DNA from: Betaproteobacteria bacterium
Lineage (GTDB): Bacteria; Pseudomonadota; Gammaproteobacteria; Burkholderiales; Burkholderiaceae_C
Reading direction: 5' to 3'
Assembly (NCBI GenBank): GCA_009919175.1
Contig: RGCL01000015.1
Location: 1-50,910 of the forward strand
Length of the DNA stretch: 50,910 bases
Every line of letters starts with the position of its first letter. Position 1 is the stretch's first letter. Made by a program: the position numbers and the translations under genes. The notes under the pieces are model-generated. The model was not told where the DNA came from and did no database searches. It saw only the letters and a program-made list of their open reading frames with translations. Shown in pieces: positions 1-50,910 of the stretch.

Positions 1-894
1 CCTGCGCCTCAAACCATGGCGCAGCCAGCGCCCGCGCCCGCACCACCCAGCGCTACAGTGCGCGCCAACCCAGCTGTTGATGCCCCTGTGGCGATGTCTC
101 AACGCCCGGCACTTGCCCAAGCTGCACCATTGCCCAGCCCACCGGCAGCCCATCTGCAATTCGCCAATCGTCGCGCCCTGGTGATTGGCAACGACAACTA
201 CCGTTCGGTTGATCCCCTGAAAAATGCCGTGTCAGATGCCAGAGCCATGGCAACAGCACTGGAGAGATCGGGCTACAAGGTGAGCCTGCACCTGGATCTG
301 GATGAGAAACGCTTCAAGCAGGCCCTGCGCACCTTCCGCTACGAAGTCCAGGGCGGCGACGAGGTGATGTTCTTCTTTGCGGGTCACGGTGTGGAAATTG
401 CAGGCGCCAATTTTTTGCTCCCTGTAGACATCCGCGTGTCAGGCACCGATAACGACAAGGACCGCGATCAACTCAGAGAGGACTCGATTGATCTCAAACG
501 CTTCATGTCAGACTTGGAAGAGCGCAAAACCAAATTCGCCCTGGCCGTCATCGATGCCTGCCGAGAGGACCCCTTTCCCAAAGAGAAAGGCAGCCGGTCC
601 ATCTCGACCAAAGGAGGCTTGGCTCAGACGACACCCGCAACAGGTCAAATGATCATCTTCTCTGCGGGCGCTGGGCAATTGGCCATCGACAGCCTGGGCG
701 CCAACGATCCGTCCAAGAATGGATTGTTCACCCGGGTGTTTTTATCGGAGATGGACAAGCCTGGTGTACCGGTGGACCGGGTGCTTAAAAACGTTCGTAC
801 CGAAGTCAGCCGTTTGGCCAAAACCATGGGTCGCACCCAAACCCCCGCGATCTACGATCAATCCGAGGGGGATTTTTATTTCCGGCTTCGGTAG
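1..894 (+). CDS. Caspase-like (peptidase C14) domain protein, 5' end outside window
   Basis: The reading frame is open to the left edge, so the start probably lies outside the window; the first ATG inside it is at 16. Counting from that ATG, residues 1-45 are a Pro/Ala-rich low-complexity stretch, like a linker or the end of an upstream segment. Residues 50-290 form a caspase-like p20 fold: strand RALVIGNDNY, catalytic His124 in FFFAGHGVE and catalytic Cys182 in AVIDACRED. Both dyad residues are present, so a cysteine peptidase is expected, normally cutting after Arg/Lys or Asp in this superfamily. It converges with the LysR gene to its right. The Pro/Ala-rich linker resembles that of the SUMF1-like lipoprotein at 3905-5170, which hints at a shared envelope location; this is inference. 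The substrate is unknown. Confidence 0.85.
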   Translation, partial: PAPQTMAQPAPAPAPPSATVRANPAVDAPVAMSQRPALAQAAPLPSPPAAHLQFANRRALVIGNDNYRSVDPLKNAVSDARAMATALERSGYKVSLHLDLDEKRFKQALRTFRYEVQGGDEVMFFFAGHGVEIAGANFLLPVDIRVSGTDNDKDRDQLREDSIDLKRFMSDLEERKTKFALAVIDACREDPFPKEKGSRSISTKGGLAQTTPATGQMIIFSAGAGQLAIDSLGANDPSKNGLFTRVFLSEMDKPGVPVDRVLKNVRTEVSRLAKTMGRTQTPAIYDQSEGDFYFRLR

Positions 895-1007
895 ACCGCG
901 AAGATGGAGGATGTCGTCAAGCCTTTGATGACGAATGATTTCAGCAATGTGGCCAACACGCTGGTCATTGCTACAAAACCTGCCAGCAACAAAACTTTTT
1001 TTGACCT

Positions 1008-1913
1008 TCATCCTGATGGCGCGCCTACAGACGCACTCCTGAGCAGGTGCTGCTTGAACGCCTGCGCAATCGGTGAGAGATTTTTTGCTTTGGGATGAAC
1101 CACATGCCAGACCGATGGTATGGGAAACCCCTTGACAGCCATCACTCGCACGCCGTTTTCACGCTCGTGCCCATGAAGTGCATGACTTGAAATGACTCCC
1201 AAACCCAAACCAGCTGCCACCGCCTCTTTCACCGCCTCATTGCTGCCCAATTCAAGTCTGACATGGGGCTTGAAGCGAAAGCGCTGGAAAAATTGGTCCA
1301 CTGCCATTCGTGTGCCAGAGCCCTGTTCCCTCAGGATGAACGAGCGGGCTTTCAGATCCGAGAGGGTGAGCTTGGCTTGTCTGGCCATCGCATCGGCGGT
1401 GGCCGCAATCACCACAATGGGATTGGTGATCAGAGGATCGTCCATCAACTCGATGTCTTGCGGAGGCATGGACATGATGTAGAGGTCATCCATGTTGTCG
1501 CGCAATCGCTCCACCACGCGATCCCGGTTGAGGATTTCAAGGGCCACATCAATGTCGGGATATTTTTTGCAAAACGCCCCCACCAATTTAGGCATGAAGT
1601 ACTGAGCAGTACTCACCACAGACACCTTGAGTTGCCCTCGATTCAATCCTTTGATGAGATCGAGCTCCTGCTCAAAGGCCTGCCATTGCTGCGTCATGGA
1701 TCGGGCAGTCTGCGCCAGTTGTCGCCCAGCTTCAGTCAGATAAATCTTCCTGCCCACCACTTCATATAAAGCCACGCCAGTGGCTTGGGTGATTTCCTTG
1801 AGCTGCATGGAGGCCGTGGGCTGCGTCACATGCATCATCCGTGCAGCTGCGCTCACGCTGCCCGTTTCGGCCAACGCCAAAAAAACCTTGAGTTGCCGAA
1901 AAGTGATGTTCAT
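1008..1913 (-). CDS. LysR-type regulator, CbbR-like, divergent from sbtA
   Basis: This 301-residue protein has the standard LysR layout. Residues 1-60 are the winged helix-turn-helix (FRQLKVFLALAETGSVSAAAR, then VTQPTASMQLKEI), and from about 90 follows the two-lobed effector domain. The N-terminus resembles CbbR/CmpR-type regulators of carbon fixation and bicarbonate uptake. The ATG at 1913 opens directly on the conserved first helix. It is transcribed away from the bicarbonate permease gene, leaving about 94 bp between the start codons. In this family that arrangement usually means the regulator controls the divergent gene and itself. Assignment to the family is firm; control of the permease is inferred from position. 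Confidence 0.9.
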   Translation of the reverse strand: MNITFRQLKVFLALAETGSVSAAARMMHVTQPTASMQLKEITQATGVALYEVVGRKIYLTEAGRQLAQTARSMTQQWQAFEQELDLIKGLNRGQLKVSVVSTAQYFMPKLVGAFCKKYPDIDVALEILNRDRVVERLRDNMDDLYIMSMPPQDIELMDDPLITNPIVVIAATADAMARQAKLTLSDLKARSFILREQGSGTRMAVDQFFQRFRFKPHVRLELGSNEAVKEAVAAGLGLGVISSHALHGHERENGVRVMAVKGFPIPSVWHVVHPKAKNLSPIAQAFKQHLLRSASVGAPSG

Positions 1914-2007
1914 CGATGAAAGCTGATGGATATGTAACTAATTATTGATTTTACTTGATGACTCATTTCCCCTACGATTTCTTCAATTCATTCAAGACTA
2001 CCCTCTC
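1914..2007. promoter_or_regulatory. Divergent LysR/sbtA control region
   Basis: This short intergenic region lies between divergent start codons. The segment 1930-1960 is much more AT-rich than its surroundings and contains overlapping T-N11-A style half-sites (GTAACTAATTATTGATTTTAC), as expected for a LysR operator. A weak promoter can be drawn rightward (TTTACT at 1950, TACGAT at 1973, 17-bp spacer), but the match is poor. The operator is inferred from layout. Confidence 0.4.
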
Positions 2008-3015
2008 ATGCAAAACCTCATCGATCCAGCCATCCTGTTTTTTATCTTTGGTGTGATTGCCGGATTGCTCAAGTCCAACCTGGAAATTCCACCCGCCATC
2101 GCCAAATTCCTCTCGCTCTATTTATTGATGTCCCTGGGACTCAAAGGCGGGTTTGCTTTGGCTCAATCCGGCCTGACGTCTGAAATTGCCTGGGGTCTGC
2201 TCGCAGCCTTGATCATGGCTTTTTTGGTGCCCATCGTGGGCTACAGATTACTCAAACGATGGATAGCCAGCTTTGATGCGGCGGCCATTGCAGCGGCCTA
2301 TGGCTCCGTGAGTGCAGTGACCTTTGTCACAGCCACTCAATATCTGGAGCGGGAAGGATTGACACCCGGTGGACACATGGCAGTCGCCTTGGTGCTGATG
2401 GAGTCTCCCGCCATCATCATGGCAGTGTTGTTTGCCAACTCCATCCGCCACAAAGCATCGGCTGTGGCTGCGGTTACCTCCAGCAGTGGCTTGCCCGCGG
2501 GTGTGACACCTCTGCCCTCGGGTCCCTCGCTCGGAAAAATCCTGCATGAGTCGTTCACCGACGGGGCTCATCTGCTGCTGATTGGCGCCATGATCGTCGC
2601 CTACATCAGTGGTGAAACAGGTCAATCCACCATGAAGCCATTCTCTGGCGATTTGTTCAAAGGCATGCTGTCCTTCTTTTTATTGGACATGGGCTTGCTG
2701 GTGGCCAGAAACTTTCCTCAGGCACGCCATGCCTCGCCCGTGCTCATGGCCTACGGCATCCTGGGGCCATTGACCCACGCGGCCATCGCACTGGGCCTGG
2801 CCATGGCCTTTCGATTAGCCCCGTCAGATGCAGCCTTGTTGATGGTGTTGTCGGCCAGCGCCTCCTACATTGTGGTGCCCGCTGTGCTGCGCTATGCCAT
2901 CCCCGAGGCCAATCCAGCCCTGTATTTTGGGCTGAGCCTGGGCATCACCTTTCCCTTGAACATCTTGTTTGGCATCCCCGCCTACACGGCGGTGGCCATC
3001 TGGGTGTTGACTTGA
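2008..3015 (+). CDS. sbtA: Sodium-dependent bicarbonate permease, SbtA family
   Basis: This 335-residue, almost entirely hydrophobic protein of about ten membrane segments matches the SbtA (DUF897) family, which imports bicarbonate with sodium at the cytoplasmic membrane. Family-typical stretches are the N-terminal LIDPAILFFIFGVIAGLLKS, LYLLMSLGLKGG, AYGSVSAVTFVTA and SASASYIVVPAVLRYAIPEA. A longer frame can be opened with TTG at 1945, but the ATG at 2008 starts exactly at the conserved end of the family, so I use it; no good Shine-Dalgarno sequence is visible. The following gene is 22 bp downstream and probably co-transcribed. No SbtB-type PII-like partner is seen; the neighbour is a DUF6671 protein instead. 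Confidence 0.85.
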   Translation: MQNLIDPAILFFIFGVIAGLLKSNLEIPPAIAKFLSLYLLMSLGLKGGFALAQSGLTSEIAWGLLAALIMAFLVPIVGYRLLKRWIASFDAAAIAAAYGSVSAVTFVTATQYLEREGLTPGGHMAVALVLMESPAIIMAVLFANSIRHKASAVAAVTSSSGLPAGVTPLPSGPSLGKILHESFTDGAHLLLIGAMIVAYISGETGQSTMKPFSGDLFKGMLSFFLLDMGLLVARNFPQARHASPVLMAYGILGPLTHAAIALGLAMAFRLAPSDAALLMVLSASASYIVVPAVLRYAIPEANPALYFGLSLGITFPLNILFGIPAYTAVAIWVLT

Positions 3016-3037
3016 GCATGGCATCGAGGGCTTGCCC

Positions 3038-3880
3038 ATGAAACCCTATCAAGGCCAACGACTGAGTCTGCTGACCCAACATGGCAAGGAGCAGGTGATC
3101 AAGCCTGTGCTTGACCAATGGTGCGGCAGCGAGGTTGTCCATACCCAAGCCTTTGACACCGACACTTTGGGCACCTTCACCCGAGACGTTGAGCGATCAG
3201 GGACTCAGCTGGATGCGGCAAGAAAAAAAGCCCGGATCGGCATGGCCCTGACGGGTTTAAAAATGGGTTTGGCCAGCGAAGGCTCATTTTCTTCAGACCC
3301 TTGCACCGGCATGTTCAGTTGGAACTATGAACTGGTCATCTTGGTCGATGAAGTGCGACAGCTTGAATTGCACTGGGTTCAGTCGGCTCCATGCATGGCA
3401 TTGAACGCCTGCGTCAACCACTGGGAACAAGCCCTTGAATTCGCCCAACAGGCGAAATTCCCTGGCCACCATCTCGTGGTTCGCCCCGATGGGGCAGACC
3501 ATCCCCAATTTCAGAAAGGCATCGCCAGCCCCGAGGCTTTGAGGGCTGCATTTGACTGGGCCAAGGGCATCTCGCACGAGGGCGTGGTGTTCATCGAGAA
3601 CGACCTCAGAGCCCATGCCAATCCAACGCGCATGCAGACCATCCATCAGGCCACCACGGTGCTCGCCCAGCAAATGAATTCATGCTGCCCTCAATGTGGA
3701 TCTGCGGGCTTTTGGGTCAGGGATGTCATTCGAGGTCTGCCCTGTCGATGCTGTGGTCAACCCACGGCATTGCCTTTGGCCAAGCGATGGACTTGCAAGC
3801 AGTGCGATCACCACCAGGATGTCCGATCAGATTCTGCTCAATGGGCAGATCCGCGCTCCTGCGAGGCTTGCAACCCTTGA
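3038..3880 (+). CDS. DUF6671 family protein with C-terminal zinc-ribbon cysteines
   Basis: This is a 280-residue soluble protein with no signal peptide. The N-terminal part (LSLLTQHGKEQVIKPVL, DTDTLGTFTRDV, ARKKARIGMALTG, LASEGSF) matches what I know of DUF6671, a family of unknown function. The C-terminal third (about residues 210-280) has four cysteine clusters, CPQC, CRCC, CKQC and CEAC, which should form two zinc ribbons. The ATG at 3038 has GAGGG seven bases upstream, so it is preferred to the TTG at 3032. It follows the SbtA-type gene closely, suggesting a joint role in bicarbonate handling, but nothing in the sequence shows a reaction. It converges with the secreted-protein operon, 24 bp away. 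Confidence 0.75.
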   Translation: MKPYQGQRLSLLTQHGKEQVIKPVLDQWCGSEVVHTQAFDTDTLGTFTRDVERSGTQLDAARKKARIGMALTGLKMGLASEGSFSSDPCTGMFSWNYELVILVDEVRQLELHWVQSAPCMALNACVNHWEQALEFAQQAKFPGHHLVVRPDGADHPQFQKGIASPEALRAAFDWAKGISHEGVVFIENDLRAHANPTRMQTIHQATTVLAQQMNSCCPQCGSAGFWVRDVIRGLPCRCCGQPTALPLAKRWTCKQCDHHQDVRSDSAQWADPRSCEACNP

Positions 3881-3904
3881 GGCCAAGCCATGGCGCGCAG
3901 GCCT

Positions 3905-5170
3905 CTATGGCATTTCACGCGCCAGGCGAAATCCCGTGGCTGTGCCTCGATTGCCCTCGGAGGCCTTGCCACGATAGGCGCTGCGCGCAAAGGAGGCAGG
4001 CAAATCCCAGCCGCCACCTCGCATGGACCGGCTGCGGCAATTGAGTGGTGCAGCTTGATCCGGGTTCTGTGGCAATTGAGCCTGCCAACAGTCCCCCACC
4101 CACTCCATGACATTGCCATGCATATCGTAAATACCCCAGGCATTGGGGGCAAAGCTGCCCACGGGTGCAGTGAAGGCAAAGCCGTCCTTGCACGATTGAG
4201 CGGGCAAGCGTGGACGCTGTTGAACCAGGGAGGCATCTGCCGCATTGGCTTGCGCACAAATCCCTTGAGGCTCCTCTTTCCAGGCATAAGCTGAAGGTGA
4301 ACCAGAGCGGGCCGCATATTCCCATTCACTCTCTTTGGGGAGTCGATAGCGTTGGCCGGTCTTACGGCTCAACCACTCTGCGTAGGCTTGCGCATCCAGC
4401 CAACTCACGCACACCACGGGATGCTGATCGGTCTGGGGATAGCCAGGATTTTGCCAATCGGCATTGGGCAGTTTGTTGTACCCGTCACCTTCCCAGTTCA
4501 AACAACCGGCAGCTGCGCGGTGGCCTGTTTCTGCTTCGAATGCACGCCACTGACCTCGCGTGATCTCTGTCTGGCCGATGGCAAATGTGGTCATGCTGAG
4601 CTTGACCATGGGCGACTCGTCAGCGTCCCGGCCTTTCTCGGTTGCAGAAGAACCCATCACGAATGAGCCCGATGGCAACTGGATCATGAGGGGGCAATCT
4701 GCACAATCGCGAAAAGACCTGAGGGCTTTCTGAGGTGCCACTGCAGCGACCTCGCTGGGTGCAGCGGGTGCTGGCTTGGCCATTTGAGGGGATTCGCTGG
4801 TTCGGGTTGAAGGCGCCTTGGCGGGCTCTTGAACTGGCGGAGATGGTTTGGCTGCGGGCGTTTGAGCCACAGTTTTGGGTGCAGTGTTGACAGCGGCGGG
4901 TGTGGGTGAGGACGCTTGAACTTGCGTGCCGGCTTGAGGCGCAGTCTGTGCAGGCGATGTCGTTGGCAGCACAGGCGCTGGCTCAGATGGAGGTCCAGGT
5001 TCAGGTGCAGGGGCAAGTGCGGGCGCTGGCTGAGCAGGCGCAGAAGCCGTCTGGTTGGACGAGCCCGTCAGGGAATCCGCCAGCCGATTGAGGATTTGCT
5101 GACACCCACTCAGCACGCACATCGCTATCAGCGTGAACGCCAAGGAGCGCAACAGAGTCAGCAGGCGCAT
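3905..5170 (-). CDS. Lipoprotein with SUMF1/FGE-like domain, last gene of secreted operon
   Basis: The 421-residue product begins with a lipoprotein signal (hydrophobic helix, lipobox LSGC, acylated Cys23). A Pro/Ala/Thr-rich linker follows to about residue 150, then a formylglycine-generating-enzyme-like fold (PSGSFVMGS, TEITRGQWRAFE, HPVVCVSWLDAQAYAEWLS, LPKESEWEYAAR, NAWGIYDMHGNVMEWVGD, SMRGGGWD, TGFRLA). True FGE has two active cysteines just after the RGGS motif; here that stretch reads GGGWDLPASFARSAYR with no cysteine. Catalysis of FGE type is therefore unlikely, and a binding role at the outer membrane is more plausible (inference). The ATG at 5170 is preferred because it leads straight into the signal peptide; a TTG at 5188 would overlap the M48 gene. 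Last gene of the operon. Confidence 0.85.
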   Translation of the reverse strand: MRLLTLLRSLAFTLIAMCVLSGCQQILNRLADSLTGSSNQTASAPAQPAPALAPAPEPGPPSEPAPVLPTTSPAQTAPQAGTQVQASSPTPAAVNTAPKTVAQTPAAKPSPPVQEPAKAPSTRTSESPQMAKPAPAAPSEVAAVAPQKALRSFRDCADCPLMIQLPSGSFVMGSSATEKGRDADESPMVKLSMTTFAIGQTEITRGQWRAFEAETGHRAAAGCLNWEGDGYNKLPNADWQNPGYPQTDQHPVVCVSWLDAQAYAEWLSRKTGQRYRLPKESEWEYAARSGSPSAYAWKEEPQGICAQANAADASLVQQRPRLPAQSCKDGFAFTAPVGSFAPNAWGIYDMHGNVMEWVGDCWQAQLPQNPDQAAPLNCRSRSMRGGGWDLPASFARSAYRGKASEGNRGTATGFRLAREMP

Positions 5171-5184
5171 GGGGCGCACCGAAT

Positions 5185-5949
5185 TCAAATGGCCTGGATG
5201 AACTTCTGAAAGCGAGCCTGTCGGGTCGGGTTGGGCTTGTCCGACGGACGTGGCAATTTGTCAATGCCCGACTGCAACAGCATGTCCAAACGCTCCGCTG
5301 GCGACGGATGGGTGGAGAACAACAGCTCCGCCCTGGGGTCATTGCCTTTGAATCGTTGGAGTTTTTCCAGCACATTGATGGCCGCCACAGGGTCGTAACC
5401 GGCGCGGGTCATGATCTCCACGCCCAAGCGGTCGGACTCAAATTCAGCCGATTTGTCCAGACCGCGCGCATAGATTTGCCCGCTGGCCTGAGCCAACTTG
5501 CCCGTATCGCTGTCCTGAGTCACCGCTTGCAATCCTTTGGCAGCCTGATCAGCGAGTCGCTGACGCTGAACCACCTGATAGTGGTGACGACGGGTCACAT
5601 GCGCCACTTCGTGAGCCAGAATGAAAGCCAGCTCATCTTCACTCTCCAGCGATTTGAGCAAGCCGGAGGACAAAAGCACATAGCCACCCGGCATGGCAAA
5701 GGCGTTGATCGCATCGGACTTGATGACACCAAAATGCCATTTGTAATTGGCACCCGAATGCGCAGACAGCGCCTGACCCAGCACATTCACATATTGCTGA
5801 GCTGCATCGGCAGCCACCAAGGGTGCAGCGCCCAGAACCTGTGCCGCAGCCAGTTTGCCCACCTTTTCTTCATCGGTTTGCGCCATGGCCGTCAGACCCA
5901 GGCTCAACGCCAAGCCACCGACCAGGCTGTGTTTGAAGTTACCAGTCAT
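5185..5949 (-). CDS. M48 family periplasmic zinc metalloprotease
   Basis: From the chosen ATG the product is 254 residues: a signal peptide ending near AMA-Q, then an M48 peptidase domain with the zinc motif HEVAH at 113-117, a typical RRHH extension, and the downstream SAEFESDRLGVEIM segment carrying the glutamate ligand. It ends with the family's SPAERLDML region. Relatives include LoiP/BepA-type envelope quality-control proteases, though no TPR domain follows here. The start at 5949 lies five bases after AAAGG and overlaps the end of the SH3-domain gene; a GTG at 6000 would add a hydrophilic tail before the signal peptide. In the operon it may mature or police the other secreted proteins (inference). 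Confidence 0.87.
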   Translation of the reverse strand: MTGNFKHSLVGGLALSLGLTAMAQTDEEKVGKLAAAQVLGAAPLVAADAAQQYVNVLGQALSAHSGANYKWHFGVIKSDAINAFAMPGGYVLLSSGLLKSLESEDELAFILAHEVAHVTRRHHYQVVQRQRLADQAAKGLQAVTQDSDTGKLAQASGQIYARGLDKSAEFESDRLGVEIMTRAGYDPVAAINVLEKLQRFKGNDPRAELLFSTHPSPAERLDMLLQSGIDKLPRPSDKPNPTRQARFQKFIQAI

Positions 5950-6511
5950 CATTGCCTTTCTTTTTGGCATCGCTTGGAGCCGAATTGGAAGAACCGCCAC
6001 CAGCCGCTGCAGGCGCAGCTGGTGCAGCGGGCTTGGGCACGGTCAGTTGAATTTTGTCTTTGATGGGGGTGATGCCGCCTGCCACCAAAAAGGCTTGCAC
6101 AGTCTGAGGCTCCGCCGTGAGCCCTTCGAGCTTGGTGGCTTCATTGAGGTTGGGTTGACCGCTGATCAAGTCCTTGGCTGAAAGGCCTCTGGCTGCCGAG
6201 GTGGCCACGATGTTGCCCGTTCCCAAACGACCGGTGTCAATGGCTGTGGCTCCACCGGTCGCACCAGCAAAGTTGATTTGCGAGACCTTGAGCCACCCCG
6301 TTTTTCCGGAGGCATCGACCTCGACCCAAAAGCCTTGGCGCTTGACCGTTTTGACAGCCGCACCCGCACTGAGTTTGATGTTGGTGGGTTTGCCCTCAGG
6401 CTTGTCCAGCAACACCGCTTCTTCTCGAACGGTTTGAGCATGCAGGGCAAACGACAAAAGCCCCAGGCACACAGCAAGGGCATGGCGATGAAAGCGATGG
6501 AAAGTGCTCAT
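5939..6511 (-). CDS. Secreted SH3-like domain protein with NDDW tail
   Basis: The 190-residue protein has a signal peptide (about 1-26, ending ALHAQ) and a bacterial SH3-like domain at about 27-80 (VREEAVLLDKPEGKP, GAAVKTVKRQGFWVEVDASGKTGWLKVSQI). A central region of unknown fold follows, then a Pro/Ala/Gly/Ser-rich linker, ending in KKKGNDDW. SH3_3-type domains often bind peptidoglycan or peptides. The NDDW ending is also found on the CsgG-like protein of the same operon. The ATG at 6511 is two bases after the stop codon of the upstream gene, so translation is probably coupled, and its end overlaps the start of the M48 gene. Confidence 0.8.
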   Translation of the reverse strand: MSTFHRFHRHALAVCLGLLSFALHAQTVREEAVLLDKPEGKPTNIKLSAGAAVKTVKRQGFWVEVDASGKTGWLKVSQINFAGATGGATAIDTGRLGTGNIVATSAARGLSAKDLISGQPNLNEATKLEGLTAEPQTVQAFLVAGGITPIKDKIQLTVPKPAAPAAPAAAGGGSSNSAPSDAKKKGNDDW

Positions 6512-6513
6512 GT

Positions 6514-7062
6514 TCAATATTCTTTGGAATAAGCGCGAACCTTAAAGCCACCACCGTTGGCATCGGTGGATGGTGCAGGGCTGGCAGGCGGCGTGGACGC
6601 GTTGGGCAAAGAGGGCAAGGCCGACGCACTGGGTGATGTTGTCTCAGGCGGGGCTTGTGGTAGTGGGGTGGCAGCCACAGGCGGTGGAGAAGACGCCACG
6701 GTCTGGACCACACAATCGGGCTTTTGCTTTTTCAGGCGTATCACCACCTCCATGGATCCCGAGGATTCATACGAATGGATCAGGTTTACACCCTGAAGAC
6801 TGACCTCCAGGCGCTGATTGGGTTTGGGTGAGAAATTGCAGAGCCAGTGACCTGCCATGACGCTGGCGCGATTGATCAGCAGTCGCTCCAAGGCCTGAGT
6901 GGCGCCACGACGCTGATCCATCACCCGAACATAGATTTGCCCATCCAACTCCGTGACTTGATTGGCGGGCAAACGATTGAGCAAATCGGGTGACAAAGTA
7001 GCTTGCGCTGCGACCACTCCAGGCAAAAGCAAAGCAGCACCCACCAGGAGCAGTCGATTCAT
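6514..7062 (-). CDS. Secreted protein of unknown function with KEY tail
   Basis: I do not recognise this 182-residue protein. It has a clear signal peptide (MNRLLLVGAALLLPGVVAAQ), a compact folded part at about 20-118 with two cysteines (in WLCNF and DCVVQ) that could pair in the periplasm, a Pro/Ser/Thr-rich linker, and the ending GGGFKVRAYSKEY. The linker-plus-aromatic ending resembles the C-termini of three neighbouring genes. It lies 23 bp after the upstream gene and 2 bp before the SH3-domain gene, inside the same operon. Confidence 0.75.
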   Translation of the reverse strand: MNRLLLVGAALLLPGVVAAQATLSPDLLNRLPANQVTELDGQIYVRVMDQRRGATQALERLLINRASVMAGHWLCNFSPKPNQRLEVSLQGVNLIHSYESSGSMEVVIRLKKQKPDCVVQTVASSPPPVAATPLPQAPPETTSPSASALPSLPNASTPPASPAPSTDANGGGFKVRAYSKEY

Positions 7063-7085
7063 GTCAAACCCGTCAAGCGCGGTGA

Positions 7086-8567
7086 TCAGAAGTCACGCGA
7101 CACAGCACCCTGACCCGAATTCGAGTTACTGGTGCGAGGCGCAGCTGTAGGAGCACCGCCGCCAGAGGGCGCAGCAGGGGTGGCGCCACCACCTGAGTTC
7201 ATGCGGTTGACCGCCTCGCCCGTCTTGGCACCGCTGGCCTGATTGAAGACTTTCAGCTGGCCAGCCAATTGGGCTGATGCAGCCTTCCACTCCATGACCA
7301 CACCCACCACAGGACCGTTGTTGGCCGGATGCAGCGATTCCCATTGCCATGCTTCCTGCATGCCCTTGATGGGGAGTTTCTCGGCAATGGCAGAGACCTT
7401 GTTGCGGTTTTGCTCTTCCATTTTGACTTCGCTGGATTCGTCCTCAAACTCGGTGGACTCCTCTTTCTGAAGCATGTCGCTGGTGGAGGCAATGGCCTCA
7501 CCCAAGAAAGCACGGATCATTCCCTGTGCTTGCAGACGTGCCATCTTGTAGGCCAGGTCTTTGCTCTGCTGGGATTTGGATTGGGGCTGAGCTTGCGCGA
7601 AGGCCAGCAGCACGTACTCGCCTTTTTCATTGCGAACCATCTGCGTGCCGTAGGTCGACAGGAGGGTCAGATTTTCTTTGGGGATGTGGTTGTCCACAGG
7701 AATACCAGGCTCACCCTTGGGAATCAAAGCATAGTTGCCAGTGATCACCGCATCCGCAATCTCGTGCAGCTTGCGCGTCCAAACCGTCACCACGCCAATC
7801 TGTCCTTGACCATTGGAGGGGTTCTGTTCAAAGGAAGCCAAGACCTTGATGCCTGTGCAACGAGCACGCGCAGTGGCGCGAGTCTTGTTCTTGAAGCTCG
7901 AGGTGTTCAACACTGCTTTGACCTGCTGCTCAGAAACCGGCTTGTTGGGATCGATGCCCTTTTTAGCCAGCTCTTCCTTCATTTTGTTTTCTAGGATTTT
8001 TTCGCCATAAAGGCCTGCTGTCTGAAGCGATGTGGGTGCATTGCGGGCTTTGACGTCTGAGTTCATGGCCTTGGCCACCTGGATGGCACCCTCTTGGGCC
8101 AAGCCCTCACGCTGCAAACGGGCCGCATCCGCAGCGGCACGCTCGGCACCGGGCGAGCCCATGTCCTGTGTCATTTCGCTGGAAACACGCGTCTCCATGA
8201 ATTCAGCGCATTTTTGCTTGACGTCCAGCATGGCTTTGTTGAAAGCAATGTTGCGAGCCAGCACAAAGTTCTTGTCAGAAGGCGGTACTGAGATGGTGCC
8301 CTTGCCCAGCCAAACCAGAATGCTGCGACCGCCCTCTTCGTTTTCACCCTGACGCAATTTTTGCGTGCGCAAAAAAGCCTGCATGCGCTGATCGACAGTT
8401 TCGCGACCATCAATGCTGTTGGGCAAAGTGGGCAATGGCTTTTGCTCCATTTCAACCTTGGCTTCCTGAGCAAGACCCGTGCTTGCAAATGCAGCGATCA
8501 GAGCACCACCGAATAACCATTGGGTGGCCTGCTTTGTAGAGAGTTTTTTCATGATGTGTGCTTTCAT
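7086..8567 (-). CDS. Large secreted protein of unknown function with RDF tail
   Basis: This 493-residue protein has a signal peptide (cleavage near GLAQ-E, residue 34). The body contains two helix-rich stretches, about 85-140 (LGKGTISVPP, then ARNIAFNKAMLDVKQKCAEFM) and about 335-440 (KDLAYKMARLQAQGMIRAFLGEA). These look like two copies of an LPP20/FlgT-N type fold; that is my inference from pattern, not an established hit. The end is a Gly/Ala/Pro/Ser-rich linker closing with AVSRDF. Start options are the ATG at 8567 and another at 8552; the latter leads directly into MKKLSTK of the signal peptide. It begins 4 bp after the CsgG-like gene. Function unknown. Confidence 0.75.
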   Translation of the reverse strand: MKAHIMKKLSTKQATQWLFGGALIAAFASTGLAQEAKVEMEQKPLPTLPNSIDGRETVDQRMQAFLRTQKLRQGENEEGGRSILVWLGKGTISVPPSDKNFVLARNIAFNKAMLDVKQKCAEFMETRVSSEMTQDMGSPGAERAAADAARLQREGLAQEGAIQVAKAMNSDVKARNAPTSLQTAGLYGEKILENKMKEELAKKGIDPNKPVSEQQVKAVLNTSSFKNKTRATARARCTGIKVLASFEQNPSNGQGQIGVVTVWTRKLHEIADAVITGNYALIPKGEPGIPVDNHIPKENLTLLSTYGTQMVRNEKGEYVLLAFAQAQPQSKSQQSKDLAYKMARLQAQGMIRAFLGEAIASTSDMLQKEESTEFEDESSEVKMEEQNRNKVSAIAEKLPIKGMQEAWQWESLHPANNGPVVGVVMEWKAASAQLAGQLKVFNQASGAKTGEAVNRMNSGGGATPAAPSGGGAPTAAPRTSNSNSGQGAVSRDF

Positions 8568-8571
8568 GTGT

Positions 8572-9843
8572 TTACCAGTCGTCGTTGTCTTTGGACTTGG
8601 AAGAGCCCGATCCTGATGGACTGCCCATGCCCGGGAGCTGAGGCAAATTCACCTGGACCTTCAAGGGTGCATTGGGCTCGTCAGGCAAAACCCGAGCCAA
8701 TACAGAACCCGATTGGAATGGAGAGGGCAACCTGCCTGAAACGATTTTGGCTGTGGCCGTGCGATCGGTCACGCTGGTGATCTCGGCGCGCCCAACTTCA
8801 CGCTCCTCTTGACCCAGGGACTCCTTGGTGTAGGGGTCCACCAGGTTTTGACCCAGGCTCACCAGGCGGTAGATGCGACCCACTTGCACCGTGTCCCCGC
8901 CCTGATTCAAGGTGACCTGATCGCCATTGGCACCCACCACGGCAATGGGGTAGATGGCCATGTTGATGACCTGCCCGATGTCGGTGCCGATGTCGTTGGC
9001 GTACTCGCTCAAGGAAGTGTTGCTGTTCAAGCGGCCGGGGTTGAGGTAGGTCTGCGCAAACTTGATCTGTCCGGTGGCAATGTCAATGACGCGCACATCG
9101 ATGGACACCGGTGCAGAGACCCGGGTCACCACGCGCCCCGTGACCCTTTGCTGCTGAATTTGCTGGGCAGAAAACTCCTTGAGTGCGGCCAGCACCATGT
9201 AATCAGCCCCCACCCGCATGCCCACCTTGACGGTTTCCTCGATGGGCGCATTGCGGGAATTGACGCGCGAGAGTTCTCTGCTACTTGTCTCGGTGTAGCG
9301 TCGGTCAATCATGGCGAACTTGCGCGTCTGGGTGAGATAAGCCTCCAGGGAAGATGACACGCTTTCGGCAAACGGGATCGCGTCGGGCTTGCCACTGGCA
9401 GGACCCACCAGGGTCAACGGCATGACGGCCAATTTCAAGCGCTTGAGCTGCTCGGATTGCTTATATGTAGGGATCACAGCCTTGATCTTGACAAACGCAC
9501 GTCCCGAGCCCGGACTGGTGCCAGATTCCAGCACCGAGTAAGACTTGACCACCCCGCGCGTGAGACGCTCGATGTTTTGCTTGAAGTCTTGCTCCAGCGT
9601 GGTGTTGCCACCCTTGGTGACCTCACTCATGGACATGGTGGTTGCGCTCGACAGCTTCATGCCCCCGACTTGACCAATCGCGTTTTCAATCGCATCGATC
9701 ATGGCGGCCGATGGATCCCCCCCATTGCCGGTCGCCACCACTTCCCGATAAACGATTTGGGCGTGAGAAGGCATGACAAGCGCCCCAGCCAGCAGCGCCG
9801 CTGACAACAGGCAGCGATTCAATTGGAGGAGGAAGGCCTTCAT
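8572..9843 (-). CDS. CsgG/FlgT-like three-domain periplasmic protein with NDDW tail
   Basis: The 423-residue product has a signal peptide without a lipobox cysteine (PSHA-Q). Residues about 30-130 resemble the FlgT N-terminal domain (DPSAAMIDAIENAIGQVGG, LTRGVVKSYSVLES). Residues 135-300 are a CsgG/TolB-N-like domain (KLAVMPLTLVG, FAESVSSSLEAYLTQTRKFAMIDR, VGADYMVLAALKEF, DIATGQI). Residues 305-400 resemble FlgT-C (YPIAVVGANGDQVTLNQGGDTVQVG, GRAEITSVTDRTATAKI). This order is that of FlgT, the flagellar H-ring protein, but no flagellar gene is nearby. Unlike CsgG it is not predicted to be acylated. The tail ends KSKDNDDW. The ATG overlaps the stop codon of the upstream gene (TGATG). A ring or pore-like scaffold is possible but unproven. 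Confidence 0.8.
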   Translation of the reverse strand: MKAFLLQLNRCLLSAALLAGALVMPSHAQIVYREVVATGNGGDPSAAMIDAIENAIGQVGGMKLSSATTMSMSEVTKGGNTTLEQDFKQNIERLTRGVVKSYSVLESGTSPGSGRAFVKIKAVIPTYKQSEQLKRLKLAVMPLTLVGPASGKPDAIPFAESVSSSLEAYLTQTRKFAMIDRRYTETSSRELSRVNSRNAPIEETVKVGMRVGADYMVLAALKEFSAQQIQQQRVTGRVVTRVSAPVSIDVRVIDIATGQIKFAQTYLNPGRLNSNTSLSEYANDIGTDIGQVINMAIYPIAVVGANGDQVTLNQGGDTVQVGRIYRLVSLGQNLVDPYTKESLGQEEREVGRAEITSVTDRTATAKIVSGRLPSPFQSGSVLARVLPDEPNAPLKVQVNLPQLPGMGSPSGSGSSKSKDNDDW

Positions 9844-10949
9844 CACTTGAGGTTCAACTGGTTGACCACCACATCGGCAGCCACCTTGGCAGCATTGGCC
9901 AAGGCAGCACGACTGGCATCGTTGAGTTTTTCTGCACGACCGCTGAAGGTTCGATTGGCAGAACCAATGCTGCGGGCAAAGCGGCCAGTCAGGTCATAGG
10001 CCGTGATGTTCATGTTGCCAGTGGCCAACCACAAACCGGTGTTGGGGTCCGAGCGGTAACCGTCCACCTCAATCGAAGCGAGGATGAATTTGCTCAATTG
10101 GCATTCTTTGATTTTCTTGAAGGTATCGGTCCGGATATTGGAAGGTAATTGCCCCGTTTCGGATTCTGCATACATCTTGGAGAAGGGATCGTTGTCTGAC
10201 ACCCCACAGTTGCTCACCAATTCTTCCCAGGGCACAGTCTTGATGTTGTTGTTGGTGAGGGTTTCACCCACGCGGTTTTGCAAGTCATCGATGTTGGCCC
10301 AGGCCACATACTTGATGCGATCGCGTTTGTTTTCTTGTGACCCGCCAGTCACAGTCTTGGAAGTTTGGGTCACAGAAACCGCGTCTGCCGAGGCCTCGGC
10401 AGAACCTGAGCGATTGCTGGCCGATGCATCGGCGCTGGCGGAAGTCCCGCTGGTGCCCACCGTGGCCTCTGCACGCTTGGTGACCTTGGTGTCAAACGAA
10501 GTTTGGGAGTCCGCCACGCGAGCCATGACCAAAAAAGCGATGTCATCGGCATCAGAGGTCTTGCCGCCGCCAGAGGATTTGGCCGTTTGGCGCAAGCGGC
10601 TTTCCACCATGGATTCGTTGATGGCCGCCTTGATGCTGATGGTGCAGGTGGAAGAAAAACCGGAAGTGCACTTCTCATCCACCACCGTCACGTCCACCAC
10701 ATAGGAGTTGATGTCGTCCAAGAAGGTTTTTTCGTTGGAAATGATGTTGTCCAGCTTGGCGCCAGACAGCGTGCCCAGATAGTTTTTCCAGGCCGCCACC
10801 TTGGCCTTGGTGAGCGCCGCTTCCTTGCCGGAGTCGGTGGCCTGGCCACGCACAAATTTTTGTTGCGCCATGGCCATGGAAGAACCCAAGGCCAGTGAGC
10901 AGATCAGGACGGAGTGAAGAAACAGATTTTTGAGTTGAGGCAGGTTCAT
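9843..10949 (-). CDS. Secreted protein of unknown function, FlgT-N-like start and Ser/Ala linker
   Basis: From the ATG at 10949 the protein has 368 residues, with AAGGG eight bases upstream overlapping the stop of the previous gene. The signal peptide ends AMA-QQ near residue 29. Residues 30-120 (FVRGQATDSGKEAALTKAK) resemble an LPP20/FlgT-N fold with two cysteines, C94 and C102, likely disulfide-bonded. Residues 160-205 are a Ser/Ala/Thr-rich low-complexity linker. Residues 208-368 form a second domain (IKYVAWANIDDL, LSKFILASIEVDGY, TGNMNITAYDLTGRF) resembling a TolB-N/CsgG-type fold. These fold assignments are inference. Its last bases overlap the start of the CsgG-like gene, suggesting that the two products work together. 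Confidence 0.75.
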   Translation of the reverse strand: MNLPQLKNLFLHSVLICSLALGSSMAMAQQKFVRGQATDSGKEAALTKAKVAAWKNYLGTLSGAKLDNIISNEKTFLDDINSYVVDVTVVDEKCTSGFSSTCTISIKAAINESMVESRLRQTAKSSGGGKTSDADDIAFLVMARVADSQTSFDTKVTKRAEATVGTSGTSASADASASNRSGSAEASADAVSVTQTSKTVTGGSQENKRDRIKYVAWANIDDLQNRVGETLTNNNIKTVPWEELVSNCGVSDNDPFSKMYAESETGQLPSNIRTDTFKKIKECQLSKFILASIEVDGYRSDPNTGLWLATGNMNITAYDLTGRFARSIGSANRTFSGRAEKLNDASRAALANAAKVAADVVVNQLNLK

Positions 10950-10954
10950 GATGA

Positions 10955-12202
10955 TTACCCTTGAGTTTTGGCACACAGTTCGGCAAGTCGGGGCAAGGCA
11001 GGTGCAACGACACTGAGCTTGACTTCGACTGAAGCCAAGGTGTTTTCGTTGCGCGTGATCAGGCCCTTGAGCAAGTTGGTGAGTGTCCTGGTGATGAGCC
11101 GGTCATAGAAAACCATGTCCCGCTCAGGTGTGTCGTCTTCTGTGGACTGCAACGGGATCCTATCCTCACTGGTTGACATGGCCAGGACATTGAGCAACTT
11201 GTTTTCAGGCAGATTGGAGAACATGTCAAACACCAGCAGGCGAATGACGGCGGTGCGCTTGACGATGGTGACCCCGCGCTGAGAGCTGTGCACCACCTGC
11301 TTGTCGAGGTCCCGCAGCACAATTTCAAAGCGCAAATCCGAATCGGGGATGTCGATCAACTGCTGGGCAGCAAGGTCGTCCGAGAATTTGACGGCATATC
11401 GCTTGGCCAGCGCATCGTTTTCCTGGAAGGGCAACAGCGGGATGTCCAGGTTGTCGCAAATGGATGAGCTGGTGGAAAAGCCCAGCAACTCCGCATTCAA
11501 GACCTTATCGATCTTGAATTCCACCAATTTGGCTTTGGCGTCCTTATGGATGCTCGATCCGGTGACACGCGCAAAGAAGTTGCTGCTGAAGCCCTTGTCC
11601 CATTTGTTGAAGCGTCCCAGGAAATGCGAGAAGGCCTGGCCATAGCTCACAAAAGCCTGATCCATCACACCCAGGGCCTTGCCGCGCAAGTCCTTGAGGT
11701 CGCCACCCGGTCGTTCCATGCGCAGCATGAAGGGGAAGGAGGACAACACCCGCCAGCCTGTGCTTTTGGAGTAGGTCAGGATCATGCCCACGCCCGACAT
11801 GTAGACCAACAGGGTGTTGGCGTTTTGACCGTCCTTCTCCAGGCGGGCACCCACATAGGTCTCATAGTCATGTGCAAAACCCAGCAACAAGTCCTCTCCA
11901 AACTCCACCGAGTTCTTGAATTGAACCTGAGCAGCATTTTGTGCGCTGAGTTGGCGCTTGAGGGGATCACGCATGAACGCAAAGGCGTCGCTGCTGGTCA
12001 GGTCGAGGTTGTATTTTTTCTTGACGAAGTCGCGCGTCAGATCAAAGCGAGCCTGCCCTGCCCCGCCATTGAGTCCAAACCCCGTCCACACTGGAGGCGA
12101 CTTGGGTCTGACCTTTTGTGCAGCAGGCTGTGCAAAAGCCCGCCAAGGCATAGCCAGCAGAGCCATCAATGCAGATGCCACAGTGCGGCGGCCTGGGTTC
12201 AT
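10955..12202 (-). CDS. Exported protein of unknown function, possible Tat signal
   Basis: I do not recognise this 415-residue protein. The start at 12202 gives MNPGRRTVASALMALLAMPWRAFAQ, an export signal with a twin arginine; the match to the Tat consensus is partial. The mature part is mixed alpha/beta with no repeats (FDLTRDFVKKKYNLDL, LLGFAHDYETYVGARLEKDGQ, LLVYMSGVGMILTYSKSTGWRVLSSFPF). The gene ends at 10955, six bases before the next start codon. A TTG at 12223 could add seven residues but would put polar residues in front of the signal. It is the second gene of the operon. Confidence 0.72.
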   Translation of the reverse strand: MNPGRRTVASALMALLAMPWRAFAQPAAQKVRPKSPPVWTGFGLNGGAGQARFDLTRDFVKKKYNLDLTSSDAFAFMRDPLKRQLSAQNAAQVQFKNSVEFGEDLLLGFAHDYETYVGARLEKDGQNANTLLVYMSGVGMILTYSKSTGWRVLSSFPFMLRMERPGGDLKDLRGKALGVMDQAFVSYGQAFSHFLGRFNKWDKGFSSNFFARVTGSSIHKDAKAKLVEFKIDKVLNAELLGFSTSSSICDNLDIPLLPFQENDALAKRYAVKFSDDLAAQQLIDIPDSDLRFEIVLRDLDKQVVHSSQRGVTIVKRTAVIRLLVFDMFSNLPENKLLNVLAMSTSEDRIPLQSTEDDTPERDMVFYDRLITRTLTNLLKGLITRNENTLASVEVKLSVVAPALPRLAELCAKTQG

Positions 12203-12225
12203 GTGAGATGCCGTCACGATCAACC

Positions 12226-13644
12226 TCAGTCAGTGTATTTCTTGCTCAGATCAGCCACCGCTGTTTCAGCTTTCTTGGCTTCAACTTTGGGGATATCTTT
12301 GGCCCTCATGGCTTGCTCCCACTTGGTAGAGATCACGCAACTCTGAATCAAAGCGTTCATGGATTGGGTCAACGCAGGTTTGGCCGCCAGCATTTTCCCG
12401 ATGTCCCCGCTCATGGCGGTTGCAACCATGGATTGGGCAATTTCAGAATAGGACTGGGAGATGATGCCCTGGGCCACAAGGCGCTTTTCCTGAGCCTGGA
12501 TCAGCATTTTTTTCTGCTCTTCGTCCACGGTGCCGACCTTGGCAAACATCTTGATCTGCATGGCCTGAACTTCAGGGCTCACGTCCTCGAACACCGGCTT
12601 TTCACCTGGGGCGCTCTCGCGCAAGGACTTGAGGCTTTCAATTTGGCCGGCAAGCTGGTTGCCGCCTTGGGTCTTGCGAATGATGTTGTTGCCAATCTCG
12701 ATCGACTCTTGGTTGATTTTGTTGGCCTCAGCGTACATCTTGCCCACTCGGGTGTTGGGCAACTGGCGTGCGTAGGCTTGCTGAGCTTGCTCGATTTGCA
12801 TCCCGGATTGTGCTGGCCCTTGCCACTGCTGGCGATAAGGCATGTTGGGTTCGTTGAAGTACAAATCCCTGGCCGTCGCAAGATGAATTTCCTCGTAGTT
12901 TCTGTCGTCAAACTCTTTTGGAGCTCCGCCATCGGTTTGACGGTATCTGGATTTCAAGTTACCCGCTGTGACAAGGTCGCCCGTGGCCTGGTTGAGGTTT
13001 TTAGGGCCAAATTCCCCATAGGCATTCAAGCGCGCACGGAACACCAAAGCAGTGAAGTGCTCGGTTGAAATTGCCTTTTGATAGAGCTCGCGCCAACGGT
13101 CTTTGCTTACCGACAATTCTGGTGCCTGCAGGTGCAGAAAAACCAAGGCCATGAGGGCATCCGAGCGTTCTTGCTGGTCATTGGCACGTGAAAGCTGGAT
13201 CAGTGCAGCCAGGGTGTCTGGCTCAGGGAAGGCCAGGAAGTTGTCGTAAATGGCCCTGACTTTGGCGGTCTCAAACGAAGCCTGAAAAAACTTGGCATTG
13301 GGGAAGGTCTTGCTGATGTTGGCTCGCCGGAATGCTTTTTGAAACTCATCCTGAAGCGACTCCAGATCTGCAACTTTGAATTCGCTGCCAATCACCCCCT
13401 TGTCAATCTTCATCCGCGCCAGCACACCGGCCTGTTCATTGCACCATTGATCGCTGGGCTTGAGGCCACCGCCTTTGCCGCCACCCGATCCACCCATGCT
13501 GGGCATTTGACCGCCGCCTCCCTGATTGGGCACTTGCATCTTCTGAAGTTGCTGGAGAAGGTTGCCAAATTGGGCTTGAGCGGCAAACGGGGCTGCACTC
13601 AACAACGTGACCAACAGGAGTGGCAAAGGCTTGATGTGTTTCAT
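12226..13644 (-). CDS. Exported helical protein of unknown function, first gene of secreted operon
   Basis: The 472-residue protein has a signal peptide (MKHIKPLPLLLVTLLSAAPFAAQA), a Gln/Met/Gly-rich segment at about 25-65 (QGGGGQMPSMGGSGGGKGGG), and a long, mostly helical body with two cysteines, in DQWCNEQ and IQSCVIS. The C-terminal part is rich in Lys and Ala helices and ends SKKYTD. No known domain is recognised. It leads a chain of nine tightly spaced minus-strand genes and is preceded by an AT-rich region that should contain their promoter. Confidence 0.75.
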   Translation of the reverse strand: MKHIKPLPLLLVTLLSAAPFAAQAQFGNLLQQLQKMQVPNQGGGGQMPSMGGSGGGKGGGLKPSDQWCNEQAGVLARMKIDKGVIGSEFKVADLESLQDEFQKAFRRANISKTFPNAKFFQASFETAKVRAIYDNFLAFPEPDTLAALIQLSRANDQQERSDALMALVFLHLQAPELSVSKDRWRELYQKAISTEHFTALVFRARLNAYGEFGPKNLNQATGDLVTAGNLKSRYRQTDGGAPKEFDDRNYEEIHLATARDLYFNEPNMPYRQQWQGPAQSGMQIEQAQQAYARQLPNTRVGKMYAEANKINQESIEIGNNIIRKTQGGNQLAGQIESLKSLRESAPGEKPVFEDVSPEVQAMQIKMFAKVGTVDEEQKKMLIQAQEKRLVAQGIISQSYSEIAQSMVATAMSGDIGKMLAAKPALTQSMNALIQSCVISTKWEQAMRAKDIPKVEAKKAETAVADLSKKYTD

Positions 13645-14007
13645 GACTGCTTTTCAATGAATGGACGACAGTTATCATATTAAAGATATTTGTAGATCAT
13701 TTGATTTTTCTAAATAATTCGCCTTGATTTTTGCGCCCATGCTTGAAAGCATGAGCCACCGCGTTTCTACCAAGGCCAGAGGCATGAGCACCCTGCATAG
13801 CCCCTGGGTTGTCCTTTAGTACTCAATCCAATCGTGACGCGCGGCGCTGTGCCAGCGCAAGGCAGGCCCCTCACCCACTGCGCCATGTCGCCTCATGACC
13901 AGCGCTCACGCCCACCTAGGAGAAACACGGGGTGAGCCCTCTGACGTATTGACTTTGATGGAGCTTGCACCGAGGCTCAGCGCCTGATCGAATCCAAGGA
14001 CCCTCAC
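13645..14007. promoter_or_regulatory. Divergent intergenic region, promoter of the nine-gene operon
   Basis: These 363 bp hold no convincing gene. The part next to the operon (13672-13725) is strikingly AT-rich and contains TATGAT on the minus strand (13679-13674) as a possible -10 box, without a good -35 box. A perfect inverted repeat (13738-13753) and a GCGCTG/CAGCGC hairpin (13844-13858) lie further away. The right end carries AAGGA (13996-14000) for the Bug receptor gene. Promoter placement is tentative. Confidence 0.4.
13738..13753. repeat. Perfect inverted repeat upstream of the secreted operon
   Basis: CATGCTT-GA-AAGCATG has perfect 7-bp arms around two bases. It lies about 94 bp upstream of the first start codon of the nine-gene operon, where an operator could sit. 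No cognate regulator is identified in the window. Confidence 0.45.
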
Positions 14008-14997
14008 ATGGCCACACCCACCCCACTGATTTCCATCACCAAGTCCTGGGCCTTGCTCATGGGTTCTGTCTTGGCACTGACCCTGAGCGCACCGAGCTGG
14101 GCTCAGACCTGGCCAACCAAGCCCATTCGATTGGTGGTCACTTTCCCCTCTGGCGGAGCGCCAGACATCCTCGCGCGCCTGTTCAGCGAAAAAGCGCAGC
14201 TGGGGCAACCCATCGTGGTGGACAACAAGGCCGGGGCTGGCGGCAACATCGGCGCCGATTTCGTGGCCAAGTCCGCAGGGGACGGCTACACCCTGGTGCT
14301 GGGCACGGTGGGCACGCATGCCATCAATGGCGCCTTGTACGACAAGATGCCCTACGACATGGTCAAGCACTTTGCGCCCGTCTCGCTCATTGCATCAGCG
14401 CCCAATTTGCTGGTGGTCAACAACACTTTGCCCGTCAAAACGGTCCCCGAGTTCATCGCCTACCTCAAGGCCAATCCCAACAAACTCTCATTTGGTTCAC
14501 CCGGGGTTGGCACCTCGGTCCATGTGTCGGGCGAGTTGTTCAAGTCCATGACGGGTACCAGCATGACGCATGTGCCCTACAAGGGGCGACAGTTCGCCAT
14601 CCCTGACCTCATTGGCGGCAGCATTCAGCTGATGTTTGACAACATGCCCTCGGCCTTGCCCATGGCCAAAGAAGGTCGCATCCGCGCCATTGCCGTGACC
14701 ACGGCCAAACGGTCTTCGGCAGCGCCCGACATCCCCACCATTGCAGAAACCATCCCAGGCTTTGAAGCCACCACCTGGTTTGCCCTGTTTGCGCCCGCAG
14801 GCACACCCAAGCCGGTGATTGATCGGCTCCATGCGGAAGTGATCAGAGTCTTTCGCCTGCCTGAAGTTGGCGACAAGCTCAAGACCTTGGGCTTGGAAGC
14901 CCTGCTCTCCAGTCCGGAGGAATTGGCCAGTTACCAGGCCTCGGAAATCGTGAAATGGACCAAGGTGGTCAAAGAGTCTGGTGCGCGTGCCGAGTGA
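14008..14997 (+). CDS. Bug/TctC-family periplasmic solute receptor
   Basis: The 329-residue product has a signal peptide ending PSWAQ and the full tripartite-tricarboxylate receptor fold. Typical blocks are WPTKPIRLVVTFPSGGAPDILAR, NKAGAGGNIGADFVAKS, DGYTLVLGTVGTHAIN, THVPYKG, LMFDNMPSALP and GIRAIAV-like KEGRIRAIAVTT. Such receptors bind carboxylates or other small organic acids in the periplasm. The ATG at 14008 has AAGGA seven bases upstream. The loop after ARLFSEK is a few residues shorter than usual, but the frame is intact. No TctA/TctB permease is adjacent, which is common for the expanded Bug family of Burkholderiales. Ligand unknown. Confidence 0.9.
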   Translation: MATPTPLISITKSWALLMGSVLALTLSAPSWAQTWPTKPIRLVVTFPSGGAPDILARLFSEKAQLGQPIVVDNKAGAGGNIGADFVAKSAGDGYTLVLGTVGTHAINGALYDKMPYDMVKHFAPVSLIASAPNLLVVNNTLPVKTVPEFIAYLKANPNKLSFGSPGVGTSVHVSGELFKSMTGTSMTHVPYKGRQFAIPDLIGGSIQLMFDNMPSALPMAKEGRIRAIAVTTAKRSSAAPDIPTIAETIPGFEATTWFALFAPAGTPKPVIDRLHAEVIRVFRLPEVGDKLKTLGLEALLSSPEELASYQASEIVKWTKVVKESGARAE

Positions 14998-15046
14998 GGT
15001 CACACGGCCACTTGAGAGCCAAGGGGGCAAACCTTGTGACCAGTCT

Positions 15047-15991
15047 CTAGCCTTGCTGCGCTAGCAATGCTTGGGTCTGAGCCCAGGTGGGCATGCCCCC
15101 AATCGCACCGCGACCGGTGACCGACAACGCCGCAGCTGCATTGGCATGTCTGGCCGACGCCACCCAACCCATGCCTTTGGCGAGAGCCGCCGCCAAGGCA
15201 CCTGTGAAAGTGTCGCCAGCGCCCACGGTGTCCTCAATGTGCGCCACAGCAAGACCAGGGATGTGTGTGCATTGCAGCTGCGGGCCTTCGCGATGCCACA
15301 AGCCACAGCCCTTTGCCCCCAACGTCACCACCAGGGCTTTCAAAGCGGGCAAACTTTGCATGATGCGAGCGGCGACCTCATGGAGATCGTCGGCATCAGA
15401 AGCCCCCATCATCGCCCGCAACTCATGCTCATTGGGTGTGAGCACATCGCAGCAGGCCAACAACTCGGCACTCAAAGCCTGAGCCGGGGCGGGGTTGAGC
15501 AAGGTGATGACACCCTGGGGTGATGCCTTGGCCAATTCAAAGGCCTGCAGGCGTGCCGACTCGGGCACTTCATTGCTGGCCATGACCACGCTGGCACTTT
15601 GCAGGAGATCGCGTCTGTCCACCAGATGTCGAGCGTGCAGACCGGCGCCCGCCCCTGGCGCCACGGCAATGCTGTTGTCGCCATCGTCATAAATGAGGAT
15701 CTGAGCCACGCCACTGCGCTCTCCCGGCGCAACCACCACCGCCGTGGTGTCAATGCCCTCGCTTGCCCACAAGGAGAGTCCATTTCGCCCAAAGTCATCG
15801 TCACCAATCCGCGCCACGATGGCGGTGCTCACACCTTGGCGTGCACAGGCGATGGTCGCATTCGAACCCTTGCCACCCGGCCCCTGTTCAAACCCGCTCC
15901 CCAGCAGGGTTTCACCTTTGCGCAAAGGCCTGGGAATGCGAATCGTGAGGTCGGTGTTCCAACTGGCTACACACACCACCTGGCTGGGCAT
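15047..15991 (-). CDS. PfkB-family sugar kinase, ribokinase-like
   Basis: The 314-residue protein has the PfkB signatures: GPGGKGSNATIACARQG near residue 38, the N-terminal sugar-binding segment, and the C-terminal DTVGAGDTFTGALAAAL with the catalytic aspartate in GAGD. TPNEHEL and VVTLGAKGCGLW are typical of ribokinase. It would phosphorylate a sugar or sugar acid with ATP in the cytosol. It is the last gene of the fucU-GntR-aldolase-dctPQM operon, nine bases after the permease gene, so its substrate is probably the transported compound or a breakdown product. The exact substrate (ribose, 2-keto-3-deoxy acid or other) cannot be read from the sequence. Confidence 0.88.
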   Translation of the reverse strand: MPSQVVCVASWNTDLTIRIPRPLRKGETLLGSGFEQGPGGKGSNATIACARQGVSTAIVARIGDDDFGRNGLSLWASEGIDTTAVVVAPGERSGVAQILIYDDGDNSIAVAPGAGAGLHARHLVDRRDLLQSASVVMASNEVPESARLQAFELAKASPQGVITLLNPAPAQALSAELLACCDVLTPNEHELRAMMGASDADDLHEVAARIMQSLPALKALVVTLGAKGCGLWHREGPQLQCTHIPGLAVAHIEDTVGAGDTFTGALAAALAKGMGWVASARHANAAAALSVTGRGAIGGMPTWAQTQALLAQQG

Positions 15992-16000
15992 GGCAACGCC

Positions 16001-17314
16001 CTACCCTGCCAAAAAGCCAGTGGGTTGATAACCAAAGGTTTTGGGCAACCACAGGATGACATCGGGAAAGAGGGTCATCAAGGCCAGGGCGATCACCAGA
16101 CCAATGAGGAAGGGCAGGATTTCCTTGATGATTTCCACCAGAGGGATGCCCGTCACGCCATTGATGACGAACAACACCACCCCATAAGGCGGCGTGATCA
16201 GCCCAATCATGCAATTGACCACGATCACCACACCAAAATAAACCAGGTCGATGCCCAAGGCCCTACAAGTGGGCACAAAGAGCGGAATGATCACCAGGAT
16301 GATGGTGGAGGCATCCAGGAAGCAGCCCAGCACCAGCAACAAGAGGTTCACGCACAGCATGAACACCATGGGTGACATGTCAATGCCCTTGAGCACACCC
16401 GCCAACAACGCCGGAATGCCTTCTGAAGCCACGACATAGTTCAGGATCAGCGCACCCGCGATCACCAAACCCACTGAGGCCGAGGCGCGCAGGCTCTCGA
16501 GCATGACCCCATACAAGGCACTGAGTTTGAGTGCGCGATAAATCACTGCGGAGGCAAAAAGGGCATAGACCGCAGCCAAGGCGGCAGCCTCAGTCGGGGT
16601 GGTTGCCCCACCATAAATGCCCCACAACAAGATCACCGGCATCAACAACGCTGGGAAGGCCTTGACGGTGATGCCAGGGATTTTGGCCATGGGCACCTTT
16701 TCGTCGGTGGCAAAGCCGCGACGCTGGGACATATAGGCGTTCATCACCATCAGCATGATGGCCATGAGCAATCCGGGACCGACACCACCGAGGAACAAAT
16801 AGCCAATCGAGGCATCTGACACCAGGGCATACAAAACCATGGGGATGGAGGGCGGAACAATGGGACCGATGGTGGATGCCGCAGCGGTGATGGCGGCGGC
16901 ATAGCCCCGGGTGTAGTGACCGCTCTTGACCATCATCTCGATGATGACTTTGCCTAGCCCCGCAGCATCGGCCACAGCCGAACCCGACATGCCCGACATG
17001 ATGAGGTTGGCCACCACATTCACATGACCCAAGCCCCCCTTGAATCGACCCACCAGCGCCACACAAAAGTCCAGCAGCTTCTCGCTCACCGTGCCCGCAT
17101 TCATGATGTTGGCCGCCACGATGAACAAAGGCACCGCCAACAACACAAAGCTGTCGTAAATGCCGTAGATGACCTGCTCACCTGCAATGCCCAAATCCTG
17201 ACCCGATGCGGCCAAATAAAGGACTGAGCTCAAAATGGTGGCGTAAGCGATGGGCATACCAATGGCGGCCAAGAAAAACAAGGCCCCCGCGCACAGTAAA
17301 AAGGCAACGCTCAT
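16001..17314 (-). CDS. dctM: TRAP transporter large permease (first set)
   Basis: This 437-residue membrane protein of about twelve segments is a DctM-type TRAP permease. Diagnostic stretches are NIMNAGTVSEKLLDF, GGLGHVNVVANLIMSGMSGSAVADAAGLG, AAASTIGPIVPPSIPMVLYA and LITPPYGVVLFVINGVTG. It imports an organic acid with sodium or a proton, together with the small permease whose stop codon it overlaps (ATGA) and the receptor encoded upstream. Substrate is inferred from the surrounding sugar-catabolic genes: a sugar acid or deoxy-sugar derivative. Confidence 0.95.
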   Translation of the reverse strand: MSVAFLLCAGALFFLAAIGMPIAYATILSSVLYLAASGQDLGIAGEQVIYGIYDSFVLLAVPLFIVAANIMNAGTVSEKLLDFCVALVGRFKGGLGHVNVVANLIMSGMSGSAVADAAGLGKVIIEMMVKSGHYTRGYAAAITAAASTIGPIVPPSIPMVLYALVSDASIGYLFLGGVGPGLLMAIMLMVMNAYMSQRRGFATDEKVPMAKIPGITVKAFPALLMPVILLWGIYGGATTPTEAAALAAVYALFASAVIYRALKLSALYGVMLESLRASASVGLVIAGALILNYVVASEGIPALLAGVLKGIDMSPMVFMLCVNLLLLVLGCFLDASTIILVIIPLFVPTCRALGIDLVYFGVVIVVNCMIGLITPPYGVVLFVINGVTGIPLVEIIKEILPFLIGLVIALALMTLFPDVILWLPKTFGYQPTGFLAG

Positions 17315-17805
17315 GCACTCACCTCGTCGTCATGACCAAACTGGGGGTTGCGCAGCACCGCCCACAAACGCACGCCATACATGGCAATCACCCCCAGCAT
17401 GAACACGATGTAGATGGAAAACACATAGGCCAGAGGAATGCGCAGACTGGGGCTTTTCTTGATGGTGAGGAAACTCACAAAGTCCCAAGTGCCTGGCAAG
17501 GCAGCCAGCATGCCCAACACCATGCAAGCCGCACTCAGGCCCGCAAAGATGCGGCGTGTACCAGGGCGCACATGGTTATAGAGGATGTCGAAACGGACAT
17601 GATCTTTGTCGCGCAGACAAAATGCGCAACCCCAAAACACCGTCCACAACCAGGTGGTCAAACAAGCCTCCAGCGTCCACTCGATGGGGCTGTTGAAGAC
17701 ATATCGGGAGGTGACTTGTAGGACAAAGGACAAGAACAAGGCGGTCATCAGCAAGACGGCCACATCGTTTGCTCGCCTTTGCCACCAGGAAGAGGTGTGG
17801 TTCAT
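17311..17805 (-). CDS. dctQ: TRAP transporter small permease (first set)
   Basis: The 164-residue protein has four membrane segments and the DctQ family features (LQVTSRYVFNSPIEWTLEACLTTWLWTVFWGCAFCLRDKDHVRFDIL). It pairs with the large permease. I choose the ATG at 17805; a TTG at 17833-17835 would add ten residues and reach almost to the end of the receptor gene. It lies between dctP and dctM in one operon. Confidence 0.92.
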   Translation of the reverse strand: MNHTSSWWQRRANDVAVLLMTALFLSFVLQVTSRYVFNSPIEWTLEACLTTWLWTVFWGCAFCLRDKDHVRFDILYNHVRPGTRRIFAGLSAACMVLGMLAALPGTWDFVSFLTIKKSPSLRIPLAYVFSIYIVFMLGVIAMYGVRLWAVLRNPQFGHDDEVSA

Positions 17806-17841
17806 GGTGTTCAGGGGTTGCAGTTCAGAAGTCAAGTGACA

Positions 17842-18828
17842 TCAAAGACCGTTGATCTTGTCGAGGATGCCGCTGTCCCATTTTTTGGCCAGATCAGACT
17901 TCAGGTATTCACCCTGAACATGCTTGCGGAATGCAGCCAGGTCGGGGGTGTAAACCTTCAGGCCTTTTTCCTTGAAGAAGGCCACCAATTCGTCTTCGAG
18001 CTTGAGCTGTCTTTGACGGGCTGACTCAGCTGCATCGTCTGCTGCCTTTTGCAAACGCTTTTGCTGATCGGGCGTGAGCCTGTCATACACCTTCTTGCTG
18101 ATGGTGAGGTAGTTCAGGTCCACCAAGTGGCTGGTGAGCGCGATTTGCTTGGTCACTTCAAAGAACTTGGCGTCCTTGACGGTGGGCAAAGGATTGTCCT
18201 GGCCGTCGATGGCACCCGACTGCAAGCCCTGGTAGATCTCGGTGAAAGCCATGGGCGTGGGGTTGGCACCCAATGCACGACCCAAGAACAACCAGGCTTC
18301 CGAACCGGGCATGCGCAATTTCACACCGCTCAGATCGGCGGGGGTGTTCACCGGCTTGTCAGTGCGCAAGTTCACATGGCGACGACCCAGGTACATGACG
18401 GTCAAGAGCTTCACGCCCAGCTTGTCTTCCACCTTTTTCTTGTAGGCCTGAAAAAAGTCGCTGTTGAAGACTTTGACCTGGTGGGCTGCATCACGGTGCA
18501 CATAGCCCGCCGAGAAGACGCTGAACTCGGGGAAGAACTCAGCCAACTCCTGGGCAGAGGCAATGCTCATCTCAAGGTTGCCGCGTGAGATGGCTTCCAA
18601 TTCTGTGCCTTGCTTGAACAGGGAGGCATTCCAGTGGCCTTCAAACGCTGCAAAGTCTTTCACAGCAGGACCAAAGACCTCCAGCATGGCCACCGCACGC
18701 TGGTCGGTGGGACTGGCAGGCGAGGACAAGCGCAGTTTGACCTGGGCTTGAGCAAGACCCGCGGTCAAAGCCAAAGAACTGGCCACAGCAGCAGCCATCA
18801 GATGGCGGCGAAAGGCAGAAAATGTCAT
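17842..18828 (-). CDS. dctP: TRAP transporter solute receptor, DctP family (first set)
   Basis: The 328-residue product has a signal peptide (ending LAQAQ) and the DctP fold: KLRLSSPASPTDQ, VNLRTDKPVNTPADLSGVKLRMPGSEAWLFLGRALGANPTPMAFTEIYQGLQSGAIDGQDN. The DGQ(D/E)NP segment is typical of receptors for sugar acids and related compounds. The ATG at 18828 follows AGGAG at a good distance, which fixes the start; an upstream start at 18849 is less likely. It heads the dctPQM set, downstream of the aldolase gene. Confidence 0.95.
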   Translation of the reverse strand: MTFSAFRRHLMAAAVASSLALTAGLAQAQVKLRLSSPASPTDQRAVAMLEVFGPAVKDFAAFEGHWNASLFKQGTELEAISRGNLEMSIASAQELAEFFPEFSVFSAGYVHRDAAHQVKVFNSDFFQAYKKKVEDKLGVKLLTVMYLGRRHVNLRTDKPVNTPADLSGVKLRMPGSEAWLFLGRALGANPTPMAFTEIYQGLQSGAIDGQDNPLPTVKDAKFFEVTKQIALTSHLVDLNYLTISKKVYDRLTPDQQKRLQKAADDAAESARQRQLKLEDELVAFFKEKGLKVYTPDLAAFRKHVQGEYLKSDLAKKWDSGILDKINGL

Positions 18829-18893
18829 GGTTGTCTCCTGTTGACGCATTGAAAAAACGATCGATTCACTCTAGCACAAGGGTTCCAGGCTCG

Positions 18894-18920
18894 CGGGCTT
18901 GATCCGGCTGATCAAGCCCG
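18894..18920 (-). other. Perfect 11-bp stem-loop over the aldolase stop codon
   Basis: CGGGCTTGATC and GATCAAGCCCG form an 11-bp stem with a five-base loop. In the minus-strand transcript it includes the stop codon of the DHDPS-like gene and precedes dctP. There is no run of T after it, so it is not a classical terminator. It could protect the upstream mRNA or change the ratio of receptor to enzyme. Confidence 0.6.
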
Positions 18921-19844
18921 GCTCAAGTCCATCCCAAGACCTTGCCACGCCTTGGACAGCGCAGCATGCTCAGCCGTTGACAAAGCCACCAGAGGCGCAC
19001 GCACGCGAAGCCACCGGGGATCCTGGGTCAGGTGCGACATGATGCCCTTGAGGGCAGGCATGAGGGAATAGGGGCGAACCATGTCCAGCACCCGCGTCAC
19101 CGTCGCCACATCCTGCGCGATGTCTGGCCCGCTGTGCGACTTGACCATGCGACGCACGGTACGCGGCAGAAAGTTGGCCAGGCCGCTGATGGCGCCCGTG
19201 CTGCCCATTTGACCCAGGGGCGGCAAATCCAGTTCATTGCCCACATACACCGTGATCCCGGGCATGAAGGCCGAGGCCAGTCCCACGGAATGGGCGCGCT
19301 CACACGAGCTGTCTTTGATGCCCACGATCAGCTCGGGGTAGCGGTCGATGAGGGTGCGGATCACATGCTGCGACAAACCCACGCCCACCACTTGGGGGAT
19401 GTGATAGAGGTACATGCGCCATCCCTTTGCCGGCAAGGCATCCATGACCTGGGTGTAACAGTCGATCACGCCCTGGTCACTCACTCCCTTGAAGAAGAAG
19501 GGCGGCAACATCAGGCAGCCATGCACGCCCCGGTCGATGGCGTGGCGCGTGAGCGCGAGGGTCTCGGGCAAGGCACTGCAACTTGTGGAGACCATGATGC
19601 GCTCGGCAGGCACCCCGGCAGCAATGAGCTGATCCACCGCCTCTTGCCGCTCCTGAAGCGAAAACGAAGGCCCCTCCCCGGTGGTGCCAAAGGCGGTGAC
19701 GCCACCGCAACCCTGCTCCAGCAAGCGCAAGGCATGGGCGGCATAGGCCGTATGATCGATGCGCAAATGCTCGTCCAGCGGCGTGAGCATGGCAGGCCAA
19801 ATGCCATCAAAGCCATTGCGGGGGTTGATCCAGGTGGGGCTCAT
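18912..19844 (-). CDS. DHDPS/NAL-family aldolase, probable 2-keto-3-deoxy sugar acid aldolase
   Basis: The 310-residue protein is a (beta/alpha)8 class I aldolase. Visible are GIWPAMLTP, the AFGTTGEGPSFS carboxylate-binding loop, the catalytic Tyr147 in YHIPQ and the Schiff-base Lys177 in VGIKDSS. It splits or forms a 2-keto acid, usually pyruvate, with an aldehyde. The context (fucose-type mutarotase, dehydrogenase, lactonase, TRAP transport, GntR) argues for a 2-keto-3-deoxy sugar acid and against lysine biosynthesis. The ATG at 19844 starts at the family end; the open frame upstream has no conserved sequence. It lies 22 bp downstream of the GntR gene. Confidence 0.88.
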   Translation of the reverse strand: MSPTWINPRNGFDGIWPAMLTPLDEHLRIDHTAYAAHALRLLEQGCGGVTAFGTTGEGPSFSLQERQEAVDQLIAAGVPAERIMVSTSCSALPETLALTRHAIDRGVHGCLMLPPFFFKGVSDQGVIDCYTQVMDALPAKGWRMYLYHIPQVVGVGLSQHVIRTLIDRYPELIVGIKDSSCERAHSVGLASAFMPGITVYVGNELDLPPLGQMGSTGAISGLANFLPRTVRRMVKSHSGPDIAQDVATVTRVLDMVRPYSLMPALKGIMSHLTQDPRWLRVRAPLVALSTAEHAALSKAWQGLGMDLSRA

Positions 19845-19866
19845 GTGAGAACTTCTTTCAAGTGAT

Positions 19867-20592
19867 TCAAGTGGAGTAGGCCAAAGACGGTGACGAAGCT
19901 GCGGCGCGCGACACACGCTGGTCGCGCCCCAGCACCCGTTCATGGGCGCTGTGGATGTGGTGCTGGAGGGCTTGTGCGACCTCGGCAGGATCACGCGTTT
20001 TGAGGGCTTGGATCAGGGACAGGTGCTCCTGCATGGCGGGCAACAGGATCTCTGCCGACAGGGTGGAGCGCTCCAGATGGATCAGTCGCACGCGCAGGCT
20101 GTTGATGCGGTAGGCCTGGGAAATCAACTCATTGCCCAGGGCATCGATCATCTGGTCATGCAGCCCCCAATCAACAGAGGTGGCATCGGTGAGCAAATCG
20201 TCGGAGATCCCTTGCGTCTGAGCGCGCTCAACGATGTCGAGGTGCGCGGCCTCAATGGCGCTCAACTCCGCATCGCTCACCACCTGTGCAAAGTGCAGGG
20301 CTGCCTCGCGCTCGAGCACGCTGCGCAATTGAAAGGCGTTGTGAATGAGTTTGAGGTCCACATGGGCGATTTGCAAACCGCGCTGGGGCACGGTGCGCAG
20401 CAAACCCTCGGTCTCCAAACGGGGGATCAATTCGCGAACCGCCCCCAGCGGCATGTTGAGCAATTGCATGAGCTCGCGCTGAGAGACAAATTGACCCGGC
20501 CGCACATTGGCTTGGAGGATTTGCTGGCGAAAATTTTCATAGGCGCGCGCGCGCAAACTCTGCCCACCTTGATCAGGGTTGCGCTCAGCCAT
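19867..20592 (-). CDS. GntR-family regulator with FCD domain (sugar cluster)
   Basis: From the ATG at 20592 the product has 241 residues. Residues about 10-75 are the GntR winged helix (ARAYENFRQQILQANVRPGQFVSQRELMQLLNMPLGAVRELIPRLETEGLL). From about 85 follows the helical FCD ligand domain (QLRSVLEREAALHFA, DWGLHDQMIDALGNELI, MQEHLSLIQALKTRD, with conserved D and H metal ligands). Its start overlaps the last codons of fucU, so the two are co-translated. It is the natural candidate to bind the 20-bp palindrome at 21028-21047 and sense a sugar acid. Confidence 0.9.
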   Translation of the reverse strand: MAERNPDQGGQSLRARAYENFRQQILQANVRPGQFVSQRELMQLLNMPLGAVRELIPRLETEGLLRTVPQRGLQIAHVDLKLIHNAFQLRSVLEREAALHFAQVVSDAELSAIEAAHLDIVERAQTQGISDDLLTDATSVDWGLHDQMIDALGNELISQAYRINSLRVRLIHLERSTLSAEILLPAMQEHLSLIQALKTRDPAEVAQALQHHIHSAHERVLGRDQRVSRAAASSPSLAYST

Positions 20593-21025
20593 GGACCACC
20601 AAACCCTTTCGCAGAAGGATGTTGGCGTAGGTGCGCTCGTCTCCCGTTTGAACCACCACATAAGCCGCTTTGGCCTGCTCGTAAAACGCAAAGCGTTCCA
20701 GGGTCGCCACCTCGCTCATGCCCTGACGCTTCAACACCGACTGGAATTCGGCCACAGCGTCAGGGACGCGGTGCGCATCGCCCATGACCTGCATGGTCCA
20801 CGCACACGCACTAGCCGAGTCATCCAGGGGCAACACCTGCAACACAGCCTCCAGAACCGCCGTGGCACTGAGACCGGGCAGGCGCACCAGCCGATTGAGG
20901 CCTTGTTGCGCCACACGACTGGCGGGGAAGTGGGCATCCACCAAAGCCACCTCGTCGCCATGACCCATGCTGGCCAAGGCATGCAGCAGGTCCGGGGTGA
21001 GGATGGGGGGTAGATTTTTCAGCAT
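20585..21025 (-). CDS. fucU: RbsD/FucU-family mutarotase, FucU-like
   Basis: This 146-residue protein matches FucU along its length: LPPILTPDLLHALASMGHGDEVALVDAHFPA at the N-terminus (with the catalytic His of the GHGDE motif), FAFYEQAKAAYVVVQTGDERTYANILLRKG at the C-terminus. It interconverts sugar anomers in the cytosol, feeding the enzyme that needs one anomer; here that would be the divergent aldose dehydrogenase. The start at 21025 is only two bases from the first possible ATG of that divergent gene. First gene of the minus-strand sugar operon. Confidence 0.9.
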   Translation of the reverse strand: MLKNLPPILTPDLLHALASMGHGDEVALVDAHFPASRVAQQGLNRLVRLPGLSATAVLEAVLQVLPLDDSASACAWTMQVMGDAHRVPDAVAEFQSVLKRQGMSEVATLERFAFYEQAKAAYVVVQTGDERTYANILLRKGLVVHG

Positions 21026-21027
21026 GA

Positions 21028-21047
21028 ATGACTAACATGTTAGTCAT
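21028..21047. promoter_or_regulatory. Perfect 20-bp palindrome, probable GntR operator
   Basis: ATGACTAACATGTTAGTCAT is its own reverse complement over all 20 bases. It lies immediately upstream of the fucU start (21025, minus strand) and across the possible starts of the divergent aldose dehydrogenase gene. A GntR/FCD gene is two genes away and such regulators bind palindromes of this size. The arrangement would allow one repressor to control both directions. Binding is inferred. Confidence 0.75.
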
Positions 21048-22107
21048 GCATAGCCCCAGCCACCGACCGGGAAAACCCGCTGTCCCCCCGACCCAAGCAG
21101 CCCACGCGCCGGCCTTTTTGCCTTGCCTGGACCAGACCCGACTGGGGTTGGGCGGCGCGGCACTGGGCAACCTCTATCAGGCGGTGAGCGACGAGGAAGC
21201 CCAGGCCTTGCTGCATGCCGCCTGGGAGGACGGTTGCCGCAGCTTTGACACCGCCCCTCACTATGGGCAAGGCCTGTCCGAGCAGCGGCTGGGCCAAGGC
21301 CTGGCCGGCAAGCAGCGGTCAACGTTGAGGCTGTCGAGCAAAGTCGGACGAAGGCTCAGGCTCGATGCGACCGCCCCGCGTGCCCAAAACGGCTATGTCG
21401 ACACCCTGCCCTATGCCCAGTACTGGGATTTCTCAGCCCAGGGCATGCGCTTGAGCGTGGAGGAAAGCCTTGCTCGATTGGGTTTGGACCGGTTGGACTC
21501 CGTGTTCATTCACGACATGGATGCCCACACCCAAGGTGCCAACGCCCACGCCGTCTTTCAACAGGTGCTGGACGAGGCCTTGCCCGCCCTGCATGCGCTC
21601 AAAGCCCAAGGCTTGGTGACCCACATTGGCCTGGGGGTCAATGACCACGACATCGTCTCTCGCGTCTTGGCCCATGCCGATCTCGATGTGGTCCTGCTGG
21701 CCGGGCGTTACACCTTGCTCGACACCTCGGCACTGCCAGGCCTGCTGCCCTTGCTGTCCTCACGCGGCGTTCAGCTCAGCCTGGGTGGGGTGTTCAATTC
21801 GGGCATGTTGGCCACCCGCATCGATGGGCAGCGCAGCCTCACCTTCAATTACGCGCCCGCACAGGCGCACTGGGTGAACAAGGCCCTGCACATCCAGGCG
21901 GTGTGCGATCGGCATGGCGTGCCCATCCAGGCTGCGGCCTTGCAATTGGTCCTGCACCATCCGGCCACCCAGCTGGTGTGGCTGGGTGCACGCAGCGTGG
22001 CCGAGTGGGCGCAGGCCCGCCAAGCCGCGCGCTGCGCCATCCCGCCTGATCTGTGGTCCGAGCTCAAGCACTTGCAACTCCTGGACGCGCAAGCCCCCAC
22101 CCCATGA
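21046..22107 (+). CDS. Aldo/keto reductase, probable L-fucose-type aldose 1-dehydrogenase
   Basis: The product (about 353 residues from the ATG at 21046) is an aldo/keto reductase of the D-threo-aldose/L-fucose 1-dehydrogenase group: LGLGGAALGNLYQAVSDEEAQALLHAAWEDGCRSFDTAPHYGQGLSEQRLG, the SSKVGR lysine region, LDSVFIHDMD, and SLGGVFNSGMLA. It should oxidise an aldose to the lactone with NAD(P)+. The start is uncertain. ATG codons at 21028, 21037 and 21046 all lie in or next to the palindrome, conserved sequence begins only near 21140, and a promoter would have to lie inside fucU. It overlaps the lactonase gene by four bases. Confidence 0.88.
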   Translation: MHSPSHRPGKPAVPPTQAAHAPAFLPCLDQTRLGLGGAALGNLYQAVSDEEAQALLHAAWEDGCRSFDTAPHYGQGLSEQRLGQGLAGKQRSTLRLSSKVGRRLRLDATAPRAQNGYVDTLPYAQYWDFSAQGMRLSVEESLARLGLDRLDSVFIHDMDAHTQGANAHAVFQQVLDEALPALHALKAQGLVTHIGLGVNDHDIVSRVLAHADLDVVLLAGRYTLLDTSALPGLLPLLSSRGVQLSLGGVFNSGMLATRIDGQRSLTFNYAPAQAHWVNKALHIQAVCDRHGVPIQAAALQLVLHHPATQLVWLGARSVAEWAQARQAARCAIPPDLWSELKHLQLLDAQAPTP

Positions 22108-22931
22108 TGGATGCCCACTTTCATTGCTGGCAACTGGATCGTGGCGACTATGGCTGGCTCACGCCCGAGTTGAAAGCGATTTACCGGGACGTGCGCATCC
22201 AGGACTGGTGGCAGCATGCCCGTGCGCACGGCGTGACCGCTGGCCTCTTGGTCCAAGCTGCGCCCACCGAGGCCGAAACCGAGTTCCTCTTGAGCCAAGC
22301 CCAGACCCATCCCCAGGTGCTGGGCGTGGTGGGTTGGGTGGATTGGCTGGCCAGCGATGTGGACCAACGCATCGCCAGGCTCGCCGCACACCCCAAGCTG
22401 GTGGGTTTGCGCCCCATGTTGCAGGACTTGCCTGAGCCGCACTGGATTGCTCAGGATGCGCTCCATCCCGCACTGGCCGCCATGGCGCAGCAGGGTCTGG
22501 TCTTCGATGCCCTGGTGAGGACTGAACACCTGCCACACCTTGATCGCATGATGCGGGCTCATCCTGATCTCAAGGTGGTGGTGGATCACGGTGCCAAGCC
22601 CTCCCCCTCGCAAGAGCTTGCCGAGTGGGCGGCGGCGCTGCGCCACCTGGCGCAGTCCCATGGCCCGCATCGTCTGGTGTGCAAGGTCTCAGGCCTTTGG
22701 ACCGAGCTGTCTGATCCTCAGGACACCCGACGCTTGCAACACTGGTGGGAGACCCTGTTCGACATCTGGGGCGCGCAGCGGCTCTTGTGGGGCAGCGACT
22801 GGCCAGTGCTGGAGCTGGCCTCCGACTTCGATCAATGGCGCCGCTTCAGCCTGGAACGCCTGGCCTTGCTTTCACCCGCCCAGCGCGACGCTGTCCTGGG
22901 GGGCAATGCAATACGCTTTTATGGACTCTGA
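22104..22931 (+). CDS. Amidohydrolase-2 family lactonase, fuconolactonase-like
   Basis: The 275-residue protein belongs to the amidohydrolase 2 group that contains L-fuconolactonase and L-rhamnono-lactonase. It begins MMDAHFHCWQ with the metal-binding HxH, and carries DHGAKP (central His) and LLWGSDWPV with the catalytic Asp near the end. It would open the lactone made by the aldo/keto reductase, whose stop codon overlaps this start (ATGA; a second ATG follows at 22107). The pairing of dehydrogenase and lactonase in one small plus-strand operon is strong support for a non-phosphorylative pathway. Confidence 0.88.
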   Translation: MMDAHFHCWQLDRGDYGWLTPELKAIYRDVRIQDWWQHARAHGVTAGLLVQAAPTEAETEFLLSQAQTHPQVLGVVGWVDWLASDVDQRIARLAAHPKLVGLRPMLQDLPEPHWIAQDALHPALAAMAQQGLVFDALVRTEHLPHLDRMMRAHPDLKVVVDHGAKPSPSQELAEWAAALRHLAQSHGPHRLVCKVSGLWTELSDPQDTRRLQHWWETLFDIWGAQRLLWGSDWPVLELASDFDQWRRFSLERLALLSPAQRDAVLGGNAIRFYGL

Positions 22932-22964
22932 GGGGGTGAACCTCAAAGGCACCAGGGACCACGC

Positions 22965-24293
22965 TCAGGTGTAGAAGTAGCGCATCAAGCCCAAGCTGAT
23001 GATGGGGAAGATGAGCAGCAGCACCAGGCGCAAACCGTCCCACACCAAAAAGGGCATCACGCCTTTGTAGGTCTCGCTCATGGGCACGTCTTTGGCCATG
23101 CTGTTGACCACGTAGACGTTCAAGCCCACAGGCGGCGCAATCATGCCAATGCTCACCGTCATCAGGACCAGGATGCCAAACCAGATGGCTTTGTCCTGAC
23201 CCATGAGTCCCATCAGGTCCAGCGACATGATGGCCGGGAAAATCACAGGCAGGGTGAGCATGAGCATGGAGAGTTCATCCATCACGCAGCCCAGCAGGAC
23301 ATAGAGCAACAACACGGCCACCACGATGGCCATGTCGGGCACTGGCAAGCCCGACAGCCAGGAGGCCACCAGCTTGGGCATTTCCGTCAAAGCCAGGGTG
23401 GCATTCATCATGTCTGCGCCAAGGAAGATCATGAACACCATGGCCGATGTTTCGGCCGTGCCCATGAGCGCCTCGGTGAAATTGGCTCGGGTGATTTCCT
23501 TGCGGATCAGGCCCAGGATCAGGGTCAGGGTGGCACCGATGCCAGCGCCCTCGGTGGGTGAAAACACGCCGCCATAAATACCGCCAAACACAATGCCAAA
23601 CACCAGGGCAATGGGCCACACACCCAGGATGGCCGACCATTTTTCAGACGGAGAAATCAGCTGGGTCGCAGGCGCGAGTTCGGGCTTGGCACGAACAATC
23701 AGCCAGATCACCACCAGATAGCCAAGCATCGCAAGAATGCCCGGCACCATGGCCGCTGCAAACAGCTTGGCGATGTTTTGCTCGGTGAGGATGGCGTAAA
23801 CCACCAGGGGCACAGACGGCGGGATCAGAATGCCCAGCGTGCCACCCGTGGCGAGCGTGGCCGTGGTCAATCGACCGCTGTAGCCGTGCTTGCGCATGTG
23901 CGGGTAAGACACTTGGGTGATGGTGGCGCAAGTCGCCACCGATGAACCGCACACCGCCCCAAAGGCGCCCGCTGACAACACCGAGGCCATGGCCAGGCCG
24001 CCGCGCACCTGCCCCATGATGGCCGCCGCAGCGCGAAACAAGTCGCGGCTGAGGCCACCGCTGGAGGCAAACTGCCCCATGAGCAAAAAGAGTGGGATCA
24101 CGCTCAGGTCGTAGACCGTGAGGCGGGCGACGGCACTGCCCTTGAGGAAATTGAGGGTGGTGTAGGAGTCGGTGAGCATCCAATACCCCACCACACCCGG
24201 CAAGAACATGGCCGCAGCAATGGGAATGCGAATGGCCATGAGCACCATCATGGCAATGAACAGGCTCACCCCGAGGGTGGAAGGAGACATCAT
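22965..24293 (-). CDS. dctM: TRAP transporter large permease (second set)
   Basis: This 442-residue DctM-type permease has about twelve membrane segments and the family blocks FLKGSAVARLTVYDLSVIPLFLLMGQFASSGGLSRDLF, GGLAMASVLSAGAFGAVCGSSVATCATI, GGTLGILIPPSVPLVVYAILTE and GMIAPPVGLNVYVVNS. The frame is open for 100 codons upstream, but the ATG at 24293 overlapping the small permease stop (ATGATG) gives the normal family length. It is the last gene of the 31510-22965 operon and converges with the lactonase gene, 33 bp away. Confidence 0.95.
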   Translation of the reverse strand: MMSPSTLGVSLFIAMMVLMAIRIPIAAAMFLPGVVGYWMLTDSYTTLNFLKGSAVARLTVYDLSVIPLFLLMGQFASSGGLSRDLFRAAAAIMGQVRGGLAMASVLSAGAFGAVCGSSVATCATITQVSYPHMRKHGYSGRLTTATLATGGTLGILIPPSVPLVVYAILTEQNIAKLFAAAMVPGILAMLGYLVVIWLIVRAKPELAPATQLISPSEKWSAILGVWPIALVFGIVFGGIYGGVFSPTEGAGIGATLTLILGLIRKEITRANFTEALMGTAETSAMVFMIFLGADMMNATLALTEMPKLVASWLSGLPVPDMAIVVAVLLLYVLLGCVMDELSMLMLTLPVIFPAIMSLDLMGLMGQDKAIWFGILVLMTVSIGMIAPPVGLNVYVVNSMAKDVPMSETYKGVMPFLVWDGLRLVLLLIFPIISLGLMRYFYT

Positions 24294-24781
24294 GAGGGAG
24301 TCGCTTGAGGTGCTGAGGCACCAAAGGATTGCAACAAAGCGATCAAGCTGGCCAAAGCCAGACCGGGCGCCAGACACGCATAGGCCCACCACATGGGCAA
24401 AGAGATGATCATGGTGGTTTCGCCGGCCTCGCGCACCGAGACGGCACCGGCCGAAGTGCGCCAGGCCAAAAAGGCGTAGATCAAGGCCAAGAAGAGACTG
24501 CCCATCCCATCGAGGACCCTCAGCCTGCCACTGCTCAGGTTTTGGGTGAAGAAGTCCACCAGGATGTTGGCCTTGCGCGCCTGGCAATGCGGCAAGCACA
24601 AGGAAATGGCCAGGGCAATGACCATCTGGGTGATTTCGACGTCACCTGCAATGGGCTGGTTCCAGATGGCTCGCGACAAGACGCTGGCCGTGGTCAGCAA
24701 CCCCGCGCCCAGGGCAACCAGGGCGCCCAGGGCTGCAAACCACGAACTGAGCCTCAGCAAAGGGAAATAGAGAAGCGTCAT
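24290..24781 (-). CDS. dctQ: TRAP transporter small permease (second set)
   Basis: The 163-residue protein has four hydrophobic segments and the DctQ-like VLSRAIWNQPIAGDVEITQMVIALAISLCLPHCQARKANILVDFF. It sits between the receptor and the large permease genes, overlapping the latter by four bases, and forms the membrane complex with it. Sequence similarity to the other two DctQ proteins of the window is low, as usual for this subunit. Confidence 0.92.
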   Translation of the reverse strand: MTLLYFPLLRLSSWFAALGALVALGAGLLTTASVLSRAIWNQPIAGDVEITQMVIALAISLCLPHCQARKANILVDFFTQNLSSGRLRVLDGMGSLFLALIYAFLAWRTSAGAVSVREAGETTMIISLPMWWAYACLAPGLALASLIALLQSFGASAPQATPS

Positions 24782-24804
24782 GTTTCGGCTCAGGGCTCAC
24801 CACA

Positions 24805-25845
24805 TCACTTGCTGTATTTGGTGATCAGATCACGTGCGTCCTGAAGCATTTGCTTGCCCGGCAAACCTTTTTTGTCCATGTCGGCCACCCACTCGTCATA
24901 GAGGGGCGCAGACACCTTGATCCAGCGATCGGTCTCGGCAGGGGTGACTTTGACAAACTGGTTGCCACGGTCCATGGCGGCCTTGCGACCCACGGCAGTG
25001 GCTTCATCCCAGTAGCGGCCAATCGTGCGCGAGAGTGCAGGGCCACTGTTCTTGTCGATCACGCGCTTGAGGTCGGCCGGCAAGCTGTCGTACTTGGCCT
25101 GGTTCATGGCAAACACAAAGGATGCCGTGAACATGGAGGGACGGCTGGACTCGATTTCGGTGTGGTACTTGCTCACCTCGTGCAACTTGAACGAGGGGAT
25201 GATTTCCCAGGCCGTCAAAAAACCATCGATGGTGCCTTTGGACATGGCGTCAGCCACAGGCGGAATGGGCATGCCCACGGGGGTTGCGCCCAAGGCAGTG
25301 AGGAGCTTGGAGGACTGGCGCGAAGCCGCGCGGATCTTCAAACCCTTGAAGTCCTCCAGCTTGCTGATGGGCTTGTTGGAGGTGCTCACAAAACCTTCAT
25401 CGTGAACCCAGGTGGCCAGGATCTTGGTCCCAGGGAATTCCTTGGTGGCGTACTTGTTGAAGTAATCCCAGGCAGCTGCTGAAGCGACTTCAGCCGTGTT
25501 GGTCATGAAGGGAAGTTCGAAGGCTTCCATGATGGGGAAGCGACCCGGTGTGTAGCCAGGCAGGGTCAACACGATGTCATCCACGCCGTCCTTGACGCGA
25601 TCCACCAATTGGGCGGGCGTGCCACCCCCGGTCATGGCGGACAGGATCTGGCAACGCATGCGGTTGTTGGATTCTTTGGCAATGGTTTCGCACCAGGGCT
25701 CCACCACGCGCTTGTGACCCATGGCCACGGTGGGCCAAATGTGGTGAACCTTGAGAACAACCTCCTGGGCATACGAGGTGGCCACAGACAGCATGCCAAT
25801 GGCGCTGACGAGGACCGATTTGGCAATTCGATGGTGATGTTTCAT
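24805..25845 (-). CDS. dctP: TRAP transporter solute receptor, DctP family (second set)
   Basis: The 346-residue product has a signal peptide ending TSYAQ and the DctP fold (EVVLKVHHIWPTVAMGHKRVVEPWC, LKIRAASRQSSKLLTALGATPVGMPIPPVADAMSKGTIDGFLTAWEI). The ligand loop reads DGFLTAW instead of DGQENP, placing it in the subgroup often encoded near aromatic or carboxylic acid catabolic genes. That fits the Rieske oxygenase and hydrolase genes just upstream. The start at 25845 follows AGGAG by seven bases. Confidence 0.94.
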   Translation of the reverse strand: MKHHHRIAKSVLVSAIGMLSVATSYAQEVVLKVHHIWPTVAMGHKRVVEPWCETIAKESNNRMRCQILSAMTGGGTPAQLVDRVKDGVDDIVLTLPGYTPGRFPIMEAFELPFMTNTAEVASAAAWDYFNKYATKEFPGTKILATWVHDEGFVSTSNKPISKLEDFKGLKIRAASRQSSKLLTALGATPVGMPIPPVADAMSKGTIDGFLTAWEIIPSFKLHEVSKYHTEIESSRPSMFTASFVFAMNQAKYDSLPADLKRVIDKNSGPALSRTIGRYWDEATAVGRKAAMDRGNQFVKVTPAETDRWIKVSAPLYDEWVADMDKKGLPGKQMLQDARDLITKYSK

Positions 25846-25892
25846 GGGAGTCTCCTTTTGAATGGTCGTATGTTAGTGGGAATCAATGGGGG

Positions 25893-26633
25893 TTAATTCA
25901 AGGGTTCTTGTAGCCACTGGCGAAATTCAGCGGCCAATTGATCGGGGTTTTCCATGGGGAACATGTGCCCCACCCCTTCGAGCACCTGGAGGTGCGCCTG
26001 GGGCAGCAAAGCGGCCATGGCCTGGTGTTGCGCCACATTGGCCCAGGCATCCCACTCGCCGCACAGCACCCACACCTTGCGCTGCCAGCCCTTGAGCACA
26101 GGGGCTGCATCGGGGCGGTTGAGCAGCGCCTGAATCTGACCCTCGAAGTGGGCCACGCTCTTGCGCGAGCACATGTCCAAAATGGCGCTGATGAGCGTGG
26201 CATCGCTCAACCGGCTGGCCGGGACCATGCCCTTGACCCATTCCTGCGCCATGGCGCGCACCCCCTGGCTGCGCGCGAGGTCCACAAAACCCTGGCGCTT
26301 GCTGCGTTCAGCTTGGCCCTGTTCACCAGCGGCCAAGGGCGCATAGCCCGACCCCAGCAACGCCACCCGGCCAATGCGCCCAGGCGCCAATCGCATCATC
26401 TCGAGCGCCACACGTGCCCCCATGGAGTGACCTGCAATGTCCAGCGCACCCTCGTGGGCAGCGAGCGTGCGCTCGGCCATGGTGGTGAGTGAATCGCAAG
26501 GACCGTAATCGGCCACACGGGCTTGCACATGGGGCGGCAGCAAATGCATCACCGGCTCCCACACCGAGTGATCGCACATCAGGCCCGGCAGGAGCACGAG
26601 GGTGCGGACCTCACCGTGGTGCTCAGTGGGCAT
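25893..26633 (-). CDS. Alpha/beta hydrolase
   Basis: The 246-residue protein has an alpha/beta hydrolase triad: nucleophile Ser70 in AGHSMGARV, Asp195 in CGEWDAW and His223 in GVGHMFPMENP, with the oxyanion-loop LLPGLMCD near residue 15. It is probably cytosolic and hydrolyses an ester, lactone or C-C bond. Its start overlaps the Rieske oxygenase gene by eleven bases, so it may act on a product of the oxygenase reaction, for instance an enol-lactone or ester (inference). Confidence 0.87.
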   Translation of the reverse strand: MPTEHHGEVRTLVLLPGLMCDHSVWEPVMHLLPPHVQARVADYGPCDSLTTMAERTLAAHEGALDIAGHSMGARVALEMMRLAPGRIGRVALLGSGYAPLAAGEQGQAERSKRQGFVDLARSQGVRAMAQEWVKGMVPASRLSDATLISAILDMCSRKSVAHFEGQIQALLNRPDAAPVLKGWQRKVWVLCGEWDAWANVAQHQAMAALLPQAHLQVLEGVGHMFPMENPDQLAAEFRQWLQEPLN

Positions 26634-27690
26634 GTGCGGCCTCCTCAGGGCTGGATTGAGCGGCCTTTTCGGCCTGGATCAGGCGGTCGATGACGCGGCG
26701 CGCCTGAACGCCGCCCGCATCGATGTTGAGCATGAGCAGTTTGCGCTCGGGGTCAAGGCTCAGGTTGCTTTGCTGGTGCTCGAGCATCTCCAAATCTTCG
26801 GAAAAGATCTTGCCCTGACCATCACGGATGGCATGGGTGAGCGCGCGGTCTTGCACCTGGAAGCGACGCGCCATGCCCCAGTGGTACCAATGGGAGGTGG
26901 CGGTCTCGGGCGTGATGAAGTCCACCACGATGCTGTGCGCCTTTTGGTCGTCCGGTGCCGAGATCCCGCCCTGACCCGCCATGGCCACACCCACCTCGAT
27001 CAACACATGCGAAGGCGGCGTGAAGCGGCAGATCTGCCAACGGTCCACCTTGGCCAGGGGATCGAGCCCCTGGGCTTGCATGGCACGCTGCCAGAACGGC
27101 GGCGCCTGAATGCCACTCATGAAGCGGCTGGTGGTGACTTGCTGGCCTTCGATCTGGGTTTTGCAGGGGGTCTCGTCGATCTCAGGTTGCCCAATGCTGG
27201 TGGCATGCACATAGGTCTCATGGGTGAGGTCCATGAGGTTGTCGATCATGAGGCGGTAGTCCGCCTGGATGTGATAGAGGCCGCCGCCATAGGCCCAGTC
27301 TGGGCTTTCAAGGAAGGGGAAGTGGGGCATGAGCGCCGGATCGGCCAGTGCCGCATCGCCCGGCCAGACCCAGACAAACCCATATCGCTCCAGCACCGCA
27401 TAAGAACGGATGGCTGGAAAGGCATGAACACGCTGCCCCGGCATGGACACCGTTTTGCCATCGCACCCCATGACCAGGCCGTGGTAGCCACACACTAGTT
27501 GCCCCTCGCACACGCGCCCCAGGGACAAGGGTGCGCCACGGTGCGGGCAGAAATCCTCCACGCAGGCGAGCTGATCATTCACACCCCGAAAGAAGGCCAT
27601 GCGACGACCACAGATCGTGCGCCCCAGGGGCTGATGGGATTTGAGCTCTTCGACCGTGCAGGCCACATACCAGGCATTCATGACAAACAT
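26623..27690 (-). CDS. Rieske non-heme iron oxygenase, VanA/phthalate-dioxygenase type alpha subunit
   Basis: The 355-residue protein has an N-terminal Rieske domain with the [2Fe-2S] ligands C48, H50, C67 and H70 (CPHRG and CGYHG blocks). A catalytic domain follows with the mononuclear iron ligands in NLMDLTHETYVH (H157 and H162). Length and architecture match vanillate O-demethylase-type oxygenases, which demethylate or hydroxylate aromatic acids and need a separate reductase. No reductase or ferredoxin gene is found in the window. GGGAG eight bases upstream supports the ATG at 27690. It is co-transcribed with the GntR gene upstream and the hydrolase downstream. Confidence 0.92.
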   Translation of the reverse strand: MFVMNAWYVACTVEELKSHQPLGRTICGRRMAFFRGVNDQLACVEDFCPHRGAPLSLGRVCEGQLVCGYHGLVMGCDGKTVSMPGQRVHAFPAIRSYAVLERYGFVWVWPGDAALADPALMPHFPFLESPDWAYGGGLYHIQADYRLMIDNLMDLTHETYVHATSIGQPEIDETPCKTQIEGQQVTTSRFMSGIQAPPFWQRAMQAQGLDPLAKVDRWQICRFTPPSHVLIEVGVAMAGQGGISAPDDQKAHSIVVDFITPETATSHWYHWGMARRFQVQDRALTHAIRDGQGKIFSEDLEMLEHQQSNLSLDPERKLLMLNIDAGGVQARRVIDRLIQAEKAAQSSPEEAAHAH

Positions 27691-27702
27691 GATGGGACTC
27701 CC

Positions 27703-28491
27703 TCAATTCACAGTGAGCGCCGCTGCCTGCGGCAGCGGTGCATCGATCAATGCCGCACCGGGCACCTGAGCCGATGCCAAAGACACGTCGTACAAATTGC
27801 GTTGCGCCAGACGCGAGTGCTCGCGCATGAGCGCCTCGGCGCGAGCGCCCTCGCGCGCCTCGATGGCCCCAAGCACCTGCCAATGCTGGTCTTGGGCAAT
27901 GAGCAATCGCGCGCGCGCATGGGTACTGGCGGATTGCGCCGTCACAAAACCGTTGGGCGAGGCAAACGGCAAGGAGCACACCCGCTCCATTTCCTTTTGG
28001 ATGGTGGCCGACGCGCAGGCCTCACTCAACCATTCGTGGAACTCATGGTTGAGCAGGACATAGTTGGAAAACACCTCGTCGCTGAAAGGCTCACAGGCCA
28101 GCACGGTGTCCAGGCGCGTGAGGATGTCCTTGGCCTGCGCCAGACTGGCCGGCTTGGCCCCTTGCTCGGCCAGCCGCCGAGCCGCCCAGCCTTCGAGCAA
28201 ACCGCGCAGTTCGATGGCATCGGCGGCCTCGGCCACAGTGAAGCGCCGAATGGCATAACCGCCACTGGCATAGGGCTGCAACAAGCCTTCTTGTTCCAGG
28301 CGCATGAGCGCAGCGCGGATGGGGGTTCGCGATGCACCGAGCTTGTCGACCAGGGCCATTTCAGTGATGCGCTCCCCTGCGGGCAAGGTGCCCGCCAGGA
28401 TGAGGTCACGCAGGCGGTTTTGCACCTTGACCGCCTGGGTGGTGCTGTCTGCGAGGTCCCCTTTGGAACTGGGTCGGTCAGCCAATTTCAT
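27703..28491 (-). CDS. GntR-family regulator with FCD domain (Rieske/TRAP operon)
   Basis: The 262-residue protein has an N-terminal GntR winged helix (QNRLRDLILAGTLPAGERITEMALVDKLGASRTPIRAALMRLEQEGLLQ) and an FCD domain (ELRGLLEGWAARRLAE, NHEFHEWLSEACASATI, QHWQVLGAIEAREGARAEALMREHS) with the usual Asp/His metal ligands. It sits inside the operon it may regulate. A TGTATACA site lies directly upstream of its start and another 64 bp away; FCD regulators commonly bind TGTATACA-like palindromes, so self-control is likely. Confidence 0.9.
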   Translation of the reverse strand: MKLADRPSSKGDLADSTTQAVKVQNRLRDLILAGTLPAGERITEMALVDKLGASRTPIRAALMRLEQEGLLQPYASGGYAIRRFTVAEAADAIELRGLLEGWAARRLAEQGAKPASLAQAKDILTRLDTVLACEPFSDEVFSNYVLLNHEFHEWLSEACASATIQKEMERVCSLPFASPNGFVTAQSASTHARARLLIAQDQHWQVLGAIEAREGARAEALMREHSRLAQRNLYDVSLASAQVPGAALIDAPLPQAAALTVN

Positions 28492-28499
28492 GGGTTCAT

Positions 28500-28507
28500 T
28501 GTATACA
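28500..28507. promoter_or_regulatory. TGTATACA site 1, probable GntR operator
   Basis: The 8-bp palindrome TGTATACA, in the context CATTGTATACATTG, lies nine bases upstream of the GntR start codon. A second copy with the same TTGTATACAT context occurs 64 bp away. The spacing is about six helical turns, so both could be bound on one face. Confidence 0.6.
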
Positions 28508-28520
28508 TTGACCCCAAAAT

Positions 28521-28560
28521 AAGCCCAATAACCCCCGTAGATACGGGTTTAAATGGGCTT
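28521..28560. repeat. 40-bp imperfect inverted repeat between Gfo/Idh and GntR genes
   Basis: The outer arms AAGCCCA and TGGGCTT and the inner arms CCCGTA and TACGGG pair around a two-base loop; 14 of 19 positions match. It fills most of the gap between the two genes and reaches the Gfo/Idh stop codon. There is no T-tract. It may act as an RNA stem or belong to a composite operator, as TGTATACA sites lie on both sides. Confidence 0.6.
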
Positions 28561-29602
28561 ATTTGTATACATCGAAATGCACAGCTTGCCCCGTCTGAGC
28601 CGACTCGCGCACCGCCCAGGCCACCTCCAGCGCCCGCAAGCCATCCTGGGCTGAGCACACCGGCTGGGCCTGCCCACGGATCACCTCCACAAAATTGAGC
28701 AGCTGCAAAAGGTAGGGGCTTTGCGCCATGGGCAAAGTGCGCGTGACGGTGATGGGGCGCTCCCAATGGCGCTCGCCCTCGTAATGCCAGAAGTCCAGCC
28801 GGGGCAGCGACAGCGACCCCTGGGTGCCACTGAAAAAGAGCGCCCCCACCTCTTGCTGGGGAAAGCGGATGGTCTCCTGCGCGGCCAGGTCGTAGTTCCA
28901 GGGCGCAACGGCGGTGTCGGACAAGGTGAAGGTGCCCAGGGCGCCATTGGCAAAGCGAAAGGTCATGACCGCCGTGTCTTCCACCTCAAAGCCACGGGTG
29001 GCGTTGGACACCATGGCCTGCACGCTCACGATCTCGCCGAACAGGAAGCGCATCAGGTCCACATCGTGGATCAGGTTGATGAGCACCGGTCCGCCCACCA
29101 GGGTTCTGCGCCAGGCGGGCTCGAAATAGGCCTCATCCTTGTACCAGGTGGACATGCCGGTCACGCACACGGGTCGCCCCAGGCGCCCTTCCTGAACCAT
29201 GGCCTTGGCCTGGTGCATGATGGGGTTGTGCCGACGCTGGTGCCCCACCAACACCGGTCGCCCGGTTTGCTGGGCGGCGGCTTGAATGGCTCTGGCGTTG
29301 GCCAGGGTGTCGGCAATGGGCTTTTCCACCAAGGCCGCGCATCCGGCCTGCAACACCTCCACCGTCATGCTGGCGTGCAAGTCATTGGGGGTGGCAATGA
29401 CCACGCCATCGGGCTTGAAGCGTTCGAGCAATTCGAGGTGGCTGGAGACACAGTTGAGCCCCTGCGCCTTGACCCAGGCCACAGCGGGGGCATGCGACTC
29501 GGCCACGCCCACGACCTCGATTTGCGGGCATTGCAAGGCATTGAGCAGGTGGGTTTTGCCAATGGTTCCAGCGCCGATGACGGCCAAGCGACAGGGTTTC
29601 AT
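28559..29602 (-). CDS. Gfo/Idh/MocA-family oxidoreductase
   Basis: The 347-residue protein has an N-terminal Rossmann fold with GAGTIGKTH (NAD(P) binding), the EKPIA motif near residue 97 with its conserved lysine, and a C-terminal substrate domain with HDVDLMRF holding the usual catalytic His. The family oxidises or reduces sugars, sugar acids, inositols and some dihydrodiols. The ATG at 29602 has AAGGA seven bases upstream and begins at the conserved strand; the longer upstream frame is not conserved. With a Rieske oxygenase in the same operon, a dihydrodiol or hydroxy-acid substrate is conceivable, but this is inference. Confidence 0.9.
   Translation of the reverse strand: MKPCRLAVIGAGTIGKTHLLNALQCPQIEVVGVAESHAPAVAWVKAQGLNCVSSHLELLERFKPDGVVIATPNDLHASMTVEVLQAGCAALVEKPIADTLANARAIQAAAQQTGRPVLVGHQRRHNPIMHQAKAMVQEGRLGRPVCVTGMSTWYKDEAYFEPAWRRTLVGGPVLINLIHDVDLMRFLFGEIVSVQAMVSNATRGFEVEDTAVMTFRFANGALGTFTLSDTAVAPWNYDLAAQETIRFPQQEVGALFFSGTQGSLSLPRLDFWHYEGERHWERPITVTRTLPMAQSPYLLQLLNFVEVIRGQAQPVCSAQDGLRALEVAWAVRESAQTGQAVHFDVYK
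28564..28571. promoter_or_regulatory. TGTATACA site 2, probable GntR operator
   Basis: A second TGTATACA (context ATTTGTATACATCG) lies in the last codons of the Gfo/Idh gene. Together with site 1 it brackets the 40-bp inverted repeat. Binding by the adjacent FCD regulator is inferred. Confidence 0.55.
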
Positions 29603-29646
29603 GGGGTGTCCTTCAAAAGGGATGGCGGGTGAAATGGGTCGGCCCA

Positions 29647-30705
29647 TCAGGTCGCTGATGCGTGGCCTGGCTGGGGATAGAAAGGGTGTCCCAGCTTGTC
29701 GCCCCAAGCCTTGAGGGCGTCCACGGTGGAATCGGCCAGCTCCACGCCGCTGGCGAGTTGCTGTTTCATCTGCGCCAGCCCGCGCTCGCCGGGCAATCGA
29801 ACCGGCTGCTGGGGGTCAATGGGTCGATTGGCATGCACACGGTCCGAGACCCACGCCATTTTTTGGGCGAAGACCTCCCGCCCGGCAAAAAAGTCCGGCT
29901 CGATGATTTGCAAGAACAAGGTGCCCATCCAGGGCAAGCTGGGGTCGTCGCGCCCATGGCCACTCAGGCCTGCGGTGAGGGCTTCCACGGTCAGCGCCAG
30001 GCCGTAGCCCTTGTGGCCGCTGTCCTTGCCCCCCACGGGCAAGACCGTGCCCTTGCGTTGCATCACCGTGGGGTCGTTGGTGGCTCGCCCCTGGTCATCT
30101 TGCAGCCAGGGGTGTTCGAGCAACTTGCCATCGCGCGAGTACTGGATGATCTTGTTGTTGGTGGTCGATGAGGTGGACACATCCACCATCACGGGCTGGT
30201 GGCCATCGCCATAGCCAAAACCCAGGGGGCTGGGCGAGAACAAGGCTTCGGTTCCACCAAAGGGCGCGACGGAGCCGCCCAGCGGCGCCGAGGTCATCAT
30301 CAGAAGCACCTGCCCATTTTGCGCCACGTGGCGCGCATAGGGCGCCAGCGCAGCGATGTGGTGGGTGCGCTTGATGCACACCGCCGCCATGCCCTGCAGC
30401 TTGGCCCGCTCGCTGGCCCATTCGATGGCCTTGAAGGTGAGCCAGTGTCCCGGCAGGCAACGCCCATCCCACAAGGCCACGACGCCGCGTTCGCTGATCA
30501 CTTCGGGATCGCCCTCGAGCGTCATGCCCCCCGCCTGGATGTGCTCCAGGTAGGCGGGCAAGAGGCGAAGTCCATGGGTCCAGTGACCCAGCAAATCACC
30601 TTCGACCAGCACGTGCGCCACCACGTGGGCTTTGTCCTCGGGCATGCCCACTGCCTGCAGCAATGCAATGGCATGTTGGGTCAGGGTTTGGGCATCGCAA
30701 CGCAT
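29647..30705 (-). CDS. Ldh2-family (malate/lactate/sulfolactate-type) NAD(P)-dependent dehydrogenase
   Basis: The 352-residue protein has the Ldh_2 fold: SHG-like HWTHGLRLLPAYLEHI, KRTHHIAALAPYARHVAQNGQVLLMMTSA, VMVDVSTSSTTNNKI, PVGGKDSGHKGYGLALTVEAL and a C-terminal LPGERG. This family includes sulfolactate, ureidoglycolate, malate and delta-1-piperideine-2-carboxylate reductases, all acting on 2-hydroxy or 2-imino acids. The ATG at 30705 follows AGGAG. It lies between the RraA-like and Gfo/Idh genes, so it probably oxidises a hydroxy-acid intermediate of this pathway; the substrate cannot be given. Confidence 0.9.
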   Translation of the reverse strand: MRCDAQTLTQHAIALLQAVGMPEDKAHVVAHVLVEGDLLGHWTHGLRLLPAYLEHIQAGGMTLEGDPEVISERGVVALWDGRCLPGHWLTFKAIEWASERAKLQGMAAVCIKRTHHIAALAPYARHVAQNGQVLLMMTSAPLGGSVAPFGGTEALFSPSPLGFGYGDGHQPVMVDVSTSSTTNNKIIQYSRDGKLLEHPWLQDDQGRATNDPTVMQRKGTVLPVGGKDSGHKGYGLALTVEALTAGLSGHGRDDPSLPWMGTLFLQIIEPDFFAGREVFAQKMAWVSDRVHANRPIDPQQPVRLPGERGLAQMKQQLASGVELADSTVDALKAWGDKLGHPFYPQPGHASAT

Positions 30706-30757
30706 CCTGGGTACTCCTGATGACAGCGGAAAAACAATTTGATGGCGGGCTTGGGGC

Positions 30758-31510
30758 TTATCCAGACTGCTTCTGATGGGCCTCGTAGCGGGCTTTGTTG
30801 GTGGCATTGGGCGGATAAAGCCCCGGCAGGGCAGCGCCCCCTTCGACCTCGCTCATGATCCAGCCTTCGAGGCGCTCTTGTTCGACGGCCAAGGGCACCA
30901 CCTCATTGACCATGGCCCAGGGAATGACCACCACGCCATCGGCATCGGCCACGAGCAAATCGCCCGGAAAGATGGCCACACCGCCGCAGCCAATGGGGCG
31001 CTGCCAATCCACAAAGGTGAGGCCTGCCACCGAGGGCGGCGCGGCCACGCCGCTGCACCAAACCTTCAGGCGCGAGCGCAAGACGCCGTCCAGGTCGCGC
31101 ACCACGCCATCGGTGATCAGGCCGGCAATGTCTTTCTTGGCCATGCGCGCGCACAGGATGTCGCCAAAGATGCCCGCGTCCTGCACGCCCATGGCATCGA
31201 CGATGGCCAGGCAGCCCAGGGGCATGGCCTCGATGGCCGCGCGGGTGGAAATCGGCGAGGACCAGGACTCTGGCGTGGCCAAGTCCTCGCGCGAGGGCAC
31301 GAAGCGGAGCGTGAATGCGCGGGCAATCGTGCGCCCGTAGCCGCCCTCGAGCGGGCGCGCACCCCGGATCCACACATTGCGCAAGCCCTTTTTGAGCAAG
31401 ACGGTGGTCAGCGTGGCGGTGGTCACAGGCTGGAGTTGCTCGACGATGCGGGGGTCCAGGCTCAGATCAAAACTGGGGGGCATTGGGGTTTCTTGGTTCA
31501 TGGGTGACAT
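30758..31510 (-). CDS. RraA-like protein, possible 4-hydroxy-4-methyl-2-oxoglutarate-type aldolase
   Basis: The 250-residue protein belongs to the RraA/HMG-aldolase superfamily: RGARPLEGGYGRTIARAFTLRF, DAMGVQDAGIFGDILCARMAKKDIAGLITDGVVRDLDG (with the conserved GD and RD metal/substrate residues), PGDLLVADADGVVVIP. Members close to this form cleave 2-keto acids to pyruvate or decarboxylate oxaloacetate; RNase E inhibition is confined to true RraA. At the head of a catabolic operon an aldolase or decarboxylase role is most likely. It is divergent from the TAXI receptor gene. ATG codons at 31510, 31501 and 31483 are possible starts. Confidence 0.85.
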   Translation of the reverse strand: MSPMNQETPMPPSFDLSLDPRIVEQLQPVTTATLTTVLLKKGLRNVWIRGARPLEGGYGRTIARAFTLRFVPSREDLATPESWSSPISTRAAIEAMPLGCLAIVDAMGVQDAGIFGDILCARMAKKDIAGLITDGVVRDLDGVLRSRLKVWCSGVAAPPSVAGLTFVDWQRPIGCGGVAIFPGDLLVADADGVVVIPWAMVNEVVPLAVEQERLEGWIMSEVEGGAALPGLYPPNATNKARYEAHQKQSG

Positions 31511-31646
31511 CTGAAAGGGTTATTACGGTTTGGAAAGCGCATGCAGGATGCTAGATTCTGACGCGGCAAGGCACACATGACCATGTCCTGTCTGTCATTT
31601 GCAATACATGTCTTCACAACTCAGCGTAAACCCTTGGGAGATCCAC
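31511..31646. promoter_or_regulatory. Divergent promoter region between RraA-like and TAXI receptor genes
   Basis: These 136 bp separate two divergent operons and must hold both promoters. I cannot assign convincing -35/-10 pairs. The right end carries GGGAG (31636-31640), which sets the TAXI receptor start. Confidence 0.45.
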
Positions 31647-32585
31647 ATGCGTTTCAAACATTGGCTGGCCATCGTCGCGGTTCTGGCCTCTGCAGCCACC
31701 CAGGCTCAAAACATTTCCATCGCCACGGGCGGCACGGGCGGCGTGTACTACCCGTTGGGCGGCGGCTTTGCAGCGGCCTTGTCCAAGCACGTGCCGGGCA
31801 TGCAGGCCACGGCCGAAGTCACGGGTGGCTCGGTGGCCAACCTCAAGCTCATTGCCACCAGCAACGCCTATGTGGGCATGACCATGGTGGATGCGGTCAA
31901 GGATGCAGCCAACGCCGAGGGCAAGTTCCAGGGTGCCAAGGTCAACGTCAAAACCCTGTTGGTGCTCTACCCTAACCGCATGCACGTGGTGACCACCACC
32001 AACACCGGCATCAAAACCTTGCAAGACCTCAAGGGCAAGCGAGTCTCGGTGGGTGACATCGGCTCGGCCACCGAAGTCATGGCCAGCCGCATGCTCGAAG
32101 CGGCCGGGGTCGAGGTCAAGCGCGAACGCCTGAGCGTGGCCGAATCGGTCAACGCGCTCAAAGACCGCAAGATCGACGCCTTTGCCTGGGTGGGCGGGCT
32201 GCCCACAGCGGCAGTCGCTGACCTGGCCAACACGCCGGGCCTGACCATCCAAATGGTGGATCACGCTGAGGTGGTCGGAAAGATGAACGCCAAATACGGC
32301 AACCTCTACTACGCCGACACCATCCCCAAATCCACCTACAAGGGCATGGCCAACGACAACAAAAACGCCTCCATTGCCAATGTGCTGGTCACGTCGGGCG
32401 ACATGTCCGATGAAACCGCTTACAAAATCGTCAAGACCCTGATCGAAAAGCGCGAGGAGCTCAAAACGGTTCACCAGGCAGCGGGTGAAATCGCAATGGA
32501 CAAGCAAGTCCAGGCCGCGTCGCCCGTGCCCTTCCATCCAGGCGCCCTGAAGTACTTCGCCGAAAAAGGTCACAAGATCAACTGA
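31647..32585 (+). CDS. TAXI-family TRAP transporter solute receptor
   Basis: The 312-residue product has a signal peptide (MRFKHWLAIVAVLASAATQAQ) and the TAXI fold: ISIATGGTGGVYYPLGGGFAAALSKHVPG, TGGSVANLKLI, LVLYPNRMHVVTT, LKGKRVSVGDIGSATEV and VLVTSGDMSDETAYKIVKTL. It binds an unknown organic acid in the periplasm for the fused permease encoded downstream. The ATG at 31647 is set by GGGAG six bases upstream; earlier starts in the frame are not preceded by a ribosome site. A terminator-like hairpin separates it from the permease gene. Confidence 0.94.
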   Translation: MRFKHWLAIVAVLASAATQAQNISIATGGTGGVYYPLGGGFAAALSKHVPGMQATAEVTGGSVANLKLIATSNAYVGMTMVDAVKDAANAEGKFQGAKVNVKTLLVLYPNRMHVVTTTNTGIKTLQDLKGKRVSVGDIGSATEVMASRMLEAAGVEVKRERLSVAESVNALKDRKIDAFAWVGGLPTAAVADLANTPGLTIQMVDHAEVVGKMNAKYGNLYYADTIPKSTYKGMANDNKNASIANVLVTSGDMSDETAYKIVKTLIEKREELKTVHQAAGEIAMDKQVQAASPVPFHPGALKYFAEKGHKIN

Positions 32586-32612
32586 TCCCGGCACACTTGA
32601 CGAACACCCCTT

Positions 32613-32639
32613 GGACCTCTTCGCGAGGTCCTTTGTTTT
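32613..32639 (+). terminator. Intra-operon terminator between TAXI receptor and permease
   Basis: GGACCTC and GAGGTCC form a 7-bp stem around TTCGC, followed by TTTGTTTT. It is a complete intrinsic terminator, but a co-directional permease gene with its own GGAG begins ten bases later. Partial read-through would give more receptor than permease. Confidence 0.8.
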
Positions 32640-32648
32640 GGAGCTTCC

Positions 32649-34676
32649 ATGAGCACCCCCACATCTTCCAGCAACCCACAAGACGATGCCGCACTCCAAC
32701 AGCAACTCAATGACCTGATCGCCGAAGAAGAAGGCACGCAAAGCCAGTTTGGAGGTTGGTGGGGCGTGTTCATCACCCTGGCCTGCGTGTTCATGTCGCT
32801 GGTGCACCTGTACGCGGCCTACGACATCGTGCCCACCTCCACCATGCGCCCCTTGCACGTGTCGCTGGTGCTGGCCATGACGTTTTTGATCATGCCCATC
32901 AGCAAGCGTTATGTGAACCGCATCATGTGGTGGGATCTGATCGCCGCTGGCCTGGCCATCGCCGTGTTTTTTGTCATCGTCAGCGGGGGCGAGGACTTCC
33001 TCGAGCGCAACACCAACCCGATTCAATCCGACATCGCCTGGGGCGTGATCCTCATCCTGCTCATCCTTGAAGCCTTGCGCCGCACCAACGGCTGGATCCT
33101 GCTGGTCATCACCGCCGCGTTTCTCGCCTATGCGCTGTTTGGCAACTACCTGCCCGAGCCCTGGACGCACAAGGGCTACAGCATGGGGCGCCTGATTGGC
33201 CACATGTACATGACCCTCGAAGGCATTTATGGCTCGGCGGTGGATGTGTCCTCCACCCTGATCATCCTCTTCACCATCTTTGGCGCCTTTTTGCAGTTCA
33301 CGGGGGCGGGCAAGTTCTTCATCGACTGGTCCTACTCGGTGCTGGGCGGCAAGCCCTCCAATGTGGGTCGCACGATTGTGTTGTCGTCGTTTTTGCTGGG
33401 GGGTCCTTCGGGCTCAGGCGTGGCGACCACCGTCACCGTGGGCTCGGTGGCGGGCAAGATGCTGCAAGACGTGGGCTATGAAAAAAATGCGGCAGGAGGC
33501 TTGCTGGCTGCCGGGGGTCTGGGCGCCATCATTTCGCCACCTGTACTGGGTGCGGCTGCGTTTTTGATCGCCGACTTCCTGGGCATCACCTACCTCGATG
33601 TGCTGGTGATGGCCACCATCCCCACGGTGCTGTTCTACCTGGGCCTGTTTGTGATGGTGGAAATCGACGCTCGCAAATACAACATGTCCGAGGGCATGCG
33701 CGACAAAGTGGAAAGCGCCTGGAAATTGGCCAAAACCTACTGGTTCCATTTTTTCTCGCTGGTCTCCATCGTCGCCTTCATGATGTGGGGCTTTTCGCCC
33801 GTGATGGCGGTGTTTTGGGCCACGGTCCTGTCGGCCTTCTCGAGCATGCTGCGCCCCGAAACGGCCATCCTGCCCTGGGGCTTGTTCACTCGCCAGGTGC
33901 CCTTCTGGCGGGGCATCTATGAATCCAACCTCATCAAGGCGTTGTCGGGGGGCACCACTCAGGTCCTGTCGATTGCCGTGGTGTGCGCCAGTGCCGGCCT
34001 CATCGTGGGTGTGGTCACGCTCACCGGCCTGGGTCTCAAGTTCTCCAGCATCGTGCTGGACATGGCCGGTGGCAGTCTGGTGCTCACGGCCGTCTACACC
34101 GCACTCATCGTCTGGATCGTGGGTTTGGCCGTGCCCGTCACAGCCTCCTACATCATTTGTGCGGTGATTGCTGCGCCCGCCCTCATCAAGCTGGGCGTGC
34201 CCGCCTATGCCGCGCACATGTTCATCTTTTATTACGCGGTGCTCTCCGAGGTGTCACCGCCCACGGCACTCTCGCCCTTCGCCGCCGCCGCCATTTGCCG
34301 AGGCAACCCCTACCTCACCACCTTGCAAAGCTGGAAGTACGTCACGCCCGCCATCCTGGTGCCCTTCATGTTTGTGCTGGACCCAGCCGGTCAAGCCTTG
34401 CTGCTCATGGGCTCCTGGGCCAAGCTGGGCGACGCCAACTTTTACCAGGTGGCCGAGGTGACGCTCACCGCCATTGTGGGCATCGTGGCCCTGGCCGGCG
34501 GCTTGCAGGGCTGGTTCATCGTCAAGACCAACTGGGTGGAGCGCGTCCTCATGGTGGTGGGCGGCCTGCTGCTCACCTACCCTGGCTCGCTCACCGACTG
34601 GATTGGCGCAGCCTTGTTTGCGGTGGCCGTGGCCATGCAGTGGGCGCGGCGCAAAGCCGCTACCGCCGCGGCCTGA
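32649..34676 (+). CDS. TRAP transporter fused permease (4TM-12TM type)
   Basis: The 675-residue membrane protein combines the small and large TRAP permease in one chain, as is typical for TAXI systems. A soluble N-terminus of about 35 residues is followed by the small-permease segments and then the DctM-like part (FTGAGKFFIDWSYSVLGGKPSNVGRTIVLSSFLLGGPSGSGVATTVTVG, GGLGAIISPPVLGAAAFLIADFLGITYLDVLVMA, YYAVLSEVSPPTALSPFAAAAICRGNPYLTTLQSWKYVTPA). It partners the preceding receptor. GGAG five bases upstream supports the start. Its stop codon directly abuts that of the convergent DUF3237 gene with no gap. Confidence 0.95.
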   Translation: MSTPTSSSNPQDDAALQQQLNDLIAEEEGTQSQFGGWWGVFITLACVFMSLVHLYAAYDIVPTSTMRPLHVSLVLAMTFLIMPISKRYVNRIMWWDLIAAGLAIAVFFVIVSGGEDFLERNTNPIQSDIAWGVILILLILEALRRTNGWILLVITAAFLAYALFGNYLPEPWTHKGYSMGRLIGHMYMTLEGIYGSAVDVSSTLIILFTIFGAFLQFTGAGKFFIDWSYSVLGGKPSNVGRTIVLSSFLLGGPSGSGVATTVTVGSVAGKMLQDVGYEKNAAGGLLAAGGLGAIISPPVLGAAAFLIADFLGITYLDVLVMATIPTVLFYLGLFVMVEIDARKYNMSEGMRDKVESAWKLAKTYWFHFFSLVSIVAFMMWGFSPVMAVFWATVLSAFSSMLRPETAILPWGLFTRQVPFWRGIYESNLIKALSGGTTQVLSIAVVCASAGLIVGVVTLTGLGLKFSSIVLDMAGGSLVLTAVYTALIVWIVGLAVPVTASYIICAVIAAPALIKLGVPAYAAHMFIFYYAVLSEVSPPTALSPFAAAAICRGNPYLTTLQSWKYVTPAILVPFMFVLDPAGQALLLMGSWAKLGDANFYQVAEVTLTAIVGIVALAGGLQGWFIVKTNWVERVLMVVGGLLLTYPGSLTDWIGAALFAVAVAMQWARRKAATAAA

Positions 34677-35150
34677 TCAGTAACGGTAAAAGCTCAGAAA
34701 CACCCCGTCGGGCTTGCGCACGCCCGTGCCCACCATCATGGTGTGGTTGAGCCAGTCGTAGGCGGCGTGGGTGGACTCCATGCGCGGCTGGCAGCGAAAG
34801 TACACGGCAGCGGGGTCCACCGCCTGCCCCTGCATGATGCGCAAGGCGTTTTCTTTGGTGGTGTATCGAATGGCTGTGTTGAACACAACAAGGCGCACGC
34901 CATCGTGGGTTTCGATGACGTAGCGCGCATCCAGGTGTGACAGGGTGCCATCGGCCACGATGAGCTGGTAATCGGCACCGCCTGGCACCACCCGCCCCTT
35001 AATCAGTGGCCCTTGGACCTCGCCGCCGGTGATGGGGATCATGCGGCGCAAGCCCATGGGGGTGTTGCCGATCTCAACCGGGGCATCGATGCGCACGGCC
35101 AGGTCGCACACATGCTCCAACGTGGGCAAGGGAATGGTGAAGGGGTTCAT
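34677..35150 (-). CDS. DUF3237 family protein
   Basis: The 157-residue protein matches the DUF3237 beta-barrel family: PVEIGNTPMGLRRMIPITGGEVQGPLIKGRVVPGGADYQLIVADGTLSHLDARYVIETHDG and YFRCQPRMESTHAAYDWLNHTMMVGTGVRKPDGVFLSFYRY. The molecular role is not established; members are often encoded among catabolic and transport genes. It is divergent from the iorA-like gene, with 77 bp between starts. Confidence 0.85.
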   Translation of the reverse strand: MNPFTIPLPTLEHVCDLAVRIDAPVEIGNTPMGLRRMIPITGGEVQGPLIKGRVVPGGADYQLIVADGTLSHLDARYVIETHDGVRLVVFNTAIRYTTKENALRIMQGQAVDPAAVYFRCQPRMESTHAAYDWLNHTMMVGTGVRKPDGVFLSFYRY

Positions 35151-35227
35151 CGGCGTGACAGTCCTAGGGTTTTCATGGTCGGATTGTGAGGCAAGCGCCG
35201 TGCATTTGATGCCATGATTCCACCCTT

Positions 35228-37393
35228 ATGGAAGTCTCGTTCCATCAGGAAATCGAATCGCTGCGTCTGGGGCAAGGCCACACCTTTCATGGTGAAGGCA
35301 TTTTGGCCATCACCAAGGCGTTGCTCGAATCGGGCGTGGCCTATGTGGGTGGCTATCAGGGCGCGCCAGTGTCCCATTTGCTGGATGTCATGGTGCAGGC
35401 ACGCGAGCTCATGGGCGAGCTGGGCGTGCATGTCGAAGCGTGCAGCAACGAAGCCTCGGCCGCCGCCATGCTGGGCGCCTCCATCCACTATCCCCTGCGG
35501 GGCGCGGTGACCTGGAAGTCCATCGTCGGCACCAATGTGGCTGCCGATGCCTTGTCCAACCTGTCTTCTCCCGGCGTTCGCGGCGGGGTGCTGGCCATCA
35601 TTGGCGAAGACTATGGCGAGGGCGCCTCGGTCATCCAGGAGCGCACCCACGCCTATGCCCTCAAGTCCTGCATGTGCCTGCTCGATCCGCGCCCGCATCT
35701 GCCCAAGATGGTCGAGATGGTCCGCCAAGGCTTTGAACTGTCCGAGGCCAGCAGCATGCCCGTGCTCATGGAACTGCGCATCCGCGCCTGCCATGTGCGC
35801 GGCAGCTTCGAGGCCAAAGACAACCAGCCCTCCCCCATCAGCACCCGCGCACCCATGTCCGAGGCCGCGCCCTTTGACTACGCCAAGCTGGCTCACCCGC
35901 CCGTGACCTTTGGTCAGGAGGTGAGGAAAGTCACCGAACGCTTGCCCGCAGCCCAGGCCTTCATCGAAGCGCATGGCCTCAACGAAACCTTTGCCGGCAG
36001 CGATCAGCGCCTGGGGCTCATCGTCCAGGGCGGGCTCTACAACACCCTCATCCGGGTCTTGCAGCAGTTTGGCCTAGCCGATGCCCAGGGCAAGAGCCCC
36101 TTGCCCATCCACGTGCTCAACGTCACCTATCCGCTGGTGCCCAGGGAGATCGAGCGCTTTTGCCGCGCGCATGCGCACGTGCTGGTGATCGAGGAAGGTC
36201 AGCCCGAGTACATCGAGCAGGACCTGGCCTTGCAGCTCAGCCGCGCCGGCGTGCACGTGCACCTGCATGGCAAGGATGTGCTGCCGCGTGCGGGCGAGTA
36301 CAGCGCCGAGGTGTTGGCCACGGGCTTGCTCAAGCTGCTCGAGCAAGTCGCGCCCGATCTGGGCGATCAGGCGGGCGTTCGCGCGTGGCTGCAGGGCAAC
36401 CAGGACCGCCGCCAAGCCGCCAGCGCACACTTTGCCCAGCAAAGCCATCCACTGCCAGCGCGCCCACCCAGCTTTTGCATTGGCTGCCCCGAGCGCCCCG
36501 TGTTCTCGGCCATCGAATTGGCCCGTCAGGCCTTGGGTCCCATCCATGTCGCGGCTGACATTGGCTGCCATGCCCTGGGCACCTTTGAGCCTTTTCACAC
36601 CGGCCACACCATCCTGGGCTATGGCATGAGTCTGGCCAGCCGCGCCGGGGTCTCGCCGCACCTGCAACAGCGCGTGCTCTCGCTCATGGGCGACGGCGGT
36701 TTTTGGCACAACGGTTTGCTCACCGGCGTGCAAAGCGCCCTCTTCAATGGCGACGATGCGGTGCTGGTGATCTTCAAAAACGGCTACACCTCGGCCACTG
36801 GCACACAAGACATCGTCTCCACGCCCAGCGAACGGACCAAGCAGCAATCGGCCAATCCGGCGCAAAGTTTGGCGCACACCAACGCCACCATCGAACAGAC
36901 CTTGCAGGGCCTGGGGGTCAAGTGGATGCGCACGGTGTCCTCCTATTCGGTGGCGCAGATGAACGCCACCCTCATCGAAGCCTTTGACTCGCCATTCAAG
37001 GGCCTCAAAGTCATCGTCGCCGAAGGCGAATGCCAACTCGAACGCCAGCGCCGCCTCAAGCCCTGGCGCGATCAGCGGCTGCACTCGGGTCAGCGTGTGA
37101 GCCGCGTCAAGTTTGGTGTGGACGAAGACGTCTGCAATGGCGACCATGCCTGCATGCGGCTGTCGGGTTGCCCCAGCCTCACCCTCAAGGACAACCCCGA
37201 CCCGCTCAAAACCGACCCTGTGGCCACGGTGCTCGACACCTGTGTGGGCTGCGGCCTGTGCGGCGAAAACGCCCATGCGGCGGCGCTGTGCCCCTCCTTC
37301 TACAAAGCCGAGGTCATCCAGCACCCAGGCTTGCTCGAATCGGCCTGGCATGGATTGAGAAGCCGCCTGGCTCAATGGATGCAAACCGCATGA
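35228..37393 (+). CDS. iorA: Indolepyruvate:ferredoxin oxidoreductase-like alpha subunit
   Basis: The 721-residue protein has the 2-oxoacid oxidoreductase plan. Residues about 20-190 are the pyrimidine-binding domain (GVAYVGGYQGAPVSHLLDVM, ACSNEASAAAMLGA), a transketolase-C-like domain covers about 265-385, and a thiamine-diphosphate domain about 415-590 (CIGCPERPVF, then GDGGFWHNG near 488 and NGYTSATG). Residues about 630-690 carry a ferredoxin-like cysteine set (CNGDHACMRLSGCP and CVGCGLCGENAHAAALCP). It would convert a 2-oxo acid, classically an aryl pyruvate, to its CoA ester. The adjacent beta subunit overlaps by four bases. The substrate here is not proven. Confidence 0.9.
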   Translation: MEVSFHQEIESLRLGQGHTFHGEGILAITKALLESGVAYVGGYQGAPVSHLLDVMVQARELMGELGVHVEACSNEASAAAMLGASIHYPLRGAVTWKSIVGTNVAADALSNLSSPGVRGGVLAIIGEDYGEGASVIQERTHAYALKSCMCLLDPRPHLPKMVEMVRQGFELSEASSMPVLMELRIRACHVRGSFEAKDNQPSPISTRAPMSEAAPFDYAKLAHPPVTFGQEVRKVTERLPAAQAFIEAHGLNETFAGSDQRLGLIVQGGLYNTLIRVLQQFGLADAQGKSPLPIHVLNVTYPLVPREIERFCRAHAHVLVIEEGQPEYIEQDLALQLSRAGVHVHLHGKDVLPRAGEYSAEVLATGLLKLLEQVAPDLGDQAGVRAWLQGNQDRRQAASAHFAQQSHPLPARPPSFCIGCPERPVFSAIELARQALGPIHVAADIGCHALGTFEPFHTGHTILGYGMSLASRAGVSPHLQQRVLSLMGDGGFWHNGLLTGVQSALFNGDDAVLVIFKNGYTSATGTQDIVSTPSERTKQQSANPAQSLAHTNATIEQTLQGLGVKWMRTVSSYSVAQMNATLIEAFDSPFKGLKVIVAEGECQLERQRRLKPWRDQRLHSGQRVSRVKFGVDEDVCNGDHACMRLSGCPSLTLKDNPDPLKTDPVATVLDTCVGCGLCGENAHAAALCPSFYKAEVIQHPGLLESAWHGLRSRLAQWMQTA

Positions 37394-38958
37394 GCACGAC
37401 CCGCCGCCCCATCACCTTGCTGATTTGCGCCTTGGGCGGTGAAGGCGGTGGCGTGCTCACCGACTGGCTGGTGCAGGCGGCGCGCCTTGCCCGCTTGCCC
37501 ATGCAGGCCACCTCGGTGCCGGGCGTGGCCCAGCGCACCGGCGCCACCACCTACTACCTTGAATGCCAGGTGGATGTGTCTGAGCAGGACCACAGCGCCT
37601 CGCTGGTGTTTGGCCTCAACCCTTTGCCGGGGCGCATCGATTTGCTGGTCTCCTCTGAGTTGCTGGAAACCGCCCGCCAGGTGCAACTGGGCATGCCCAG
37701 CGCCGAGCACACCTGGGTGCTGACCTCCACCCAGCGGGCACTGACCGTGGCCGAGCGCATGCGACCCGGCGACGGGCGCATGGATGAGCAGGCCTTGCTG
37801 CAACTGGTGCAGACGGATTGCCGCCGCTTGGATGCGGTGGACTTCACCGCCCTGGCCAAGCAAGCCCACACCATGGTGAGCGCCGTGCTGCTGGGCGCCA
37901 TTGCCGCCACCGGGGTCTTGCCCCTGGGCAGGCCGCATTACGAGGCGGCCATCCGCGGTGAGCGCGATCCCCAGTCACCCGGAGTGCTGGCCAACCTCAA
38001 TGGCTTTGCGCTGGGGTGGATGAGCCTGCAAGGGGCGGCCACAGACCAGGACACTGAGGCCGCCACGCCCCAGGCCGAACATGGCGCCGACAAGGTGCTG
38101 GCCTTTCACCACCTCATGGAGTCCACCGCGCAGCGCATGCGCACCTACCAGAACGCCGCCTACGAGCGCCTCTTTCGCGAGCGCATGCAGCGCATCATCA
38201 GCGCCGAACACCGCAGCGCCGAGGCCGCTGCCATGGGCTACCCGATTGCGCCTGCGCTCATGCCCTGGCTGGCCCTGTGGATGATGCACGAGGATGTGGC
38301 CGAGGTGGCCAGGCTCAAGTCACGGCGTGAACGCTGGCAGCGTGTTGTTCATGAAACTGGGTTTCAACCTGGGCAACTGCTCAAGGTGGAGGAATTCCTC
38401 AAGCCTGGTGTGCCCGAGCTCAGTGCCCTGCTGCCCTCCCCCCTGGCCCGCATGGCTTTGGCCTGGGACCGACGCCGGCAATTGCGCGGCCTGCCCGCCT
38501 GGTCCAAGGCCATCCGGCTGCAAACCCACACCCCCACGGGCATGCTCACCTTGCGCCTGCTCGCGTCCTTGCGCTGGCTGCGCCCCCTGGGGCATGAGCA
38601 CCGGCAAGTGCAGCGCGACATCGAAACCTGGTTGTCCGCCGTGTTGCAGGCCATGGCGGTCTCCACCGAACTCGCCCTGGAAATGGCCCGCCTGGGTCGC
38701 CTCATCAAAGGCTTTGGCACAACCCATGCGCGCAGCATGTCCACCTTTGAGCATTTGCTCCAGCAGGTGGCGCTCAACGAAAGCCTGTCGCTGCGCGAGC
38801 GCACCCTGGCCTTGCGCGCGGCCTTGAAGGCCAGCTCTGCCGAAGCGGGCGTGCGCGCCCTCAACGCCGCCTTGCAAGCGCACCAGGCACCGACCCTGGC
38901 GCCCGTGGCCCAACCCATTCGCTGGATGCCTAGATCAAAGACACCCGGCACCGCTTGA
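37390..38958 (+). CDS. iorB: Indolepyruvate oxidoreductase beta subunit family, long form with DUF6537-like domain
   Basis: The 522-residue protein starts with the gamma-type domain of 2-oxoacid oxidoreductases (ITLLICALGGEGGGVLTDWLVQAARLARLPMQATSVPGVAQRTGATTYYLE), at about 1-195. A long C-terminal extension (about 220-500) resembles DUF6537, which in relatives is fused to such subunits; classical IorB is only about 200 residues. The ATG at 37390 overlaps the iorA-like stop; an ATG at 37375 is possible. Together the two genes form a complete enzyme, followed 29 bp later by dctP, which suggests that the transported acid is the substrate or a precursor. Confidence 0.87.
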   Translation: MSTTRRPITLLICALGGEGGGVLTDWLVQAARLARLPMQATSVPGVAQRTGATTYYLECQVDVSEQDHSASLVFGLNPLPGRIDLLVSSELLETARQVQLGMPSAEHTWVLTSTQRALTVAERMRPGDGRMDEQALLQLVQTDCRRLDAVDFTALAKQAHTMVSAVLLGAIAATGVLPLGRPHYEAAIRGERDPQSPGVLANLNGFALGWMSLQGAATDQDTEAATPQAEHGADKVLAFHHLMESTAQRMRTYQNAAYERLFRERMQRIISAEHRSAEAAAMGYPIAPALMPWLALWMMHEDVAEVARLKSRRERWQRVVHETGFQPGQLLKVEEFLKPGVPELSALLPSPLARMALAWDRRRQLRGLPAWSKAIRLQTHTPTGMLTLRLLASLRWLRPLGHEHRQVQRDIETWLSAVLQAMAVSTELALEMARLGRLIKGFGTTHARSMSTFEHLLQQVALNESLSLRERTLALRAALKASSAEAGVRALNAALQAHQAPTLAPVAQPIRWMPRSKTPGTA

Positions 38959-38987
38959 CCCCCGATCATTCAACCCAAGGAGCCCTC

Positions 38988-40034
38988 ATGTCATCCACCA
39001 CTTTTCAACGCCTTGCATTGCCTCTGCTCTCCACTTTGCTCATGAGTGTGGGTCTTGGCCTGAGCGGCCAGGCTCAGGCGCAGGACAAAGCCGTCAACCT
39101 CAAATTCTCGAGCTGGGTGCCAGGTCAGCATGCCCTCAACCCCTCACTCAAGGCCTGGGGCGACAGCCTCAAGGCCGCCACCGATGGCAGCCTCAACTTC
39201 ACCCTCTTCCCAGCGGAACAATTGGGCAAGGCGGTGGATCACTACGACATGGCCAAGGACGGCATCACTGACTTTGCCTACGTCAACCCCGGCTATCAGC
39301 CTGGCCGCTTCCCGGTGTTTGCTGCGGCTTCCCTGCCCTTTTTGATTGCCAACGGCAAGGGTGGCTCCGCTGCCGTGGACGCCTGGTATCGCGCCTATGC
39401 CGCCAAGGAAATGAAGGACGTGCACTACTGCTTTGCCTTTGTGCATGATCCCGGCGCCTTGCACGCCAAAAAGAAAATCGTCAGCCCCGATGAACTCAAA
39501 GGCATGAAGATCCGCCCGGCCACCTCGGTGGTGGGTCAGATGGTGACCCAGTTGGGTGGCACCAATGTGCAGTCATCTGCCCCCGAAGCCCGCGAGATCC
39601 TCGAACGCGGTGTGGCCGACGGCATCACCTTCCCCTGGGGCTCCATCCTGCTCTTTGGCATCGACAAGGTCACCAAATTCCACATGGACATGCCCTTGTA
39701 TGCCACGCCTTTTGTGTGGGTGATGAACAAATCGCGCTACGAAGGCCTCTCGCCCAAACAGAAAGCCGCCGTGGATGCCCACTGCACCACCGAATGGGCA
39801 GAGAAGGTCGCCACCCCTTGGGCAGACTACGAGGCAGCTGGCCGCTCCAAGATGGCAGCCATGAGCGACCACACGGTCTACAAACTCACACCCGAGCAAA
39901 CCGAGGCCTGGCGCAAGGCGGTGGCACCGGTGTTCAGCACTTGGGCTGAGGACGTGAAAAAACGCGGCGAGAACCCAGACGCCATCCTCAAGTCGCTCAA
40001 GGATTCCTTGAGCAAATACAAGTCCGGCATGTGA
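38988..40034 (+). CDS. dctP: TRAP transporter solute receptor, DctP family (third set)
   Basis: The 348-residue product has a signal peptide ending GQAQAQ and the DctP fold (LKFSSWVPGQHALNPSLKAWGDSLKAATDG, AEQLGKAVDHYDMAKDGITDFAYVNPGYQPGRFPVF, LKGMKIRPATSVVGQMVTQLGGTNVQSSAPEAREILERGVADGITFPWGS). The DGITFPW ligand loop puts it in the subgroup often linked to aromatic or aryl-acid uptake. AAGGAG five bases upstream fixes the ATG at 38988. It lies directly behind the two oxidoreductase subunit genes. Confidence 0.95.
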   Translation: MSSTTFQRLALPLLSTLLMSVGLGLSGQAQAQDKAVNLKFSSWVPGQHALNPSLKAWGDSLKAATDGSLNFTLFPAEQLGKAVDHYDMAKDGITDFAYVNPGYQPGRFPVFAAASLPFLIANGKGGSAAVDAWYRAYAAKEMKDVHYCFAFVHDPGALHAKKKIVSPDELKGMKIRPATSVVGQMVTQLGGTNVQSSAPEAREILERGVADGITFPWGSILLFGIDKVTKFHMDMPLYATPFVWVMNKSRYEGLSPKQKAAVDAHCTTEWAEKVATPWADYEAAGRSKMAAMSDHTVYKLTPEQTEAWRKAVAPVFSTWAEDVKKRGENPDAILKSLKDSLSKYKSGM

Positions 40035-40057
40035 TGTCTTGATTCAGAGGTCCAACC

Positions 40058-40588
40058 ATGCCCACCCCTGCAAAGCCTGGCAAGCACCCGTTTGATCGCA
40101 TCATCGACACCATCGAGTGGACGGCAGCGTTTTTTGTGGGACTGGTTGCCCTCAATGTGTTTGTGGCGGTGCTGCTGAGGAAAGTCTTCAGCACCTCCAT
40201 CCCCGACAGCTACGACATTGGCCGCATGCTGTTGGGCATCCTCATCTTCTGGGGCATCGCGGCCACCAGCTATCGGGGTGGCCACATCACCGTGGACTTG
40301 CTCTGGAGCGCGGCCTCTGCCCGATACAAGCGCTGGATCGATGTGTTTGCCACCCTGGTGTTGCTGCTGGTGGTGACCGTGCAAACCATCATGCTGTTTG
40401 ACAAGGTCGCCCTCACCCTGGCCGACGAAGTCAAGACCTACGACCTGCAAATCCCCGTCTGGCCGTTTTTTGCCGTGGCCTGGCTGGGGGATGCCTGCGC
40501 GGTGTTGCTCATCGCCATTCGCACCTGGCGGTTGCTCTTCCAACCCGACGCCATCGAAGAACACCCCGAAGCCAGAGTCAGCGAGTAA
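40058..40588 (+). CDS. dctQ: TRAP transporter small permease (third set)
   Basis: The 176-residue protein has four membrane segments and DctQ features (VFVAVLLRKVFSTSIPDSYDIGRMLLGILIFWGIAATSYRGGHITVDLLW). AGAGG seven bases upstream supports the start. It lies between the receptor and the large permease, three bases before the latter. Confidence 0.94.
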   Translation: MPTPAKPGKHPFDRIIDTIEWTAAFFVGLVALNVFVAVLLRKVFSTSIPDSYDIGRMLLGILIFWGIAATSYRGGHITVDLLWSAASARYKRWIDVFATLVLLLVVTVQTIMLFDKVALTLADEVKTYDLQIPVWPFFAVAWLGDACAVLLIAIRTWRLLFQPDAIEEHPEARVSE

Positions 40589-40591
40589 GCC

Positions 40592-41899
40592 ATGGACTTC
40601 AGCCCCACCCAAGTTGCCATCATTGGCTTTGTCGTTTTGTTTGCCCTCATGCTCTTGCGCGTGCCCGTTGGCATGGCCATGGGTTTGGTGGGGGTCTGCG
40701 GGTTTGGTTATTTGTCGGGCTCAGGGCCGGCGCTCAAACTCATTGGCCAGACCTCCATGCGCACCGTCACCGACTACAACTTCGGCGTCATCCCCATGTT
40801 CATGCTCATGGGGTCTCTGGTCACGGTCTCAGGCATGAGCCGTGAACTGTTTCGTGCGGCCAATGCCCTGATCGGCCATTTGCGTGGCGGCCTGGGCGTG
40901 GCCACCATCCTGGCCTGCGGTGGTTTTGCCGCTGTGTGTGGCTCATCGGTGGCCACAGCAGCCACCTTCTCCACCGTGGCCTATCCCGAGATGCGGCGCT
41001 TCAATTACCCGCAATCGTTTTCCACCGGGGTGATCGCTGCGGGCGGTACCCTGGGCATCATCATTCCCCCTTCCACCGTGCTGGCGGTCTACGCCATCCT
41101 GACCCAGCAAGACATTGGCAAGCTCTTCATTGCGGGCGTGATCCCCGGCATCCTGGCGCTGCTCATGTACATCCTCACCATCAGCGTGATCGTGTGGTGG
41201 CGCCCCCACCTGCTGCCTGCGGGTGAAGTCAAACCCTGGAGCGAACGCATGGCCGGGCTCAAAGAGGTCTGGGGACCGTTGACCCTGTTCCTGTTTGTCA
41301 TGGTGGGGCTTTACTCTGGGCTTTTCACACCCACCGAAGCGGGGGGTGTGGGTGCAGTGGGTGCCTTCCTCATTGGTTGGGTGCGTGGCAAGCTGGGCAA
41401 GGCCGAGATGCTCGAAGCCCTGCTCTCGGCCACCCGCACCTCGGCAGCGGTCTTTACCGTGCTCATTGGCGCGCTGATTTTTGGCTACTTCCTCACCATC
41501 ACCCAGGTGCCACAAAACGTCACCGAATTCCTCACCGGCCTGGGTGTAGGCAAGTACGGGGTGCTGGCGCTCATCATGCTCATGTACCTGGTGCTGGGCT
41601 GCCTCATGGATGCCATGGCCATGATCATCCTGACCGTGCCCATCATCTACCCCGTGATCCTGGAGTTGGGTTTTGATCCCATCTGGTTTGGCATCATCGT
41701 GGTCATGGTGGTGGAGTTGGGTCTGATCCATCCCCCCGTGGGCATGAACGTGTTTGTGATCAAGAGCGTGATCAAGGATGTGAGTTTCAGCACCATCTTC
41801 AAAGGCGTGATCCCCTTCATTGCCATGGACTTGCTCAGGCTGGTGATCCTGATTGCCTTCCCCGCCCTGTCGCTGTGGTTGCCCAGCCAAATGGGCTAA
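40592..41899 (+). CDS. dctM: TRAP transporter large permease (third set)
   Basis: The 435-residue DctM-type permease carries LMLLRVPVGMAMGLVG, NFGVIPMFMLMGSLVTVSGMSRELFRAANALIGHLRGGLGVATILACGGFAAVCGSSVATAATF, GGTLGIIIPPSTVLAVYAILTQQDIGKLFIAG and LIHPPVGMNVFVIKS. It is close to the second-set permease in sequence pattern. The transcription unit ends at a strong bidirectional terminator 45 bases later. Confidence 0.95.
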   Translation: MDFSPTQVAIIGFVVLFALMLLRVPVGMAMGLVGVCGFGYLSGSGPALKLIGQTSMRTVTDYNFGVIPMFMLMGSLVTVSGMSRELFRAANALIGHLRGGLGVATILACGGFAAVCGSSVATAATFSTVAYPEMRRFNYPQSFSTGVIAAGGTLGIIIPPSTVLAVYAILTQQDIGKLFIAGVIPGILALLMYILTISVIVWWRPHLLPAGEVKPWSERMAGLKEVWGPLTLFLFVMVGLYSGLFTPTEAGGVGAVGAFLIGWVRGKLGKAEMLEALLSATRTSAAVFTVLIGALIFGYFLTITQVPQNVTEFLTGLGVGKYGVLALIMLMYLVLGCLMDAMAMIILTVPIIYPVILELGFDPIWFGIIVVMVVELGLIHPPVGMNVFVIKSVIKDVSFSTIFKGVIPFIAMDLLRLVILIAFPALSLWLPSQMG

Positions 41900-41940
41900 G
41901 GCCATGGAAGTTGCGCGCCGTTTCAGTTCAGTGTGTCAGC

Positions 41941-41974
41941 CATGAAAAAAGCCCCTCGCGGGGCTTTTTTCATG
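41941..41974. terminator. Bidirectional intrinsic terminator between dctM and livK
   Basis: CATGAAAAAAGCCCC and its exact complement GGGGCTTTTTTCATG form a 15-bp stem around TCGC. Runs of six A and six T flank the GC core, so it can stop transcription from both convergent operons. Confidence 0.93.
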
Positions 41975-42020
41975 GCCCTGACCCAGTGATGAGTCAGGGT
42001 TGCAGGGGCTGTGGATTGGA

Positions 42021-43157
42021 TCAGCGAACCACAGCGAGGTCAACGGGGTTGCCACCGCGATAGGTGCGCAGGGTCAAGGCACCGTTCTTGATGTCGCCCT
42101 TTTCGTCGAAGGCGATGGTGCCAGTCACGCCCTGGTGGGTGATGGTGGCCAGCTTGGGCAGGTAGTCAGCAGGCTTGGTGGAGTTGGCCGCTTGCATGGC
42201 GCTCACCATGGTGTTGACTGCGTCATACACGTAAGGGGCATAGATCTCCACTTTGGTGTTGAACTTCTTCTGGTAAGCGGCCTTGAAGTCGTCAAGGGCT
42301 TTCTTGCCAGCTTCGTCCACACCACCAGCCTCGGCGCAAATCACCTGGTCATCGGCCATGGTCTCGCCAGAGAGTTTGTACAGAGCGCCCGTGCAAATGC
42401 CGTCGCCGCCCATGAACTTGGCGTTGATGCCCAGGGACTTCATCTGCTTGATCATGGGGCCGGCCACAGCGTCCATGCCACCAAAGAAGATGATGTCGGG
42501 GCTCTTGCCCTTGAGGGTGGTCAAGATGGCGGTGAAGTCTGTGGCTTTGTCGGTGGTGAATTCACGACCCACCACGTTGCCACCAGCGGCCTTGACTGCC
42601 TTTTCGAATTCTTCAGCCACGCCCTGGCCGTAAGCGGTGCGGTCGTCGATCACGGCAATGCTCTTGCCCTTGAGTTCGGTGACAGCGTACTTGCCCAGGG
42701 TGCTGCCCAATTGGGTGTCGTCAGCCACCACGCGGAAGGCGGTCTTGAAACCTTGGCGGGTGTACTTGGGGTTGGTGGCAGAGGGAGAAATCTGGGGAAT
42801 GCCTGCATCGCTGTAGAGCTTGGAGGCGGGGATGGTGGTGCCGGAGTTGAGGTGACCGATGACGCCATTGACTTTGGAGTCCACCAGTTTTTGCGCAGCG
42901 GCCGTGCCCTGCTTGGGATCGGCTGCATCGTCTTCAGCGACCAATTCGAATTTGACTTTCTTGCCGCCGATGGTGATGCCCTTTTCATTGAGTTCATCAA
43001 TGGCCATGCGGGCACCGTTCTCATTGTCCTTACCCAGGTGGGCAATGGCACCGCTGACTGGGCCGACGTGACCGATCTTCACCACGTCAGAGCTTTGGCC
43101 GCAGCCGACTGCAACGATTGCAACAGCGGTCATGAGAAGGGAGACTTGAAATTTCAT
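42021..43157 (-). CDS. livK: Branched-chain amino acid-type ABC transporter receptor
   Basis: The 378-residue protein is a LivK-type periplasmic binding protein: VVKIGHVGPVSGAIAHLGKDNENGARMAIDELN, AAQKLVDSKVNGVIGHLNSGTTIPASKLYSDAGIPQISPSATNP, VIDDRTAYGQGVAEEFEKAVKAAGG, PYVYDAVNTMVSAM. The N-terminus ends in a lipobox-like AVGC (Cys19), so it may be a lipoprotein. GAGGA upstream supports the ATG at 43157. No LivHMGF permease genes are nearby, so it must work with components encoded elsewhere. Ligand probably a hydrophobic amino acid or similar compound. Confidence 0.93.
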   Translation of the reverse strand: MKFQVSLLMTAVAIVAVGCGQSSDVVKIGHVGPVSGAIAHLGKDNENGARMAIDELNEKGITIGGKKVKFELVAEDDAADPKQGTAAAQKLVDSKVNGVIGHLNSGTTIPASKLYSDAGIPQISPSATNPKYTRQGFKTAFRVVADDTQLGSTLGKYAVTELKGKSIAVIDDRTAYGQGVAEEFEKAVKAAGGNVVGREFTTDKATDFTAILTTLKGKSPDIIFFGGMDAVAGPMIKQMKSLGINAKFMGGDGICTGALYKLSGETMADDQVICAEAGGVDEAGKKALDDFKAAYQKKFNTKVEIYAPYVYDAVNTMVSAMQAANSTKPADYLPKLATITHQGVTGTIAFDEKGDIKNGALTLRTYRGGNPVDLAVVR

Positions 43158-43211
43158 GAGATTCCTCGTGTCAAAAAATGGAAAGGGGAATTTTGCACTG
43201 AAACCCTGGAT

Positions 43212-43748
43212 TTATTTCAATTCCTGAGGGTCTGAGGGTTTACCAGTATCCGTGGGGCTGGGCTGAATTTCACTCATCACCTCATGCACCAGATCGGGCA
43301 ACAGAGAAGCAATGCGAGCCTGAACCCGCTCTACCACTTGATTGGCCAGCACCTGGTGCTCGGCCTCCGATTGCAGGTCCTTGGCCTGCTGGGGATGCAC
43401 GGCGGTGGCTTGCAAAACCTGATTCACCAATTGTTCGATTTCAAACTCGGCGGACTGATCCGCCGCTTGGCGCTGGAGGTCGGTTTGCGCCTGGAGTTCA
43501 CTGGCCGCTGAGGGCACGCCATCGGGCGCAGCAATGGCGGGCTGGAATGAGGACTGGGACTCATCCTCGGACAGGGCGGCACCTGGGCCAGCCCCCCATG
43601 GCGCTTGCAGCGCGGTGGACTTGGCCGCGTCCGGCATGGGCGCGCGCTCGGTGACCCAGGGGATTTCGAGTGGGTGGGTTCGCCAGTGGCTGGGCACGGT
43701 TTGATGCAGGGTGGGGATTTCCACATCCGGTGGAATGGGCTGGCTCAT
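43212..43748 (-). CDS. DUF2486-like conserved hypothetical protein
   Basis: The 178-residue protein is acidic, Pro/Ala/Gln-rich and lacks a signal peptide. The N-terminal half looks disordered (IPPDVEIPTLHQTVPS, then SEDESQSSFQPAIAAP); the C-terminal half is helical and likely coiled (EIEQLVNQVLQATAVHPQQAKDLQSEAEHQVLANQVVERVQARIASLLPDLVHEVMSEI). Position directly after holC, overlapping it by four bases, matches the DUF2486 genes of other Burkholderiales. Function unknown. Confidence 0.75.
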   Translation of the reverse strand: MSQPIPPDVEIPTLHQTVPSHWRTHPLEIPWVTERAPMPDAAKSTALQAPWGAGPGAALSEDESQSSFQPAIAAPDGVPSAASELQAQTDLQRQAADQSAEFEIEQLVNQVLQATAVHPQQAKDLQSEAEHQVLANQVVERVQARIASLLPDLVHEVMSEIQPSPTDTGKPSDPQELK

Positions 43749-44191
43749 GCCGACTCCTTGGCCACGGCCAGATCCAGCCGCTCGATGGCAAAGCCTCGAT
43801 CGGCATAGCTCTTCCAGCGCGCCCTGGCCCGCTGGCGGTCGTCCTCTTCGGTGCTGACGATTTCAATCACCCGCTCAAACGCGCCAAAGCCATTGATCAC
43901 CTCGTCGCACAAAGAAACCAGCACCTCGTGATGGGGCGAGGCCTTGAGGTCGTCTTGCGCGGTGGCCAGCAAGACGGGGGAGCGGCTGATCACCTCTGGG
44001 GCAGCGCCAAGGCGCGCATGGGGAATGAATTCCTGAACAAAATGCACCCACAAGCCTTGGTCCAGGCGGGATAAGAGCTCGGCGGGTGCCACCATCACGA
44101 TGCGCGCCCCCAGCCGATGGCCTTTGCGCATGACCTTGAGGGCATGCTCGACCTTGTTGGGCGCATTGAAGTGAAAACTGATTTCGGTCAT
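43745..44191 (-). CDS. holC: DNA polymerase III chi subunit
   Basis: The 148-residue protein has the HolC pattern: FHFNAPNKVEHALKVMRKGHRLGARIVMVAPAELLSRLDQGLWVHFVQEFIPHARLG, with the usual C-terminal EDDRQRARARWKSYADRGFAIERLD. In the clamp loader, chi links polymerase III to SSB. It overlaps pepA upstream and DUF2486 downstream by four bases each, the normal Burkholderiales order. Confidence 0.95.
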   Translation of the reverse strand: MTEISFHFNAPNKVEHALKVMRKGHRLGARIVMVAPAELLSRLDQGLWVHFVQEFIPHARLGAAPEVISRSPVLLATAQDDLKASPHHEVLVSLCDEVINGFGAFERVIEIVSTEEDDRQRARARWKSYADRGFAIERLDLAVAKESA

Positions 44192-45639
44192 CGGCGCGCA
44201 GCGGGCTTATGAACCTGGTTGAGCAAATAACCCAGCAGCACGCTCACTGGGCGGCCAGTGGCCCCTTTGGCCGCGCCGCTTTTCCAGGCGGTGCCGGCGA
44301 TGTCCAGGTGAGCCCAGGGGGCTTCGGGCGCAAACCGCTGCAAGAACTTGGCTGCAGTCACCGAGCCAGCAGCGCGGTCTGCCACGTTGGCCATGTCGGC
44401 AAAGTTGGACTTGAGGCCCTCGGCATAGGCGTCATCGAGAGGCATGCGCCAGCACAGGTCGTCCCACTCCTCGCCCGCCTTGAGCAGTTGCTTGGCCAGC
44501 GCCTCGTCGTTGGCATACAGCCCCGAGCGCACATGCCCCAGGGCAATCACGCACGCGCCCGTGAGGGTGGCGATGTCGATGACCGCGCGGGGCTTGAAGC
44601 GCTTGGCATACCACAAGGCATCGCTGAGGATCAGCCGGCCTTCGGCATCGGTGTTGAGGATTTCAATGGTTTGCCCGCTGGCGCTGGTGACCACATCACC
44701 CGGCTTGACGGCTTTGCCGCCCGGCATGTTTTCACAGGCGGGGATGAGGCCCACCACATTGATCCTGGGTTGCAGATCAGCCAAAGCCCTGAAGGTGCCC
44801 AGCACGCTGGCTGCGCCGCACATGTCGAACTTCATCTCGTCCATGCCCGCACCCGGCTTGAGAGAAATGCCGCCGGTATCAAAGGTGATGCCCTTGCCCA
44901 CCAAGACGGTGGGTGCCACGCTGGAGGATGCGCCCTTGTAGTGCAACACGATGAAGGCTGCGGGTTGGGCTGAGGCCTGGGCCACGGCCAGGAATGCGCC
45001 CATGTTGAGCTTGGCAATTTGAGAAGGGTTGAGCACCTCGCACGAGATGTTCTTGAGCTTGCCCAGGGCCTTGGCCGCTTCGCCCAAGTGCGCAGGCGTG
45101 GCGTGGTTGGGCGGGCGATTGCCCCACTCCCGCGCCAGGGCAATGCCCGCGAGGGAGGCTTGCACCGACTTGACCATGCCCTTGACCTTGGCCACATCGG
45201 AGACCAACAGGCTGACATGGGCAACATGGGCCTTGGCTGAAGGCTTGGTGTGGGTGTAGGTGTAGAGCCCGTCGCTCAGGGTTCGCAGCACGGCCACCCA
45301 ATCGGTGAGCGACTTGGGATCCAGGCACCAATCGACCTGGGTCACCGACTTGTCCTTGATCCAGCCAGCCAGTTTGAGCGCCGCGCTGCGCCAGTGGGCA
45401 GACGTGGCCTTGCCCACACCCAGGAGCAAGACTTGCGAGGTGGCCAAACCGGCTGGCTCCCACAAGGCCAGAGTCTGGCCGGGTTTGCCCTCGAAAACTT
45501 TGCTCGCCACGGCCTTGGCCAGGGTTGCACTCAGGGGATGGGATTTGGCCAAGCCCGCCTCGGGCACACTGACCACCAGAAGGCCCGAATGGATGCGATG
45601 CAGGGGGTGCTTGGAAATGGGTTTGAGGTCAAAGTTCAT
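44188..45639 (-). CDS. pepA: Leucyl aminopeptidase (M17), PepA
   Basis: The 483-residue protein has the M17 catalytic blocks: VGKGITFDTGGISLKPGAGMDEMKFDMCGAASVLG (metal-binding Lys and Asp) and the signature NTDAEGRLILSDALWYA, followed by LTGACVIALGHVRSGLYAN. It is a cytosolic hexameric aminopeptidase with two metal ions; in some bacteria PepA also binds DNA. The ATG at 45639 opens the conserved N-terminal domain; an upstream open frame reaches into the lptF gene and is not coding. It is divergent from lptF with only 24 bp between starts. Confidence 0.96.
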   Translation of the reverse strand: MNFDLKPISKHPLHRIHSGLLVVSVPEAGLAKSHPLSATLAKAVASKVFEGKPGQTLALWEPAGLATSQVLLLGVGKATSAHWRSAALKLAGWIKDKSVTQVDWCLDPKSLTDWVAVLRTLSDGLYTYTHTKPSAKAHVAHVSLLVSDVAKVKGMVKSVQASLAGIALAREWGNRPPNHATPAHLGEAAKALGKLKNISCEVLNPSQIAKLNMGAFLAVAQASAQPAAFIVLHYKGASSSVAPTVLVGKGITFDTGGISLKPGAGMDEMKFDMCGAASVLGTFRALADLQPRINVVGLIPACENMPGGKAVKPGDVVTSASGQTIEILNTDAEGRLILSDALWYAKRFKPRAVIDIATLTGACVIALGHVRSGLYANDEALAKQLLKAGEEWDDLCWRMPLDDAYAEGLKSNFADMANVADRAAGSVTAAKFLQRFAPEAPWAHLDIAGTAWKSGAAKGATGRPVSVLLGYLLNQVHKPAARR

Positions 45640-45663
45640 AATGCAGGTCTGAGTCTTTTGATC

Positions 45664-46758
45664 ATGATATTTCAATCTGCCCTGCGGCAAGAGTTGGCCC
45701 GCCAATTCCTCGCAACCACCATCGTTTTGGTCACCATCGTGTTGACCGTGATGCTCATCCGCACTTTGGGGCAAGCCTCCAGGGGGCAGATCGCGGCCGC
45801 CGAGGTGGGGTTGGTGCTGGGATTTTCTTTGCTGGCCAATGTGCCGGTGCTGCTGGTCATGAGTTTGTTCATCGCCAGCGTGAGCACCCTCTCGCGCCAT
45901 TACGCCGACAGTGAAATGGTGATCTGGTTCAGCTCGGGTCAAAGTTTGTCGACCTTCCTCAAGCCCTTGCTGATGTTTGCCCTGCCCTATTTGCTGCTTT
46001 GCATGGTCATGATGCTGTTCGTCTGGCCATGGTGCAACCAGCAAGTCTCGGAGATCAAGCAGCGCTTTGAACAGCGCGGCGACTTGCAGCGGGTGTCACC
46101 GGGCGAGTTCCAGGAATCCTCCAACGGCAAACGCGTCTTCTTTGTGGACAAGGGATCCAGCCAAAACCAGGGGCAACAGGTCTTCATCTCCACCCTAGAA
46201 AACGGTCGACAAACCTTCACCACAGCCCAGTCGGGCGTGCTGAATCTGGTGGGCGAGGACCGTGTGCTCTCGCTCAACCAGGGGCAGCGGCTCGACATCG
46301 ATCAACAAAGCAAAGAATTTCGCCTGAGTGAATTCCGTCAATACGACGTGGTGGTGGGACAGTCCAGCGTCAACTTCGAAACCCGCCAACCCAATGCCAT
46401 CCCCAGCCTGGAGTTGATCCAGCAGCGCACGCCCAAGCACCTGGGTGAATTGAGCTGGCGCCTGGGTTTGTTTTTCACAGGCCTGAACCTCATGCTGCTG
46501 TCCTTGCTGCTCACGGGCGGCAGCCAAAGGCGCAACCGCAACACACCACTGGTCTTGTCCTTGCTGGCCTTCATCGCCTACTTCAATTTCCTCAACCTGG
46601 GTCAGGCTTGGATTGCGGTGGAGCGCCTCTCCATCCTCCACTGGATGCTCCTCTTTCACGGTGGCTCGTTTGCCGTGCTCTTCATGCTGCTGTGGGCCAA
46701 GAACCGCCAATGGCGGCTGATCCCCCCGCTCAAGCGATCCCTGGAGGCCTCCGCATGA
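45664..46758 (+). CDS. lptF: LPS export ABC transporter permease LptF
   Basis: The 364-residue protein has the LptF/LptG layout: membrane segments at the start (FQSALRQELARQFLATTIVLVTIVLTVMLIRTLG), a central periplasmic beta-jellyroll (about 120-260), and three C-terminal membrane segments. With LptG and the ATPase LptB it pulls LPS out of the inner membrane. The start at 45664 is the family start; the frame stays open upstream through the divergent pepA region without coding meaning. It overlaps lptG by four bases. Confidence 0.95.
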   Translation: MIFQSALRQELARQFLATTIVLVTIVLTVMLIRTLGQASRGQIAAAEVGLVLGFSLLANVPVLLVMSLFIASVSTLSRHYADSEMVIWFSSGQSLSTFLKPLLMFALPYLLLCMVMMLFVWPWCNQQVSEIKQRFEQRGDLQRVSPGEFQESSNGKRVFFVDKGSSQNQGQQVFISTLENGRQTFTTAQSGVLNLVGEDRVLSLNQGQRLDIDQQSKEFRLSEFRQYDVVVGQSSVNFETRQPNAIPSLELIQQRTPKHLGELSWRLGLFFTGLNLMLLSLLLTGGSQRRNRNTPLVLSLLAFIAYFNFLNLGQAWIAVERLSILHWMLLFHGGSFAVLFMLLWAKNRQWRLIPPLKRSLEASA

Positions 46759-47879
46759 GGGTGGTGACTCGCCTCCTTTACCGGGAGATTGCCCTCACCG
46801 TGGGCTTTGCCACCCTGGGCTTTCTGGGTTTGTTTTTCTTTTTTGACCTTGTCGATGACCTCAAATGGGTGGGTACGGCACCCAACCGGGGCTACACGGT
46901 CATCGATTCGGTGATTTTTTGCGCGCTGGGCATCCCCGGCCACTTGCATGAGCTCCTGCCCATCACCGTGCTCATCGGCACCATCTTTGTCCTGGCGCGC
47001 ATGGCGCGCAACTCCGAGTTCACCATCCTTCGCACCAGCGGTCTGGGACCCATCGCCACGGTGCGCATCCTGCTGGGCATCGGGTTGGCCTTTGCCGTGC
47101 TCACGTTTTGTGTCGGGGACTACCTGGTGCCCCAAGTCGATCGCATGGCGCAGCTGCACCGCTCGCAATCGTTTGGCGTGATCTCCAAAGGCAGCACAGG
47201 CGCGTGGCTGCGCGAACAGCAAGGGCAGCTGCGCTCCGCGGTCAACATCGGCAGCCTTGAGCCCAACGGCAACTTGCGCCGCGTGCAACTCATCCGTTTC
47301 CAAGACAACGGCATGTTTGCCGAATTCATCGTGGCCGAGCATGCACAGCCCTCTGCCAAAGGCGATGGCTGGGTGCTCCAGCAAGTGCAACGCAATGTCT
47401 TTGGTACACCTCAATCCACCTCGTCCACCACCGCATCGACACCCATGGTGCGCACACAGCTGCCTGAACTGATGTGGACCACCGACATCCTGCCCTCCAT
47501 GGTCGAAGTCGCTTTGCTCAAGGCCGAGCGCATGAGCACGATTGACCTGTTTCGTTTTTACCGCCATCTCGAGGCCAACGACCAAAACAGCCAACGCTAT
47601 GAAATTGAATTCTGGCGCAAGCTCTTCTATCCGCTGAGCTGCCTGGTGATGGTGGTCATGGCCTTGCCTTTTGCGTTCCTGCACTTTCGCAATGCGCACA
47701 TCAGCACCCAGGTGTTCATTGGCGTTTTGGTGGGGATTTCGTTTTTTCTGCTCAACAACGTGTTTGGCTTTTTGGGCAACCTCACCACGTGGTCCCCCTG
47801 GCTGTCGGCTGCCGCGCCAGGGCTTTTGTATTCGTTGCTGTCGCTGGGCGCCTTGGCCTGGCTGGTTCTGAGGCATTGA
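46755..47879 (+). CDS. lptG: LPS export ABC transporter permease LptG
   Basis: The 374-residue protein begins RVVTRLLYREIALTVGFATLGFLGLFFFFDLVDDL, typical of LptG. It has the periplasmic jellyroll and C-terminal membrane helices (FWRKLFYPLSCLVMVVMALPFAFLHFRN, FIGVLVGISFFLLNNVFGFLGNL). It forms the LPS transporter with LptF. The ATG at 46755 overlaps the lptF stop. The cysB-type gene follows nine bases later and may be co-transcribed. Confidence 0.96.
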   Translation: MRVVTRLLYREIALTVGFATLGFLGLFFFFDLVDDLKWVGTAPNRGYTVIDSVIFCALGIPGHLHELLPITVLIGTIFVLARMARNSEFTILRTSGLGPIATVRILLGIGLAFAVLTFCVGDYLVPQVDRMAQLHRSQSFGVISKGSTGAWLREQQGQLRSAVNIGSLEPNGNLRRVQLIRFQDNGMFAEFIVAEHAQPSAKGDGWVLQQVQRNVFGTPQSTSSTTASTPMVRTQLPELMWTTDILPSMVEVALLKAERMSTIDLFRFYRHLEANDQNSQRYEIEFWRKLFYPLSCLVMVVMALPFAFLHFRNAHISTQVFIGVLVGISFFLLNNVFGFLGNLTTWSPWLSAAAPGLLYSLLSLGALAWLVLRH

Positions 47880-47888
47880 GAGGGGAGC

Positions 47889-48845
47889 ATGAATCTTCAC
47901 CAATTTCGTTTTGCACAGGAAGCCGCCCGGCGAGGCCTGAACCTCACCGAGGTGGCCAAGGCCTTGCACACCTCTCAACCGGGTGTCTCCAAAGCCATCC
48001 TGGAGCTGGAAGAAGAGCTGGGCGTGGACATCTTTAGCCGCCACGGCAAGCGCCTCAAGCGGGTCACCGAGCCTGGGGAGCAAGTGCTCAAGAGCATCGA
48101 CATCATCATGCGTGAAGTCAACAACCTCAAACGCATTGGCGAGCACTACAGCCGTCAGGACTCTGGCACCTTGTCCATTGCCACCACGCACACGCAAGCG
48201 CGCTACGTCTTGCCGCCTTCAGTGGCCAAGTTGCGCCAGGCCTATCCCGATGTGACGGTGAGCCTGCATCAGGCCGAGCCCAGCCAAGTCGCGCGCATGG
48301 TCATCGACGAAGTGGCCGATGTGGGCATGGCGACCGAATCGCTGGCGCGTTATCCCGAGCTGGTGACCTTGCCCTGCTATGAATGGCAACACATGATCGT
48401 GATGCCCAAAGACCATCCCCTCGCGCAGATCGACACCTTGCGTTTGCAGGATCTGGCCTCGCAAGCCCTCATCACCTACCACCCTTCGTTTGCGGGGCGC
48501 ACCCGCGTGGACCAGGCGTTTGAAGCCAAGCAACTCACGCCCAATGTGGTGCTCGAAGCCATCGACTCCGATGTGATCAAAACCTATGTGCAACTGGGCA
48601 TGGGCATTGGCATCATTGCCGAGGTGGCCTTGCGTGAAGCGCTGCCGCCTGAGTTGGTGGCCAGGCCTGCCGGTCACCTGTTTGGCACCAACATCACCCG
48701 CATGGCCTTCAAACGTGGCAGCTACCTGCGCAACTTCGTGTATGAGTTCGCCCAGTTGGTGAGCCCGCAGCTGAGCCGCGAAGCCATCGAGAGCGCGATG
48801 AACACCGAGCCAGCCGAACAACCCGAATCCAGCAAATCCCCATGA
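47889..48845 (+). CDS. cysB: CysB-type LysR regulator
   Basis: The 318-residue protein is close to CysB/Cbl: NLHQFRFAQEAARRGLNLTEVAKALHTSQPGVSKAILELEEELGVDIFSRHGKRLKR is the DNA-binding domain, and the effector domain contains ATTHTQARYVLP and SFAGRTRVDQAF-like sulfate/acetylserine-binding segments. It should control sulfur assimilation and related genes, usually with N-acetylserine as inducer. GAGGGGAGC precedes the ATG. It overlaps the aminotransferase gene by four bases, suggesting linked sulfur metabolism. Confidence 0.93.
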   Translation: MNLHQFRFAQEAARRGLNLTEVAKALHTSQPGVSKAILELEEELGVDIFSRHGKRLKRVTEPGEQVLKSIDIIMREVNNLKRIGEHYSRQDSGTLSIATTHTQARYVLPPSVAKLRQAYPDVTVSLHQAEPSQVARMVIDEVADVGMATESLARYPELVTLPCYEWQHMIVMPKDHPLAQIDTLRLQDLASQALITYHPSFAGRTRVDQAFEAKQLTPNVVLEAIDSDVIKTYVQLGMGIGIIAEVALREALPPELVARPAGHLFGTNITRMAFKRGSYLRNFVYEFAQLVSPQLSREAIESAMNTEPAEQPESSKSP

Positions 48846-50005
48846 GCACGCCCGTACTCGAGACCAAATTACCCCGCGTGGGCACCACCATCTTTGCCAC
48901 CATGTCGGAGCTGGCCACGCAAGTCAAAGCCGTGAACCTGGGGCAGGGTTTCCCGGATTTCGATTGCGACCCTGCCCTGATCGATCATGTGAACCAGGCC
49001 ATGCGCGATGGGCACAACCAATATCCGCCCATGCCCGGTGTGATGCCGTTGCGCCAGGCCGTGAGCGACAAGATCGCCAGCCTGTATGGCAAGCGCTACG
49101 ACCCGGCCAGCGACATCACCATCACGGCCGGAGCCACGCAAGCCATCATCAATGCGGTGATTGCCACGGTCAGGCCGGGCGACGAAGTGCTGGTGCTCGA
49201 GCCCTGCTATGACAGCTACCAGCCCAACATCGAGATGGTGGGTGGCACCGTGGTGCGTGTCCCGCTGGACCCAGGCAGCTTTCGCCCCAACTTTGCAGCG
49301 ATCGCCAACGCCCTCAGCCCCAAAACCCGGCTGATGATCCTCAACACCCCCCACAACCCCAGTGGCACGGTGTGGACGGATGAGGAGATGCGACAGCTCG
49401 AAGCCTTGCTGGCCACGACCAACACCTTGCTGGTGAGCGACGAAGTCTATGAACACATGGCGTTTGCGCCCCATGTGCACCGCAGTGCAGCGTCTTACCC
49501 CGGTTTGGCAGAGCGCACGTTTGTGGTGTCGAGTTTTGGCAAAACCTATCATGTCACTGGCTGGAAGGTAGCCTATTGCGCCGCCCCTGCCGCCCTCACG
49601 GCCGAATACCGCAAAGTGCACCAGTTCAACGTGTTCACCGTCAACTCGCCCATGCAGCACGGCATAGCCCGCTACATGGCCAACCCCGAGCCTTATCTGG
49701 GTCTGTCGGCTTTCTACCAACGCAAACGCGACGCCTTTCGGGCTGGCTTGGCCAAGACCCAGTTTGAACTCCTGCCCTGCGAGGGCACCTATTTCCAAAG
49801 CGTGCGCATCGACGGGCTGGGCGTACCCGAGAAAAACCTCAGCGAGTCCGACTTTTGCTACTGGCTCACCCGGGAAATCGGCGTCGCCGCCATCCCCATG
49901 TCCACCTTTTATGCCGATGGCTTTGACCAGCGCGTCATTCGCTTTTGCTTTGCCAAAAAAGAAGAAACCCTGCGTACGGCACTGGAGCGACTCTCCCGCT
50001 TGTGA
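48842..50005 (+). CDS. PLP-dependent aminotransferase, methionine aminotransferase type
   Basis: The 387-residue protein is a class I aminotransferase: NLGQGFPDFDCDPALIDHVNQAM, TAGATQAIINAVIATVRPGDEV, NTPHNPSGTVW, VSDEVYEHM and the PLP lysine Lys234 in SFGKTYHVTGWK. The GQGFPDF start and overall pattern match YbdL-type enzymes that transaminate methionine, glutamine or aromatic amino acids, including 4-methylthio-2-oxobutanoate in methionine salvage. Co-transcription with the CysB-type gene supports a sulfur amino acid role. A terminator follows 24 bases later. Confidence 0.9.
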   Translation: MSTPVLETKLPRVGTTIFATMSELATQVKAVNLGQGFPDFDCDPALIDHVNQAMRDGHNQYPPMPGVMPLRQAVSDKIASLYGKRYDPASDITITAGATQAIINAVIATVRPGDEVLVLEPCYDSYQPNIEMVGGTVVRVPLDPGSFRPNFAAIANALSPKTRLMILNTPHNPSGTVWTDEEMRQLEALLATTNTLLVSDEVYEHMAFAPHVHRSAASYPGLAERTFVVSSFGKTYHVTGWKVAYCAAPAALTAEYRKVHQFNVFTVNSPMQHGIARYMANPEPYLGLSAFYQRKRDAFRAGLAKTQFELLPCEGTYFQSVRIDGLGVPEKNLSESDFCYWLTREIGVAAIPMSTFYADGFDQRVIRFCFAKKEETLRTALERLSRL

Positions 50006-50029
50006 GGCCTAGGGCAGCCGGCAGCTTGC

Positions 50030-50075
50030 GCCTTTGAGGATTGCAGGGAAAGCCTGACCTCAAAGGCCTTTTTTT
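50030..50075 (+). terminator. Intrinsic terminator after the aminotransferase gene
   Basis: GCCTTTGAGG and CCTCAAAGGC form a perfect 10-bp stem around an 18-base loop, followed after one C by seven T. It closes the lptF-lptG-cysB-aminotransferase unit. Confidence 0.88.
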
Positions 50076-50310
50076 GATGATGTTGTAATTAATTTACATT
50101 TGATGATAATTAATAAGCTTTTAATAATCAAAAACTTGCAAAGCCTACTCAATCTGTAAATTAATAAGAATGGCAATTTGGCCCCATATTCAAAGGCGAA
50201 TTGACCATTTTTTTAGTATCGAAGTGCAAAATTGATCTCAATTCTTCAGTGAAAAGAACTATTTCGCTCGAGATTGGGTCCTTCAAACTGCCTTTGCAAA
50301 AGAGTCTCAC
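50076..50310. promoter_or_regulatory. AT-rich upstream region of the edge adhesin gene
   Basis: This non-coding stretch is far richer in A+T than the rest of the window, especially 50080-50170. It holds an exact 10-bp inverted pair (ATTAATTTAC at 50088-50097 and GTAAATTAAT at 50156-50165) and a direct repeat AATTAATAAG (50108-50117 and 50159-50168). This suits a promoter held by an H-NS-like silencer or a regulator with repeated sites. No firm -35/-10 pair is assigned. Confidence 0.5.
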
Positions 50311-50910
50311 ATGCGCATCAAGATCATCAAAAAGAACATCAAGCATCCCAATGACAAGATCATCGACGCGACAGGCGATCGCTTCGTAGACGTGTCCGTC
50401 AGCTCAGGCGACCGGTTGGTGATCGAGGCCCAAGGCCAAACCACAGTCATCACAGCCAATGCCAACCAGCTGGCTCAAGGGGCCATCGAAAACAGCCAGG
50501 GGCTTCAATTCAAGCGCTTGAACTTTGACTTGTTGGTGGGCAATGGCGAGACGACCTATGTCCGCATCTCGCGCTTCTACCTCATGTCGGATGTCCAATT
50601 GGAGTCGGTGTCCTGGAATGGCCAACTGCTGAACGACACATTTGTTGGACAACTCAACACATGGCAGTACGGCTCCATGGTGGCAGAAAGCCCCATATCG
50701 GTCAGTGACCCCGGCGCGTTTGTTGGCGTCTCCAATGTCTCAGATACCGTGGCGATGGGAAGCGCCACCACAACGCAGGTGGCCAGCGTCGGTGGGTTTT
50801 CACCCATCGGCTGGGTTGCATCAGTGCCTGCGACGGCCGCCGGTGCTGGAATCAGCATGACCGGAGCAGCGGTGGTGGGCGGCGGCGCTTTGCTTGCCAG
50901 TGCTGCAGCA
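50311..50910 (+). CDS. Start of a probable large surface adhesin, BapA-prefix-like (3' part outside window)
   Basis: An ATG at 50311 with AAGAG six bases upstream opens a frame of 200 codons that runs off the right edge without a stop. The product starts MRIKIIKKNIKHPNDK, with no signal peptide. A beta-rich part follows (DRFVDVSVSSGDRLVIEAQGQTTVITANANQ, VRISRFYLMSDVQLESVSWNG), then a Gly/Ala/Val-rich hydrophobic stretch (AAGAGISMTGAAVVGGGALLASAAA). This matches the N-terminal retention region of Bap/LapF-type adhesins exported by type I secretion, which are usually followed by many Ig-like repeats. The family call is moderate because only the beginning is visible. Confidence 0.65.
   Translation, partial: MRIKIIKKNIKHPNDKIIDATGDRFVDVSVSSGDRLVIEAQGQTTVITANANQLAQGAIENSQGLQFKRLNFDLLVGNGETTYVRISRFYLMSDVQLESVSWNGQLLNDTFVGQLNTWQYGSMVAESPISVSDPGAFVGVSNVSDTVAMGSATTTQVASVGGFSPIGWVASVPATAAGAGISMTGAAVVGGGALLASAAA

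What the first reader, a model, noticed from the sequence alone, without database searches (positions are those of the whole stretch)
3905..13644. Nine-gene operon for an all-exported protein set: possible undescribed envelope system
Seen: nine minus-strand genes, mostly overlapping or separated by under 25 bp, each with a signal peptide or lipobox. Recognisable parts are a CsgG/FlgT-like protein, an SH3-like protein, an M48 protease and a SUMF1-like lipoprotein; the other five have no family I know. Known: CsgG-like proteins build outer-membrane pores or rings, M48 proteases process envelope proteins, and SH3-like domains bind peptidoglycan or peptides. Inferred: the set forms a periplasmic or outer-membrane assembly, perhaps for secretion or surface structure. 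I know of no described system with this composition.
Basis: partly seen in the sequence, partly recalled or inferred. Interest (0 to 1): 0.8.

Follow-up and report, generated by a model that had tools for sequence, protein, structure and literature searches.

The report
Possible kinase-controlled cell-wall building system
The nine exported-protein genes look like one half of an undescribed bacterial envelope system whose other half encodes a protein kinase, a phosphatase, a membrane receptor and a spare cell-wall synthesis pair, so these bacteria may run an extra, signal-controlled wall-building machine tied to proteins outside the inner membrane.

Summary
In detail: nine tightly packed minus-strand genes, all with export signals by eye. 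Eight (G1-G8) keep the same order in five related loci (Limnohabitans Hippo3 and four MAGs); the SUMF1 lipoprotein G9 moves or is absent. In three of those loci the operon runs on into DUF4337 and a Ser/Thr kinase, and in the two readable further into CHASE2, PP2C, a third SEDS (FtsW/RodA-like) protein, a PBP-like transpeptidase and a double-FHA protein. The window's own genome carries this second half on two other contigs. Kinase, phosphatase and SEDS keep expected motifs; the transpeptidase keeps SxxK and KTG, but SxN was not found. G4 is FlgT/CsgG-like; G2's C-terminal half resembles the CsgG/LptE fold; G5 (DUF6844) is homologous to a solved Francisella protein next to an annotated LpoB. 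G4, G5 and G7 end in conserved acidic-aromatic tips (G6 in three of six). Best reading: a phospho-regulated peptidoglycan synthase coupled to a periplasmic/outer-membrane assembly. Linkage is well supported in three genomes and partial in the others; function is inferred. G5 was in 0 of 398 other family genomes sampled. Ten literature searches found no described match.

The parts
12226..13644 (-). G1, 472 aa, signal peptide; no Pfam family; all-helical model, with a Sel1/TPR-like stretch (about residues 100-286) and C-terminal long helices
10955..12223 (-). G2, 422 aa, RR (Tat-like) signal by eye; no Pfam family above cut-off; C-terminal half with a CsgG/PelC/LptE/FlgT-like fold
9843..10949 (-). 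G3, 368 aa from the ATG, signal peptide; no Pfam family
   Evidence: (62-84% identity to five relatives); weak profile similarity to the G4 N-terminus (E 0.0008, 24% probability)
8572..9846 (-). G4, FlgT/CsgG-like protein, signal peptide; C-terminal tip DDW
   Evidence: CsgG in 9 of 9 members; C-terminal part to TsaP 6ve2, E 1.7e-6
7086..8567 (-). G5, DUF6844 protein, signal peptide; C-terminal tip SRDF
   Evidence: (4qvr FTT_1539c, E 2e-27)
6514..7062 (-). G6, 182 aa, signal peptide, fast-evolving; tip KEY
5939..6517 (-). G7, SH3-like protein, signal peptide; tip DDW
   Evidence: (SH3 models below cut-off in the four copies scanned)
5185..5949 (-). G8, M48 metalloprotease, signal peptide (likely ATG at 5949; ORF open from 6000)
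   Evidence: HEVAH motif seen in the translation
3905..5188 (-). G9, SUMF1/FGE-sulfatase-like lipoprotein; variable position: upstream of G1 in L008, L009 and L010; not found in the held DNA of L011 and L012

Best explanation
The operon is the exported half of a two-part envelope system. Inner half (on contigs C234 and C220 of the same genome; directly downstream of G8 in relatives): DUF4337, a Ser/Thr kinase with C-terminal membrane segments, a CHASE2 receptor, a PP2C phosphatase, a third SEDS protein, a PBP-like transpeptidase and an FHA adaptor. Proposed working: CHASE2 senses something outside the inner membrane; the kinase phosphorylates Thr-Pro-Leu motifs in its own tail and in the FHA protein; FHA binding switches the SEDS-PBP pair on or off; PP2C resets it. 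The exported set (FlgT-like G4, CsgG-fold G2, DUF6844 G5, Sel1-like G1, SH3-like G7, protease G8, SUMF1 lipoprotein G9) forms a periplasm/outer-membrane assembly that guides or activates that synthase, as LpoB does for PBP1b (recalled), and the acidic-aromatic C-terminal tips of G4, G5, G7 and partly G6 dock onto a common partner. Shown: gene content, order, linkage in three to five genomes, most catalytic motifs, tip conservation. Inferred: peptidoglycan as product, signal flow, assembly, docking.
For: G1-G8 collinear in L008-L012. DUF4337 and kinase genes follow G8 in L008, L009 and L010, and full inner cassettes are read in Hippo3 (L033) and L010's genome (L035). The window genome has the inner half on C234/C220 in the same order; its kinase passes the Pfam cut-off (9.1e-10). 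Kinase HGDxKxDN and the D of DFG in 4 of 4 genomes, PP2C NQDS/VADG/SDG/LDD in the 2 genomes aligned; SEDS Asp and PBP SxxK/KTG in 3 of 3, aligned with housekeeping copies. It is a third SEDS in 3 of 3 genomes. TPL motifs in 4 of 4 kinases and 3 of 3 FHA proteins. DUF6844 lies next to LpoB and a FlgT/CsgG-like gene in distant proteobacterial L022 and L024. Francisella: FTT_1540c is listed as LpoB (PMC8149597, passage) and FTT_1537c-1540c as one operon (PMC4696196, passages). Tips: G5 ends in F or Y in 110 of 113 homologues; G4 and G7 in [DE]W in 6 of 6; background 4 of 208 ORFs end in [DE][FWY], two of the four being DUF6844 proteins.
Against: The inner half is not found whole in all carriers: kinase in 4 of 6 genomes, CHASE2 orthologue full length in 4 of 6 plus a 45-residue stump at a contig end in L009's genome, PBP-like in 3 of 6. 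L011's genome shows none of these three markers and L012's only CHASE2; these are MAGs, so loss and missing sequence cannot be told apart. The PBP SxN motif was not found. SEDS and PBP-like are very divergent (Pfam E 3e-8 to 5e-13, and 8e-3 to 6e-5), and the genome scan with the transpeptidase model found the PBP-like gene in only 1 of 3. The SEDS gene in the window genome is two overlapping ORFs. TPL also occurs singly in other proteins of the set. None of three distant G4 relatives (L022, L024, L025) has the tip. No similarity of G2 or G4 to the LpoB proteins by profile comparison. In the distant cassettes read (L022, L024) I recognised no SEDS or kinase gene nearby. No interaction or product was tested.
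Confidence: 0.47

Rival explanations
1. A secretion or surface-structure machine: the CsgG/FlgT-fold proteins form a ring or conduit, and the SEDS-PBP pair only remodels the wall around it.
Against: No outer-membrane channel or major surface subunit recognised among the nine; CsgF absent in 3 of 3 genomes; the fold matches are near the method's background and a shared fold shows no function.
Confidence: 0.25
2. An envelope-stress sensor in which the divergent SEDS and PBP-like proteins are inactive receptors rather than synthases, feeding the CHASE2/kinase/FHA pathway.
For: Strong divergence, SxN motif not found, split SEDS in the window genome.
Against: The SEDS Asp and PBP SxxK and KTG are kept in 3 of 3 genomes aligned.
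Confidence: 0.15
3. Two unrelated systems that happen to be neighbours in some genomes.
For: In the window genome the halves lie on different contigs; in L012 CHASE2 is adjacent but divergent, and kinase and PBP-like genes were not found in that genome; none of the three markers was found in L011's genome.
Against: Contiguous in L008, L009 and L010 (as far as contigs reach); both kept in the window genome though apart; of 398 other family genomes none has G5 and none a CHASE2 hit better than E 2e-57 at 30% identity.
Confidence: 0.1
4. A known system (curli or flagellar H-ring).
For: CsgG domain hit.
Against: CsgF not found in 3 of 3 genomes; no flagellar gene recognised by eye among the ORFs listed for L008-L012.
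Confidence: 0.03

Closest known systems
Actinobacterial-type Ser/Thr kinase - PP2C - RodA - PbpA - FHA gene cluster (recalled: pknB/pstP/rodA/pbpA/fhaAB)
   Same: Kinase, PP2C, SEDS, PBP-like and FHA genes in one cluster
   Different: Burkholderiales; no PASTA domain found on the four kinases scanned; CHASE2 and DUF4337 added; accompanied by eight exported proteins
DUF6844 - LpoB - FlgT/CsgG-like cassette of other proteobacteria; Francisella FTT_1537c-1540c appears to be one such operon
   Same: DUF6844 and the adjacent FlgT/CsgG-like protein are homologous to G5 and G4 (tblastn; profiles without shared sequences 99.7% and 100%); FTT_1539c is homologous to G5
   Different: No LpoB family gene in the window operon; no kinase/SEDS/PBP gene recognised near the cassettes read (L022, L024); FTT_1537c and FTT_1538c were not compared
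CHASE2 - SH3-like - caspase clusters in other Burkholderiaceae
   Same: CHASE2 relative (27-34% identity) in 10 of 10 fetched neighbourhoods, an SH3-like exported protein in 6 of 10
   Different: No hits to G1-G6, G8, G9, kinase, PP2C, SEDS, PBP-like or FHA shown in any of the 10; 5 of 10 have caspase-like proteins
FlgT (flagellar H-ring) / TsaP / CsgG
   Same: G4: CsgG in 9 of 9 members, FlgT_M in 4 of 9 at sub-threshold E, C-terminal similarity to TsaP
   Different: No flagellar, pilus or curli partner genes recognised in the loci

Membership tests
Curli system | CsgG-family protein | tested here: met
   PF03783 E 7e-6, above cut-off
Curli system | CsgF present | tested here: not met
   0 of 3 genomes; of 14 control genomes E. 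coli alone rings
Curli system | CsgA/CsgB curlin repeats | not tested
Flagellar H-ring FlgT | FlgT three-domain architecture | tested here: inconclusive
   FlgT_M only sub-threshold in 4 of 9; TsaP-like C-terminal part
Flagellar H-ring FlgT | encoded with flagellar genes | tested here: inconclusive
   by eye none among the listed ORFs of L008-L012; no scan for flagellar families
Actinobacterial-type STK-PP2C-SEDS-PBP-FHA cluster | Ser/Thr kinase with catalytic motifs | tested here: met
   motifs in 4 of 4 genomes; Pfam Pkinase above cut-off for the window genome (9.1e-10), below it for the three relatives
Actinobacterial-type STK-PP2C-SEDS-PBP-FHA cluster | PP2C phosphatase | tested here: met
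   (L010 and window genome above cut-off)
Actinobacterial-type STK-PP2C-SEDS-PBP-FHA cluster | SEDS with catalytic-position Asp | tested here: met
   that this Asp is catalytic is recalled
Actinobacterial-type STK-PP2C-SEDS-PBP-FHA cluster | PBP with SxxK, SxN and KTG | tested here: inconclusive
   SxxK and KTG in 3 of 3, SxN not found
Actinobacterial-type STK-PP2C-SEDS-PBP-FHA cluster | FHA protein | tested here: met
   PF00498: Hippo3 2e-16 with two stretches, L035 1.1e-18 with two, window genome 2.4e-10 with one
Actinobacterial-type STK-PP2C-SEDS-PBP-FHA cluster | PASTA-domain kinase | tested here: not met
   no PASTA hit in four kinases (the window genome's is the N-part only)
DUF6844-LpoB-FlgT cassette | DUF6844 protein next to a FlgT/CsgG-like protein | tested here: met
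DUF6844-LpoB-FlgT cassette | LpoB family gene in the operon | tested here: not met
   only a sub-threshold LpoB hit inside G4

The most novel reading that the evidence does not exclude
A Gram-negative, Ser/Thr-kinase-controlled third peptidoglycan synthase (SEDS + PBP-like + CHASE2 + FHA) that works through a dedicated trans-periplasmic, outer-membrane-linked assembly of FlgT/CsgG-fold proteins held together by a shared acidic-aromatic C-terminal tip, i.e. a new class of regulated wall-building machine.
Probability: 0.28. Interest if true: 0.87.

Novelty: new variant of a known kind. Interest (0 to 1): 0.72.

Why it matters
Kinase-phosphatase-FHA control of a SEDS-PBP pair is, to my knowledge (recalled), mainly a Gram-positive theme. 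Finding it in Burkholderiales, in one run of genes with a conserved eight-gene exported module, would give a Gram-negative case where inner-membrane wall synthesis, phospho-signalling and periplasmic partners can be tested together. It also gives a context for DUF6844, a family with a solved structure but no function known to me, one member of which is recognised by sera raised against Francisella outer-membrane vesicles (PMC10963506, passages), and it proposes a C-terminal tip as a periplasmic docking code.

Tried and rejected
Viral origin: 81 stretches of viral contigs matched a pattern but none encodes a relative of the DUF6844 protein. Defence system: PADLOC gave only weak hits for the nine proteins (best E 0.005); the caspase-like ORF at the contig edge matched 'caspase' (1.6e-14). 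Curli: CsgF absent. Homology of G1 or G2 to the large lipoproteins next to LpoB/DUF6844 in L022 and L024: none by profile comparison. G2 to G4 by profile: none, so their likeness rests on fold alone. G3: no PDB match and no Pfam match above cut-off. My first profile comparison of G4/G5 with the distant copies was circular, as those copies sat in both alignments; it was repeated without them. Promoter and terminator scan: fewer matches than shuffles. CHASE2 as a marker elsewhere: 253 of 399 genomes hit, but the best outside hit was E 2e-57 at 30%; 10 neighbourhoods, picked from the better matches, hold a different cluster. In one search the L009 copy of G2 and the window genome's PP2C dropped out of the family alignments. 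Of four distant proteobacterial DUF6844 loci fetched, two (L022, L024) were scanned with Pfam; in L023 my ORF picker chose wrong frames. Families absent from structure-match lists are not thereby excluded. Literature: ten searches found no paper on this composition; only open-licence PMC papers are held.
Full report
OBSERVATION. The nine ORFs are present at the stated place, on one strand, with gaps of at most 23 bp and small overlaps. All translations begin with an export signal by eye; G9 has a lipobox, G2 an RR motif. Pfam finds CsgG in G4, DUF6844 in G5, M48 in G8 and FGE-sulfatase in G9; G7 matches SH3 models only below the curated cut-off; G1, G2, G3 and G6 match nothing above cut-off.

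CONSERVATION. A pattern scan of one genome for each of 84,980 species with a DUF6844 alignment gave 14 confirmed loci. Five are Burkholderiales: Limnohabitans sp. Hippo3 (L008) and four MAGs (L009-L012). In all five, G1-G8 lie in the same order and strand (G1 is cut by the contig end in L011). The SUMF1 lipoprotein G9 is upstream of G1 in L008, L009 and L010 and was not found in the DNA held for L011 and L012, so it is an accessory with a changing place. In the other nine loci (Kiritimatiellae, Verrucomicrobia, one uncultured bacterium) only the DUF6844 protein of the nine was recognised by tblastn. The system is sporadic: G5 was found in 1 of 150 genomes of the order and 1 of 399 of the family, each time the window's own; five other genomes of the same genus lack it. 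The DUF6844 family as such was in 5 of 398 genomes of the phylum. Yet 113, 145 and 143 protein clusters of G5, G2 and G1 were found in public sets from capped candidate lists.

THE SECOND HALF. Reading past G8 showed DUF4337 and a kinase-like gene in L008, L009 and L010, and CHASE2 in L008 and L010 (L009's contig ends, and another contig of that genome starts with the first 45 residues of CHASE2). In the longer Hippo3 (L033) and L010-genome (L035) stretches the order goes on: PP2C, FTSW_RODA_SPOVE, transpeptidase-like, a small ORF and a protein with two FHA stretches (PP2C of Hippo3 through the alignment). In L012 a CHASE2 gene lies divergently just upstream of G1. The window's contig lacks these genes, but the genome has them: DUF4337 and the kinase N-part at the end of contig C234 (L032), and the kinase C-part, CHASE2, PP2C, SEDS (two overlapping ORFs), PBP-like, the small ORF, an FHA protein and a second DUF4337 on C220 (L031), in the same order. 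The break falls inside a run of Thr-Pro-Leu repeats of the kinase, a likely reason for the assembly gap. Over six carriers: kinase in 4 of 6; CHASE2 orthologue full length in 4 of 6 plus the stump; PBP-like in 3 of 6. L011's genome shows none of the three and L012's only CHASE2; both are MAGs. Other family genomes have CHASE2 proteins (253 of 399 hit), but the best outside hit is E 2e-57 at 30% identity, against 49-58% among carriers. Ten of those neighbourhoods hold a different cluster with SH3-like (6 of 10) and caspase (5 of 10) hits and none of the other parts.

CATALYTIC MOTIFS (meanings recalled). Kinase: HGDxKxDN and the Asp of the DFG position in 4 of 4 genomes; PP2C: NQDS, VADG, SDG and LDD in the two genomes aligned, with NQD and VADG also visible in the window genome's translation. 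Two of the three genomes checked have two strong housekeeping SEDS genes plus the divergent one; in the window genome the housekeeping hits are one full gene and two complementary contig-end fragments. Aligned with housekeeping copies, the divergent SEDS keeps the Asp of the TDFxxA motif (SDYTFTA or SDYTMTA), and the PBP-like protein keeps SxxK and KTG, each in 3 of 3; SxN was not found. The transpeptidase model found the PBP-like gene in only 1 of 3 genomes in the genome scan. So activity is plausible, not proven.

C-TERMINAL TIPS. G4 and G7 end in Asp/Glu-Trp in 6 of 6 carriers, G5 in RDF in 6 of 6, and G6 in KEY, NEY or NDY in 3 of 6 (others TEH and EIN). Of 113 G5 homologues, 107 end in F and 3 in Y, with D at the second-last place in 104, while the preceding Ala/Gly/Ser/Pro linker varies. 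Distant DUF6844 proteins end in DDF, GEW or DAF, but three distant G4 relatives lack the tip. Among 208 mechanically chosen ORFs (some from other genes of the system), 4 end in [DE][FWY], two of them DUF6844 proteins. The closest analogy I know is the tip of single-stranded-DNA-binding protein (recalled); the partner here is unknown.

MECHANISM. Best reading: a signal-controlled third wall synthase joined to a periplasmic/outer-membrane assembly, with CHASE2 as sensor, kinase/PP2C/FHA as switch, SEDS/PBP-like as effector, and the exported set as activator or guide. TPL motifs occur in 4 of 4 kinases (two or more each) and twice in 3 of 3 FHA proteins, but single TPL triplets also occur in other proteins of the set. 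Gene content, order, linkage, motifs and tips are shown; product, signal flow, contacts and rings are inferred. The main rival is a surface or secretion machine with its own wall-remodelling pair.

NOVELTY. Ten literature searches found no description of this composition (calls listed under Tried and rejected). The parts belong to known kinds; the combination and the exported module appear new.

Noticed in passing
window 16-894 (+): A caspase-like (Peptidase C14, E 5.5e-32) ORF at the contig edge; caspase hits also accompany the CHASE2-SH3 clusters of other Burkholderiaceae (5 of 10 neighbourhoods).
   Followed up: partly
L032 6402-7440 and L031 1-441: Kinase with tandem Thr-Pro-Leu repeats before its membrane segments; the contig break lies in the repeats. 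TPL occurs twice in each of the three FHA proteins read.
   Followed up: partly
L031 3086-3952 and 3946-4971: The SEDS gene of the window genome is split into two overlapping ORFs, one ORF in Hippo3 and L010: real fission or a frameshift/assembly error.
   Followed up: no
L056-L065: A separate CHASE2 cluster with SH3-like and caspase-like exported proteins in Burkholderiaceae, apparently a cousin system.
   Followed up: partly
L013, L016, L020, L021: Kiritimatiellae/Verrucomicrobia DUF6844 proteins lie beside other proteins with signal peptides by eye; in L013 one has a weak FlgT_N hit (E 0.014), suggesting a third version of the cassette.
   Followed up: partly
L024 5470-6900 (-): An FGE-sulfatase + LprI protein two genes from the DUF6844/FlgT-like pair in a more distant proteobacterium, echoing G9.
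   Followed up: no
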